A stretch of DNA of 43,653 bases, from positions 1 to 43,653 of IMG/VR virus record IMGVR_UViG_3300010400_000030; one strand, given 5' to 3'. This DNA is from a virus. This document shows positions 1 to 43,653 of the stretch, piece by piece; the stretch's first letter is position 1; every line of letters begins with the position of its first letter. A program made the translations under genes and the position numbers. The notes under the pieces were generated by a model that was not told the origin of the DNA, ran no database searches, and saw nothing but the letters and a program-made list of their open reading frames with translations.

Positions 1-542
1 GATCGAGCTGGCGGATGAGTGATGCCGCGTTTTTCCAGACGTGCGCCAAGGGCCTGGATCGCGGCGATGATGGTTTCCGCCGCGCCGACGGCGATCCGTT
101 CCAGATCCGTGATCGAGGGGGGGGGTGAAAGGGGACTAGCATTCGAATCCTCCCGCAGTCCCACGAGGGACGGAGGATTGTGCGCGATCCGGGAGGGAAT
201 TAGCAAGGTATTTCTAGTCGCGTCGGCGGGATCGGCCCGTTCGATCGCGATGAGCAACGCCGACACGGACGGGAAGCGCATCCCCACGGCCCACGCCTGG
301 AATTGCTGGAGGCTCGGGTTCCCGCCGTCGCGCTCGATCCGTTGTAAATAGTTGGAGAAATCGCGGAGTTGGTTGGCGGTGGCGTGTGCCCCGAGGGCGC
401 GCTCCGCGATCTCTCGGAGGGAGAACCCGGTCGAGAGGCGTACCGCTTTCAGGCGGGCGCCGATGTCCTCCGCAAGCGGCTCCACGGGCACAGCATACAG
501 GGAATTATCGCTGTAACTTATTGTGCTATCACCTGTTAGCAT
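1..542 (-). CDS. XRE-family helix-turn-helix repressor (3' end beyond window)
   Basis: I translated this frame by hand: it is open from an ATG at 542-540 to base 1, about 180 codons, so the gene runs off the left edge. Residues about 27-90 look like a lambda-repressor-type HTH (IGARLKAVRLSTGFSLREIA, then a YLQRIE segment). The rest is a Pro/Ser-rich linker and an Ala-rich helical tail. A strong ribosome site (AGGGGG) lies a few bases before the ATG. It is divergent from the Cro-like gene at 618, so it is probably the lysogenic repressor acting on the shared operators. If the window is circular, the frame continues one codon past the junction and stops at TGA, giving about 181 residues. The HTH call is firm; the repressor role is inferred from context. 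Confidence 0.8.
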   Translation of the reverse strand, partial: MLTGDSTISYSDNSLYAVPVEPLAEDIGARLKAVRLSTGFSLREIAERALGAHATANQLRDFSNYLQRIERDGGNPSLQQFQAWAVGMRFPSVSALLIAIERADPADATRNTLLIPSRIAHNPPSLVGLREDSNASPLSPPPSITDLERIAVGAAETIIAAIQALGARLEKRGITHPPAR

Positions 543-599
543 GGGTACCCCCTGGCACAGAATTATCGTGCTGAAAATAGCTTGACACGCTAGCACGAT
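520..599. promoter_or_regulatory. Repressor/Cro operator region with repeated half-sites
   Basis: ATCGTGCT (565-572) and its perfect inverse AGCACGAT (592-599) flank the -35 box of the rightward promoter. A third near-copy, ATTGTGCT, sits at 520-527 inside the start of the repressor gene. GAATTATCG occurs twice (502-510 and 560-568). This arrangement is typical of a lambdoid-type divergent operator bound by repressor and Cro. On the minus strand, GATAAT (567-562) is a good -10 for the repressor but has only a weak -35, as in activated maintenance promoters. Binding itself is inferred. Confidence 0.6.
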
Positions 600-610
600 C
601 GTCCTATAGT
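582..610 (+). promoter_or_regulatory. Early rightward promoter, leaderless
   Basis: A consensus -35 TTGACA (582-587), a 17-bp spacer and -10 TATAGT (605-610). The ATG of the Cro-like gene follows after only 7 bases, so transcription would start at or next to the start codon and the mRNA would be leaderless. No Shine-Dalgarno sequence precedes that ATG. This is the strongest promoter-like sequence in the window and would drive the whole early operon. Confidence 0.8.
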
Positions 611-617
611 CCTCCGC

Positions 618-833
618 ATGGCTGCCACTCTGAACATTCCGCTCAAACTCGCCATATTCGAGTCGCGCAAAAAACAGAAGCGCATCGCAAAGCTCGCGAA
701 GATTTCCGAGACGGAGTTGAGTCATATCGTTCGGGGGCGTCGGCCGGGATCGCCAGCGCAACGCGAACGGATCGCCGCGGTGCTAGGGAAGTCCGTGGCG
801 GAGTTATTCCCCTCATCCGCGCTCGCCGCCTAA
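618..833 (+). CDS. Cro-like helix-turn-helix protein
   Basis: A 71-residue protein made up almost entirely of one XRE-type HTH: a first helix (KLAIFESRKKQKRIAKLA), a recognition segment around SETELSHIVRGRR, and a final helix ending AVLGKSVAELF. Size, divergence from the repressor at 1-542 and position as first gene of the rightward operon fit a Cro-type antirepressor. The ATG follows the -10 box by 7 bases with no ribosome site, so translation is probably leaderless. The HTH fold is clear; the Cro role is from context. Confidence 0.75.
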   Translation: MAATLNIPLKLAIFESRKKQKRIAKLAKISETELSHIVRGRRPGSPAQRERIAAVLGKSVAELFPSSALAA

Positions 834-886
834 GTGTGCGGCGCATGTTACACGGAAAAGTAATTTCTTGCACAGAAGGGTCTGAC

Positions 887-1114
887 ATGGACGCTCCGCG
901 TTGCTACACGAAAGAGCAAGTCCGCGCGCTCCTCCAGGACATGCCGCGCTCGACGTTCAACACGCTGAAACGTCAGGGGCGGCTCCCGTTCCTCGAAGAA
1001 TTGAAACCGCGGCTCGGGCGCCGGGTGCTCTACCGGGCGGATCTCGTCGATCGGTATCTGTCGGGGCAGTGGGGCCAGTCGCGATCGTTCAGCTCGCACA
1101 AACGAAGTGCGTGA
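887..1114 (+). CDS. Small winged-helix/excisionase-like DNA-binding protein
   Basis: A 75-residue protein. The start at 887 is chosen because AGAAGGG lies 6 bases upstream. Residues about 10-50 (EQVRALLQDMPRSTFNTLKR, then LGRRVLYRADLVDRYL) resemble the short winged helix of excisionase/AlpA-type proteins, where a helix ending in a basic turn is followed by a beta wing and a closing helix. Its place just after cro fits an excisionase or early regulator. Its stop overlaps the next start (TGATG). Confidence 0.5.
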   Translation: MDAPRCYTKEQVRALLQDMPRSTFNTLKRQGRLPFLEELKPRLGRRVLYRADLVDRYLSGQWGQSRSFSSHKRSA

Positions 1115-1281
1115 TGTGGATCTACCTGCTGGCCGGGGGGGCCGTGCTGCTCTTCCTGCTGTGGATCGCGCTCTGCGTCAAGGCGCTGATCACGGAAGTC
1201 AGCAAAGCCGACGAGGACGAACGGACGTTGAAGAGCCTCGGGACCGTCGAGGCGCATCGGCAAGCCCGGAAAGACAGCTAA
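1114..1281 (+). CDS. Single-pass small membrane protein
   Basis: A 55-residue protein whose ATG overlaps the preceding TGA. Residues 3-26 form one long hydrophobic helix (YLLAGGAVLLFLLWIALCV), followed by a charged cytoplasmic-type tail rich in Lys, Glu and Arg. No family is recognised. The early position could suit superinfection exclusion or host takeover at the membrane, but nothing in the sequence shows this. Confidence 0.55.
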   Translation: MWIYLLAGGAVLLFLLWIALCVKALITEVSKADEDERTLKSLGTVEAHRQARKDS

Positions 1282-1290
1282 CAACGAAAA

Positions 1291-1317
1291 CGGCCCCGGT
1301 GGATGAGTCCGGGGCCG
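1291..1317 (-). terminator. GC-rich hairpin, terminator-like on the minus strand
   Basis: A perfect 9-bp stem CGGCCCCGG/CCGGGGCCG with a 9-base loop. On the plus strand it is preceded by AAAA and not followed by T, so as a rho-independent terminator it would work only for minus-strand (antisense) transcription, where TTTTCGTTGTT follows the stem. It lies in the gap between the small membrane gene and the gene at 1361. Confidence 0.4.
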
Positions 1318-1360
1318 ACAGCGCAGTGGGAAACAACACACGAACCGAACGAGGTCACGA

Positions 1361-1720
1361 ATGAGTTTACACGAATTTCCCCGAGAACGGCAACCCGAGC
1401 CGACAACCGCCGAACTGGTCGAACAGGTCCGCGCCCGACAAGCCGCCCGCGAGCAGATCGCCGCGAGGGTCCGCGAGCAGTTCACGCCCGATCGGCATGG
1501 CCGGGACACCTTGGCCTACAAGTGCGGGACGTTCGCGATGCAGTTGGTCCAGCTCGTGGACGCCTTCGATCGGTATGCCACGCACAAAGACTACTGCTCC
1601 GCGGCGACGTGTCGCTGCGGGTTGGATGAGACGCGCGCCGAAGCGAAGCGACAGCAAGTGATCGCCGCGGCGGAAGTCGGGTTGTCGAAGGTGTATCCCG
1701 CAGACCGGAGGACACCGTAA
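1361..1720 (+). CDS. Hypothetical early protein
   Basis: A 119-residue soluble protein with a GAGGT ribosome site about 10 bases upstream. The N-terminal half is strongly helical and Arg/Glu-rich (AELVEQVRARQAAREQIAARV). The centre holds a small Cys cluster (DYCSAATCRCG) that could bind metal. I recognise no family. Confidence 0.6.
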   Translation: MSLHEFPRERQPEPTTAELVEQVRARQAAREQIAARVREQFTPDRHGRDTLAYKCGTFAMQLVQLVDAFDRYATHKDYCSAATCRCGLDETRAEAKRQQVIAAAEVGLSKVYPADRRTP

Positions 1721-1768
1721 TGAGCTTCCGGATGCTGCTCCCAAACCAGCATCTCCTGACACGTCAGG

Positions 1769-1801
1769 GGCTCCGCACGTGTCGGAAGGAAAGCCGGAGC
1801 C
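1769..1801. other. Inverted repeat upstream of the SSB-tailed protein gene
   Basis: GGCTCCG (1769-1775) pairs with CGGAGCC (1795-1801), just before the AGGAGG ribosome site at 1821. A second small palindrome, CCTGA-CACG-TCAGG, lies at 1755-1768. They occupy the 115-base leader between two genes and could fold in the mRNA. No known riboswitch class is recognised. Confidence 0.3.
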
Positions 1802-1835
1802 ACTAACTCTCACTGTTCCCAGGAGGAACACGACG

Positions 1836-2231
1836 ATGAGTAACTACAAGACGGCGTTTGGATCGTTTCTGAAAACCGAAGACCTCCAGCAGAAAGCCTG
1901 CAAGCTCGTGATCGAAAGCGTCGGCACGGAAGAGATCGAGGGCGATCACGGCAAGGAAAAGAAGCTCGTCGCGCGTTTCGCGGGGAAAGACAAAGGGTTG
2001 ATCCTCAACCGGACGAACGCCGATTCCATCGCGGAGATTTCCGGCTCGGAAGATACCGATGATTGGGCCGGGCAGGCGATCGTCCTGTTCCCCGACACGA
2101 CGAAGTTTGGCGGGAAGACGGTGCCGTGCATGCGGATTCGTGCGCCGCACACCAACGGTGCGAAAGCCGCCCCGCCGCCTCCACCGCCGGCGCCGGTCGA
2201 GGAACTGACCGACGACGACATTCCGTTCTAG
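1836..2231 (+). CDS. Phage protein with SSB-type acidic C-terminal tip
   Basis: A 131-residue protein. The start at 1836 follows AGGAGG by 9 bases and is preferred to an upstream ATG at 1779 that has no ribosome site. The body (residues 1-105) is a mixed beta domain (LVIESVGTEEI, KKLVARFAGKDKGLILN, IVLFPDTTKFGGK). A poly-proline linker then leads to the tail ELTDDDIPF. That tail matches the tip by which bacterial single-stranded DNA-binding proteins recruit partners. A role at single-stranded DNA during replication or recombination is inferred; the body is not a canonical SSB. Confidence 0.65.
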   Translation: MSNYKTAFGSFLKTEDLQQKACKLVIESVGTEEIEGDHGKEKKLVARFAGKDKGLILNRTNADSIAEISGSEDTDDWAGQAIVLFPDTTKFGGKTVPCMRIRAPHTNGAKAAPPPPPPAPVEELTDDDIPF

Positions 2232-2239
2232 GGGACCAC

Positions 2240-3061
2240 ATGGCCAACTATCGAACCTCGTTCGAATCTGACCCGGAACGGCCCGTCGCGGCGTTCCGGC
2301 GTCCATCCGCTGAACCCGACGTACTCACCGAGGCCGTGGCGGTTCCCGCGCGCTCGAAAGACGAACTCGCGGCCGAAGCGGGCTCGTGGGCGGCGCGGGC
2401 GCGTGGACTCCGCATCATTGACCGTGAGAGCTGCGTCCACGCGAGTCAGTTGCTCGTGTCGATCAAGCATCTGCGCGTGGGCATTGCGGAGTTTTGGACG
2501 CCGCACGTCGAAGCCGCGATGGAGACGAAGCGCAAGGCCGAAACCGCCCGCAAGGCGCTCGTCGAGGAGCAGGCGCGCATGGAAGCGCCGCTGATCGAGG
2601 CCGAGGGCGTCCTCAAACGGTCGCTGCTGGCGTTCGAGAGTGAACAGGAACGCGTCCGTCTCGAGCAGGAACGTGCGCTCCAGGCGGAAGCCAATCGCGC
2701 GGCGGAAGCCGCCACCCTCGCCGCCGCCGCGGCGTTGGAACTGGAAGCGAACGCCACGGGCGATCCCGCGATGCTGCAAGAAGCCAAGAACATTTTGGCG
2801 CAACCGATGGACACCCCAGTCGTCACCGTTGCGCGGATGGTGCCCAAGGTGCAGGGCGTGACGTTCCGGGACAACTGGAAAGCGCACGACGTGATCGACC
2901 TCAAGGCGCTCGCGGCAGCGGTCGCCGCGGGCACCGCGCCGGTCACGTTCCTGCAACCGAACATGACCGCGATCAACCAGTTCGCCAAGGCGACGAAGGG
3001 CGAACAGGCCGTGTCGGGGATCAAGTTCTACAACGACCGTGGAATTGCGGCGCGAGCCTGA
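2240..3061 (+). CDS. Coiled-coil early protein
   Basis: A 273-residue protein. The ATG at 2240 follows GGGGACC and lies 8 bases after the previous stop. Residues about 90-190 are a long Lys/Glu/Ala coiled coil (ETKRKAETARKALVEEQAR and on). The C-terminal 80 residues form a compact domain (VQGVTFRDNWKAHDVIDLKA ... FLQPNMTAINQFAKATKG). Proteins with this C-terminal pattern are common as hypothetical phage proteins near recombination genes. Function is unknown; the neighbouring SSB-tailed protein hints at DNA metabolism. Confidence 0.7.
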   Translation: MANYRTSFESDPERPVAAFRRPSAEPDVLTEAVAVPARSKDELAAEAGSWAARARGLRIIDRESCVHASQLLVSIKHLRVGIAEFWTPHVEAAMETKRKAETARKALVEEQARMEAPLIEAEGVLKRSLLAFESEQERVRLEQERALQAEANRAAEAATLAAAAALELEANATGDPAMLQEAKNILAQPMDTPVVTVARMVPKVQGVTFRDNWKAHDVIDLKALAAAVAAGTAPVTFLQPNMTAINQFAKATKGEQAVSGIKFYNDRGIAARA

Positions 3062-3062
3062 C

Positions 3063-3290
3063 ATGGCGAGTGATCGCGATACATCGGCCGTGAGTAGTTG
3101 GACAGACGGCGCGTACTTCGCCAGCGATCCGCGTGACGAAGAGGGCAACGGCAAGCCTCGCGGACGGCGGTTCGTCTGCCTCTGCGGAGAGCGCGGCGGC
3201 GAAGCCTGGGCGGTGTTCCATGCCTACCACACCAAGCACACCGTCAAGCCCGCGAGCGAGTACGCGCACACAACGAAAGGCGCGGCCTGA
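3063..3290 (+). CDS. Hypothetical small protein
   Basis: A 75-residue soluble protein whose start lies 2 bases after the previous stop. It has a Ser/Asp-rich N-terminus and a CLCGERGGEAW motif, then a basic, His-rich C-terminus (AYHTKHTVK). I recognise no family. It probably belongs to the translationally coupled early operon. Confidence 0.55.
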   Translation: MASDRDTSAVSSWTDGAYFASDPRDEEGNGKPRGRRFVCLCGERGGEAWAVFHAYHTKHTVKPASEYAHTTKGAA

Positions 3291-3291
3291 G

Positions 3292-3483
3292 ATGGGACGC
3301 CGATTTATTGATGCGCGGTGGGTTCGTCAGTATCTCGACACGACGGATCTGCGCTATCAGCGGGAAGCGGCAGCGAAGGCGGCGCGGCCGACAGCGGAAC
3401 GGTGCCCGATCTGCCAGACACTCCTTGACGCGGCTGGCTGGTGTCCGACGCCGGGACACAACAAACCGGATGGATCGTTCTAA
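3292..3483 (+). CDS. Small zinc-ribbon protein
   Basis: A 63-residue protein, two bases after the previous stop and overlapping the next start (TAATG). CPIC at about 38-41 and CPTPGH at about 51-56 form a plausible four-ligand zinc site (C-x2-C, C, H). The N-terminus is basic and helical. No specific function can be named. Confidence 0.55.
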   Translation: MGRRFIDARWVRQYLDTTDLRYQREAAAKAARPTAERCPICQTLLDAAGWCPTPGHNKPDGSF

Positions 3484-4256
3484 TGCCGGACTACACCCCG
3501 CCCGCGTTCGACGCCCGCACGGCCGGCCCGAAGCCACGGCCGCACATTTTCGACAAGCGCGATACGAAGCTAAAGACCTGCGCGATCTGCGGTACACAAT
3601 GGGCGCGGCGTGGAATAAATACAACGTGTTCCCGAAAGTGTGGGTACGAGTTCCGCAAGCGCAAACTGCGCGACCCGAGAAAGTGCGTCCAGTGTGGAAC
3701 GGAATTTTGGCCTACGCGACAAAAGACTAGCGGATGGGAAAAACACTGTTCGCGCCGCTGCCTCAACGTGATGAGCGCGGCGGCGCGGGTTGTTGTTAAG
3801 TGTCTTCAGTGTGACAAGCGATTGCTTCGTGGTCGGGCCGTGACGAAACGGGTGCGCCATCATTTCTGCAGCCAAGAGTGCATGAAAATCTATCTGCGCG
3901 GCCCGAACAGCCCTCTCTATCGTGGAGAAAGCGATCCGAACCGTGGCGGTCAATGGCGGCGACTCTCTGAGGAGATCCGAAAGCGCGACGGTTACTGCTG
4001 CCAGCGGTGTAATCGCACACAAGCCGAGAACGGCCAGAAGCTCTCAGTCGATCACATTATTCCTTGGCGCGCGTTCACGGATAAGACGGCGGCGAATGCA
4101 CCGTCCAATCTCACTAGTTTGTGCCGTCGTTGCCACAGCATAAAAACGCATCTGTATGAACGCCTATGGCTCAAAGGCGACCGGATCGGTATGGAGCAGT
4201 ACCGTCGCGCCATCCAACTCCCGCCGCTCTTTGCGCACGTGGAGATTCCGGGTTGA
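3483..4256 (+). CDS. HNH endonuclease with multiple zinc fingers
   Basis: A 257-residue protein. Three zinc-knuckle-like Cys pairs come first: CAIC (33-36) with CSRKC, CVQC with CSRRC, and CLQC with CSQEC. A C-terminal HNH domain follows: CCQRC, then LSVDHIIPWRAF (about 185-196), then LCRRCHSIKT. The Asp-His pair and the final His supply the metal-binding ββα site. It resembles free-standing HNH enzymes of phages, used for DNA nicking or homing. It sits inside the early operon with a TAATG overlap, so it is co-translated with its neighbours rather than inserted as an island. Confidence 0.85.
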   Translation: MPDYTPPAFDARTAGPKPRPHIFDKRDTKLKTCAICGTQWARRGINTTCSRKCGYEFRKRKLRDPRKCVQCGTEFWPTRQKTSGWEKHCSRRCLNVMSAAARVVVKCLQCDKRLLRGRAVTKRVRHHFCSQECMKIYLRGPNSPLYRGESDPNRGGQWRRLSEEIRKRDGYCCQRCNRTQAENGQKLSVDHIIPWRAFTDKTAANAPSNLTSLCRRCHSIKTHLYERLWLKGDRIGMEQYRRAIQLPPLFAHVEIPG

Positions 4257-4534
4257 ACACCGCGAAGAAAGGCCGTCACGCCGAGCACCGCGCCCGCGCC
4301 ATTCTCGAAGCGGCCGGGTTCTGTGTGACGCGTGCGGCAGCCAGTAAAGGGCCGGCGGACCTGGTGGCGTGGGATACGACCTCGATCCGGTTCATCAGCG
4401 TGAAGTCTGGCACGAAGTACTTGAGTGCGATCGAGCGGGAAGCGTTGACGGTGATGGTGCGGCCGAGCAATTCGAGCATCGAAGTGTGGCGCTTTCCAGA
4501 TCGGTGTAGAGAACCGCTGATCGAACGGTTGTGA
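4253..4534 (+). CDS. PD-(D/E)XK nuclease, Holliday-junction-resolvase-like
   Basis: A 93-residue protein if started at the TTG (4253) that overlaps the HNH stop (TTGA); an upstream ATG at 4166 is possible but lies deep inside the HNH gene. The pattern matches archaeal Hjc-type resolvases: KKGRHAEHRARAILEAAGF with Glu11, SKGPADLVAW with Asp36, then FISVKSG with Lys51. The acidic residue normally in the E-x-K position is Ser here, so catalysis may use another acid or may be weak. Expected role: cutting branched DNA before packaging. Confidence 0.65.
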   Translation: MNTAKKGRHAEHRARAILEAAGFCVTRAAASKGPADLVAWDTTSIRFISVKSGTKYLSAIEREALTVMVRPSNSSIEVWRFPDRCREPLIERL

Positions 4535-4635
4535 TCTCGATGCAATGCTCAGTGTCCGCGGCGAACCCTTGGGCGACGTGTGGCAACGGATCGAGCCGGG
4601 CATGTTTTGGTGAGTAGCGTAGCGGGGATCGTGCG

Positions 4636-5370
4636 ATGCCATGGGTACGAATTGATGAAAACGCGATGGACCATCCGAAGTTCCTGGCGCTGACGGACGG
4701 GGCGTGGCGGCTCTGGTGTGAGGGGCAAGCCTACTGCCAGAAACATCTAACAGACGGGCAAATCGCGACGGCGGCGCTGAAGGGGTTCCGGTATTACTCG
4801 GCCGCGCGGGTGAAGATGCTCACGTCTGAACTCGTGCCAGGTAAAGGGCCGTGCTGGCATCAAGGCGTCAAAGGGATCGGGGTGCATCACTATCTCGACT
4901 GGAATGATTCGGCGGCCGAAGTGATCAAGGCGCGGGCGGATGCGAAGGATCGACAACGGCGACACCGTAACGGAGACCGTCACGTTGTGACAAACGACAA
5001 ACAAACACCGAACACCTCTAGTGGTGTGTGTGTGTCGGGATCTTCGGGCTCTGAAAAAGAAAAAGGTCCGGTTGAAATTCAACCGAGCGACAACCCTGAT
5101 TTTTCCGAACGCGCCGCACGCTTTCTCGATCGCTACCGGGAGGCGCACGTCAAATACCGGCTCGGCGCCCGCTACGTCGGCAAGCTCCACGTGGATTTTG
5201 CGGAATCACTGCAACTCGTTGCGGTGTATGACGATGAGCGCCTCGACAAACTCGCACAGGTCTGGTTGACGACGAATCACGACTTCGCCGAACACGGCAC
5301 GCGCTCAATACCAAAGTTCCGTTCGATGATTTCGTGGTGTGACGAGAAGCTCCGGGAGCATGGGTTATGA
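4636..5370 (+). CDS. Replication-initiator/replisome-organizer-like protein
   Basis: A 244-residue protein. The N-terminus (WVRIDENAMDHPKFLALTDG ... LWCEGQAYC) has the layout of the winged-helix domain in phage replisome organizers, where a short strand precedes paired helices. A low-complexity Ser/Thr/Lys linker follows (residues about 115-150), then a helical C-terminal domain (ERAARFLDRYREAHV ... IPKFRSMISWCDEKL). It lies between nuclease genes and the methyltransferases, where lambda O-type proteins usually occur. No helicase or loader partner is evident. Its stop overlaps the next ATG. Confidence 0.55.
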   Translation: MPWVRIDENAMDHPKFLALTDGAWRLWCEGQAYCQKHLTDGQIATAALKGFRYYSAARVKMLTSELVPGKGPCWHQGVKGIGVHHYLDWNDSAAEVIKARADAKDRQRRHRNGDRHVVTNDKQTPNTSSGVCVSGSSGSEKEKGPVEIQPSDNPDFSERAARFLDRYREAHVKYRLGARYVGKLHVDFAESLQLVAVYDDERLDKLAQVWLTTNHDFAEHGTRSIPKFRSMISWCDEKLREHGL

Positions 5371-5852
5371 GCGACGACCAGGACGAGACGATCGCGCCGC
5401 TGAACCCGCGCCGAGGCGACGACGCGGCCTCCGCGAAGGCGTCACGGACGGCTCGGAGTGCCTTCAAAAAAAACTCGTCGGCCTTCGTCCGCGCGATGCA
5501 ATCGGCGATGCGCGAGTACCTCGCGATGCGGGGCCAAGGGGTCGAGCGCGACGACGCGATCAGAGGGGTGGAACTGGTCCTGCGGGAGACTTGGCCAGCG
5601 AAGCCGACCAAGTTTCCGCCGTGCGACCTCTGCGGCGATACCGGGTGGTCCGAGCGGGTGTGTCAGGCGTACGCGCGGTGTCAGCGGGCGCTCTGTTCCG
5701 AGCGGGGCGACGGCTGGGAGCATCGGTACGTGATCCCCTGCTCGTGTCCGCGTGGCGATCGATTTCGGCCGCGGCCGAAGGGCGAACCCGAGGCGATTGC
5801 GGCGGCGGGGAAAGTCAAAAAACTGCCGGGGTTCTCGAAAGTCGGGAGGTGA
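5367..5852 (+). CDS. Hypothetical zinc-finger protein
   Basis: A 161-residue protein with an ATGA overlap to the preceding gene. The N-terminal 60 residues are Ala/Arg-rich and helical. The middle has CDLCGDTGW (about 88-96), a DnaJ-like zinc-knuckle sequence, followed by further Cys residues (VCQAYARCQRALC) and CSCP. Such proteins often follow the replication initiator in phage operons. Function unknown. Confidence 0.6.
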   Translation: MSDDQDETIAPLNPRRGDDAASAKASRTARSAFKKNSSAFVRAMQSAMREYLAMRGQGVERDDAIRGVELVLRETWPAKPTKFPPCDLCGDTGWSERVCQAYARCQRALCSERGDGWEHRYVIPCSCPRGDRFRPRPKGEPEAIAAAGKVKKLPGFSKVGR

Positions 5853-5853
5853 C

Positions 5854-6423
5854 ATGTCGGCGATCGAAACTATTTACAGCGGGTATCGGTTCCGCTCGCG
5901 GCTTGAAGCGCGGTGGGCGGTGTTCTTCGATCGGTTGGAATTGCGCTGGATTTACGAGCCCGAAGGATTTGAATGGGATGGCGTCGGGCGGTATCTGCCG
6001 GACTTCTTCCTCCCGAAAACCGTATCTCGGAATGAGCGGTCAGGCATAGGCGCGTACGTCGAAGTCAAGCCGGATGGGTACGTGATCACGCCGTACGATC
6101 ATGCCCGCTACGAGCGATTGGTAATCGAGACGAGGAAGCCGCTGATGCTCGTGCGCGGCCTGCCTGTGGTAGACGGCTGGGCCGACGAAGCACGCGACAT
6201 TGAGGAAGTCAGCGGGTTTGAATACGAGGGGAAAGTCGTAGCGGCGTGGGATAGTCCGATGCTGCTGATTCGCTGCCATGAGTGCCAAGCCACACGATTC
6301 GAGTACTCCGAAGGCAACTACATGGTCTGTCACAAGTGCTCGTCATTGGCAGACGATCGACATCCAGATTTCCTGTACGCGCTCAACGTCGCGAAACAAA
6401 CGAGATTTGAAGAGTACGCGTGA
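5854..6423 (+). CDS. PD-(D/E)XK-fold endonuclease-like protein
   Basis: A 189-residue protein; GGGAGG precedes the ATG. The catalytic pattern is complete: Glu18 in FRSRLEARW, Asp50 in RYLPDFFLP, and Glu70-x-Lys72 in YVEVKP. A C-terminal zinc ribbon (RCHEC, then VCHKC) follows. Phage proteins with this RSRLEARWA...YLPDF...EVK layout are widespread predicted nucleases, with unknown substrate. It sits directly upstream of the two DNA methyltransferases, so a restriction-like partnership is possible but not shown. Confidence 0.65.
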   Translation: MSAIETIYSGYRFRSRLEARWAVFFDRLELRWIYEPEGFEWDGVGRYLPDFFLPKTVSRNERSGIGAYVEVKPDGYVITPYDHARYERLVIETRKPLMLVRGLPVVDGWADEARDIEEVSGFEYEGKVVAAWDSPMLLIRCHECQATRFEYSEGNYMVCHKCSSLADDRHPDFLYALNVAKQTRFEEYA

Positions 6424-6438
6424 TCGTGGCATCCCCCA

Positions 6439-6459
6439 GAGGCCCCCACCGGATGAGCG
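6439..6459. repeat. 21-bp direct repeat, left copy
   Basis: A perfect 21-bp match to 7372-7392. This copy lies in the gap before the N4/N6 methyltransferase and contains an ATG that opens only a six-codon frame. The right copy carries the ribosome site and start codon of the C5 methyltransferase. The pair brackets the first methyltransferase gene. Confidence 0.85.
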
Positions 6460-6477
6460 GCAAAGGACGGTGAGTCG

Positions 6478-7368
6478 GTGAGCTTGATCCGAGCGGACGC
6501 GCGTGCCATCCCATTGGTGGAGGGGTGCGTCCAGTGCGTCGTGACGAGTCCGCCGTACTGGGGGTTACGCGACTATGGGCACGGCGATCAAATCGGCTTA
6601 GAAGCCACGCCAGAGGCTTACGTGGGCACGCTGGTGGCGGTCTTCGCTGAGGTGCGGCGGGTGCTCGCGGCTGACGGAACGGCTTGGCTTAATTTGGGGG
6701 ATTCTTACGCGGGTCACAATCTGCCCGGATGGCGGCCCGGCAATGAAACGAAAAACCACGGCGCGAGCAACAAAAACGGCGTCGGCTATGTCGCGGGGGC
6801 GAAGCCAAAGGATCTCATCGGCATTCCGTGGCGCGTGGCGTTCGCGCTCCAAGCGGACGGCTGGTACCTCCGCTCCGACATCATTTGGTCGAAGCCCAAT
6901 CCGATGCCGGAGAGCGTCACCGATCGGCCGACGAAAGCGCATGAGTACCTGTTCCTGCTGAGCAAGAGCGAGCGGTATCAGTACGACTCGGCGGCAATTA
7001 CAGAGAGAGGCGCCGGACGTGAACTGTTCGGCAATAGCCGAAGCAAGGGCTATTGTGAGCAGCGGCAGGACAACGAGCGACGTGATATGACCATCACAGA
7101 GACGCGCAACAAGCGCAGCGTCTGGACAATCCCCACGATGCCGTACGCAGGCGCGCACTTCGCCACGATGCCGGAAGCCTTGATCCTGCCGTGCATTCTC
7201 GCAGGCAGCAAGCCGGGCGATCTCGTGCTCGATCCGTTCGTGGGCTCGGGTACAGTCGGGGCTGTAGCGGAACGGCTCGGGCGGCGGTGGGTCGGAACGG
7301 ATCTGACCTATCAGCACTTGGCGAAGAAGCGCACACAACAGCGCGGACTGCGTGAGATACCGGTCTAA
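6478..7368 (+). CDS. Site-specific DNA methyltransferase (N4-cytosine/N6-adenine, beta class)
   Basis: A 296-residue protein with a GTG start. Motif IV TSPPYW is at residues 23-28, and motif I, DPFVGSGT, is near the C-terminus (about 250-257) followed by GRRWVGTDL. Catalytic motif before SAM motif is the beta-class order. TSPPYW is seen in N4-cytosine and in some N6-adenine enzymes, so the base is uncertain. There is no paired restriction gene, so it is probably an orphan phage methylase that protects DNA or alters regulation. The gene is bracketed by a 21-bp direct repeat, as if inserted or duplicated. Confidence 0.85.
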   Translation: MSLIRADARAIPLVEGCVQCVVTSPPYWGLRDYGHGDQIGLEATPEAYVGTLVAVFAEVRRVLAADGTAWLNLGDSYAGHNLPGWRPGNETKNHGASNKNGVGYVAGAKPKDLIGIPWRVAFALQADGWYLRSDIIWSKPNPMPESVTDRPTKAHEYLFLLSKSERYQYDSAAITERGAGRELFGNSRSKGYCEQRQDNERRDMTITETRNKRSVWTIPTMPYAGAHFATMPEALILPCILAGSKPGDLVLDPFVGSGTVGAVAERLGRRWVGTDLTYQHLAKKRTQQRGLREIPV

Positions 7369-7371
7369 TGG

Positions 7372-7392
7372 GAGGCCCCCACCGGATGAGCG
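7372..7392. repeat. 21-bp direct repeat, right copy
   Basis: Identical to 6439-6459. It spans the ribosome-binding region and first codons of the C5 methyltransferase (ATG at 7386), so the translation start region of that gene exists twice, once on each side of the N4/N6 methyltransferase. Confidence 0.85.
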
Positions 7393-8417
7393 AGCGTGCC
7401 GCATGGAGAGTAGGCAGTGTCTTTTCCGGTATCGGCGGATTCGATGAAGCCTTTCGCCGGGCCGGATTCGAGCTTGCCTGGATGTGTGAACGTGAGCCGT
7501 TCTGCCGCAAGGTGCTGGCTCGTCACTTCCCTGACGTGCCGTGCTTTGAGGACGTGACGATGCTGACGGATGCTCCAGTGGTGGATCTGCTCGTCGGCGG
7601 GTTCCCTTGTCAGGATGTCAGCGTGGCTGGACAGCGCCGCGGATTGTCCGGAGAACGCTCAGGGCTGTTCTACGAGTTCACGCGTCTTCTACGACTTTTG
7701 CGACCAACATGGTGCGTGATTGAAAATGTCGATGGACTTCTCTCCAACGGATTGGGCGCTGACTTCGCAGCCGTCCTCAGTGAAATGGCGGACGTGGGGT
7801 ACGTGGGAGCTTGGCGCGTGTTGGACAGCCAATGGTTCGGCGTGCCCCAGCGACGGGAGCGCGTGTTCCTTGTCGGCCATTCTCGAGATCGTGCCGCCGC
7901 CCAAGCGGTTCTATTTGAGCCCGCGTGCGGCGAAAGGAATTCTCAGGCGAGCCAGCAAGCGCGGGCGCGTGTTGCCGCCACCCTTAGAGGGCGCTCTGCG
8001 CACGCTGGCGTCAACGTGCCCGGCCGAGGCGGGGAAGACGATGAGAACTTAATCGCCTGTACGCTGCGAAACAATCAGCGAAACACCAGATGGGATCGAG
8101 GCCCACGCGGTGACGGGTCGGACAACATCATCGCGGATACCTTGCTGGCGCCGAACGGCGGGCAGCGAACAACAGACCTGAGCGGCAATTTCCAAGTCGC
8201 GCCGATGGGTGTGCGCCGGCTGACTCCGCTTGAATGTGAACGGCTGCAGGGATTTCCAGACGGCTGGACGTGCCTTTGTGGTCGGGGCCATCGAGGGTCA
8301 CGGTTCTGCGTCTGTCCTGATACGCCACGCTACAAGGCGCTCGGGAATGCGGTCACGGTTAGCGTAGTGCGTTGGATTCTCGAGCGATTGAAAGCTGTTC
8401 AGGAGCGTGCCGCATGA
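7386..8417 (+). CDS. C5-cytosine DNA methyltransferase
   Basis: A 343-residue protein. All major motifs are present: I (SVFSGIGGFDEAF, residues 11-23), IV (GGFPCQDVSVAG, catalytic Cys75), VI (IENVDGLL), VIII (QRRERVFLVG), IX (RRLTPLECERLQGFP) and X (ALGNAVTVSV). GGGAGG lies 10 bases upstream of this ATG; an earlier ATG at 7368 that overlaps the previous stop is the alternative. The target recognition region (about 185-270) is short. With no restriction partner it is likely a phage protection methylase. A Cys-rich insert (CLCGRGHRGSRFCVC) before motif X is unusual. Confidence 0.92.
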   Translation: MSERAAWRVGSVFSGIGGFDEAFRRAGFELAWMCEREPFCRKVLARHFPDVPCFEDVTMLTDAPVVDLLVGGFPCQDVSVAGQRRGLSGERSGLFYEFTRLLRLLRPTWCVIENVDGLLSNGLGADFAAVLSEMADVGYVGAWRVLDSQWFGVPQRRERVFLVGHSRDRAAAQAVLFEPACGERNSQASQQARARVAATLRGRSAHAGVNVPGRGGEDDENLIACTLRNNQRNTRWDRGPRGDGSDNIIADTLLAPNGGQRTTDLSGNFQVAPMGVRRLTPLECERLQGFPDGWTCLCGRGHRGSRFCVCPDTPRYKALGNAVTVSVVRWILERLKAVQERAA

Positions 8418-8515
8418 GGTGCCGTCGTCCAGGCTGTCGTCTCGAAGGCAAGCCCACGTTCTGTGCGTTGGCTGCCGCCCTCTCCACGCAGCCGAGCGAG
8501 GAGCACAAGCCATGA
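8414..8515 (+). CDS. Tiny Cys-rich protein
   Basis: A 33-residue frame overlapping both neighbours by ATGA junctions (start 8414 inside the methyltransferase stop, stop overlapping the ATG at 8512). It has CRRPGC and a further Cys in TFCAL. The double overlap argues for real, coupled translation, but at this length coding status is uncertain and no function is suggested. Confidence 0.4.
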   Translation: MRCRRPGCRLEGKPTFCALAAALSTQPSEEHKP

Positions 8516-8781
8516 GTGACAGAGCCGAGCAAATAGTGGACATGGCGTCTAAGCTCTACGACGCACGTCGCGCCGTGCGTTCGCTGGCTGGCGATGACTA
8601 TCGTGGCTCCGTCGAGCCGTGGATGACGTTGATCCGCAAGGTGATGACGGCCGAGCAAAGACAGCCGTTGCAAGCATGTCTTCTACTCGGCAAGGGCATT
8701 GAAGATCCAATGGCGCTGATCTGGCTGTTCGCGGCAACCGTTGAAGTGATTGAGTCTGAAAGAAGCCATGACCAGCCCTGA
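8512..8781 (+). CDS. Hypothetical helical protein
   Basis: An 89-residue protein with start and stop coupled to its neighbours. It is predicted largely helical (RAEQIVDMASKLYDARRAVR ... DPMALIWLFAATVEVIESER). I recognise no domain. Confidence 0.55.
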   Translation: MSDRAEQIVDMASKLYDARRAVRSLAGDDYRGSVEPWMTLIRKVMTAEQRQPLQACLLLGKGIEDPMALIWLFAATVEVIESERSHDQP

Positions 8782-8986
8782 TCCCATCCGCACGGCGGTT
8801 GAAAAAGCCGCCGAGGCGATCCGCCAACGTTGTGCTTGCATCCGCGACGAGGCGAAGGACTGCTATCAGGCGAGACATAACCCGCGCATGTCGGACATGG
8901 ACGACGATGATCCTGATGACGGTGAGTGCGAGTGTTTCTGTCACGAGGCGCTTGCGGAGTTATACGGCGATGACCAGTCAGCCTGA
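8768..8986 (+). CDS. Hypothetical acidic, Cys-containing protein
   Basis: A 72-residue protein. The N-terminus MTSPDPIRTA is nearly the same as that of the next gene, encoded by a 22-bp direct repeat. It has a Cys pair (RCAC), an acidic stretch (DMDDDDPDDGE) and a CECFCH motif that could bind metal. Function unknown. Confidence 0.5.
   Translation: MTSPDPIRTAVEKAAEAIRQRCACIRDEAKDCYQARHNPRMSDMDDDDPDDGECECFCHEALAELYGDDQSA
8777..8798. repeat. 22-bp direct repeat, first copy
   Basis: A perfect 22-bp match to 8982-9003. It encodes the PDPIRTA N-terminus of the gene at 8768; the second copy encodes the same residues in the gene at 8970. This suggests duplication of a gene start or recombination between paralogous early genes. 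Confidence 0.85.
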
Positions 8987-9554
8987 TCCCATCCGCACGG
9001 CGGCCGAGACGCTGGCACAGCAACTATTCTTCGACACTAGTCATCCGGCGGACATTCAAACCATCGAAGCCGCCTTCCGCCAGCAGCGGGCGGAGGCTGA
9101 ACAGGCCATGCGTGTCGTGCAAAATGCCGCGAAGGTGCTCGTGAAGGCGTCTGAGCGGCGAGAGCTGGACGCGCGCAAGCATGAACCGCAGGCGCGGCGG
9201 GCTATTGCCACGCTCGAATCAGAGCTTGAGGCGAACGCACAACTGACGACTGCGCTGGAAACCGCCGAAGCCGAGTGCCGCACCCTCCGGGCGGAACGGG
9301 ATGCAGCCATCAAGCACCAGAACCTGAACGCGGTCGCGGGTGTCAACGTCGCTGAGCTGTTGCAAGCCGCCGAAGCCCGCATCGCCGAGTTAGAGACAGC
9401 CCTGCGAGAGGTAACAGCCGACATGGACTGGGCTGGCGGCGACAACTGTGGGATGCCGGAATGTCCGTGGTGTCGCTCTGGGCCTGACGGAGACAACCAC
9501 CGCGCCGACTGTGAACTTGTCAAAGCGCGCGCCGCACTGAAAGGCTCCCGATGA
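8970..9554 (+). CDS. Coiled-coil protein with C-terminal zinc motif
   Basis: A 194-residue protein beginning MTSQPDPIRTA, the same leader as the preceding gene. The centre is a long Ala/Glu/Arg coiled coil (ATLESELEANAQLTTALETA and the ELLQAAEARIAELETALREV segment). The C-terminus has CGMPECPWC with His and Cys downstream (DNHRADCEL), a compact zinc site. Function unknown. Confidence 0.6.
   Translation: MTSQPDPIRTAAETLAQQLFFDTSHPADIQTIEAAFRQQRAEAEQAMRVVQNAAKVLVKASERRELDARKHEPQARRAIATLESELEANAQLTTALETAEAECRTLRAERDAAIKHQNLNAVAGVNVAELLQAAEARIAELETALREVTADMDWAGGDNCGMPECPWCRSGPDGDNHRADCELVKARAALKGSR
8982..9003. repeat. 22-bp direct repeat, second copy
   Basis: Second perfect copy of 8777-8798. 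It starts just after the ATG of the coiled-coil gene and overlaps the TGA of the preceding gene (8984-8986). Confidence 0.85.
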
Positions 9555-9910
9555 GCGCCGATCTGATTGCGCGGCTGACGTTGACGGTTGCGGTCTTGGA
9601 ACGCGCCGAACGCGAAGGCCCCGGCCATTTCTCGCGGGGCGAGTGCTCGGCCCTGTTGCTGGATGTCAGGGAGGCCATCGCCGCCTTGCGTGCCGAGCGA
9701 GGCGCGGAGGGGTGGGAGCCGATTGAGAGCGCGCCAGAAGGGGTCATAATTCTCTGGTGTTCGATGCGTACTGGCGATGTCAGCAAGTGGTGTTTTGTCG
9801 ATTGGTGCGCGGGTGGCCGTTTCATGTTGCATCCAAAGTGGGAAGCAACCCACTGGCGTCCGCTCCCCCCGCCCCCGGCGGGCTCGTCTGGGGAGTCCGA
9901 GGGGAGATGA
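9551..9910 (+). CDS. DUF551-like phage protein
   Basis: A 119-residue protein, ATGA-coupled to both neighbours. The C-terminal half matches the DUF551 layout: EGWEPIESAPEGVIILW near the start, aromatic strands (KWCFVDWCAGGRF), then the terminal THWRPLPPPP signature. The N-terminal helix (LIARLTLTVAVLERAERE) is an extra dimerisation-like segment. Proteins of this type are common in phages and have no known function. Confidence 0.6.
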   Translation: MSADLIARLTLTVAVLERAEREGPGHFSRGECSALLLDVREAIAALRAERGAEGWEPIESAPEGVIILWCSMRTGDVSKWCFVDWCAGGRFMLHPKWEATHWRPLPPPPAGSSGESEGR

Positions 9911-10707
9911 AACACGTCGTCATGTTCTCCGGCGGAATTGGCAGTTGGGCAGCCGCGAAGCGCGTGGCCGAGCGGCACGGCACGGCAGACCTGACGTTGC
10001 TGTTTTGCGATACGCGCTCTGAGGACGAGGACACCTATCGCTTTCTCCGCGAAGCGGCCGAGAACATCGGGGCGCCGCTGGTGACGATTGCCGATGGCCG
10101 GACGATCTGGGACGTGTTCCGCGACACACGGTTTCTCGGCAACAGCCGCGTGGACCCGTGCAGCCGGATTCTCAAGCGAGAACTCGCGGATCGCTGGCTG
10201 GCTGAACACCACGATCCGGCTGATACCGAGGTCGTTGTCGGCATCGATTGGACGGAGGAGCACCGATTCACGACGCTGGCCGCGCGCAAACGCCCGTGGG
10301 TGTTCACGGCGCCGCTCTGCGAGCCGCCCTACCTGACGAAGACCCAGATGCACCAATGGGCGACTCGCGAAGGGCTGAAGCGGCAGCGGCTCTACCTGCT
10401 CGGGGCGCCCCACGCGAACTGCGGCGGTGGCTGCGTGAAGATGGGGATCGGCGGCTTTGCTAGGCTCTATCGGTCATGGCCCGCACGGTTTGCGGAGTGG
10501 GAAGCCAACGAACAGCGCCTACGCGCTGATCTTGGGGACGTGGCGATTCTCCGGGATCGGATGGACGGTATCACCCGCCCGCTGCCGCTGGCTGAATTGC
10601 GCGAGCGGATTGACGCGGACGCACAGATCGACCTGTTCGACATCGGCGGCTGCGGCTGTTTCGTCGACGAACCGTCTGGGGAGTCGGAGGGAGGGACACG
10701 CGAATGA
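9907..10707 (+). CDS. PAPS-reductase-family (CysH-like) PP-loop protein
   Basis: A 266-residue protein. The ATP-pyrophosphatase P-loop is at residues 8-13 (SGGIGS; most members have SGGxDS, so Asp is replaced here). LLFCDTRSEDEDTY and the R-x-D-x-C-S-R segment (RVDPCSRILKREL) follow, typical of phosphoadenosine-phosphosulfate reductase relatives. The C-terminal half has CGGGCVKMG and GGCGCFVDE, which may bind metal or an Fe-S cluster. Such genes occur in many phages with unclear roles; sulfur or base chemistry is possible. Coupled upstream and downstream by ATGA overlaps. Confidence 0.75.
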   Translation: MKHVVMFSGGIGSWAAAKRVAERHGTADLTLLFCDTRSEDEDTYRFLREAAENIGAPLVTIADGRTIWDVFRDTRFLGNSRVDPCSRILKRELADRWLAEHHDPADTEVVVGIDWTEEHRFTTLAARKRPWVFTAPLCEPPYLTKTQMHQWATREGLKRQRLYLLGAPHANCGGGCVKMGIGGFARLYRSWPARFAEWEANEQRLRADLGDVAILRDRMDGITRPLPLAELRERIDADAQIDLFDIGGCGCFVDEPSGESEGGTRE

Positions 10708-11006
10708 CCTACAAGGTTCGCGAAGCCTATGATGCATGGGTCGATCTGATTTCAGGAGCCATCGCGCCCGTGGCACGGCCAGCCGAGGAGGCGGACACGC
10801 TAGAGCGCAAGCTCGCGTATGCCCTGAACTGCCACAGCGCCGAGAACGCCAGCAATACGCCGGACTTCATCCTTGCGCAATATCTGCTCGGCTGTCTTGC
10901 CGCGTGGAATGCAGCGGTCAACGAACGTGAACGCTGGTATGGTCGAGGCGATACACCAGCCCCATTGCCAGCCCCAGAGGGACCGCGAGCGGAGGGCGAG
11001 CCGTAA
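10704..11006 (+). CDS. Hypothetical protein
   Basis: A 100-residue protein with an ATGA overlap to the preceding gene. It is helical in the middle (ERKLAYALNCHSAENA, YLLGCLAAWNAAVNERE) and ends in a Pro/Glu-rich tail. I recognise no family. Confidence 0.55.
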   Translation: MTYKVREAYDAWVDLISGAIAPVARPAEEADTLERKLAYALNCHSAENASNTPDFILAQYLLGCLAAWNAAVNERERWYGRGDTPAPLPAPEGPRAEGEP

Positions 11007-11387
11007 ATGTTTCACGAACAACAACGCCGATCTCGGAGGCGCGGGCGACCGACCAAAAGTTATTGCCTCCAACTGCTGTGTCCTGGACGGCGGGCCTGTA
11101 AACTCTGCCGTAATCTGGTCTCTCAACGCACGAGAAAGACGTACAGCGGACTCAGCACCGATGCGCGGAAGCGATCGAACTGTCGCGCCTACACCAAAGT
11201 GCTTCAGTCCCCAGGCGTGCTCCCGAAAGGCCCGTGTGAAGCCTGCGGCGGGCTGGATGCCCAGAATCATCACCATTGGGGCTATGACCGCCCGCGCTGG
11301 TTTGTGCGGCTGTGTCTCGCGTGTCATTTTGCGCTCGAACGATCGTTTGCTGCATACCCTGTATCCAATCCGGGCAAAGGCGCATAA
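11007..11387 (+). CDS. Small HNH-like zinc protein
   Basis: A 126-residue protein whose ATG abuts the previous TAA. The C-terminal half has CEACGG, then AQNHHHWGYDRPRW, then LCLACH: Cys pairs flanking a central His cluster, as in short phage HNH domains. The N-terminus is very basic (RRSRRRGRPTK), suggesting DNA contact. It lies just upstream of the terminase genes, a place where phage HNH proteins often assist packaging. That role is inferred only from position. Confidence 0.6.
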   Translation: MFHEQQRRSRRRGRPTKSYCLQLLCPGRRACKLCRNLVSQRTRKTYSGLSTDARKRSNCRAYTKVLQSPGVLPKGPCEACGGLDAQNHHHWGYDRPRWFVRLCLACHFALERSFAAYPVSNPGKGA

Positions 11388-11396
11388 TCCCGAAGG

Positions 11397-11822
11397 ATGC
11401 CTGACCGCCGCCGCACCATCCGCTCGAAACTCCGCTCCGTCGATATTGGCATTCTCGCCCGCTTGCACGCGGACGGGATGAGCCAGACTGAGATCGCGCA
11501 GCGGGTCGGCTGCACCCAAGGCACGGTGAGCCGGTGGATCGACAAACTCACCGACACGCGGGACGCGGCCAAGAGTTATTTGCACGGCGCGGCGCTCGAC
11601 ATGGCCGAAAAGGTCCACAAGAAGGGCCGTCCATCCGATCATGTGAAGGTGCTCGAAGGGATTCAGGTGCTGGATCAACCCACGGCGCCGCCGCTCGTGC
11701 CGTTGTTTCAGGTGGGGCTGGCGATTGCCGTCACGCTGACCACCGAAGGAGAGTCGCATGTTGTACAAACTGCGGTATCGGAAGCCGCTCGGGGTGTGTC
11801 TGGATCTGATCGAGGCGCGTGA
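11397..11822 (+). CDS. Putative small terminase subunit (HTH protein)
   Basis: A 141-residue protein with a start directly after AAGG. Residues about 16-50 form a clear helix-turn-helix (GMSQTEIAQRVGCTQGTVSR). A helical part follows (AALDMAEKVHKKGRPSDHVK), then a Pro-rich region. A DNA-binding protein one gene upstream of TerL is the expected place for TerS, which recognises the packaging site. Its last 65 bases overlap the next gene in another frame, so the true C-terminus is less certain. Confidence 0.6.
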   Translation: MPDRRRTIRSKLRSVDIGILARLHADGMSQTEIAQRVGCTQGTVSRWIDKLTDTRDAAKSYLHGAALDMAEKVHKKGRPSDHVKVLEGIQVLDQPTAPPLVPLFQVGLAIAVTLTTEGESHVVQTAVSEAARGVSGSDRGA

Positions 11823-12144
11823 CTACCTGATGGCGGTGCAGGTTGGGAAAACGTATTGCAGCCTGCATCCGAACTACACCTACATCGGGATCGAGGATGC
11901 GATCATTGCGACCGACGCGATCCTGTTGGGCGAGTCGCCGGCGGAAACGGACCCCACCGTCCCCGGCCTGAGCACGGAGAAAGCCGGCGAGACCAAGCCG
12001 AGCCTAGCCGAGCAGCACGCAAGGCAGCGCGAGCGGAAGATTGCGGCGTTGAATCCGAGTCCGTTGCCGCAGCCGGAACCGGATGCCCGGAAGTCGAGCG
12101 CGCCGGCGGTGAAGGGCGACAAGGGCAACCGCGTCGGGGCGTAA
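11758..12144 (+). CDS. Hypothetical protein upstream of terminase
   Basis: A 128-residue protein with GAAGGAGAG just before the ATG. The N-terminal 60 residues are folded-looking (RYRKPLGVCLDLIEARDYL, TYIGIEDAIIATDAILLG). The C-terminal half is charged and Pro-rich (KPSLAEQHARQRERKIAAL). Its start overlaps the end of the TerS-like gene and its stop is one base before the TerL GTG. Possibly a packaging accessory; no family is recognised. Confidence 0.6.
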   Translation: MLYKLRYRKPLGVCLDLIEARDYLMAVQVGKTYCSLHPNYTYIGIEDAIIATDAILLGESPAETDPTVPGLSTEKAGETKPSLAEQHARQRERKIAALNPSPLPQPEPDARKSSAPAVKGDKGNRVGA

Positions 12145-12145
12145 C

Positions 12146-13702
12146 GTGGCCCTGACGGGGGACACGCCGACGACGCGGGTCATTGAGTTTGGCTCGGACG
12201 TCCAAGCCGCGGCGTACGCGTACGGGCCGGGGCCGCAATGCGCCTCGGGAGGCTGGGGCGCCGGCAAGACGTTCGTCTACTGCCTGAAGGCGCTCGCGCT
12301 CAGTGATCTCTATCCTCGCAATCGGGGCGTGATCGCTCGCAGAATTGCGAAGGAGCTGCGCGCGACGACGATGGCGACGTTCTTCAAGCTCTGCCCGCCT
12401 TCGGCGTATTCCCACGGCTCGAGGAACGATCAAGAAGGCAAGCTGGTCCTGAACAACGGCTCGGAGATCCTCTTTCTGCACCTGGACGATCCCGACACCG
12501 AAGGGGTAATCAAAGGCCTCGAGATCAACTGGTTCTTCGTCGACCAGGCGGAAGAGAACCCGGAGCAGATGGAAGAGATTTTCGATCTGCTCTTGGGCCG
12601 GTTGATGCGCTGGGATCTCTGCCAGGTGCCTGACGCGCTGGTCAAGGCGCACGAGGACGCCACAGGGACACGCTGGCCGTTCTGGTTCCGGGAGACGAAC
12701 AAACCCGCGCCGCCGCCGTACGCGATGCTCGCGTGCAACCCGGACATCGAACTCCATTGGATCTACCGCCGGTTTCATCCGGAGAGCGCGGACCATCCGA
12801 AGTACGCGGCGCTCGGCTACAAGATGTTCGACATGCCGAGCACGGCCAATCGCTTCCTGTCCGAAACCAACCTCAGCTACCTGCTCGCACACGATGAGGC
12901 GTTCGTGCGGCGGAACGTGCGCGGGATCTGGGGGATGCCGGAAGGGGCGATCCATTCGCTCGATGCACGGTCGCTGATCGACGGCGATCCACAGCTCGTC
13001 GATTACCTCCGCTCGACCTGCACGCTGCATCGAACCTTGGACCACGGCGACACGGCGCCGACGTGCTGTCTCTGGTTCGCCGTGGACCGGGCGGGGAATG
13101 CCTTCTGTGTCCGCGAATACTACCTGCCGAACGCGCTCGTCTCGACGCATCGGGCGAACATCACGGCCTTGTCGGAGGGCGAACGGTACAGCTCGAACTA
13201 CGCCGATCCGAGCATCTTCGCCAAGCTGCACCAGAAGCACGGCGGGAGATGGTCAACAGCCGATGAGTATCGGGACGTGCTCGAGCATCCGGCCTCGACG
13301 GTGCTGCACTGGAACCCGGCCGACAACAACGAGCTGGGGACGCGCAACCGGATCAACGAATACCTCCGGATCGACCCGGAACGGCTGCACCCGTTGACCC
13401 GGCAGCGTGGGGCGCCGCGGCTGTACTTCGTGCAAGAGAGTCCGACCCATCCGCAGGGGTGTCGGCATGTCCTGCGGGAACTGCGGAGTCAGCGGCGGGT
13501 CAAGATTGGGATGGAGCTCGGGCGGCCGATCTTCAGCGATGAACGAGACGAGACGATTCCGGACCACGCGTATGATCCCGTGCGGTATTTCATTGCGAGC
13601 CGGCCGGCGCTCCCCTCGAAGCTGAGCCCAGGGGCGGTACCAGGGACGTTCGAAGGGGAAGCGCGGCGGATGGAACAGGCGTTGCGGAAGCGCCGGGCGT
13701 AG
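12146..13702 (+). CDS. terL: Large terminase subunit
   Basis: A 518-residue protein, GTG start. The ATPase domain has Walker A GGWGAGKT (residues about 35-42) and Walker B with catalytic Glu (WFFVDQAEE, about 129-137). The nuclease domain has an RNase-H-like set of acids: LDHGD (about 297-301), NYADPSIF (about 350) and DHAYDPVRY (about 472). It powers translocation of DNA into the prohead through the portal and cuts the concatemer. Portal, scaffold and capsid follow in the usual order. Confidence 0.93.
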   Translation: MALTGDTPTTRVIEFGSDVQAAAYAYGPGPQCASGGWGAGKTFVYCLKALALSDLYPRNRGVIARRIAKELRATTMATFFKLCPPSAYSHGSRNDQEGKLVLNNGSEILFLHLDDPDTEGVIKGLEINWFFVDQAEENPEQMEEIFDLLLGRLMRWDLCQVPDALVKAHEDATGTRWPFWFRETNKPAPPPYAMLACNPDIELHWIYRRFHPESADHPKYAALGYKMFDMPSTANRFLSETNLSYLLAHDEAFVRRNVRGIWGMPEGAIHSLDARSLIDGDPQLVDYLRSTCTLHRTLDHGDTAPTCCLWFAVDRAGNAFCVREYYLPNALVSTHRANITALSEGERYSSNYADPSIFAKLHQKHGGRWSTADEYRDVLEHPASTVLHWNPADNNELGTRNRINEYLRIDPERLHPLTRQRGAPRLYFVQESPTHPQGCRHVLRELRSQRRVKIGMELGRPIFSDERDETIPDHAYDPVRYFIASRPALPSKLSPGAVPGTFEGEARRMEQALRKRRA

Positions 13703-13741
13703 TGTCAGGACGTTGACACCCCAGACGCAAGGGCGTAGCGT
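13702..13741 (+). promoter_or_regulatory. Palindrome-associated promoter for portal, leaderless
   Basis: GTGTCA (13702-13707), six bases, then TGACAC (13714-13719) form a perfect palindrome. The -35 TTGACA (13713-13718) lies in its right arm; 17 bases later TAGCGT (13736-13741) is a plausible -10. The portal GTG follows after 8 bases, so the transcript would be leaderless. The same architecture recurs at 16034. Confidence 0.7.
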
Positions 13742-13749
13742 AACGTCCG

Positions 13750-15555
13750 GTGCCCAAAGCCAACCAAACGGCGCGCGTCACCCGGTGGCAGGAACGGATC
13801 GTCGCCGCCAACCGCATCTACAAAGAATGGGAAGAGTCCTACGAGTGCAAGCACCTGACCGAGTACTACTGTGGCAAGCAGTGGCGCGGCTGGGGCGACG
13901 ACGAAGCCAAAGACAAGTACGTCACCAACCTCTTTTTCCCCACGCTGGAAATCCGGCTCCCGTCGCTGCTGTTCTACAAGCCGCAAGCGAAGTGTGAGCC
14001 GCGGCCCTCGAGAGCCGATGACCTGAACGAACAAGCCGGGGCGAGAGCGGAACTCTGCCAGCACACGATCCAGACGCTGATCGACAAGAAAGAGACGCGG
14101 TTTCAGCTCCAGACCTTGCTCGCGCTGAAAGACGCCGAGTTTCGGTTCGGCCTGGTCGAAGTCGGCTACTCGGCGGATTGGGTCGATAACCCGAACGCCG
14201 GGAAACCGCTGCTCAACGAGCGCGACGAAGCGATGACCGACGATACGGGTCAGTCGATCATGGGGCCTGACCGGATCGTGAAGTCGGAAAGCCTCTACGT
14301 GCGGCGGATTCCGCCGAAGACTTTCCGGGTCTCGCTCAGCGGGTTGAACGTGCTCGAGGAAAACGACTGGTGCGGGTACTACGAGTGGCATTACGTCGAA
14401 GACGTCAAGAAGAATCCGAAGTACAGGAACACGGCGGACCTGCAAGCGGGCGGATCGTTGAAGGACATGCCCGCACTCTCGCGGGATGACGAGCGCGAAC
14501 GCCATCGCGGCATGGTGAAGCTGTGGAAGATCTGGGATCTGCGTGGCAAGGTCAAGCACGTCATTGCCGATGGGGCTGAAAAGTTCCTGGTCGAAGGCGA
14601 GCCGTTCACGTATCTGCCGCTCGCGGCGATCAAGTACTGCGAAGCGCCCGACGAGTGGTATCCCGTGCCCCCCACGTACAACTGGCTGAGCCCGCAGGAC
14701 GAGTACAACGAGTCCCGCGAGATGCAACGCGCCCATCGCCGGCGGTTTACCCGTCGGTACACGTTTATGGACGGCGGGATCGACCAGAGCGAACTCGACA
14801 AGCTCGAAAGCGGGGAGGATGGCGTCTACGCGAAGCGGAACACGCCGGACGATCCGATCAAGCCGGTCGCGGATGCGCCTCTCGACGGGGCGATCTGGAA
14901 CCAACTCGCGGTGATCAAAGACGACTTCCGCGAGGTGTCCGGGGTCAGCGGCGATCAGCGGGGCGTGGTCGAAACGGAAACCGCCACGCAAGCGAACATC
15001 GTGGACATGCGGTCCCGGATTCGGGAGTCGAGCGCGCGGCGTCAAGTGGCCGAGTGGTTGGGCGACATCTGTCACCTGATCCTCTGCACGGTGCGCGAAA
15101 AGATGCAGTTGCCGTTCTGGATCAAGATCAACAGCGATCCCGCAGCGGGTGATGTCGAAGGCATGCTGAAGACGGCGCAGCTCTGGAAGGAGATCACGTC
15201 TACCGACTTGGGGGATCTCGACCTAGACATCAGCGTGGACGTCGCGGCGTTGTCGCCAGTCAGCGAAGATCAGCAACGGCTGGTCTGGAACCAGGTGCTC
15301 GCGCTCCTCACGAATCCGACGTTGCTGCTGCTCCTGATGCAATCTGAAGTGCTGTTGCGGAAGACGCTCAGGATGTACGGCATTACCTCAGATGCCGAAG
15401 TGAAGGAGATCCAGAAGGTCGGGGCGTCGATGCTGCAGATTCAATTGGCGATGCAGGCGTCGGCCGGCGGCGGGCAACCGGGGGCGACGGCGACGGCCGG
15501 GCAACCAACCCAGCCGCCCGCGGGGATGCCCGCGGCAAGCGGAATGATTCAATGA
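13750..15555 (+). CDS. Portal protein
   Basis: A 601-residue protein, GTG start, right after TerL. The opening (RWQERIVAANRIYKEW ... YVTNLFFPTLEIRLPSLLFY) and later segments (FRVSLSGLNVLEENDWCGYY, WLSPQDEYNESREMQRAHRR, VVETETATQANIVDMRSRIR) are typical of podovirus-type portals. It has an Asp/Glu-rich wing, a long stem helix and a Gln/Ala-rich crown tail. Twelve copies would form the DNA channel and head-tail vertex. Start choice: the GTG is 8 bases after the -10 box and no other start has a ribosome site. Confidence 0.85.
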   Translation: MPKANQTARVTRWQERIVAANRIYKEWEESYECKHLTEYYCGKQWRGWGDDEAKDKYVTNLFFPTLEIRLPSLLFYKPQAKCEPRPSRADDLNEQAGARAELCQHTIQTLIDKKETRFQLQTLLALKDAEFRFGLVEVGYSADWVDNPNAGKPLLNERDEAMTDDTGQSIMGPDRIVKSESLYVRRIPPKTFRVSLSGLNVLEENDWCGYYEWHYVEDVKKNPKYRNTADLQAGGSLKDMPALSRDDERERHRGMVKLWKIWDLRGKVKHVIADGAEKFLVEGEPFTYLPLAAIKYCEAPDEWYPVPPTYNWLSPQDEYNESREMQRAHRRRFTRRYTFMDGGIDQSELDKLESGEDGVYAKRNTPDDPIKPVADAPLDGAIWNQLAVIKDDFREVSGVSGDQRGVVETETATQANIVDMRSRIRESSARRQVAEWLGDICHLILCTVREKMQLPFWIKINSDPAAGDVEGMLKTAQLWKEITSTDLGDLDLDISVDVAALSPVSEDQQRLVWNQVLALLTNPTLLLLLMQSEVLLRKTLRMYGITSDAEVKEIQKVGASMLQIQLAMQASAGGGQPGATATAGQPTQPPAGMPAASGMIQ

Positions 15556-15567
15556 CGGGAGGGTTTC

Positions 15568-15753
15568 GTGTCCATGCGGACGCCGGTCAACGGATCAGCC
15601 AACTCCTCCGTCTCGGGGCCGTTGGCGAACGGTGGACGGCCGCCCCAGCCGCCGTGCGACTGTCAAGCCTGCGAAACGCGACGGCTCAGAGCCTTGCTGG
15701 CGGAGAAAGACGCCGAGATCGCCCGGCTGCAAGGGCTCGTCCGTGACCTGTGA
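15568..15753 (+). CDS. Small coiled-coil protein
   Basis: A 61-residue protein. GGGAGGG lies 5 bases before the GTG; an ATG two codons in is the alternative. It has a Ser/Gly/Pro-rich N-terminus, a CDCQACETRR Cys cluster, then a leucine-zipper-like helix (RALLAEKDAEIARLQGLV). It sits between portal and scaffold. Function unknown. Confidence 0.6.
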   Translation: MSMRTPVNGSANSSVSGPLANGGRPPQPPCDCQACETRRLRALLAEKDAEIARLQGLVRDL

Positions 15754-16015
15754 TCGGTGCGGCAAAGAGCTTGAGCTAGGGGAGTGGCCGTTCTGTGGCG
15801 GGAAGAACAACCACGGCTTCGCCCATCCCCAGAACAACTTCATCCCGTACTACGATGTCGGTCTCGGCGAGCACATCACGTCGCTGGCCCATCGCTGGCG
15901 CGTGATGAAACAGCAAGGGGTCAAGGAACGGGACGTCCGAGACTTGATGACGCCGGGGGATCTCAGTGCCCGGAAGGACCGGATCGCCGAGCTGAAACGG
16001 GAACGGACGCGCTAG
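15743..16015 (+). CDS. FmdB-like zinc-ribbon phage protein
   Basis: A 90-residue protein with a GTG start overlapping the previous gene. The N-terminus CDRCGKELELGEWPFCGG is a zinc ribbon. The next segment (PYYDVGLGEHITSLAHRWRV) matches the short 'Y-x-D-x-GLG-x-x-x-x-S-x-x-x-R' motif found in phage zinc-ribbon proteins encoded between portal and scaffold. A charged helical tail follows. Possible head-assembly accessory; unproven. Confidence 0.6.
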   Translation: MTCDRCGKELELGEWPFCGGKNNHGFAHPQNNFIPYYDVGLGEHITSLAHRWRVMKQQGVKERDVRDLMTPGDLSARKDRIAELKRERTR

Positions 16016-16033
16016 GGGTCACGGACTCGACTG

Positions 16034-16073
16034 GTGTCAGAACATTGACACTATCTGGGATCGGGCGTAGGCT
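16034..16073 (+). promoter_or_regulatory. Palindrome-associated promoter for scaffold/capsid, leaderless
   Basis: GTGTCA (16034-16039), six bases, TGACAC (16046-16051): the same palindrome as at 13702. TTGACA (16045-16050), a 17-bp spacer, TAGGCT (16068-16073). The scaffold ATG (16082) follows 8 bases later with no ribosome site. Identical spacing in two places argues for a shared activator or repressor acting on head genes. Confidence 0.7.
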
Positions 16074-16081
16074 CACAGCCG

Positions 16082-17068
16082 ATGCCTGCGGCAGCGCCCT
16101 CCGACGTCCCGACGTTCACGCAAGCCTACGAAGCGGCCAAAGAGACGATCTCGCAGGAGACCTCCTCGGCCCCTGAGAAGCCGGCTGACGTCACGTCTGA
16201 GCCTGCCAAGCCGACATCAGCCCCACCCTCGGACGAGGCGCCCGCGCCGCCCCCGAGTCCTGATGGCGCGTCCCCTGAACCCGACCTGATTTCTGAGGCC
16301 GACTACCAGGCGCTCGTTGCGCAGCACCCGAATGATCCCGGCGCCGTTCGCAAAGAACTGAAAGCGGTCTTCACGCGGAAGACGCAGGAACTCGCGACCC
16401 AACGGAAAGCCCTCGAGGCGGACAAGTCCCTCCTTGAGAGCCTCCGGAGTGACCCGCGCGCGACCCTGACGCGGGAAGCGGCCAAGTACGGGCTGACCAT
16501 CGCCCAGCCGCCGGCGGAAGTCACCGCCCAGGCCAAGGTGGTTGAGACCACGGCCTCCGCGGTCGATACCGCGCTCGCGCAGTTCCAAACAGCCCTTGGG
16601 CCGGATCTGGAGTTTCTGGGGCCGACGCTGGCCCCCGCCGTGCGGCAGCTCGCGGAGACGATCGCGAAGTCTGTGGTCGAGCAGCACACGGGTCCGCTGA
16701 AGCAATCGCAGGAACAGCTCCTGACGCGTGCCGCAGCGGATGAGACCCGGACCATTCTGGAGTCCTTCACCGTGAAGCACCCAGACTGGAAACAGCACGA
16801 AGCGGCGATGGCCGCGCTGGGGAACGCGATTCTCCCCGGCGACGGCGTGTCGGCCTTGGATCATTTGGAAAAGTTGTATCGCTTGGCGACCTACGACACG
16901 CGCATCGCGACGGAAAGCAAAGCTGCCGTCGAAAAGATGCGCAAGGCCGCTGAGACGCGCGAGCCCGACACCCGTCCCACCTCAGAAGCCAGAGTTGCCG
17001 CGGTCCCTCCGAAGTCGATCAAGTTTCGTGATGCCTATGAAGCCGCGAAACGGGGGGAAGAATGGTAG
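16082..17068 (+). CDS. Scaffolding protein (predicted)
   Basis: A 328-residue protein between portal and capsid genes. The N-terminal 60 residues are Pro/Ala/Ser-rich and disordered, and the centre is helical and Gln/Glu-rich (FTRKTQELATQRKALEADKS, PLKQSQEQLLTRAAADETR). The C-terminus is a short basic helix (IKFRDAYEAAKRGEEW) that echoes its own N-terminus (TFTQAYEAAKET). Order, charge pattern and basic C-terminal helix fit an internal scaffold that guides prohead assembly and then leaves. Sequence alone does not prove the family. Confidence 0.7.
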   Translation: MPAAAPSDVPTFTQAYEAAKETISQETSSAPEKPADVTSEPAKPTSAPPSDEAPAPPPSPDGASPEPDLISEADYQALVAQHPNDPGAVRKELKAVFTRKTQELATQRKALEADKSLLESLRSDPRATLTREAAKYGLTIAQPPAEVTAQAKVVETTASAVDTALAQFQTALGPDLEFLGPTLAPAVRQLAETIAKSVVEQHTGPLKQSQEQLLTRAAADETRTILESFTVKHPDWKQHEAAMAALGNAILPGDGVSALDHLEKLYRLATYDTRIATESKAAVEKMRKAAETREPDTRPTSEARVAAVPPKSIKFRDAYEAAKRGEEW

Positions 17069-17074
17069 GACTCT

Positions 17075-17291
17075 ATGGCTCCGTCGTCCGAAACCCTGCA
17101 ATACGATGCGTTGCTGACGACAACGCTCCGGAACTACCGGCGCAAGCTCGAAGATAACATCTCGACCGCCAACGCCTTTCTCTTCTACCTGATGAAGATC
17201 GAAGGCGCCTACAAGGAGATCTCCGACCTCGGGGAGCGGATGCAGATGCCGCTCATGTACGAGTTGGGGAACGCCGACGCCTACAGCGGGT
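17075..17291 (+). CDS. Major capsid protein, exon 1
   Basis: It encodes residues 1-72 plus the first base of codon 73. The sequence (QYDALLTTTLRNYRRKLEDN, ANAFLFYLMKIEGAYKEI, MPLMYELGNADAYSG) is the start of a phage capsid family in which YSG is followed by Tyr-Asp and a TPAEG-like segment. Here the frame instead runs into the intron and would stop at 17317, giving an 80-residue product if unspliced. Joining T17291 to A18159 restores YSG-Y-DALDTTP and one 350-residue frame (217 + 836 nt = 351 codons). Confidence 0.85.
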
Positions 17292-18158
17292 TGAATCTAG
17301 CCCCTGTGGTCGGCTGACCGGGCAGCGTAGTACCGAGGCAAATCGACGTGCGTTACCTTCCACAGATTGCATCCACGGCACAGGGTCTGCGCGTTGGCTC
17401 GTGTGTGGGTGCCCCCATCGAAGATCGGGATGATGTGATCCATCTCCAGGTACTCGGTGGTGGCGCAGTACGCGCAGTTCGTCCCGGCCCATTCGCGCCG
17501 CTGTCGCACCGTGAACTGTTTGCGGTGTCGGCGCAGCTCGGGGGCTTTGGCGAATTTGTGCGCCGCGCCGCGTGGCAGGTTCGCCAGCATCTGCTCGCGA
17601 TGATCAGCCCAGAGCTGACGCGAGGCGGCGGCAATCCGCGCTTTGGCTTCGTCGGTATGACGATAGCCACGAGCGTGTTGATTGCCAGTCCCTCGGCCCT
17701 TGCGGGCACGCGCGATGCTGGCCTTTGTCGCTGTTGTGTGACGACGGCCCCAGAACGGATTGCCCGCCCCACTGGTCAGGACGCCCATGCAGGCCCGCGA
17801 GCATGTTTTGGACGCCCCGGCGCGAATCTGGGCGGGACTCCGGTAGAAGGCCGTTCCACAGACCGCACAGGCGAACGTCGATCCGAGCCTCACGTATTCA
17901 CGCGGCACGAAGCCTCCACAGCACACGGGGTGAATTCACGGGAACACTCCTACTCAAGTCCAGAGTATGAGTCAATCGTGAGCCAAGCGCCAGCGGAAAC
18001 GCCGGTGAAGGTGCAGAGACTAGGGACCGAGGCTACGGCCGGTCGCGGCTATGCCGGTAATGTCCCCACGAGCGCCCCGCTCGAAAGAGATGACATAGTC
18101 CGAGCTACTGGGCGACCAGTAGAAGCGTGGGTTAAAGTCCCGCGCGATAACAACACTG
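17292..18158 (+). ncRNA. Group I intron (IC3-like core) in the capsid gene
   Basis: The intron starts after a U (T17291) and ends in G (18158), as group I introns do. An internal guide GCCCCTG (17300-17306) pairs with the 5' exon end (GGGT, a bulged C, CAG), with a U-G pair at the splice site. Core elements: GAGCCAAGC (17980-17988), GTGCAGAGACTA (18011-18022) and GACATAGTCC (18092-18101), where GACTA/TAGTC form P7. A GAAA-capped stem lies at 17991-18006. P9 is a perfect 7-bp stem with a GCGA loop (18105-18122), and another stem follows. The core closely resembles the Azoarcus and cyanobacterial tRNA introns. Confidence 0.88.
17297..17926 (-). CDS. HNH endonuclease inside the intron, antisense
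   Basis: A 209-residue protein on the strand opposite the capsid gene. Modules: a zinc finger (CAVCGTAFYRSPAQ ... CSRAC), two NUMOD3-type repeats (NPFWGRRHTTATKASIARAR and GYRHTDEAKARIAAASR), then HNH (CAYC, LEMDHIIPIFDGG, LCRGCNLWK). The GTG at 17926 is the first possible start; a GTG at 17905, just after GGAGG, is also plausible (MPREYVRLG). It is the probable homing endonuclease that spreads the intron. Its stop lies only 5 bases inside the 5' splice site. Antisense orientation is unusual, since most intron-borne homing genes run with the host gene. Confidence 0.85.
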   Translation of the reverse strand: MCCGGFVPREYVRLGSTFACAVCGTAFYRSPAQIRAGASKTCSRACMGVLTSGAGNPFWGRRHTTATKASIARARKGRGTGNQHARGYRHTDEAKARIAAASRQLWADHREQMLANLPRGAAHKFAKAPELRRHRKQFTVRQRREWAGTNCAYCATTEYLEMDHIIPIFDGGTHTRANAQTLCRGCNLWKVTHVDLPRYYAARSADHRG

Positions 18159-18994
18159 ACGATGCGCTCGACACGACGCCCGCCGAAGGCCTGACCAATG
18201 CGTTCTGGCCGTGGCGGCAAGCCGCGGTCCCGATCGCGATCTCGGGTGAAGAGGAAGAAAAGAACAGCGGCGAAGCGAAGATCATCGACCTGCTGGAAGC
18301 GAAAACCACGCAAGCCGAACTCGGGATTCAGGAGTTTTTCAACAAGAAGCTTCTCCAGGGGGCGGGCGGGTCCGCGATTACGACCGCCTACGTCTCGCCG
18401 ATCAACGGCGCGGCGTTCCTCGATCCCTTGCCGCTCGTCGTGGCGTATGACCCGACGACCTCCACGGCCGTGGGGAACATCAACCAGTTGACGTACACCT
18501 GGTGGCGCAACCAGACGTTCAACTCCGTCAGCACCACCTACGCCGGGTTCCTGAAGGAACTCCGACGCCTGCGGAACAACTGCAAGAAGGGGCCGGGCGG
18601 GCCGCCCAATCTGATCCTGATCGATCAGAGCGTCGAGGAACTGTACGTCGCGGCCCTCACGGCACGGCATCAGAACCCGAGCTACGACAAGGCCGACATT
18701 CCGTTCGAGAACGTGCAGATGTTCGGCTCGACGGCGGTGTGGGACGAGTTCGTCCCCGACGTGCAGGCGGGCAGTGCGACCCAGAGCACGTCGAGCGGGA
18801 CGGCGTGGATGCTCAACACGAAGTTCTGGGGCATCAAGGTCAGCAAGAACCGGAACTTCACGACGACCGGCTTTATGAAGCCGCACGGGCAGGACGCGCG
18901 CACCGCGCACATTCTCTGGATGGGCGGCATTGGGTGCTCCAATCGGAGAAAGCAGGGGGTAATGGGGGGTATAGATTCGACGCTGACATCATAG
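18159..18994 (+). CDS. Major capsid protein, exon 2
   Basis: It encodes the remaining 278 residues of the 350-residue capsid protein. Landmarks: DALDTTPAEGLTNAFWPWRQ, AAVPIAISGEEEEKNSGEAK, IIDLLEAKTTQAELGIQEFF, LILIDQSVEELYVAAL and FENVQMFGSTAVWDEF. The open frame extends upstream into the intron (to 17348), but that part is not capsid-like and is intron sequence. The C-terminus ends SNRRKQGVMGGIDSTLTS. Hundreds of copies would form the head shell. Confidence 0.85.
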
Positions 18995-19016
18995 TGTCAT
19001 GCCCTGTGACTGACAC
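18984..19016. promoter_or_regulatory. Cluster of TGACA/TGTCA palindromic elements after capsid gene
   Basis: TGACA (18984-18988), six bases, TGTCA (18995-18999), then TGACAC (19011-19016). These are the half-sites of the promoter palindromes at 13702 and 16034, here partly in inverse order. No convincing -10 box is placed correctly, so this may be an operator rather than a promoter. It lies in the 118-base gap before the next structural gene. Confidence 0.4.
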
Positions 19017-19112
19017 CATGTTTGTAACTGTCAACAACGGCGCTCAGTAGGGCGCTTCAATCAACGGAGCCCTCGCGGCTCGTCAGTGAACACGACAGAG
19101 AGAGAGGCATCA

Positions 19113-19580
19113 GTGATATTCCAAAGAGTGAACCGAACCGACGCCGAGTGCGTCTTCGCCATCTTCCAGAACGTCGCCGGGGCGACCTTCAGCTTGGGCG
19201 CGGCGGGGGTCTGGGATACCGCCACCCAAGACGGCGTACGCGTCAAAACACCGGCGACCGCCACGCTCTCGTGTCTCGTCGGCGTAGCGGCACAGACGAT
19301 CGCCGATTCGGCCTTCGGGCTCTTCCAGGTGTACGGCTACCGGGCGTCGGCGGTTGTCGTCAACCACACGTCCACCGCGATTGCGGCGGGCGACATCCTG
19401 ATCCCGGTCGATGCCGTGCGCTATCTCGCGCGCAGTGCGGCGGCGGATGGGAAGACCGGGTTCATCTACGCGGGTGAAGCCGTGGCGACCGGATCGGCCA
19501 CGACGTTGAATGCGAAGGTGTTTATCCGCTGTATGGCGGCGCTGCTCACCTTCGGGCTGATGGCGGCGGGTCTGCTCTGA
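19113..19580 (+). CDS. Small virion protein next to capsid (decoration-like)
   Basis: A 155-residue protein. The GTG at 19113 is preferred because AGAGAGG lies 5-6 bases upstream; a GTG at 19086 in the same frame has none. It is rich in beta-strand patterns (ATFSLGAAGVWD, AVVVNHTSTAIAAGDILIPV) typical of head decoration or minor head proteins encoded after the capsid gene. A C-terminal hydrophobic stretch (MAALLTFGLMAAGLL) could insert in a membrane, which is odd for a decoration protein. Confidence 0.6.
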   Translation: MIFQRVNRTDAECVFAIFQNVAGATFSLGAAGVWDTATQDGVRVKTPATATLSCLVGVAAQTIADSAFGLFQVYGYRASAVVVNHTSTAIAAGDILIPVDAVRYLARSAAADGKTGFIYAGEAVATGSATTLNAKVFIRCMAALLTFGLMAAGLL

Positions 19581-19588
19581 GGCGCTCG

Positions 19589-19681
19589 ATGTTCCTCGCC
19601 AGTGTCGCGGCGTTCTACGTGATCGTCCTGACACTGGCGATCGCGCTCGTTCACGGCGGCGTCCGAAAGTCGGTGGAGTGA
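19589..19681 (+). CDS. 30-residue membrane peptide
   Basis: A short frame starting MFLASVAAFYVIVLTLAIAL and ending VRKSVE: one transmembrane helix with a basic C-terminus. GAGG lies about 8 bases before the ATG and the stop is one base before the next gene's start. The reading frame contains a perfect 10-bp inverted repeat (19597-19606 and 19630-19639). Probably real because it fills the gap neatly, but too short to identify. Confidence 0.45.
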   Translation: MFLASVAAFYVIVLTLAIALVHGGVRKSVE

Positions 19682-19682
19682 C

Positions 19683-19985
19683 ATGGCTGATCCGCTCTCG
19701 ACTGCGCTCCGTATCAAACGCTTCCCGCTCGACGCGGTGCAGTTTCAACCGATCGTCGTTCCGGTCGATTGTTCCTACATCATTGTCGAGAACACGGACG
19801 GCTCGATCGCCATCCAAGTGTGTACCGATCCGACCGACGCCAGCACGATCAAGACGATTCCCGTCTCGTCTGAGTTTCGCGTGCAGACGAATGCCCAGAC
19901 CGCGCCGTTTGCAGCGGGGAGTACGCATTTCTATCTGCGAGGGGCGAGTGGGGCGCCGGTGGCGTGTGTGAGTTTCATCCGATGA
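19683..19985 (+). CDS. Putative structural protein
   Basis: A 100-residue, beta-rich protein (FQPIVVPVDCSYIIVENTDG, FAAGSTHFYLRGASGAPVAC) with no membrane segment. Small proteins of this kind often decorate phage heads or form part of the neck. No family is recognised. Its stop overlaps the next ATG. Confidence 0.6.
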   Translation: MADPLSTALRIKRFPLDAVQFQPIVVPVDCSYIIVENTDGSIAIQVCTDPTDASTIKTIPVSSEFRVQTNAQTAPFAAGSTHFYLRGASGAPVACVSFIR

Positions 19986-20524
19986 GACGTCCCGCGATCG
20001 GTCTGCTCGTGTGTCTCGCGGCGGCGTGGTGGGTGACGCTCGGCGCGCGTCCGCCGCAGATCGTGCCGGTCGGCACACCCATCCAAATCCTAACGACGAG
20101 TATCACGCAAGCCTGTACGATCGCGGATACCAACGAAACGGACCTCTGGACCTACACGCTCCCGGCCGGGTTGCTGAATACGGACGGGCGGGGCGTCCGC
20201 GTGACGGTCTGGTATACGCGGGCGGCCAACGGCAACACCAAAACCCAACGCCTGTATTTTGGCGCGACGGTGGTCTCCTCGCATGCCGTTGCCGACAGCG
20301 GGCAAACGCTCGTGCAGACCGCGACGATTCTGCGTACGAGTAGCACGGCGCAACTCACGGGCGCGTTTTGGGGCTCCGGGGCCTCGGGCAGTATTGCGCC
20401 CTCCATTACGACGCCAGCCGAAACGCTCGCAAACGCGATCGTGATCAAAGCGACCGGCCAGAACGGCACGGCGGCGGCGAATGACATCTGTTTCCGCGTC
20501 GGCACGGTGGAGTGGTTACGCTGA
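19982..20524 (+). CDS. Secreted or virion beta-rich protein with signal peptide
   Basis: A 180-residue protein starting at the ATG that overlaps the previous stop. Residues 1-24 look like a signal peptide: RRP, then a hydrophobic core IGLLVCLAAAWWVTL and small residues (GA). The rest is a Thr/Ala-rich beta domain (RVTVWYTRAANGNTKTQRLY). A signal peptide inside a head operon is unusual; export to the periplasm or a virion protein with a hydrophobic N-terminus are both possible. Confidence 0.55.
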   Translation: MRRPAIGLLVCLAAAWWVTLGARPPQIVPVGTPIQILTTSITQACTIADTNETDLWTYTLPAGLLNTDGRGVRVTVWYTRAANGNTKTQRLYFGATVVSSHAVADSGQTLVQTATILRTSSTAQLTGAFWGSGASGSIAPSITTPAETLANAIVIKATGQNGTAAANDICFRVGTVEWLR

Positions 20525-20907
20525 TGGCGCTGCAGATTCTGACGATCGCGCGGGCCACACCCCCGAATATGGGCGCGCTCGTCACGGCCCTGACGCCCTT
20601 GCTGAGTGTCGGCGGGGCCGGATCGTTTCAGATCCGGTATCAGGATGGGGCCGTCATTATTGAGCAAGCCCATTTTACGAGCGTGAATGTCGCGAGCGTG
20701 CAGGCCGCCGTCGCGGCGGCGCCGGTCAATACGCTGGAACTCGACAGTCAAGCCGAGATCGACAACCTCTCCATCACGACCAAAGCGATCGTGCTCGCGC
20801 TGATCGATCAGCTCAACGTCATCCGCGCCGCGTTGCCGTCGCCCCTCGGGGCCATCACGCCCGCCCAAGCCATCGCCGCCGTCCGGGCAAAGGCGGGCAC
20901 GCTGTGA
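20524..20907 (+). CDS. Hypothetical protein
   Basis: A 127-residue protein, start overlapping the previous stop (TGATG). It has an Ala/Leu-rich beginning, a beta section (FQIRYQDGAVIIEQAHF) and helical C-terminal regions (ALIDQLNVIRAAL, AQAIAAVRAKAG). Probably a small structural or assembly protein by position. Its stop overlaps the GTG of the radical SAM gene. Confidence 0.5.
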   Translation: MALQILTIARATPPNMGALVTALTPLLSVGGAGSFQIRYQDGAVIIEQAHFTSVNVASVQAAVAAAPVNTLELDSQAEIDNLSITTKAIVLALIDQLNVIRAALPSPLGAITPAQAIAAVRAKAGTL

Positions 20908-21707
20908 TCCATCTCCAATTAGAAACGACGTCGGTCTGTAACGCCGCGTGCTGTTTCTGCCCATACCCGATCATGCAGCGCGCGAAGGGCCTCATGCCGA
21001 TGCCGCTCTTCGAACGCATCATTGCCGACGCGGCGACGGTCCCGCTGATTGACCGGATCAGTCTGGTCGGGTTGGGCGAACCGACGCTCGATCGCTTCCT
21101 CGTCCAACGGATTGAGGCCGTGCGTCGATCGATGGCGGCGATCTGGCTCGATGTCGTGACCAACGGGTCACTCCTCACGCGGAAACTGATTGACCAACTC
21201 ATTGCGGCCGGACTGACCCAACTCTCGATCAGTCTGAACGCCGTCACGCGGGAGAAGCGCCGCGCGATCATGCAGCTCGACGACTTCGATCGCGTCGTCG
21301 AGATGTGTCACTACGCCATCGCGGCCGGGGCGGGCCGGATGAAGGTCGTGGTCAAAGGCCTCAACGAGAAAGACCTCATGGAAGCGGGCGACCTCGCCCA
21401 GTTTGCCGAAACGTGGGGTGAACGCGCGTTTCTGCACCTGGAGGGGAACTGGGCGGGGTCGATGCGCAAAGCCCGGATTCCGATGGCCGAAGCCTGTCAC
21501 CGCGCGCTCAGTCAGATCATGGTCCTCTGGGATGGCCGCGTGTCGCTCTGCTGTTTCGATGCCGAAGGCGCCGAGATTCTGGGCGACTTGCGGACGCAGA
21601 CCTTACGCGAGGTGTTCAACGGCGGCCGGGCGCTCGAGATCCGCACGGCCCATGCGGAAGGACGCCGGGCCGAGATTCCGCTCTGCGCGGGGTGTACGAC
21701 GATATGA
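20904..21707 (+). CDS. Radical SAM protein with SPASM-like C-terminus
   Basis: A 267-residue protein, GTG start. The 4Fe-4S/SAM motif CxxxCxxC is at residues 12-19 (CNAACCFC), followed by GLGEPTLD, which fits the glycine-rich GGE-type strand. The C-terminal segment (from CHRAL near residue 198 to CAGC near 265, including SLCCFD) carries further Cys residues like an auxiliary-cluster SPASM/twitch domain. SPASM enzymes usually modify peptides or proteins. Coupled to the methyltransferase by an ATGA overlap, within a virion-gene block, so a virion or host protein is a plausible but unproven substrate. Confidence 0.82.
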   Translation: MIHLQLETTSVCNAACCFCPYPIMQRAKGLMPMPLFERIIADAATVPLIDRISLVGLGEPTLDRFLVQRIEAVRRSMAAIWLDVVTNGSLLTRKLIDQLIAAGLTQLSISLNAVTREKRRAIMQLDDFDRVVEMCHYAIAAGAGRMKVVVKGLNEKDLMEAGDLAQFAETWGERAFLHLEGNWAGSMRKARIPMAEACHRALSQIMVLWDGRVSLCCFDAEGAEILGDLRTQTLREVFNGGRALEIRTAHAEGRRAEIPLCAGCTTI

Positions 21708-22339
21708 GTCCCCAGCTCATTACCCCGGACGGGATCGAGCACTCCATCACCCAAGGGGAACGGGCGACACGACTTTGCGTCCCGTACATGACGGCTGAGG
21801 GTGACTGGCTGAACCTCGGCTGCGGGAAGTCCCCGATCGCCGGGTGGATCAATCTCGATCGCGTCGGCGGGTACGGCGCGGACATCGTGCGGACGCTCGG
21901 CGTGGACACGATTCCGCTCAAAGACGCCTCGTGTAGTTGCGTCTTCGCCAGCCACGTGCTCGAACACATTCCGAACATCCTGCACGCCATGCGCGAGATC
22001 CACCGGGTGCTAATTCCCGGCGGGGTGCTCGTGGCGTGTACGCCGTACGCGAGCAGCGATGGCGCCTGGGACGATCCGACGCACGTCCGGGCGTTCACGG
22101 AACACTCGTGGATGTTCTACGACCGGCGGACCCATGAAACCCCCGGCAACGCCGGGTACTACCCGTCCGAGTGCGATTTCATTTTCGACATTCTGCGGGT
22201 GGATCTCATTCCTGAACTGGAGTACGTCGCGGCGATCAACGCCGGGACGCTCACGGAAGTCGAGTTTCGGCGGAAGGTCCGCACGGAGCGGAACACGATT
22301 CTCGAACTACAAGCGCATTTGCGCAAAGTGGAGGGCTAA
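21704..22339 (+). CDS. SAM-dependent class I methyltransferase
   Basis: A 211-residue protein. Motif I LNLGCG is at residues 36-41, followed by GWINLDRVGG and a HVLEHIPNILHAMREIHRVL segment, then IPGGVLVACTPY: the standard Rossmann methyltransferase set, most like the small-molecule or sugar methyltransferases found in surface-glycan clusters. No DNA-methylase PPY or PCQ motif. The C-terminus is a charged helix. ATG overlaps the radical SAM stop. Confidence 0.8.
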   Translation: MSPQLITPDGIEHSITQGERATRLCVPYMTAEGDWLNLGCGKSPIAGWINLDRVGGYGADIVRTLGVDTIPLKDASCSCVFASHVLEHIPNILHAMREIHRVLIPGGVLVACTPYASSDGAWDDPTHVRAFTEHSWMFYDRRTHETPGNAGYYPSECDFIFDILRVDLIPELEYVAAINAGTLTEVEFRRKVRTERNTILELQAHLRKVEG

Positions 22340-22340
22340 G

Positions 22341-22571
22341 ATGGCCAACGCGAAGAAGTCCACCGACCCTGATGACGAAGGCACGTTCACGCCCAGCTCG
22401 GCGTCCCCCGCGCCGGCGCATGAGGACGCACAGCCCGCGAAGCCCGGCGATCTCGCGAAGCTGATCGACACGTTGCCGCGGTACTGCGTCTTGAAGAACG
22501 GCGAAGTCGAAGCCCGGCCGGACGGCGACTATCTCCGGCGATCCGATCTGCTGAAGGCGCTCGACGGCTGA
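22341..22571 (+). CDS. Small charged protein
   Basis: A 76-residue protein. The N-terminal half is disordered (Lys/Asp/Pro/Ser-rich). The C-terminal half (LAKLIDTLPRYCVLKNGEVE, DYLRRSDLLKALDG) could fold as a small domain. Located between methyltransferase and zinc-ribbon genes of the modification cassette. A leader-plus-core precursor for the radical SAM enzyme cannot be excluded, but no typical precursor motif is seen. Confidence 0.5.
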   Translation: MANAKKSTDPDDEGTFTPSSASPAPAHEDAQPAKPGDLAKLIDTLPRYCVLKNGEVEARPDGDYLRRSDLLKALDG

Positions 22572-22813
22572 TGGAGACGCAAACCGTACACCCGGACGTG
22601 GCGGGCGGCTGTCCGTGGGATTTCATGCGCTGCGCGAAGTGCGGCCGGTTGCACACCCAGCTCGAAATGCGCGAGCGGTTGGGGCCGCAGCCGACCGTGA
22701 AGGGGTGCGCGTGCGGGAGCGCGAAGTTCTCGCCCGCGAATCTCACCTGGACCGACTGGCGGTTGCCGCGCGTCTGGGTCTTCGCGCTCGCCCGGCTCCG
22801 AGGGACCGCATGA
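22571..22813 (+). CDS. Zinc-ribbon protein
   Basis: An 80-residue protein. CAKCGR (about residues 21-26) and CACGS (about 47-51) give a four-Cys zinc site. ATG and stop overlap the neighbouring genes. No function is recognised; it sits inside the radical SAM/methyltransferase/glycosyltransferase group. Confidence 0.55.
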   Translation: METQTVHPDVAGGCPWDFMRCAKCGRLHTQLEMRERLGPQPTVKGCACGSAKFSPANLTWTDWRLPRVWVFALARLRGTA

Positions 22814-23475
22814 AGCTGATCCTCGCAAGCCCAAGCTACGGGCCGATCGCGCCTGAATGTGTGATCGGCCAACGCGTAGCGATCATGCATGCTCAGAAGC
22901 ACGCAGGCGTCATGTGGTATGGGGACTGTAGTCCGCACGATGTGAAGCAATCGACCATTGACGTCGCCAGAAATCGGATCGCCGAAGAAGCGTGCCGGAG
23001 CGATGCTGACGCGGTGTTCTGGTTGGATTCAGACGTCGTATTGCCACCTGACGCCGTGACGAAGCTGGTCTTGGCTGGCAAAGACATGATTTGCGGGATT
23101 TACTGTCAGCGTGTTCCGCCGCACTATCCCGTCGTCTGTCACTTCGACCCGACCGGCGGGGCCGATCACCGGGGCACGATGAACTGGATCGTCACGTGGC
23201 CCGAGGACGTGATCGGGGAAGCCGATGGCTGCGGCTTCGGGTGTGTCCTGACCTCCGTCGCGATGCTGCGGGCGATGCCGCGGCCGTGGTTTCACTTCGG
23301 CGACTTCAGCGAAGATTTCACGTTCTGCCGGCAGGCGAAAGCGGCCGGGTTTCAGCTCTACGTCCATACCGGCGTCCTCTGCGGACACATGGGGATCGCG
23401 CCCGTGATCACGGTGGACGACTTCCGGCGCACGTTTCAGGCGGGACGCGTCGAGGCGGACCACTCGGCCGCGTAA
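22810..23475 (+). CDS. GT-A-fold glycosyltransferase (family 2-like)
   Basis: A 221-residue protein. It has an N-terminal Rossmann-like strand (KLILASPSYGP), a hydrophobic strand ending in the metal-binding DxD (FWLDSDVV, Asp73 and Asp75), and a later acceptor-side region (GDFSEDFTFCRQAKAAGFQLY) with the acidic ED of family 2 enzymes. A CGH motif follows. It would transfer a nucleotide sugar to an acceptor, perhaps a virion protein or, less likely, host envelope sugar. It closes the modification cassette before the neck genes. Confidence 0.75.
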   Translation: MKLILASPSYGPIAPECVIGQRVAIMHAQKHAGVMWYGDCSPHDVKQSTIDVARNRIAEEACRSDADAVFWLDSDVVLPPDAVTKLVLAGKDMICGIYCQRVPPHYPVVCHFDPTGGADHRGTMNWIVTWPEDVIGEADGCGFGCVLTSVAMLRAMPRPWFHFGDFSEDFTFCRQAKAAGFQLYVHTGVLCGHMGIAPVITVDDFRRTFQAGRVEADHSAA

Positions 23476-23485
23476 AGGAGACCCG

Positions 23486-23794
23486 ATGGCGAATTACGAT
23501 CCGAAGATGCGCAATGAGACCTGGTTGTTCCGCCAGATCGACCGGACCAGCGATGGCCGGCCGGTCTATCGGCGCGTGCGGTTCAACTACGTCCAGTACG
23601 ACGACAACCCGGCGCGCGTGCTCGAGCCCGTGACCGAAGCCGCGATGTTCGCCACGCTCGACGGCAACGCCCGGATTCTCGATCCCCAGACCGATGGCAA
23701 CGGCCGCGTGGTCGGGTTCGAGTTTCTCCCCAACTCCCGGATCGGCGACAGCATCGCGCTGGACGATTACAACGCGGCGGTCGAAGGACTCTGA
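23486..23794 (+). CDS. Putative small structural protein
   Basis: A 102-residue protein; AAAGGAGA precedes the ATG. It is beta-rich with alternating polar and aromatic residues (GRPVYRRVRFNYVQYDD, ARILDPQTDGNGRVVGFEF). Proteins of this size precede neck adaptors in podoviruses; exact role unknown. Confidence 0.55.
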   Translation: MANYDPKMRNETWLFRQIDRTSDGRPVYRRVRFNYVQYDDNPARVLEPVTEAAMFATLDGNARILDPQTDGNGRVVGFEFLPNSRIGDSIALDDYNAAVEGL

Positions 23795-23798
23795 TCCC

Positions 23799-24431
23799 GT
23801 GACGTTCGCGGAGCTGAAGGCGCAGACGTTCCGCCGACTCCGCGAGGTGTCGCCGGGGGTCTTTGCCTCCGAAGCCGACATTGAACAGGCCATCAACGAA
23901 GGCTACCAGGAGATCTCCGACGCGACGGAGTGGTGCGAACGCTGGCAGACGATCGACCTGCTCCGGGAACGGCCGTACTACGATCTCCGGACGGTCGTCG
24001 GCCCGTCGCTGCTGGCCATCAGTGCGGCCTACCACGAAGACAACAATCGGTGGCTTGTGCCGACCTCCCTGCACGAACTGGACGGGATTGATCGTCGCTG
24101 GGAAGCGCGGATCGGTCCACCCGAACGGCTGTTGACCCGCGGGTTGTGGTGGCTCGGCTACTGGCCCCGCGCGGGGAGTGACAGCGGGACGATCAAGCAG
24201 TACTACATCAGCCTCCCGGACGCGCTCGCCGACGACGACGAGGAACCAGGGTTCCCGGAACCCTTCCACGAAGCCTTGGCAGACTTTGCCGTCGCCGATC
24301 TCGTCGCCCAAGATGCCGAAGCGAAGCAAGCGATGCTCGCGTGGGACAGCTACCTCGCGCGGGAAGCCGGCCTGCGCAAGTGGGTGCGGGAACGGGCGGA
24401 AGTCCAGACCGTGCGAGGATCGCGCCGATGA
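23799..24431 (+). CDS. Head-tail adaptor-like protein
   Basis: A 210-residue protein, GTG start. The opening (TFAELKAQTFRRLREVSPGV) and ADIEQAINEGYQEISDATEW match a phage neck-protein pattern, where a short helix pair is followed by an Asn-Glu-Gly-Tyr motif. A beta region (YYDLRTVVGPSL) and a helical C-terminus follow. It would sit below the portal. Its neighbour at 24428 shares the same layout, so the two may be paralogues. Confidence 0.65.
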   Translation: MTFAELKAQTFRRLREVSPGVFASEADIEQAINEGYQEISDATEWCERWQTIDLLRERPYYDLRTVVGPSLLAISAAYHEDNNRWLVPTSLHELDGIDRRWEARIGPPERLLTRGLWWLGYWPRAGSDSGTIKQYYISLPDALADDDEEPGFPEPFHEALADFAVADLVAQDAEAKQAMLAWDSYLAREAGLRKWVRERAEVQTVRGSRR

Positions 24432-25471
24432 CCCGCGCCCAGATCGCCGCGGAGACGCTCAAACGGCTCGGCGATACCGCGCAACAAGTCTGGACGAGTG
24501 ACGAGGTAGACGGCCATCTCCTGACCGCCTACCGCCGGCTGGCGCTCGAGGCGCGGCTGTGGCCGGACTGGACGTATCTCGAGAACCTCCCGCCGGGCTT
24601 CAGCTATACGGCCGACTGGGAATTGCCGTTCGTCGTGTTTGATTGGGGGCTCGCCAATTACACCCTGGCGGATGAACGGCGGCTGCTGACCGAAGCCGAT
24701 CGGATCGGGCCGGGATGGTACACGTCGCCGTTCGAAGCGACCGGGTTGTACCTGACGGCGGCGCAGGCGGCGACCGAGATTCCGGCGACCGCGACCCTGC
24801 CGAAAAGCCTCACCGAGATCGAGCGCGGGGTCTGGGATGGCCGCGGGCTCGATGCCCGAACCGCCCGTCATGCCCGGCTGGTCGATAGTCGCTACGAACT
24901 GACACGGGGCGAAGTCTTCGCGTACCTGCACGAAGCCGAAGGGCCGCGGACGCTCAGGAAAATCCGTGTGCCGGCGGCGCAAGCGGCGACCTTCACCGTC
25001 ACTGGCTCGTGGGGGAGTCTGCGGAGTCCGACCGACATCAGCGGCGATACCGTGACGGGCACGTGGGGCTGTCCGCGGCGGATCGCGGGGCAGCATCCGA
25101 TCGGGCCGGATGCCTTTGGCTTGCCGCGGCGGTGCTACCGCGACGGGACGAACTTTCGGGTCGAGCACTGGCGACACGGCCGCGCGTTGACGTCGCCTGA
25201 CGTCGAATGCGAACTCCCGGAACGCTCCGAAGTCGCCTTGCGGGACTACGCGATCGGGCAATGTCTGAACCGGGCCTCAGCCGGACAGGATGTGCAGCTC
25301 GCGGCGTACTTTCTCGCGCGCTGGTCTCGGCATTTGGCCCGGCTGCAGAAACGGCGGACGAGTGTCGAGCGGGATCGCGTCGGGGTGTTTGGCGCGAAGA
25401 GCGCGCGGATTCCGGGCCGTCGGCCGCCGGTGGCGCAACGGCCCTGGCAGTACGGAGAAACGGTGCGCTGA
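24428..25471 (+). CDS. Second head-tail adaptor-like protein
   Basis: A 347-residue protein coupled by ATGA to the previous gene. It opens with TRAQIAAETLKRLGDTAQQV and DEVDGHLLTAYRRLALEARL, the same helix-pair layout as the preceding adaptor. The middle holds a repeated beta segment (TFTVTGSWGSLRSP, then DTVTGTWGCPRR), and the C-terminus is basic. Probably a neck or connector component; not identifiable more closely. Confidence 0.55.
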   Translation: MTRAQIAAETLKRLGDTAQQVWTSDEVDGHLLTAYRRLALEARLWPDWTYLENLPPGFSYTADWELPFVVFDWGLANYTLADERRLLTEADRIGPGWYTSPFEATGLYLTAAQAATEIPATATLPKSLTEIERGVWDGRGLDARTARHARLVDSRYELTRGEVFAYLHEAEGPRTLRKIRVPAAQAATFTVTGSWGSLRSPTDISGDTVTGTWGCPRRIAGQHPIGPDAFGLPRRCYRDGTNFRVEHWRHGRALTSPDVECELPERSEVALRDYAIGQCLNRASAGQDVQLAAYFLARWSRHLARLQKRRTSVERDRVGVFGAKSARIPGRRPPVAQRPWQYGETVR

Positions 25472-27063
25472 TGGCGATTCCCTACGAGAAGCTCGTTGAA
25501 GAAGATGTGAACCTTGGGTACGGGACCGTCTCGGTCTCGATGCCGGCCGGGGGCTCGGCGACCGGGCGGAAGTTTGGCATTCACTCGCTGCTGGGCGGGT
25601 CGGTCCTCAATCCGCTCAATCACGGCGCGGTGGGGGATGGCGTCGCCTCGGATAGCACGGCCCTGCAATCGTTGTTAGATCTCGCGGCGGCGAACCGGCA
25701 GACCATCTGGTTCCCGCCGGGGAAGATCTTCAAACTCACGCGCGGCCTGATCATTCCCGCCTATACGCAGATCTCGGGGTACGGCGCCTTGCTCGATGCC
25801 TCGTCGCTTGCGGCGGGCAGCGTGACGCAAGTCCAGTCGCTCGTCATGCAAGGTTCGAACAACGTCGGCGGGGAAGCGGCCTACATCACGATCGAAGGGC
25901 TCACGCTGGTCGGGAACTCGAAGGGCTCGACCATCTTCATCTATGGCGGGAGCAACACCGGGTCGCCGACCTTCGCCCACAAACCGCACGACATCACGAT
26001 CCGCGACGTCTACACCAATCAGATCGGCTCCACCTTGACCGCCGGGATCGAGATTGCCTCCGCGAGCCGGGTGCTGATCGACGGGCATTACAACGTCGGC
26101 GGGGTCGCGGCCGTCAGTGCCGTGGCGCCGATTGCCACGCCCGATGATCTCTACGGCCTGACGATCGTGAACTCGACATCGATCAACACTGTGAGTTACG
26201 GCTATCAGGTCGTCTACGGCCGCCACACGAAGATTGCGAACTGCTTCGTGGATGGCACGGTGATGAACCTGACCGACAAGAACGGGATCAACCTCGATCG
26301 TACGCAGTCGTTCACGATTTCGGGGAACATCGTCCAGAACTGCCCGGCCGCGCAGATCCTGGCGAACGGCTGTCTCTACGGCACGATCGTCGGCAACAAA
26401 GTGGACGGGGGGGCCGTGGGGAACGGCATTCTCGTCACCTACAACTTTGATTACCTGCTCGACCCGACGATCGATGAGTCGAGCTGTATCACGGTCGTCG
26501 GGAACATCGTCGATGGGACGAAAGCGGCGGGGAACGCGATCGGGTTCTACGGCGTGAAAGCCTCCACGATCGTCGGCAACGCGATCGGCCCCTCGGGCGC
26601 GGCGGCCGAAGAGATTTACGTCGGCGATGCCGTCCGGGGCGATAGTCACGTCGAAGACTCGGAAGGGATCAGCGTCGTCGGGAATACCTTAGCCATTGGC
26701 GCGGGGACGATCCACATGGCGCAAGCGGCGACGGATTGTCAGGTGACGGGCAACGTCGCGAGCGCCTATCTCGGCACGTATCACGATCGGGTGGTGAACG
26801 GGGTCGGCGGCGGGCTGGACTTCAGCAATGGCGTGGTCATGTACCGCGATGCGGGCACGGGCGTGCTGACGATCACGGCCGGACTCGGCGTGGCGACGTC
26901 CGATGAACTCCAGATCGGCGGCGCGCTCAATCACGACGGGACCACGGTCGGGTTCTACGGCGTGGCGCCGACGACGCGCCAACTCTTTGCGACGGGCGCG
27001 GGGCATACCGTCGATCAGTTGATCTCCGTCCTCCAGACCCTTGGGTTGATTCGCCAAAGCTGA
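25471..27063 (+). CDS. Tailspike with pectate-lyase-type beta-helix
   Basis: A 530-residue protein, ATG overlapping the previous stop. The N-terminal 50 residues are a particle-binding segment. NPLNHGAVGDGVASDSTALQ marks the start of a right-handed parallel beta-helix (pectate-lyase-3 type), whose rungs continue to about residue 450 (repeats such as TIVGNKVDGG, CITVVGNIVDGT, ASTIVGNAIG). The C-terminus (LNHDGTTVGFYGVAPTTRQL, QLISVLQTLGLI) resembles trimerisation ends of phage fibres. It probably binds or cuts host surface polysaccharide. Confidence 0.8.
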   Translation: MAIPYEKLVEEDVNLGYGTVSVSMPAGGSATGRKFGIHSLLGGSVLNPLNHGAVGDGVASDSTALQSLLDLAAANRQTIWFPPGKIFKLTRGLIIPAYTQISGYGALLDASSLAAGSVTQVQSLVMQGSNNVGGEAAYITIEGLTLVGNSKGSTIFIYGGSNTGSPTFAHKPHDITIRDVYTNQIGSTLTAGIEIASASRVLIDGHYNVGGVAAVSAVAPIATPDDLYGLTIVNSTSINTVSYGYQVVYGRHTKIANCFVDGTVMNLTDKNGINLDRTQSFTISGNIVQNCPAAQILANGCLYGTIVGNKVDGGAVGNGILVTYNFDYLLDPTIDESSCITVVGNIVDGTKAAGNAIGFYGVKASTIVGNAIGPSGAAAEEIYVGDAVRGDSHVEDSEGISVVGNTLAIGAGTIHMAQAATDCQVTGNVASAYLGTYHDRVVNGVGGGLDFSNGVVMYRDAGTGVLTITAGLGVATSDELQIGGALNHDGTTVGFYGVAPTTRQLFATGAGHTVDQLISVLQTLGLIRQS

Positions 27064-30000
27064 TGACCCTCTTACAGCGGCAGTCGTTCGTGGGCTGGAT
27101 GCCCGACGCCGACGCGATCAACGCGCCGAAGACAGCCCTTTTGCGCGCGGACAATACGACGCTCGATGAACAAGGCGTGCTCGCGCTCCGTGCCGGCTCC
27201 GCCTTGATCAGCGCGCTCGGCGGCGATGCGCACTCCCTGTTTACCGTCGTCCGCGCGGGGACGAAATACCGCCTGGTCGGCGATTCCAACGCGGTCTTTG
27301 CCAATGGCTCTTCGATCGCCTCCGGGCTCGCGGGCTCGGGCGACATCGCGTTCGGCTCGCATCTCGGACAGATCCTCTTTGCCCGCTCGACCTCGAAAAA
27401 GAAGTACGACGGGACCACGGTGCGCAACTGGGGCATCACGCAAACCGGGACGGCGCCGACCGTCGCGGAGATTGCCTCCGACAGCAAGACGCTCGCGTCG
27501 TTCGACTCGGGCGAAGCGACCCTCTCGATCGAAGAAGACGACGGCACGGGGTTGACCTACACGACGAGTCAGGCCGGCGTGGCGAATGGCTCGACCCGGT
27601 TGCATACGAACGCGACGACCAACCGCGCGACGGTCACGCGCACGCTCGCGGCCGAAACCGATTACACCGTCTACGACGCGGCCGGGATCGGCAGCGATAA
27701 AGACATCGTGGAACTGTACGTCTGGGTCGAAGACCCCGCGAACCTGCTGGCGATCGATCTCTCGATCGATGTGAACGGGAGCGCCACGAACCCGTTCCAG
27801 ACCGATTACTTCTTCCACGCCTTCAAGCCGGAAGACACGCAGACGATCGGGTTGCATGACGTGCTCGACGGGAACTACACGGCGCAAGGGACCGTCCGCA
27901 ACCGGGTGCGGGGAAGTGCGCCGGCGATCGGCGTGGCCGTGAGTCGCGTCCGGAGTGACAAGCCGGTCAGTAACTCAGGATGGACGAAATTGCAAGTCCG
28001 GCGGGGTGACATGCTCCGCGTGGGGAACACGAGCGGGAAAGACTGGAAGACCGTCAAAGCGATTCGGATCACCGTCACGACCACGACGCTCACCGAAGTG
28101 CGCCTGGATGCCTTGCGGCTTGTGCAGGCGCCCTTGTTTGGCGATTACAAGTGGGCGTACGTCTACGTCTACAACACCGGGACGTACACGGCGAAGTCGG
28201 CGCCCTCGGCGCTCTCGGCCGAAACCCATCTCCAATCCGCCGGGGCGACCGTGACCGCGCCGGCCGATGCGAGTCGGGACAGTCAGGTGAATGAAATCTG
28301 GCTGTACCGGATGGGCGAAAACCTCGATGCCTTTTACCGCGTGCAAGTCTCGACGGGGGTCAGTGGCACCGGCAGCGTGGCGATCGCGGATACGCTCTCG
28401 GACGTCGATGCGTTGATCCTCAACATCCGGCTCGAGTCCGACAACGTGCCCCCGCCCGATACCATCCTCGACATTGAAGGCCCGTACTATGACCGGACGT
28501 TTGCCCTCACGGCCTCGGGACTCTATCCCTCGCGCCGCTTGAACCCGGATTCCTTCGCCTCGGGGCAAGTCATTACCGTGGCCGGGGCGGATGAAACGGC
28601 GCTCTGGGTGCGGAAGGCGCTCGGCGGGCTCTACATCGGCACGACGAAAGACGTCTACAACCTGGACGGGGATGGGGCCGAGTACCCGGACGGCACGATC
28701 AATTTCACGCTCCGGGCACTCAACATCGATCATCCGCCAATCTCCGAAGCGGTGGCGCAAGAAGGCAATCTGCTCGTCTACCTCGCGGATGACGGGTGGC
28801 GCGCGATGGCCGGGGCCGGAACCCAACTGCTCGTGGGGCCGACGAGTCTGCTGTATCGCGGGCAGGCGCGACACGGGATCTCCGCGATCAACGTGCTCAC
28901 CGGCCGGTTCCGGGCGGCGATTGCGAAAGGCCAGCTCGTCGCGATCACGCCCGAAGGCGCGAGTACGACGTCTTCCACGATCGTCTATCGGTTCGTGTTT
29001 GCCAATCAGCGGTGGTACCGCCACGTCTACACGCACGCCTGGCGCGCGATCCTCCGGGAACCGGACGGGACACTCGTCGCCAGTGATGCGAGCGGGAACA
29101 CGGTGCAGCTCGATACAGGCACGCAGGACGAAGGCGCCGACATTGCCGGGCTGACGATCTGGACGCCGGTCGATGACAACGATCAGCCGTGGAACCGGAA
29201 AGATCCGGGGGATCTCCGCGTACGCGCGGATACCGGGAACGCGGCGGCGAGTGTCGCGCTCCATCTCGACGGCTCGGGGACTGTCGCGACGAATGGGACC
29301 AAGACCGTCACGCAAAACGGCGTCGGGCTGTCCGTCTTCGACCTCGCGACGGTGACGGTCTTTCGTCAGGTGCAGCTCAGAATTACCGGGACGTTTGCGA
29401 CATTCCGCCTCTACAGCTATCAGCTCGGGTACCGGGAACGGCCGATCCCGTTCATTGGGCGGACGGCGGAAACGGACGCGGGCTACAGCGGCCAGAAGGT
29501 GCTCACCGGGTTCTCGGTCAAACTGAATACGCTCGGCGCGACGGTGACGCTCACGCCCTATCTCGATGGGGTCGCCCTGGCGCAAACCTTCGCGATCACG
29601 ACGGACAGCACGGAACCCGAGACGCACGTGCTCCAGTTCACGAGCGCGCAGACCGCGACGGACATTTCCTGGTCGGTCGATGGGGATGTCGAGCTCTACC
29701 CGACGTGGGAACCGCTCGTGCTCTACAAGCTGCCGCTCCTCGTGAAGGTGTGGGAGAACAAGCCGCTCGTGCCGTCTACCGTCCGCCGGAGGTTTGGCGG
29801 GTTCACGCTGCAGCTCAACACCTACGGGGCCACGGCGACCGTGACGCCTGTCCGCGATGGGGTCGATCAGACGCCCTTGACGATCGTGACGGCGGATCTG
29901 CTCGGAGCCACGCTCACGATCAATGCGATTGTCGGACGGGATCTGTGGTGTCGGATCACGTGCCCCACGAATATCACCGTCTTGGACGTGCAGCCGATCA

Positions 30001-30650
30001 TCACGGAGACGTTGCCCCCGAGCTACAAGGGACAGACCCCACGCTCGCGCTTTGGCTATCCGGGCATCAAAACCGTCTCGGCGCTCCAGATTCAGCTCTG
30101 CACGTTTGCGGAAATCGTCACCGTGTCGGCGGTGGCGGATGGCGTCGTCGTCGGGACGGCGGACACGCAATCCGGGCACGACGATCCGATCGATCTCACG
30201 TTGCAGTTTGACGCCGCGGTCGAAGCGGTGGACTGGGCGATCTCGGTCGATGGCGATGTCGAGCTCTACTCGTGGCAACCGATCGTCACCGCGAAACGGC
30301 CGCTCGGGTTGAAGGTGTGGGACAGCGGGCCAATGGATACCGGAGTCCAAGATCTCGTCTGGTTGCGCGAAGTCCGGATCAAGGTCCGCGCTTCGGCGGA
30401 CATCACGGTCACGCCCTACTTTGACGGCGTGGCGTTCGAAGCCGTCACCCTGATCGCGCAAGGCGGCGATACGGTCCTCTCCGTGCCGGTCGGACGGGAG
30501 TACAAAGGCCGGACGCCGCGCGTCGTCCTGACGTCGAGCGAACCCTTCTTTCCCTATTGGCTCGATCTGATTCGCCGGCCGACGTCTGTCGTGCAGGCGA
30601 AGAGCGTCATTCGGATTCCCGCGAACGTGGGCGCGCAGGTGCCCGCATGA
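27063..30650 (+). CDS. Very large tail protein, nozzle-like, with internal repeats
   Basis: A 1195-residue protein. The N-terminus (MPDADAINAPKTALLRADNT, VLALRAGSALISALGG, GTKYRLVGDSNAVF) resembles beta-propeller nozzle proteins of podoviruses. The C-terminal 450 residues contain repeats of a beta domain: LNTLGATVTLTPYLDGVALA, LNTYGATATVTPVRDGVD and LCTFAEIVTVSAVADGVV. Two copies also share VDGDVELY. It is about 300 residues longer than a typical nozzle, the excess being these repeats. Exported as part of the short tail. Confidence 0.65.
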   Translation: MTLLQRQSFVGWMPDADAINAPKTALLRADNTTLDEQGVLALRAGSALISALGGDAHSLFTVVRAGTKYRLVGDSNAVFANGSSIASGLAGSGDIAFGSHLGQILFARSTSKKKYDGTTVRNWGITQTGTAPTVAEIASDSKTLASFDSGEATLSIEEDDGTGLTYTTSQAGVANGSTRLHTNATTNRATVTRTLAAETDYTVYDAAGIGSDKDIVELYVWVEDPANLLAIDLSIDVNGSATNPFQTDYFFHAFKPEDTQTIGLHDVLDGNYTAQGTVRNRVRGSAPAIGVAVSRVRSDKPVSNSGWTKLQVRRGDMLRVGNTSGKDWKTVKAIRITVTTTTLTEVRLDALRLVQAPLFGDYKWAYVYVYNTGTYTAKSAPSALSAETHLQSAGATVTAPADASRDSQVNEIWLYRMGENLDAFYRVQVSTGVSGTGSVAIADTLSDVDALILNIRLESDNVPPPDTILDIEGPYYDRTFALTASGLYPSRRLNPDSFASGQVITVAGADETALWVRKALGGLYIGTTKDVYNLDGDGAEYPDGTINFTLRALNIDHPPISEAVAQEGNLLVYLADDGWRAMAGAGTQLLVGPTSLLYRGQARHGISAINVLTGRFRAAIAKGQLVAITPEGASTTSSTIVYRFVFANQRWYRHVYTHAWRAILREPDGTLVASDASGNTVQLDTGTQDEGADIAGLTIWTPVDDNDQPWNRKDPGDLRVRADTGNAAASVALHLDGSGTVATNGTKTVTQNGVGLSVFDLATVTVFRQVQLRITGTFATFRLYSYQLGYRERPIPFIGRTAETDAGYSGQKVLTGFSVKLNTLGATVTLTPYLDGVALAQTFAITTDSTEPETHVLQFTSAQTATDISWSVDGDVELYPTWEPLVLYKLPLLVKVWENKPLVPSTVRRRFGGFTLQLNTYGATATVTPVRDGVDQTPLTIVTADLLGATLTINAIVGRDLWCRITCPTNITVLDVQPIITETLPPSYKGQTPRSRFGYPGIKTVSALQIQLCTFAEIVTVSAVADGVVVGTADTQSGHDDPIDLTLQFDAAVEAVDWAISVDGDVELYSWQPIVTAKRPLGLKVWDSGPMDTGVQDLVWLREVRIKVRASADITVTPYFDGVAFEAVTLIAQGGDTVLSVPVGREYKGRTPRVVLTSSEPFFPYWLDLIRRPTSVVQAKSVIRIPANVGAQVPA

Positions 30651-31768
30651 GAATCCCCAGTACCGCCGATCCCGATGTCCAGTCCGCCTTCCGCGAAGTC
30701 TGGAAATCGATCGATCGCGTCCAGGGCGGCCAGAACCTCGACTTCAAAGGCAAGCGGATCATCAACGCGGGCCGCGCCGTCGATCCGGCCGATTACGTGA
30801 CGCGGTTCGATGTCGATCAAGCGATCAGTGAGGCGATTGCGAAGCTGGACACCGTACCGGACGGCACGTTGAACGCGAAAGGGCTGACCAAAGGCAGCGT
30901 CATTTTCTCGCTCGGCGGGGATCGGGTCGGGCAGGACAACGCCAATTTCTTCTGGGACAACACGCTGAAAAACTTGGGCCTCGGCACGAAGACGCCGCTC
31001 GCCCGGTTGCACGTCGTGCGCAGTCTCGTGCCGGCGGCGCTCTTTGACGGCGTGGGTTTCCCCTCGGAGGTGTACCTGCGCAGTGCGGCCGGTGCGATTG
31101 GCGCTCCGACCGCGCTGGGGGTGAACGCGGATCTCGGCACGCTGGGCTTTGGCGGCTATGACGGCTCGGCGTATCAGATCAAAGGGAAGATCGTCTGCAC
31201 GGCGGCGGAAAACTGGTCCGGGACGGCGACGGGCACCTTTCTGGAGTTTTTCACCACCAAGAAGACCACCACGTTTCAGCTCCGCGCGCTCAAACTCTTC
31301 GATGACAAGTCGTTCGAGTTTCCGGGCGTGGGACCGCACGCGATCGGGGGCGTGGCGGATACCAAGTACGGCTTGTACGTGCGCGGCGCGTTCACGGCGA
31401 CGACCTCCGGCGTCACCGCAGGCACCTTCTTCGAGCAGACGGTGCAGCCGTCCGCCGCGAACCAGATCGGGGGCGTCGTCGTCGCCTCGACGCCTGCGAC
31501 GGCCGCGAGTGGCGTCCATGCGTTCGTCGCCCAACTGCACGTGGTTGGTCCGGCCATCACGATCAACGGCACGGCGTCGGTGACGGACGCGGCGACAGTC
31601 TTCATCTCCTCGGCCCCCACGGGCGCGACGAACAACTACGCGCTCTGGGTCGATAACGGCAAGGTCCGGATCGATGGCCGCAGCGCGACGAATGTCAGCG
31701 TGCCGTCCGGTCGCTTACAAATCAACGTCGATGGCACGGACTATTACCTGGGGTTGAACAGCGCATGA
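30647..31768 (+). CDS. Tail fibre/appendage protein
   Basis: A 373-residue protein, ATGA-coupled. It has an N-terminal attachment region (AFREVWKSIDRVQGGQNLDF), then a fibre with motifs common in phage tail fibres (LGTKTPLARLHVVR, LGFGGYDGSAYQIKGKI, AAENWSGTATGTF) and a C-terminal segment (TGATNNYALWVDNGKVRIDG). No peptidase or lyase site is visible. Probably a receptor-binding or structural fibre acting alongside the tailspike. Confidence 0.7.
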   Translation: MRIPSTADPDVQSAFREVWKSIDRVQGGQNLDFKGKRIINAGRAVDPADYVTRFDVDQAISEAIAKLDTVPDGTLNAKGLTKGSVIFSLGGDRVGQDNANFFWDNTLKNLGLGTKTPLARLHVVRSLVPAALFDGVGFPSEVYLRSAAGAIGAPTALGVNADLGTLGFGGYDGSAYQIKGKIVCTAAENWSGTATGTFLEFFTTKKTTTFQLRALKLFDDKSFEFPGVGPHAIGGVADTKYGLYVRGAFTATTSGVTAGTFFEQTVQPSAANQIGGVVVASTPATAASGVHAFVAQLHVVGPAITINGTASVTDAATVFISSAPTGATNNYALWVDNGKVRIDGRSATNVSVPSGRLQINVDGTDYYLGLNSA

Positions 31769-32007
31769 CCGAAGACGAAGTGCTCGCACTCGCGAAAGAC
31801 GTGGGCGATCCCTCGCCGGAAGAAGAGCGCGCGTGGGCCGAGGCCGCACGCCCGGAGTTTGTCGTCCAGCTCGGACGGTTACGTGCGGAGTTTCGGTTGT
31901 GCCGGTTTTTGCGGGATGACGCGCGGATGAAGGCGTTGGCGGCGGATGTCGCGCGGATTCAGACGTGCGTCGATTATCTCGACGGGTTGCTGAAGGGACG
32001 GGTCTAA
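31765..32007 (+). CDS. Small acidic helical protein
   Basis: An 80-residue protein coupled to both neighbours (ATGA, TAATG). It is mostly helical (PSPEEERAWAEAARPEFVVQ, RMKALAADVARIQTCVDYLD). It resembles small phage proteins encoded just before the ejection genes; function unknown. Confidence 0.55.
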   Translation: MTEDEVLALAKDVGDPSPEEERAWAEAARPEFVVQLGRLRAEFRLCRFLRDDARMKALAADVARIQTCVDYLDGLLKGRV

Positions 32008-32621
32008 TGCGGCATCGCAGCGACATCATCATGCACGATCGCTATGCGATCGCGCCGCTCGTCCTGCCCTTGCTCGGGTTTGGCGCGTCGGCCCTCTCGG
32101 GCCTCTTCGGGGGCCGCGGGAAGACGCAGACAACCACAAGCACGCTCGATCCGACCCTCGGCCCGTTGCAATCGCAAGTCCTGCAGATGATCACGAAACG
32201 GCTCTCCAATGGCGGCCTGCCACCGGGGTACGAAGCCAGCCAGATCGGGGACATCAACCACGTCTACGACCTCGTGGGACAGCGGAGCACGAACGACCTG
32301 ACCTCGCGTGGGTTGGGCACGTCGCCCGTCGCCGGGGTCGTGGACGCGAATAACCAGCAGGCGCGCGGCGGGTCGATTGCCGATCTGGTGCGCTCGTTGC
32401 CGATGGTCGCCCGCAATTTTCAGAATCAGGATCTCGGCCTCGCGTCCACGTTGCTGGGGCAAGGGCGGGGCACGACGACGACGCAGAGCGGGAACATGGC
32501 GGGCGGGGCGTTCGATGAACTCGGGACGATGCTCGGATTCCTGATTGCGACCGGGAAACTCGGCGCGGGTGGTGGGACGCCGCAACTGCCGGGCACGCCT
32601 GTGCCGTTGCCGAGATACTGA
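32007..32621 (+). CDS. Ejection/internal virion-like protein
   Basis: A 204-residue protein. Its N-terminus has a hydrophobic, Gly-rich segment (APLVLPLLGFGASALSGLFG), then Thr-rich and Gln/Asn-rich regions without membrane character. A short membrane-active N-terminus plus an unstructured body is typical of podovirus ejection proteins encoded after the fibres. Start at the ATG coupled to the previous TAA; an ATG at 32031 is the alternative. Confidence 0.6.
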   Translation: MRHRSDIIMHDRYAIAPLVLPLLGFGASALSGLFGGRGKTQTTTSTLDPTLGPLQSQVLQMITKRLSNGGLPPGYEASQIGDINHVYDLVGQRSTNDLTSRGLGTSPVAGVVDANNQQARGGSIADLVRSLPMVARNFQNQDLGLASTLLGQGRGTTTTQSGNMAGGAFDELGTMLGFLIATGKLGAGGGTPQLPGTPVPLPRY

Positions 32622-32622
32622 C

Positions 32623-33984
32623 ATGCCCGGCTTTGCCGAAAATTTTATTCGCGGGATGCAGGCCGGACACGCCCAGAAGGATCGCGAACGCCAGATCGCG
32701 AACGAGGCCGAAGACCGCTCGATCAAAAAGATGATCCTCGACCACGAAATGCGCAAGCTGAAGATCGAGGAAGCCCTACAGACCCGCGCGGCGCAACGGG
32801 AGAACTACGGCGCGCAAGAAGGCCGACCCGAAGCGAGCTATCCGACGACGACCGGGCCTGATCCGGCGATGGCCGCGCAAGGGATCAGCGCGCCTGGACA
32901 GGTGCCAAACCTCTCCGGGGGTCAGCTCTCAGGGATTCCGGAGTTGGGCGTGGGTGACACCCCATTGCCCCCACATACGACCCTCGAGGAGCAGGTCCGG
33001 CGCCAGCAGGCGGCGGAACTCTTCAAGGTGATGCATACGGCGGTGAAGACCGGGCCGGGCGATCAGTACGGCATGCCGGGACAGCCGCCGCTGATCAGTA
33101 CGCCCGCGTTGCCGCCGAAGCCGGACATGACGCCGCAACCCGTCATGCTCGGCGGGAAACCGTCGATGGCGACCTATGCGCCTCCGGAACCCGGACAGAC
33201 GGCCGGGACGTTCACGGCCGTGCCGAATGCGCGGCCGATGCCGCCGGCGTCGGTGCAGAACGCCAACGCGCCAATCCCGGAGATCAAAGAGGGCTCACGC
33301 GAATACACCGTCGCCCGCGATCTGGCCTACGGCAAGCTCACGATGGCGCAGTTTCGTGGCCTGTATGCCTACAGCCGGGATGTCAACAAGAAGCAAGCCA
33401 TCTACCAGAAAGCCGGGGAGATCAATCCGAACTTCAACCCCGCGCAATTCGAGATGGGGTTCAAGCTGGCGAGCAGTCCGAAGGTCCAACAGCAGTTGGC
33501 CTCGATGGACAACGTGATCAAGGCCACGCCCGATCTCATTGCCGTCTCGGATGCCGCGCAGCGCAGTGGCGTGACGAAGTTCAACGAGTACACGTCGCCG
33601 ATCCGCGTGGCGCTCGGGAATCGGAAGTTCAGCAACCTGCGGATCGCGCGGATCGCGTTCGCGGATGAACTGTCAGGCGCGCTCGGGTACGGCTCGGCGA
33701 CAGACATGTCCCGCGACATGGGGTTCAACATGACGGACCCGAATCTCTCGCCCGCGAACTTTGCGTCCGGGTTGAATGAGATCGTGGTCCCGTTTATCCA
33801 GCGGAAGCGACAGACGTTGCTCGATCAGATGGGCGTCTACGGCCAGCCGGGGATGAATTCGGGGGCGCAACCGATGGGCGGCGGAGGGGGCAAGATCATC
33901 GTGACCGCGCCGGACGGCTCGACGCATCCCTTTGACACGCAAGCCCAAGCGGACGCCTTCAAGAAACTGGCGGGGATCAAGTAG
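32623..33984 (+). CDS. Ejection/internal virion-like protein
   Basis: A 453-residue protein. The N-terminal 70 residues form a highly charged helix (GHAQKDRERQIANEAEDRSI). A long Pro/Gln-rich linker follows (about 80-215), then a helical domain (SREYTVARDLAYGKLTMAQF ... VRVAL-type segments). The C-terminus (GKIIVTAPDGSTHPFDTQAQ ADAFKKLAG) is a short motif shared with many phage virion proteins. Likely injected with DNA; no enzymatic site is seen. Confidence 0.6.
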   Translation: MPGFAENFIRGMQAGHAQKDRERQIANEAEDRSIKKMILDHEMRKLKIEEALQTRAAQRENYGAQEGRPEASYPTTTGPDPAMAAQGISAPGQVPNLSGGQLSGIPELGVGDTPLPPHTTLEEQVRRQQAAELFKVMHTAVKTGPGDQYGMPGQPPLISTPALPPKPDMTPQPVMLGGKPSMATYAPPEPGQTAGTFTAVPNARPMPPASVQNANAPIPEIKEGSREYTVARDLAYGKLTMAQFRGLYAYSRDVNKKQAIYQKAGEINPNFNPAQFEMGFKLASSPKVQQQLASMDNVIKATPDLIAVSDAAQRSGVTKFNEYTSPIRVALGNRKFSNLRIARIAFADELSGALGYGSATDMSRDMGFNMTDPNLSPANFASGLNEIVVPFIQRKRQTLLDQMGVYGQPGMNSGAQPMGGGGGKIIVTAPDGSTHPFDTQAQADAFKKLAGIK

Positions 33985-36674
33985 TGCCGCAACAGATCGA
34001 TTACGCGGCGCTCGCGGATCAGGCCCGGAAAGCGGTGCCGGCCGTGGACTATGCCGCGCTCGCGGCGCAGGCGCGCGGAGCACCCGTACAGCCCGCCGCG
34101 AAGCCGCCGGGGATCATGGACGGCCTCCTCGCGGCAGCGGATACCGTCGCGCCCGTGTCCTCGATGATCGATGTAGCGCGCGGGGCTGGGGCAGGGCTCG
34201 CGTCTACCGTGTTTCACGGCGGCGATCTCATTCGGCGCGGCCTCGGCATGTCCCGCGTGATCGACACGCCTGAAGTCCAGGCCGGGATCACGCCTCCGCA
34301 GACCGCCGCCGGCAAGACCGGATTCTACGGCGAACAGGCGGCGGAATTTCTCGCCCCAATGGGTGCGATCGGCAAGGCCACGAAAGCCGAGCGGATGATC
34401 ACGCGCATGGCGGCCGAAGCCGCCGGCAGCGGGGGCGTTGCGGCGCTCCAGTCTGGCGGCGATCCGCGGCAGATGGCGACCGCCGCCGCGCTCGGGGCCG
34501 TCGCGCCGCCCGTGGGCGCGGCCGTGGGCGCCACGGTACGGGCCGCGCAACGGGCGGCGGCAGGCGCGGCCGAAGGCGGGATCGGCGGCGCGGTCGCCAC
34601 CGCCCTGCGAGCCGTGGCCCCGGTCGAACCGAAGGCGGCGCTTGTTCAGGCGTTGAAGCCAACCGCCACGAAAGTCAATTTTGGCGGGGCGCTGGATCGT
34701 GCGTTGCCGGAACTCAAGATTACCGAGTCCGAGTTGGGGCGGCCTATTGCGTCCCTCGACGATCTGGTCGAAGCGACGAAGATCGCGAAACAGCGCGTAC
34801 GCGCCCAGTACGACGAGATTGCCGGGCCGAGGCGCGAGATCGGATCGACGGTCGATCTGTCGAGTGTGGCGGATGCGATGGAGTCGAGCATTCCCTCGAA
34901 GGTCAAGCTCGAAGATCCGCATCGGGCCGCCGCGATTCTGGACACGGCCGATCAGTATCGGCAACGGTTTCCGCTCGCCGACGCCGAACAACTCTTGCGC
35001 GAGACGAACGCGGAACTCGACGCGTTCTACAACAAATATCCGATGGTGCAGCGCAAGCTGATGACGGCCAACCCGGAGATTGCGCATACGGTCGCCCAAG
35101 CCAAGGCGCTCCGCGATGCGATTTACGAGACGTTAGACTACGCCGGCCAGAGCGGATCGGCGCGGGAACTCAATCGCCGGTACGGCGCGTTGCTCGAAGT
35201 CGAGTCGCAAGCGATGCGTCGCTTGAATGTCGCGGCGCGGCAGCAACCCGTCAGTCTCTCGGAACAGATCGGGACGACGCAGGCGGTCGGGAACATGGCC
35301 CGCGGCGCGTGGCGGATGGTGCACGGCGACGTGATGGGCGCGGCCGACATTGCGGCCGGGCACGCGATGCGCGAGACCTCGACGTTCCTCAAAGAGCAGC
35401 AAACGACGGATGCGCTCATCCGGCGGGCGTTTGCGAAGTATGCCGGGGAACCGAGTCCCGTGATGATGCCGACGCTGCGTCCGCCGGCCGGGTTGTTGAA
35501 CCGTGGGGCGCTCGTGACGCCACCTCCGGGCGATCCGTCATTTGTGCGGGGCGCGCCGGGTGAGTACGGCGCGGCCGTACCACCGGGACAGCTTGCGGGC
35601 ACGGCGCCCGCGCAGGGCCAACTGCCGCCTGGACGGGATCGCGTCTTCACCTCTGGCGCGCCGCCGTTGCCTGTGGTTGAGGGCGAAGTCCTGCCACAGC
35701 GGACGCTGCCGGGTGGGCCACAGCCCGCCGGGTTGTTACCGTCTGGCCGGGAGCGCGTATTCACAGGGCCGGGAGAAATCGAGACGCCGCCAGCGGGGCC
35801 GACCCCAGTCGGACAAGGGCCGTTCGCGCTGCCGGGTGAGGTCGGGCCACAGACTGCCGGCGAGCGACTTGCAGCGGCTCAGCGTGCCCACAACGTCGCA
35901 CGGGACGCGCTGGACGCGCGCACTAAGACGATGGACCCTGCCCCATTGCGCGCGGAAGTGGACCGAGCCAATCAAGAACTGCTAAATGCGCGGGCTATCG
36001 TGAACCGATACGGGCCGAATGCACCAGCCGCCGATCTTCCTAAACAGGACTTCACGAATCCGCCGTCGCCTACAGCGCCAGTCAAGCCGGCGAGAGTCCG
36101 GACGACGAAAGCGAAGACGCCCGCCCAGACACCCGCCGCCGCGGCGACCGACGTCACGAACGAGTTACGGCGTGTCGTCAATACAGAAGGCGCAAAGTCG
36201 GCGGCTGAAGTCCATAAGCGCGTTCTCGTCGCACTCACCAATGAACTGGAAGGCGCGAAGGTCTCGCCTACGGTCAAAGCGCAGTACAACACCCTGCGTC
36301 AATCAGAGGGAACCGTCGAAGTCAACGGCGAAGACGTCGCGTATTGGAACGCGAAGGGTGACGTGAAGTGGGTTGATCCTGAGCATCCGATCGCACAAGG
36401 CCGTGAGTTGAAAAAGATCCCAAGTTACGGCACGCCGTCAGATCGGGCGCTGATGGCGCAATCAAGCGTTGACGATGCGATTCGTGGCACGGCCGAACGT
36501 CTGACCATCGACATTCCCGGCGATGGGACGTTCACGATTCAGCGGACGCCAGAAGCGATCCGTGAAGTGATTAAGCGCGTCAATCGCGCCGGTTCGGCGC
36601 CGTGGCAGGGCCTGGTGGACAAGGCGAAACGTCCGAAAGGGACGGAGATGCGGAAGCCTCCGGTAACGTGGTGA
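33984..36674 (+). CDS. Large ejection/internal virion-like protein
   Basis: An 896-residue protein, GTG start overlapping the previous TAG. It opens with two tandem repeats (IDYAALADQARKA, VDYAALAAQARGA) and an Ala/Gly-rich hydrophobic region (about 110-200) that could be membrane-active. Residues about 210-480 are helical. A Pro/Gly linker holds two copies of a RDRVFT/RERVFT motif (about 550-595). A further helical region and a folded C-terminus follow. Size, hydrophobicity and position suggest a DNA-ejection tunnel protein like those of podoviruses. No lysozyme or transglycosylase motif is visible. Confidence 0.6.
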   Translation: MPQQIDYAALADQARKAVPAVDYAALAAQARGAPVQPAAKPPGIMDGLLAAADTVAPVSSMIDVARGAGAGLASTVFHGGDLIRRGLGMSRVIDTPEVQAGITPPQTAAGKTGFYGEQAAEFLAPMGAIGKATKAERMITRMAAEAAGSGGVAALQSGGDPRQMATAAALGAVAPPVGAAVGATVRAAQRAAAGAAEGGIGGAVATALRAVAPVEPKAALVQALKPTATKVNFGGALDRALPELKITESELGRPIASLDDLVEATKIAKQRVRAQYDEIAGPRREIGSTVDLSSVADAMESSIPSKVKLEDPHRAAAILDTADQYRQRFPLADAEQLLRETNAELDAFYNKYPMVQRKLMTANPEIAHTVAQAKALRDAIYETLDYAGQSGSARELNRRYGALLEVESQAMRRLNVAARQQPVSLSEQIGTTQAVGNMARGAWRMVHGDVMGAADIAAGHAMRETSTFLKEQQTTDALIRRAFAKYAGEPSPVMMPTLRPPAGLLNRGALVTPPPGDPSFVRGAPGEYGAAVPPGQLAGTAPAQGQLPPGRDRVFTSGAPPLPVVEGEVLPQRTLPGGPQPAGLLPSGRERVFTGPGEIETPPAGPTPVGQGPFALPGEVGPQTAGERLAAAQRAHNVARDALDARTKTMDPAPLRAEVDRANQELLNARAIVNRYGPNAPAADLPKQDFTNPPSPTAPVKPARVRTTKAKTPAQTPAAAATDVTNELRRVVNTEGAKSAAEVHKRVLVALTNELEGAKVSPTVKAQYNTLRQSEGTVEVNGEDVAYWNAKGDVKWVDPEHPIAQGRELKKIPSYGTPSDRALMAQSSVDDAIRGTAERLTIDIPGDGTFTIQRTPEAIREVIKRVNRAGSAPWQGLVDKAKRPKGTEMRKPPVTW

Positions 36675-36838
36675 TGCGGCGATACATGAGTCCGCCGCAG
36701 ATCGCGACCGCGAGCGCCACGATCGGCCATCCCATCCGCTCGACCATGATCGCGATCCAGAGCGGGATCGCCAGCGCAAACCCGATGGCGACGATCCAGA
36801 GCCAGACCCGATCGAGCCGCCGATTGGTAAATCGCATA
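36580..36838 (-). CDS. Two-helix membrane protein on the opposite strand
   Basis: An 85-residue protein on the minus strand, overlapping the end of the ejection gene by 95 bases. Two hydrophobic helices (VWLWIVAIGFALAIPLWIAI and WPIVALAVAICGGLMY) are followed by a Pro/Ser-rich tail. Codon use looks like that of the phage's real genes (GTC, ATC, GCG, CTC). A longer ATG at 36906 is possible. No ribosome site precedes 36838. It lies back to back with the membrane protein at 36928, with a TGTCA palindrome between them. Confidence 0.5.
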
Positions 36839-36878
36839 GGGGAGCGTGAGTCTACCAGAGGGGCTAGCTCGAGCGCGA

Positions 36879-36895
36879 TGTCAAAGAACTGACAC
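36879..36895. promoter_or_regulatory. TGTCA-N6-TGACA palindrome between divergent membrane genes
   Basis: TGTCA (36879-36883), six bases, TGACAC (36890-36895). Read on the minus strand it is GTGTCAG-N5-TTGACA, closely matching the palindromes at 13702 and 16034, including the conserved G after the left arm. No good -10 box at 17 bp is present on either strand, so it is more likely an operator than a core promoter. Confidence 0.5.
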
Positions 36896-36927
36896 CTTCG
36901 GCGCATACTGAACAGAGGAGTCCTGAC

Positions 36928-37074
36928 ATGGTGAGCACCCGACTCGTCCTCTTGGTCTTCGCGCTCGTGTTCTTCGTGATCGGGTCGATCCCGTATCCGC
37001 CCGTGGATGCGTACTGGAACCGACTTGTTTCACTCGGGTTAGCGTGCTGCGTGGCCGCGTATCTCTTCGGGTGA
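36928..37074 (+). CDS. Two-helix small membrane protein
   Basis: A 48-residue frame that I found outside the longer genes: it starts MVSTRLVLLVFALVFFVIGS and ends VAAYLFG, giving two membrane helices with a short Pro-rich loop (IPYPPVDAYWNR). GAGGAG lies 6 bases before the ATG. Its size and layout fit a holin-type or accessory membrane protein at the start of the lysis-like region; that role is inferred. Confidence 0.55.
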   Translation: MVSTRLVLLVFALVFFVIGSIPYPPVDAYWNRLVSLGLACCVAAYLFG

Positions 37075-37078
37075 CGCG

Positions 37079-37249
37079 ATGACCGTGATCCTCGTCCTGG
37101 TGATCGTCGTGATCCTGCTCGGCGGGTTCGGGTATTCGCAGAACCCGGATTACGGCCCCCATCTGGGCGGGGGCCTCGGGCTGCTCCTCCTGATCCTGTT
37201 GATTTTATTTCTGACCGGGCATCTCGGCGGCGGCCACGGGCGCTTGTGA
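37079..37249 (+). CDS. Small membrane protein, DUF3309-like
   Basis: A 56-residue protein: an N-terminal membrane helix (VILVLVIVVILLGGFGYS), a short polar loop (QNPDYGPHLGGG), a second helix (LGLLLLILLILFLTG) and a His/Gly-rich end. The GYxxNPDYGP...GGGLGL spacing resembles the DUF3309 family of short hydrophobic proteins. Function unknown; possibly lysis or envelope stress. Stop overlaps the next GTG. Confidence 0.5.
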   Translation: MTVILVLVIVVILLGGFGYSQNPDYGPHLGGGLGLLLLILLILFLTGHLGGGHGRL

Positions 37250-37554
37250 GCGCCTGGCTGGCCGCGGCGGCGCTCGTCGTCTCCCTCGGCAGCCTCCTGC
37301 TCACCTCGGGCCGCTGGTTCGGCCGCACCGATGCGCAGGTCCGGCAGCTCTCCGATGCCCAGGCGACCGACCTCGCGCGGCTCAGCCTCGAAATCGCCGG
37401 ACTCCGGGCGTGGCGCCACAAGCTCGGTGAAGAGCCCTATGCGACCGCGATCGCGATTATGAATCAGTACGAAAAGCGGCTCGACCGCCTGATCGTGGAG
37501 ATCGACAAGCTGTGGGTCCGGCTCGATCGCCGGCAGCGCACGGAGGACCCCTGA
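37246..37554 (+). CDS. Membrane-anchored coiled-coil protein
   Basis: A 102-residue protein, GTG start in a GTGA overlap. One N-terminal membrane helix (WLAAAALVVSLGSLLLTS), then a charged helix (QVRQLSDAQATDLARLSLEI, YEKRLDRLIVEIDKLWVRLD). An inner-membrane anchor plus coiled coil resembles i-spanin or lysis-accessory proteins, but no lipoprotein partner is visible nearby. Confidence 0.55.
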   Translation: MSAWLAAAALVVSLGSLLLTSGRWFGRTDAQVRQLSDAQATDLARLSLEIAGLRAWRHKLGEEPYATAIAIMNQYEKRLDRLIVEIDKLWVRLDRRQRTEDP

Positions 37555-37931
37555 TGGTGCAATGGGACGCGCCCGCCGTCGTGCTCGTGATCGGGGCCTT
37601 GGTCGCGGGCATCGTCACGGTGATGAAAACCTGGCAGACCGGCACCAAGGTCGATGAAATGGCCGCCGCGACGACGGAGAAGCTCTCCGCCATCCATGAT
37701 TCCACCAACGGCGGCCTCTCGGAAGTGAAGGCGCAGAACGCCGCGCTGTCCGAGGAGCTGCGCCGGGTGCTCGCCGCGCATCAGGTCACGACCGATACCG
37801 CGCTGGCCGCCGCGATGGCGAAAAACGTGGCGCTTGAAGCGGAAGTGGTGAAGCGCGCGGATGCCTCGATGCCCCCGATCCCGCAACGCCAGCCGAACGA
37901 GCGGAAGGACGATCCGAAGCGCGAGCCATGA
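37554..37931 (+). CDS. Membrane-anchored coiled-coil protein
   Basis: A 125-residue protein. One N-terminal membrane helix (AVVLVIGALVAGIVTVMK), then a long Ala/Glu/Leu coiled coil (GLSEVKAQNAALSEELRRVL), then a basic Pro-rich tail. It has the same layout as the preceding protein, so the two may work as a pair in the envelope, for example as spanin-like lysis components. ATG overlaps the previous stop. Confidence 0.55.
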   Translation: MVQWDAPAVVLVIGALVAGIVTVMKTWQTGTKVDEMAAATTEKLSAIHDSTNGGLSEVKAQNAALSEELRRVLAAHQVTTDTALAAAMAKNVALEAEVVKRADASMPPIPQRQPNERKDDPKREP

Positions 37932-37932
37932 C

Positions 37933-38163
37933 ATGCGCCCGAAGGACTGGCCGCTCGAAGCGCACGATCCCACGGGACACTTTCGCGTGGTCTGCTCGAA
38001 ATGCGGGGTGGTGATGCTCGACTGCGGCTGCACGCAGGACATGCCCTGCACGATCACCTATGGCCTCTGTCAGGGGTGCGGCTATCAACCGAAGCACGTG
38101 CAGCCGTCGCGACTCACGCGGAAAGGGACACGCGAGGGGATGGGGAAGCCGAGAAAGGTATGA
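37933..38163 (+). CDS. Zinc-ribbon protein
   Basis: A 76-residue protein starting two bases after the previous stop. Multiple Cys motifs (CSKCG, CGCTQDMPC, CQGCG) suggest one or two zinc sites. The C-terminus is basic (RLTRKGTREGMGKPRK). Role unknown; placed between membrane genes and a possible lytic enzyme. Confidence 0.55.
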   Translation: MRPKDWPLEAHDPTGHFRVVCSKCGVVMLDCGCTQDMPCTITYGLCQGCGYQPKHVQPSRLTRKGTREGMGKPRKV

Positions 38164-38486
38164 AGGATCTCGATCCGCAAGTCGTACGCATCGCGAAACA
38201 CTTCGGGGTCGATCCGCGCTTGATCCAGGCCGTCTGCGATGCCGAAGGGAACATCTTGAAAGCCGTGCAGTGTTCGATCCCGTCAGTGACGACGCGCGAG
38301 GAAGCCATCGAGATTACCTGCCGCTCAGCGGCGCATGCGCTTTCGGATTACGTCCGCGCGCATCACGCCGCGTCGTTTATCGCGATGTGGGCTGAGCGCT
38401 GGGCGCCGCCGGGCGCGAAGAACGACCCGACATCGCTGAACAAAAATTGGGCGCCGAATGTTTTGAATTTGTGGATCGCACAATGA
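38160..38486 (+). CDS. Possible peptidoglycan-degrading protein
   Basis: A 108-residue, helical protein. KHFGVDPRLIQAVCDAEG resembles the first helices of lysozyme-like lytic transglycosylases, in which a Glu near this place is catalytic (Glu31 here). The C-terminal APPGAKNDPTSLNKNWAPNV segment is shared by several hypothetical phage lysis-region proteins. It follows membrane proteins, as endolysins do. Evidence is suggestive only, and the protein is short for a lysozyme. Confidence 0.4.
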   Translation: MKDLDPQVVRIAKHFGVDPRLIQAVCDAEGNILKAVQCSIPSVTTREEAIEITCRSAAHALSDYVRAHHAASFIAMWAERWAPPGAKNDPTSLNKNWAPNVLNLWIAQ

Positions 38487-38499
38487 AAGTACCCGTCCG

Positions 38500-40101
38500 A
38501 TGGAACTGAACGCGCTCGGTCAAGCGGCGATGGGCCGCGGCGGCGGGACGGCCTCGATCGATAACGTCCCCGTCGCCACGAACGCCGGCGGTTGCTGCTG
38601 GCCCGACGTCCGGACGATGGTCCTCCAGATCGGCGCCGAACTCTGGGCCTACGATACGCCGTCCGGACAGCTCACCCGGATCGCGCCGCGGGGTGCGGCC
38701 GTGCTTGCCGCCCGAGGCGGGATCTGGGCTGCGTGGGACGGCCACGGCGTGTACGACGCGCTCGGGCGGGAGTTTCCCGGTGCCGATCTCGGGGATGTCG
38801 GGCCGGACGCCTCGCTGTGTATCAAGGTCGATCGGAACAGCTTCGGCCCCTTTGACGTGATCGAGCGGGACGGATCGCGCTGGCAGCTCACGCCGGGACA
38901 AGCCACCGAGATCCAGTTGCTCGGGCAGGGGCGCGCAATCTGGCGCGATGTCGTCGGCGGACACGTCCTGACGCGCGGGATGCCACCGCCGCTCATCACG
39001 ACGCCGCTGGATCGCACGTATCAACTCACGCTCGTGCCCGTGGACGGTGTGTTCTGGTGCCTCTACTACGGCGACGGGTTGCGGTTTCATCCGATGGACT
39101 CGCCGCTCGGGTATCTCGTGGGACCGCCCGGCGATACATGGTCGCCGCGAGGCGTCCAGGTCGCGGCTGGCCGTGTCTGCCTCAAATGGTGCGTCAACGC
39201 CGGGGAGTCGCCCGGCAGCCTGCGGACGGTGTGGGTCGATCTCAGCAGGCCGCGGGTCGATCTGTCGGTGGGGCACGAACCGCCGCCGCCGCCACCGCCG
39301 CCGCCAAAGGAGCCGCCCGTGATCCCGTTCGACCCGCACGCCGTGACCTTCGTGGACAACCCGTCAGACCTCGCCTCGTGGGCACAGACCGCACACATCA
39401 CCAGCATCGATCTCTCGACGGGTCGCATCTGCGTGGACCACGACAAGCGCAGCGGGCCGGGTGCGTGGCCGGATGCGCCGTTTGGGGACGGGAGCGAGGG
39501 GCGCTGCCAGTACACCCTCGGCCTGTGCCTCCAGATCAACGGCACGTGGTACGGCTCGGCCGTGATCCAGTTCTGGCAGGGTCGTGAACTGGAGGCCGGC
39601 GGCGACGTCGAGAAGATCGCGAAGGACTGGTACTACGATGGCCGATGGGTGCCCATGACGGGGCATCAACCCGTACGCGGCGAACCCGTTGCCTGGTTCG
39701 TCGCGGCCGGCAATCTGCGCGACAGCGCACGGATCAGCGTCCGCGAACGGTCGGACTTCGTGGTGCTGCCGTTCGGGGAGAACTACGTGTCCGGGCACGA
39801 ACCGCCCCCTCCGCCGCCGCCGCCTCCCCCGCCGCTCGGGGATCTCGCGGATCGGCTGGCGCATGTCGAAGCCGCCTTGATGCTGCTCGCCGGGAAGCTC
39901 GACACGATGAAATCGGAGATCCACACCGACCTCTGGAACGAGATCGAGTCGGCGTTCGGGCATCAGGGCGGGTCGAGGAAAGTAGCCCTGCGCACCGACA
40001 ACGGGCATTACCTCTGCGCCGAGAACGGCGGGGGCGGGGACGTCAACGCGACGCGAGACGCCGCTGGCGGGTGGGAAACCTTTGAGATCATCCCGCAATG
40101 A
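38500..40101 (+). CDS. Multi-domain protein with poly-proline linkers and beta-trefoil end
   Basis: A 533-residue protein. Domain 1 (about 1-255) is a propeller-like beta region (RIAPRGAAVLAARGGIWAAW). Two proline runs (nine and eleven Pro) act as rigid linkers. Domain 2 (about 285-430) contains YTLGLCLQINGTWYGSAVIQ and RSDFVVLPFGE. A coiled coil (LADRLAHVEAALMLLAGKLD) precedes the C-terminal segment VALRTDNGHYLCAENGGGG ... WETFEI, which fits one lobe of a fascin/actin-crosslinking-type beta-trefoil. No signal peptide. Possibly a virion adhesin or late accessory protein. Confidence 0.6.
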   Translation: MELNALGQAAMGRGGGTASIDNVPVATNAGGCCWPDVRTMVLQIGAELWAYDTPSGQLTRIAPRGAAVLAARGGIWAAWDGHGVYDALGREFPGADLGDVGPDASLCIKVDRNSFGPFDVIERDGSRWQLTPGQATEIQLLGQGRAIWRDVVGGHVLTRGMPPPLITTPLDRTYQLTLVPVDGVFWCLYYGDGLRFHPMDSPLGYLVGPPGDTWSPRGVQVAAGRVCLKWCVNAGESPGSLRTVWVDLSRPRVDLSVGHEPPPPPPPPPKEPPVIPFDPHAVTFVDNPSDLASWAQTAHITSIDLSTGRICVDHDKRSGPGAWPDAPFGDGSEGRCQYTLGLCLQINGTWYGSAVIQFWQGRELEAGGDVEKIAKDWYYDGRWVPMTGHQPVRGEPVAWFVAAGNLRDSARISVRERSDFVVLPFGENYVSGHEPPPPPPPPPPPLGDLADRLAHVEAALMLLAGKLDTMKSEIHTDLWNEIESAFGHQGGSRKVALRTDNGHYLCAENGGGGDVNATRDAAGGWETFEIIPQ

Positions 40102-40988
40102 TGCGATGCGTGTTCGGGGTGCTCGCGGTCCTGCTCTGGCCGGTGCAGCTCTGGGCGCTCCCGACGATGGTCAGGCTGGGCTACCCCGGCTGCTCACCCT
40201 GCCATGTCGCCGCCGCGAATGGTGGCATCTTGACCCGCTACGGCCACGTGATCGACTCGCGGCACAGCTTCCGGCGAGTCACCGAGCGCGCCTCCCTGCC
40301 AGCCTTCGCGGCCGGGTTTGACCGCTACCGTCACGAAGGCCGGGGCAACGCTGACATCCGGCTACAACTGTCCCCAACTCCCCTTGGTCTCTCGGGTCGC
40401 CTGCGGGCGCGTTCCGTATGGAGCGCCTCCCCGCAGGTTCGACTGGCCCTCAGTGCGGGGATGGATTCGGCCCGCGCGCCTGACCGCACCGTGGCCAGCC
40501 TGAAGCTCGACACGGCCACGCTCGAATACCGCCCGGCGAACGGCTGGACGCTCACGGCTGGACGGGCCGCGCCGATCTCAGGCCTCGGTGTACCGGATCT
40601 GGACGGCGCAGCCCGGCCGTTAGCCGTTTCGCTCAGTTGGGAATCCCGACACTGGGAGATTGCCCCAACCCTCTCGCGCACGCCGGGTGTGCTGATCGGC
40701 GCACGGCTCAGTCCGCACTGCGTGCTAGGGTTGAGGACAGCCGGGTCGCACCTCGGGGCCTACGCCCGGATCGGGACCGCCCGTTGGGGCCTGCTGGCCG
40801 AGCACCGGCGACTGCAAGCCTTCTGGGCGCCGCGGGACTGGTCGGTCTTCTCGCTGGTGCGAGGGGCCGATGGGGCAGTCAGCCCCGCCGCGGCGCTCAG
40901 GCTCTCAACAGGCATCACGCTCAATCTCGGGCGTGGGGCCGCGCCGCACCACGCGTACACCCTGAGCGTGGTCGTGAAATCCACTTGA
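40098..40988 (+). CDS. Outer-membrane-like protein with CxxCH haem motif
   Basis: A 296-residue protein, ATGA-coupled. Residues 1-20 form a signal peptide (CVFGVLAVLLWPVQLWALPT). GCSPCHVAAANGGILTRYG (about 30-48) holds a c-type haem CxxCH and matches the N-terminus of bacterial porin-cytochrome proteins (CHxxxNGGG...YG). The rest shows alternating strands and a C-terminal HHAYTLSVVVKST that could be a beta-barrel edge. No further CxxCH is present. It may be lysogenic-conversion cargo altering the host envelope. Haem attachment needs a host cytochrome-c maturation system. Confidence 0.65.
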   Translation: MMRCVFGVLAVLLWPVQLWALPTMVRLGYPGCSPCHVAAANGGILTRYGHVIDSRHSFRRVTERASLPAFAAGFDRYRHEGRGNADIRLQLSPTPLGLSGRLRARSVWSASPQVRLALSAGMDSARAPDRTVASLKLDTATLEYRPANGWTLTAGRAAPISGLGVPDLDGAARPLAVSLSWESRHWEIAPTLSRTPGVLIGARLSPHCVLGLRTAGSHLGAYARIGTARWGLLAEHRRLQAFWAPRDWSVFSLVRGADGAVSPAAALRLSTGITLNLGRGAAPHHAYTLSVVVKST

Positions 40989-40994
40989 GCGCTT

Positions 40995-41068
40995 GGGGGG
41001 TCCGTGAGCCGCTGTGGCGTGCCGTGGGAACACACGAGCGCGTTGCTGGGAAATCTCACGGACCCTCC
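40995..41068 (+). ncRNA. Candidate structured RNA leader (long inverted repeat)
   Basis: The arms at 40995-41008 (ending GTCCGTGAG) and 41055-41068 (starting CTCACGGAC) pair at 13 of 14 positions, with a 46-base interior. It fills the gap between the outer-membrane gene and the next small membrane gene. The right arm ends 12 bases before the ATG at 41081, and GAGGACAG follows it. It is not followed by a T run, so it is not a simple terminator. It could be a regulatory leader or an RNA; class unknown. Confidence 0.4.
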
Positions 41069-41080
41069 GAGGACAGACCT

Positions 41081-41365
41081 ATGACAAGCTGGGCCCCCGC
41101 GCTCGTCTGGACGGTCGGTCTCGCCGCGCTGTTTCTGGGCGGCATGTTGGTCGGGGCCGCGCTCTGGATTACGCGCCGGGAACGTCAGGCCATGTCCAAC
41201 GCCCGCGCCTCGATCGAAGCGTGGGCGCGCACCTACGACCGTCGCCGGGTGTCCGACCGCCGCAAGATCGGGCTGTATCCGGGTGTGCGCTACGCCGGCC
41301 CGAACCGCCGCGGGAGCAGCCGCCGCGCACCCGACCGGACCAACCCCCCGTTGAGGTTCACATGA
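41081..41365 (+). CDS. Single-pass membrane protein with basic tail
   Basis: A 94-residue protein with GAGGACAG upstream. A long N-terminal membrane helix (ALVWTVGLAALFLGGMLVGA) is followed by a strongly basic tail (YDRRRVSDRRKIGLYPGVRY, RRGSSRRAPDR). The tail would face the cytoplasm and could contact DNA or ribosomes. Function unknown. Confidence 0.55.
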   Translation: MTSWAPALVWTVGLAALFLGGMLVGAALWITRRERQAMSNARASIEAWARTYDRRRVSDRRKIGLYPGVRYAGPNRRGSSRRAPDRTNPPLRFT

Positions 41366-41523
41366 CCGCCGCTGACCTCGCGCAGATCCGGCTCATCAAA
41401 GACTGGCTGGTCCGCCATCCGCGGGCCTGCCGGCCGATCCCGACGCCGCTCCCGAGCCGTGTGCTGATCGGCGTCTGGGCGACCCGTCACCCGAAGCGCG
41501 CCCATCCCTGGAGACGGCCGTGA
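41362..41523 (+). CDS. Small basic protein
   Basis: A 53-residue protein with start and stop overlapping the neighbours. It is helical at the start (LAQIRLIKDWLVRHPRAC) and Pro/Arg-rich afterwards. Coupled translation supports coding status, but nothing suggests a function. Confidence 0.45.
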   Translation: MTAADLAQIRLIKDWLVRHPRACRPIPTPLPSRVLIGVWATRHPKRAHPWRRP

Positions 41524-41726
41524 CCCTGCTCGAACGGCTGATCGGCGGCACCTCGCAATCCACTCGCGCCGAAACCGTGGAGTTCGTGAACCGCTGGGGA
41601 AAGGTCAATCAAGCCGCGCTCGAGATCGTGGAGCGGCGGTTCCCGACGATCGATCCGGTCCTGCAGGAAGCCATCGCCCACGAGCTCGGGTACGCCGTCG
41701 TGGCCGCGTGGGAAGACGTGCCGTGA
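41520..41726 (+). CDS. Small hypothetical protein
   Basis: A 68-residue protein, GTG start in a GTGA overlap. Helical (VEFVNRWGKVNQAALEIVER, VLQEAIAHELGYAVVAAWED), with no membrane segment. Function unknown. Confidence 0.5.
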   Translation: MTLLERLIGGTSQSTRAETVEFVNRWGKVNQAALEIVERRFPTIDPVLQEAIAHELGYAVVAAWEDVP

Positions 41727-41851
41727 CGCGAGCCTGTGCGGCGTGCGGAAATTCTCGAGATCTGGAACCGCTCGGGGCAGGGTACGTGTGGTGTCCGGTG
41801 TGCTCGAAAACGACGACGCCGATCCTCGTGCGCACGCCCGCCAAAGCCTGA
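41723..41851 (+). CDS. Tiny zinc-ribbon protein
   Basis: A 42-residue frame read by hand, GTG start overlapping the previous TGA. CAACGN (residues 5-10) and CPVCSK (24-29) make a clean C-x2-C pair set for one zinc. It is the last plus-strand gene and its stop abuts the att repeat array. Confidence 0.5.
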   Translation: MTRACAACGNSRDLEPLGAGYVWCPVCSKTTTPILVRTPAKA

Positions 41852-41852
41852 C

Positions 41853-41960
41853 CGGGCAGGCGGGCAGGTTCGCGGGCAGGTTCGGTACCCGTCCCGGGCA
41901 GGATCGGGCAGGTTTTAGCCGGTTCGGTCCCCTCGTGCCGCCGACCGCAGAACGGGCAGT
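41853..41960. repeat. CGGGCAGG repeat array left of the att core
   Basis: Six copies of CGGGCAG(G/T), each followed by T, A or C, at 41853, 41861, 41873, 41895, 41905 and 41953 (all plus orientation). With the two copies beyond the core at 42090 and 42103 they surround the tRNA fragment, as integrase arm-type sites do in lambda-like attP. The irregular spacing argues against a CRISPR or simple tandem repeat. Confidence 0.65.
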
Positions 41961-41997
41961 TTTGCGGAATTTGCTGAATGTTTTGGGGGATGTCGGC

Positions 41998-42041
41998 TGG
42001 CGTCCCCAGCGGGATTCGAACCCGCGTTTTGGCCTTGAAAG
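41998..42041 (-). other. Attachment-site core: 3' half of tRNA-Glu(UUC)
   Basis: On the minus strand: anticodon loop CTTTCAA (42041-42035, anticodon TTC), anticodon-stem 3' side and variable loop, a perfect T-arm GCGGG-TTCGAAT-CCCGC, acceptor strand TGGGGAC, discriminator G, then CCA (42000-41998). The 5' half of a tRNA is missing: upstream bases do not form the D-arm or the anticodon-stem partner. This is the classic signature of a phage core that restores the host tRNA 3' end on integration. It abuts the integrase stop codon. Confidence 0.8.
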
Positions 42042-42043
42042 GC

Positions 42044-43252
42044 CTACACCGCGAGACGTAAGCGTCGGCGCGATTTCGACTTCTGGGCGCGGGCAGGTTC
42101 GGCGGGCAGGATCTTCGAAGAGTCGTGTACCGGCGCGGCCTTCATCGCCTGCCGGCGGCGCTGCGCCAAGGCCTCGCCAAAGGCCGCCACAGCCGCGCTA
42201 TCGACCGCGGCATTCGCCCCCCGGGCATACCGGGCCGTAATGGGAGAGCCTTCACTGTGGAGCCCCAGACGCGCCACGGTGGCGAGATCGCCCGTGGTCC
42301 GGTACACCGTCGTCAGGAAGCTATGGCGCAGGTCGTACAGGGTCACGGCGTCCGGGTCGAGTCCTGCCCGCTGACAGCCGCGCTTGAACGCCTGGTTCAG
42401 CTTCTCTGTGTTGAACGGGCCGTACGCGTGGGCCGCGTGAAAGTCGGTGAACGCGTCGAGGCCGTCCGGGGTCAGTGGCAGGGTCCGGGCTTCGACGCCT
42501 CGGCCTTTGCTCCGTGGCACAATCCGCACGGTTCCGGCCGTCAACGAGAGATCGGTCGGGGTGACGGTCTTCAATAACCCGGGCGGGATGCCGGTGTAGG
42601 CCATGACGCGGGCGCGGAGCTTCGATAGACTGACCCGGGGCGGGAGGCCTTTCTTCGTGTCGCGCTGGGTCGGCATCGCGGCGATGGCGCGCTCGATCGC
42701 CAAGTAGTCCAGGGCACGCGCTTCCGGCTTCGGTTCCTTCGGATTCATCGTCCCGCTGACCGGGTTCTTCCGTGTGGACGTTTTGCCGTCCATCGTCGTG
42801 AAGAACGAGCGCAGCGCCGTCCGCCGTTTCCGCACGGTGCCCGGCTCGAGGCCGTGCGGGTTGCTCGGCCGACCCTTCTCGCGTGTCGTCCCGGGTTGAT
42901 ACGTCGGCGTCGTGAGCCACGCTTGCATCACGGCGTCAATCTCGCCGGCCGTGATCGAGCTGCGCGGCCGGTCTCGTCCTAAGGCGTGCGCCCAGAGCGC
43001 CAGATGCGCGGCGCGCTGCTTGTAACTCGGCATGGCCGACACCCGGGCTAAGTACGTCTCGATGTCCGCGGCAAACGATCCGGCCGTGGGGCCACTGCCG
43101 CCGTAGCGATCCTTCTGGTCCGCGATCCAGTCCAGCATCTCTTGAACGGGCGTGGCCAGCGGGAACTGGTGCGAATAGAACTTCCCGCGGATCTCCGTGT
43201 GAGCTTGCCAGCCTTGGCGTTTGCGGCGGATGCCTTCGGTCTTGCGGCCCAT
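42044..43252 (-). CDS. int: Tyrosine-recombinase integrase
   Basis: A 402-residue protein. Arm/core-binding N-terminus: basic start (GRKTEGIRRKRQGWQAHTEI) and a SAM-like helical domain (about 55-120). Catalytic domain: Lys249 (PRSKGRGVEARTLPL), YDLRH (306-310) with Arg309, His332 (LGLHSEG) and the nucleophile Tyr342 (ITARYARG). The position usually held by the first catalytic Arg (TGxR) reads TGIPPG, and the usual His of HxxR is Tyr306. It catalyses insertion at the tRNA-Glu att core immediately downstream. Its C-terminus (PAEPARAQKS) is encoded across two CGGGCAGG sites. Confidence 0.88.
   Translation of the reverse strand: MGRKTEGIRRKRQGWQAHTEIRGKFYSHQFPLATPVQEMLDWIADQKDRYGGSGPTAGSFAADIETYLARVSAMPSYKQRAAHLALWAHALGRDRPRSSITAGEIDAVMQAWLTTPTYQPGTTREKGRPSNPHGLEPGTVRKRRTALRSFFTTMDGKTSTRKNPVSGTMNPKEPKPEARALDYLAIERAIAAMPTQRDTKKGLPPRVSLSKLRARVMAYTGIPPGLLKTVTPTDLSLTAGTVRIVPRSKGRGVEARTLPLTPDGLDAFTDFHAAHAYGPFNTEKLNQAFKRGCQRAGLDPDAVTLYDLRHSFLTTVYRTTGDLATVARLGLHSEGSPITARYARGANAAVDSAAVAAFGEALAQRRRQAMKAAPVHDSSKILPAEPARAQKSKSRRRLRLAV
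42090..42110. repeat. CGGGCAGG repeats right of the att core, inside int
   Basis: Two copies (42090-42097 and 42103-42110), in the same orientation as the left array and also followed by TT or AT. They lie in the last codons of the integrase gene, so arm sites and coding sequence share DNA. Confidence 0.6.
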
Positions 43253-43549
43253 CTATGCCGGCCGCCGGAACCGCGCGATGATCGTCTCGATCGCGGCGTC
43301 TTCCGCCTCTTGATAGTCCAACCGACACGCGATCAGATCCGGATCGTGGCCTTCCCAGCTACGTGTGTGGGGTACGGGCGGCGTGAGTGCGGCTTTCGCG
43401 GGGCGTCGGTGCGTCCCCACCCGTGCGGGCAGTGCGGTCACCTGCCGTTCAAGCTGACTTACGAATCCTCTTACGAGCACTTCCGCGGCGATCGGATGCT
43501 TTCGATCGACGCTCGATCCGGCTGCGGTGCGGCTATCAAGATTTCCCAT
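43253..43549 (-). CDS. Hypothetical protein in the lysogeny operon
   Basis: A 98-residue protein. GGGAGG lies 7 bases before the ATG and its stop is one base from the int start, so the two genes are an operon. It is basic in the middle (RVGTHRRPAKAAL), with an acidic helix near the end (LDYQEAEDAAIETIIARFRR). Possibly an integration accessory. If the genome is circular it lies just downstream of the repressor gene. Confidence 0.55.
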   Translation of the reverse strand: MGNLDSRTAAGSSVDRKHPIAAEVLVRGFVSQLERQVTALPARVGTHRRPAKAALTPPVPHTRSWEGHDPDLIACRLDYQEAEDAAIETIIARFRRPA

Positions 43550-43653
43550 AGTTGTTCCTCCCTGTGCTTATTTTCCGTCGTCGCAGTGTCAGGCTGACCG
43601 AGAGCGGCTCGCGACCCGCAGTTCCCCCTTGGTGGAAGCCACCCCTCTCTCAC

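Follow-up and report, generated by a model that had tools for sequence, protein, structure and literature searches.

The major capsid protein (MCP) gene gp13 of mycobacteriophage LittleE contains an intron of about 820 bp, the splicing of which was established by RT-PCR and by N-terminal sequence of the protein (Pope et al. 2013, PMC3706429; JF937101). Its endonuclease, gp14, is encoded on the bottom strand and is related to I-CreI by the authors (PMC3706429). Homing genes lying opposite to the strand of the ribozyme and of the host gene are also found in myxomycete nuclear rDNA introns (I-DsqI, PMC9548176; I-DirII, PMC3073962), and in T4 the free-standing homing gene segD is antisense between capsid genes 23 and 24 (PMC2988022).

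Here, we describe an intron-containing capsid gene in the viral record IMGVR_UViG_3300010400_000030, whose 43,653 nucleotides, analyzed at full length, are called the window below. As in LittleE, a group I intron is found in the MCP gene, the 5' exon ends with U, the intron ends with G and an endonuclease is encoded on the opposite strand. Judged by sequence, LittleE is the closest known case, with the same arrangement but a different element: the LittleE core is 5' of the endonuclease gene (core 4859-5062, endonuclease gene 5065-5598 in L214) whereas that of the window is 3' of it, the LittleE endonuclease combines an I-CreI-related LAGLIDADG domain with an HNH-type tail instead of NUMOD3/HNH, and both MCP family and insertion site differ. 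The LittleE core scores 15 bits with model R1 and 25 bits with model R2 (both presented below), versus 68.1 and 31.3 bits for the window. The T4 td and nrdB introns (group IA2) are similar to the window intron by their location in a phage protein gene, their P7 (GACTA/TAGTC) and a P7.1-type insertion between P7 and P3, but they have two hairpins (P7.1/P7.2), sense-strand homing genes and a J6/7 reading ACGACTA versus AGAGACTA in the window. The IC3 introns of Azoarcus and cyanobacterial tRNA genes share the AGCCAAGC and AGGTGYAGAGACTA boxes with the window intron but are devoid of P7.1, have another J3/4 and reside in a tRNA host. The myxomycete antisense genes differ from that of the window in encoding His-Cys box enzymes, in their rDNA host, in the IE core (I-DsqI) and in being expressed from Pol II promoters, and segD is a loose parallel.

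The capsid gene is split at a conserved tyrosine codon

The capsid frame starting at 17075 meets a stop codon at 17317, and the remainder of the gene is in a different frame ending at 18994. The gene and its interruption are organized as follows.

17075..17291, plus strand: MCP exon 1, 72 codons and the first base of Tyr73 (PHROG 9953 positions 6-72; tblastn with L011, 1-80)
17292..18158, plus strand: intron of 867 bp, 63% G+C, assigned to group I (RF00028, exon joining, homologues, P7.1-class model)
18159..18994, plus strand: MCP exon 2 (PHROG 9953 'major head protein', positions 71-326, E 5.5e-26)

Joining 17291 to 18159 restores Tyr73 (codon T+AC) and gives a protein of 350 aa. The joined-exon DNA, corresponding to the empty site, reads TACAGCGGGT directly followed by ACGATGCGCTC at the junction. 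Since the exons match positions 6-72 and 71-326 of the same PHROG family, nothing is lost or duplicated there. The predicted spliced product is an Mx8-like MCP of 350 aa, which aligns without gap through the YSG/YD junction with the proteins of Mx8, Mx9, Bradyrhizobium ppBjS10J-1, Stenotrophomonas BUCT555 and other phages, and positions Tyr70, Gly72 and Asp74 vary little or not at all in the alignment with the named phages.

The junction is uninterrupted in nine MCP homologues from named phage records. As the spliced MCP used as a single-protein query gave no relative among viral contigs, an alignment-based search was needed, and all of the 80 viral-contig homologues kept from it (80/80) show one continuous match. 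Every capsid homologue fetched is intronless, including the nearest one (L011), which is only 45% identical. Tblastn of MCP homologues against the window retrieved these two exons only, so this record contains no second intact MCP copy. Neither a search of genome contigs nor a scan for the exact 5' junction gave a match, and a DNA-level query with the intron matched nothing in phages.

The intervening sequence contains a covarying group I core

A local search with RF00028 aligned 17881-18122 to the full model (1-253) with 41 bits (E 8.5e-9), under the gathering score of 50, and in an Rfam scan of the whole window no family reaches its gathering score. However, a score below 50 with RF00028 is not telling, because the established T4 nrdB and LittleE MCP introns score lower still in the same kind of search (35.7 and 30.7 bits, respectively). 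The following elements were assigned.

17281..17310, plus strand: P1, 5' exon CUACAG-C-GGGU paired with intron GCCC-CUGUGG, U17291-G17300 wobble at the 5' splice site (fold and sequence)
17923..18122, plus strand: catalytic core P3-P9 (RF00028, P7.1-class model, covariation)
17926-17931/18074-18079, plus strand: P3
17936-17940/17977-17981, plus strand: P4
18018-18022/18096-18100, plus strand: P7, GACTA/TAGTC
18023..18066, plus strand: P7.1 extension between P7 and P3, GGGAC 18023-18027 / GTCCC 18062-18066 (fold)
18080-18082/18087-18089, plus strand: P8
18105-18122, plus strand: P9, CTACTGG-GCGA-CCAGTAG, with a GNRA loop
18125..18158, plus strand: P9.1 hairpin, GCGTGG 18125-18130 / CCGCGC 18140-18145, then the terminal omega-G 18158 (sequence)

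The conserved elements GAGCCAAGC and GTGCAGAGACTA are at 17980 and 18011, the 5' exon terminates with U17291 and the intron with G18158. By eye, P10 amounts to about 3 bp and is weak, and no P2 helix could be assigned in the intron. In the alignment of the window intron with 31 related viral introns, 89.6% of the helix cells are paired versus 68.9% in shuffled alignments, the helices contain 214 two-sided changes versus 68.5, and the covariation score is 0.520 versus 0.145, with none of 500 shuffles as high. From these comparisons, 17292-18158 can be regarded as confirmed to be a real group I intron, located in the sole MCP gene of the record.

The preliminary description of this DNA had proposed a group I intron in the capsid gene, and this part of its reading stands. 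P7, the conserved boxes and the GNRA-capped P9 sit where it placed them, as do the 5' splice site after U17291, with its U-G wobble in P1, and the 3' terminal G18158. The junction it proposed restores the tyrosine and the 350-aa frame, and the capsid host is borne out by the match of both exons to PHROG 9953 and by the gapless junction with intronless homologues. Two of the checks it suggested point the same way: RF00028 scores the window below its gathering score but above the two established introns, and the intervening sequence is absent from the 9 named-phage and 80 viral-contig homologues.

The intron carries an intact HNH gene on the opposite strand

An HNH endonuclease gene, overlooked in the preliminary description, takes up about 70% of the intron in antisense orientation. 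Simple motif expressions for homing genes were too weak, and Pfam and PHROG scans of the minus strand were used instead.

17297..17926, minus strand: antisense homing endonuclease ORF, 209 aa from GTG 17926 or 203 aa from the likelier GTG 17908
17913..17917, minus strand: GGAGG, ribosome-binding-like site 4 nt before GTG 17908 (consensus only)
17693..17749, minus strand: NUMOD3 DNA-binding motif (Pfam PF07460, E 1.6e-5)
17363..17476, minus strand: HNH nuclease domain, zinc ribbon C..C / C..CN..K, catalytic DHI intact (PF01844, E 6.8e-10; PHROG 1271)

The ORF also matches HNH_5 in Pfam, and PHROG 1271 leads the HNH families that it matches. It takes up the whole interval from P1 to P3, its stop codon falling within P1. 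A search for close relatives of the protein gave none, with weak matches and two short ones only. As no close relative of the intron or of its endonuclease gene was found, no intron-minus allele from the same phage is at hand. A promoter scan of the minus strand gave no sigma-70-like site, a negative that carries little weight here.

On the sense strand, the frame of exon 2 extends upstream without a stop across most of the intron (17348-18994), and its intron part matches no family in Pfam or PHROG. Translation of this frame through the intron was considered and rejected because of this lack of family match and because no MCP homologue carries it. The frame is plausibly a shadow of the G+C-rich antisense gene.

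Capsid introns of S-EIV1-like cyanophages carry a comparable gene

Contigs related to the Synechococcus cyanophage S-EIV1 (e.g., L097 and L122) have a P7.1-class intron after codon 4 of the MCP gene (GTG TTY ATT GAY). The host gene was identified as MCP by its match to PHROG 1357 (E 2.8e-16) and is 86% identical to that of S-EIV1; in the isolate itself (KJ410740, near 60859) the MCP is intronless. These introns share with the window intron a P7.1-class core, an MCP host and an antisense HNH gene between P1 and P3. They differ from it by the endonuclease, of about 190 aa with HNH_3 and a helix-turn-helix (PHROG 59), and by the insertion site, which is codon 4/5 in an MCP unrelated to that of the window. 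We found no description of S-EIV1-like MCP introns in openly licensed papers.

The region upstream of the MCP match was classified in 80 S-EIV1-like loci (L216-L295). The site is empty in 32 of them, while at least 21 contain full introns of about 827 nt with the antisense HNH motif, nine more are of full length but miss the core pattern, and three harbor mini-introns of about 280 nt without HNH gene; the remaining loci are truncated or unclassified. Between 11 distinct copies of the antisense gene, 2442 changes fall on the third antisense codon position versus 899 and 392 on the two others. The dN/dS-like value is 0.09, and when this DNA is read in sense, its frames contain 4 to 15 stops each. 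Judged by these substitutions, purifying selection acts on the S-EIV1-like antisense HNH gene. Thus, a homing gene can be maintained in functional form when encoded antisense within a capsid intron.

Other features of these capsid genes were noticed. The MCP gene of S-EIV1 (KJ410740.1 60859-62007, L215; frame from GTG 60859) is apparently misannotated, its frame being covered by the minus-strand hypothetical AHV82227.1 and a shortened plus-strand AHV82228.1. In L151 (IMGVR_UViG_3300020414_002119), RF00028 matches six times with scores exceeding its gathering score within 2.2 kb (3637-5845), and the S-EIV1-like MCP is distributed over about six downstream pieces, which are predicted exons. In the 7329-bp viral contig L209, an S-EIV1-like MCP gene (3446-6664) has about five predicted intron cores. 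No other phage capsid gene known to us has this many introns.

Proposed splicing and homing of the intron

We consider it very probable that a mobile, P7.1-bearing (IA-like) group I intron with an antisense HNH/NUMOD3 homing gene splits the MCP gene at the conserved Tyr codon. From the features described above, we infer splicing in vivo, nuclease activity and homing, together with a reason for the orientation of the gene. GTP-initiated self-splicing follows from established group I biochemistry. In the folded sense transcript, P1 would present the 5' splice site as U-G, and exogenous guanosine bound in P7 would attack after U17291. The freed exon would then attack after G18158, and ligation of the exons would give an intact mRNA for the 350-aa capsid protein. 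In co-infecting phages, the HNH/NUMOD3 enzyme would introduce a cut or a nick into capsid alleles lacking the intron, and repair would copy the intron into these alleles. The antisense placement keeps the endonuclease frame off the heavily made capsid mRNA and therefore requires a separate minus-strand transcript, from which the endonuclease would be made; the capsid mRNA would be spared a translated internal gene.

The antisense frame is open for all 209 aa, its HNH and zinc-ribbon residues are intact, it has an RBS-like GGAGG and comparable antisense genes are under purifying selection. These observations make it rather doubtful that the element, although built on a real core, is immobile, with an HNH gene that is unexpressed or inactive and an intron that has become fixed. 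Such an immobile state would be in line with the lack of a promoter-like site on the minus strand and of known polymorphic relatives, and the mini-introns of the S-EIV1-like MCP locus imply that loss of the homing gene does happen.

The ribozyme is of the P7.1-bearing type

P7.1 and P7.2 mark subgroup IA and are not known from IC3. Both extensions serve in the definition of group I classes (PMC3984707). At least 120 viral contigs matched the box AGCCAAGC...AGGTGYAGAGACTA when it was used as a search pattern, and they form two main classes. Among the matches listed, the P7 strands of the first class are about 28-45 nt apart, with tRNA 3' halves following in many cases (IC3 type), and those of the second class are about 55-100 nt apart because a hairpin follows P7. 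In the window intron, 73 nt separate the P7 strands and include the GGGAC/GTCCC hairpin. Of the five positions that close P7.1, four or more pair in 31 of 35 P7.1-class sequences, GC, CG, AU and UA all occurring, and four P7.1 base pairs covary among relatives. At J3/4, nearly all P7.1-class introns have the signature TGAAYTC versus CAAATTCGG in the tRNA class, and the window has TGAATTC. Two models were built without the window: the P7.1-class model (R1) gives it 68.1 bits (E 9e-13), and the tRNA-class IC3 model (R2), from which short-P7 introns with no nearby or no clear tRNA host were left out (L106, L118, L128 and L196), gives 31.3 bits. Two relatives (L154 and L199) possess a similar core with a two-hairpin P7.1/P7.2 like that of T4 td and nrdB, and the T4 region itself is barely detected by R1, with 13 bits only. 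A FastTree phylogeny of the short cores mixes the classes, is too weak for either side and was not used. Based on P7.1, the TGAATTC of J3/4 and the model scores, we assign the intron to a P7.1-bearing, IA-like phage type, having the P7.1 that marks subgroup IA.

The preliminary description had likened the core to the IC3 introns of Azoarcus and cyanobacterial tRNA genes and had suggested that a tRNA-type ribozyme moved into the capsid gene. This part of its reading is not supported and seems to us very improbable: the AGCCAAGC and AGGTGYAGAGACTA boxes do occur in tRNA introns, and R2 still recognizes the window with 31 bits, but the box is common to tRNA introns and many phage protein-gene introns and thus does not discriminate between them, whereas P7.1, the 73-nt P7 spacing, the near-universal TGAATTC of the P7.1 class and the protein-gene host all depart from IC3, R1 outscores R2 and a tRNA search of the window gave none. 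Equally implausible is a broken gene or an assembly artefact, in which the MCP would be disrupted or exon 2 translated alone from the sense frame 17348-18994, since this frame does stay open across most of the intron but exon 1 is conserved and the sole copy, the joined exons align gap-free, the core covaries and the intronic sense frame is without family match and plausibly the shadow mentioned above.

Orientation and recurrence of capsid introns with antisense homing genes

As a group I intron, the probably mobile, IA-like element of the window is nothing unusual. It is the arrangement, a split capsid gene with a homing gene on the opposite strand, that has been little noticed: it is known from one studied mycobacteriophage and is found here to recur in unrelated environmental phages. 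At least three unrelated capsid introns (window, S-EIV1-like and LittleE) have different opposite-strand endonucleases, orientation having been sampled and not surveyed. As the window endonuclease is of a different HNH type from the S-EIV1-like one, the arrangement seems to have more than one origin.

A rule according to which homing genes of capsid introns are always antisense was considered and rejected, since in L112 a sense HNH ORF adjoins the core of a capsid-gene intron. In this contig, a Phage_capsid_4 / Mu gpT-like gene has a P7.1-class core near 6141, with the HNH ORF (5327-5983, plus strand) just upstream, and L112 is a possible counterexample to antisense placement. Separately, in L115 a P7.1-class core near 6488 is situated in a phage tRNA array, with an antisense Vsr/HNH-like ORF (5581-6336, minus strand) upstream.

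Tentatively, group I introns residing in late capsid genes with high expression could have arrived at the antisense homing gene by convergence. A separate transcript would let the capsid mRNA fold and splice free of translating ribosomes, and antisense transcription might switch the element between homing and splicing. MCP genes split by such introns are easily overlooked in annotation. The S-EIV1-like MCP locus, where empty, full and endonuclease-less alleles are found together, would offer a natural population for tests of the homing cycle. The window, LittleE and S-EIV1-like introns provide independent cases for asking how a homing gene may be expressed in antisense without harm to the most abundant late transcript.
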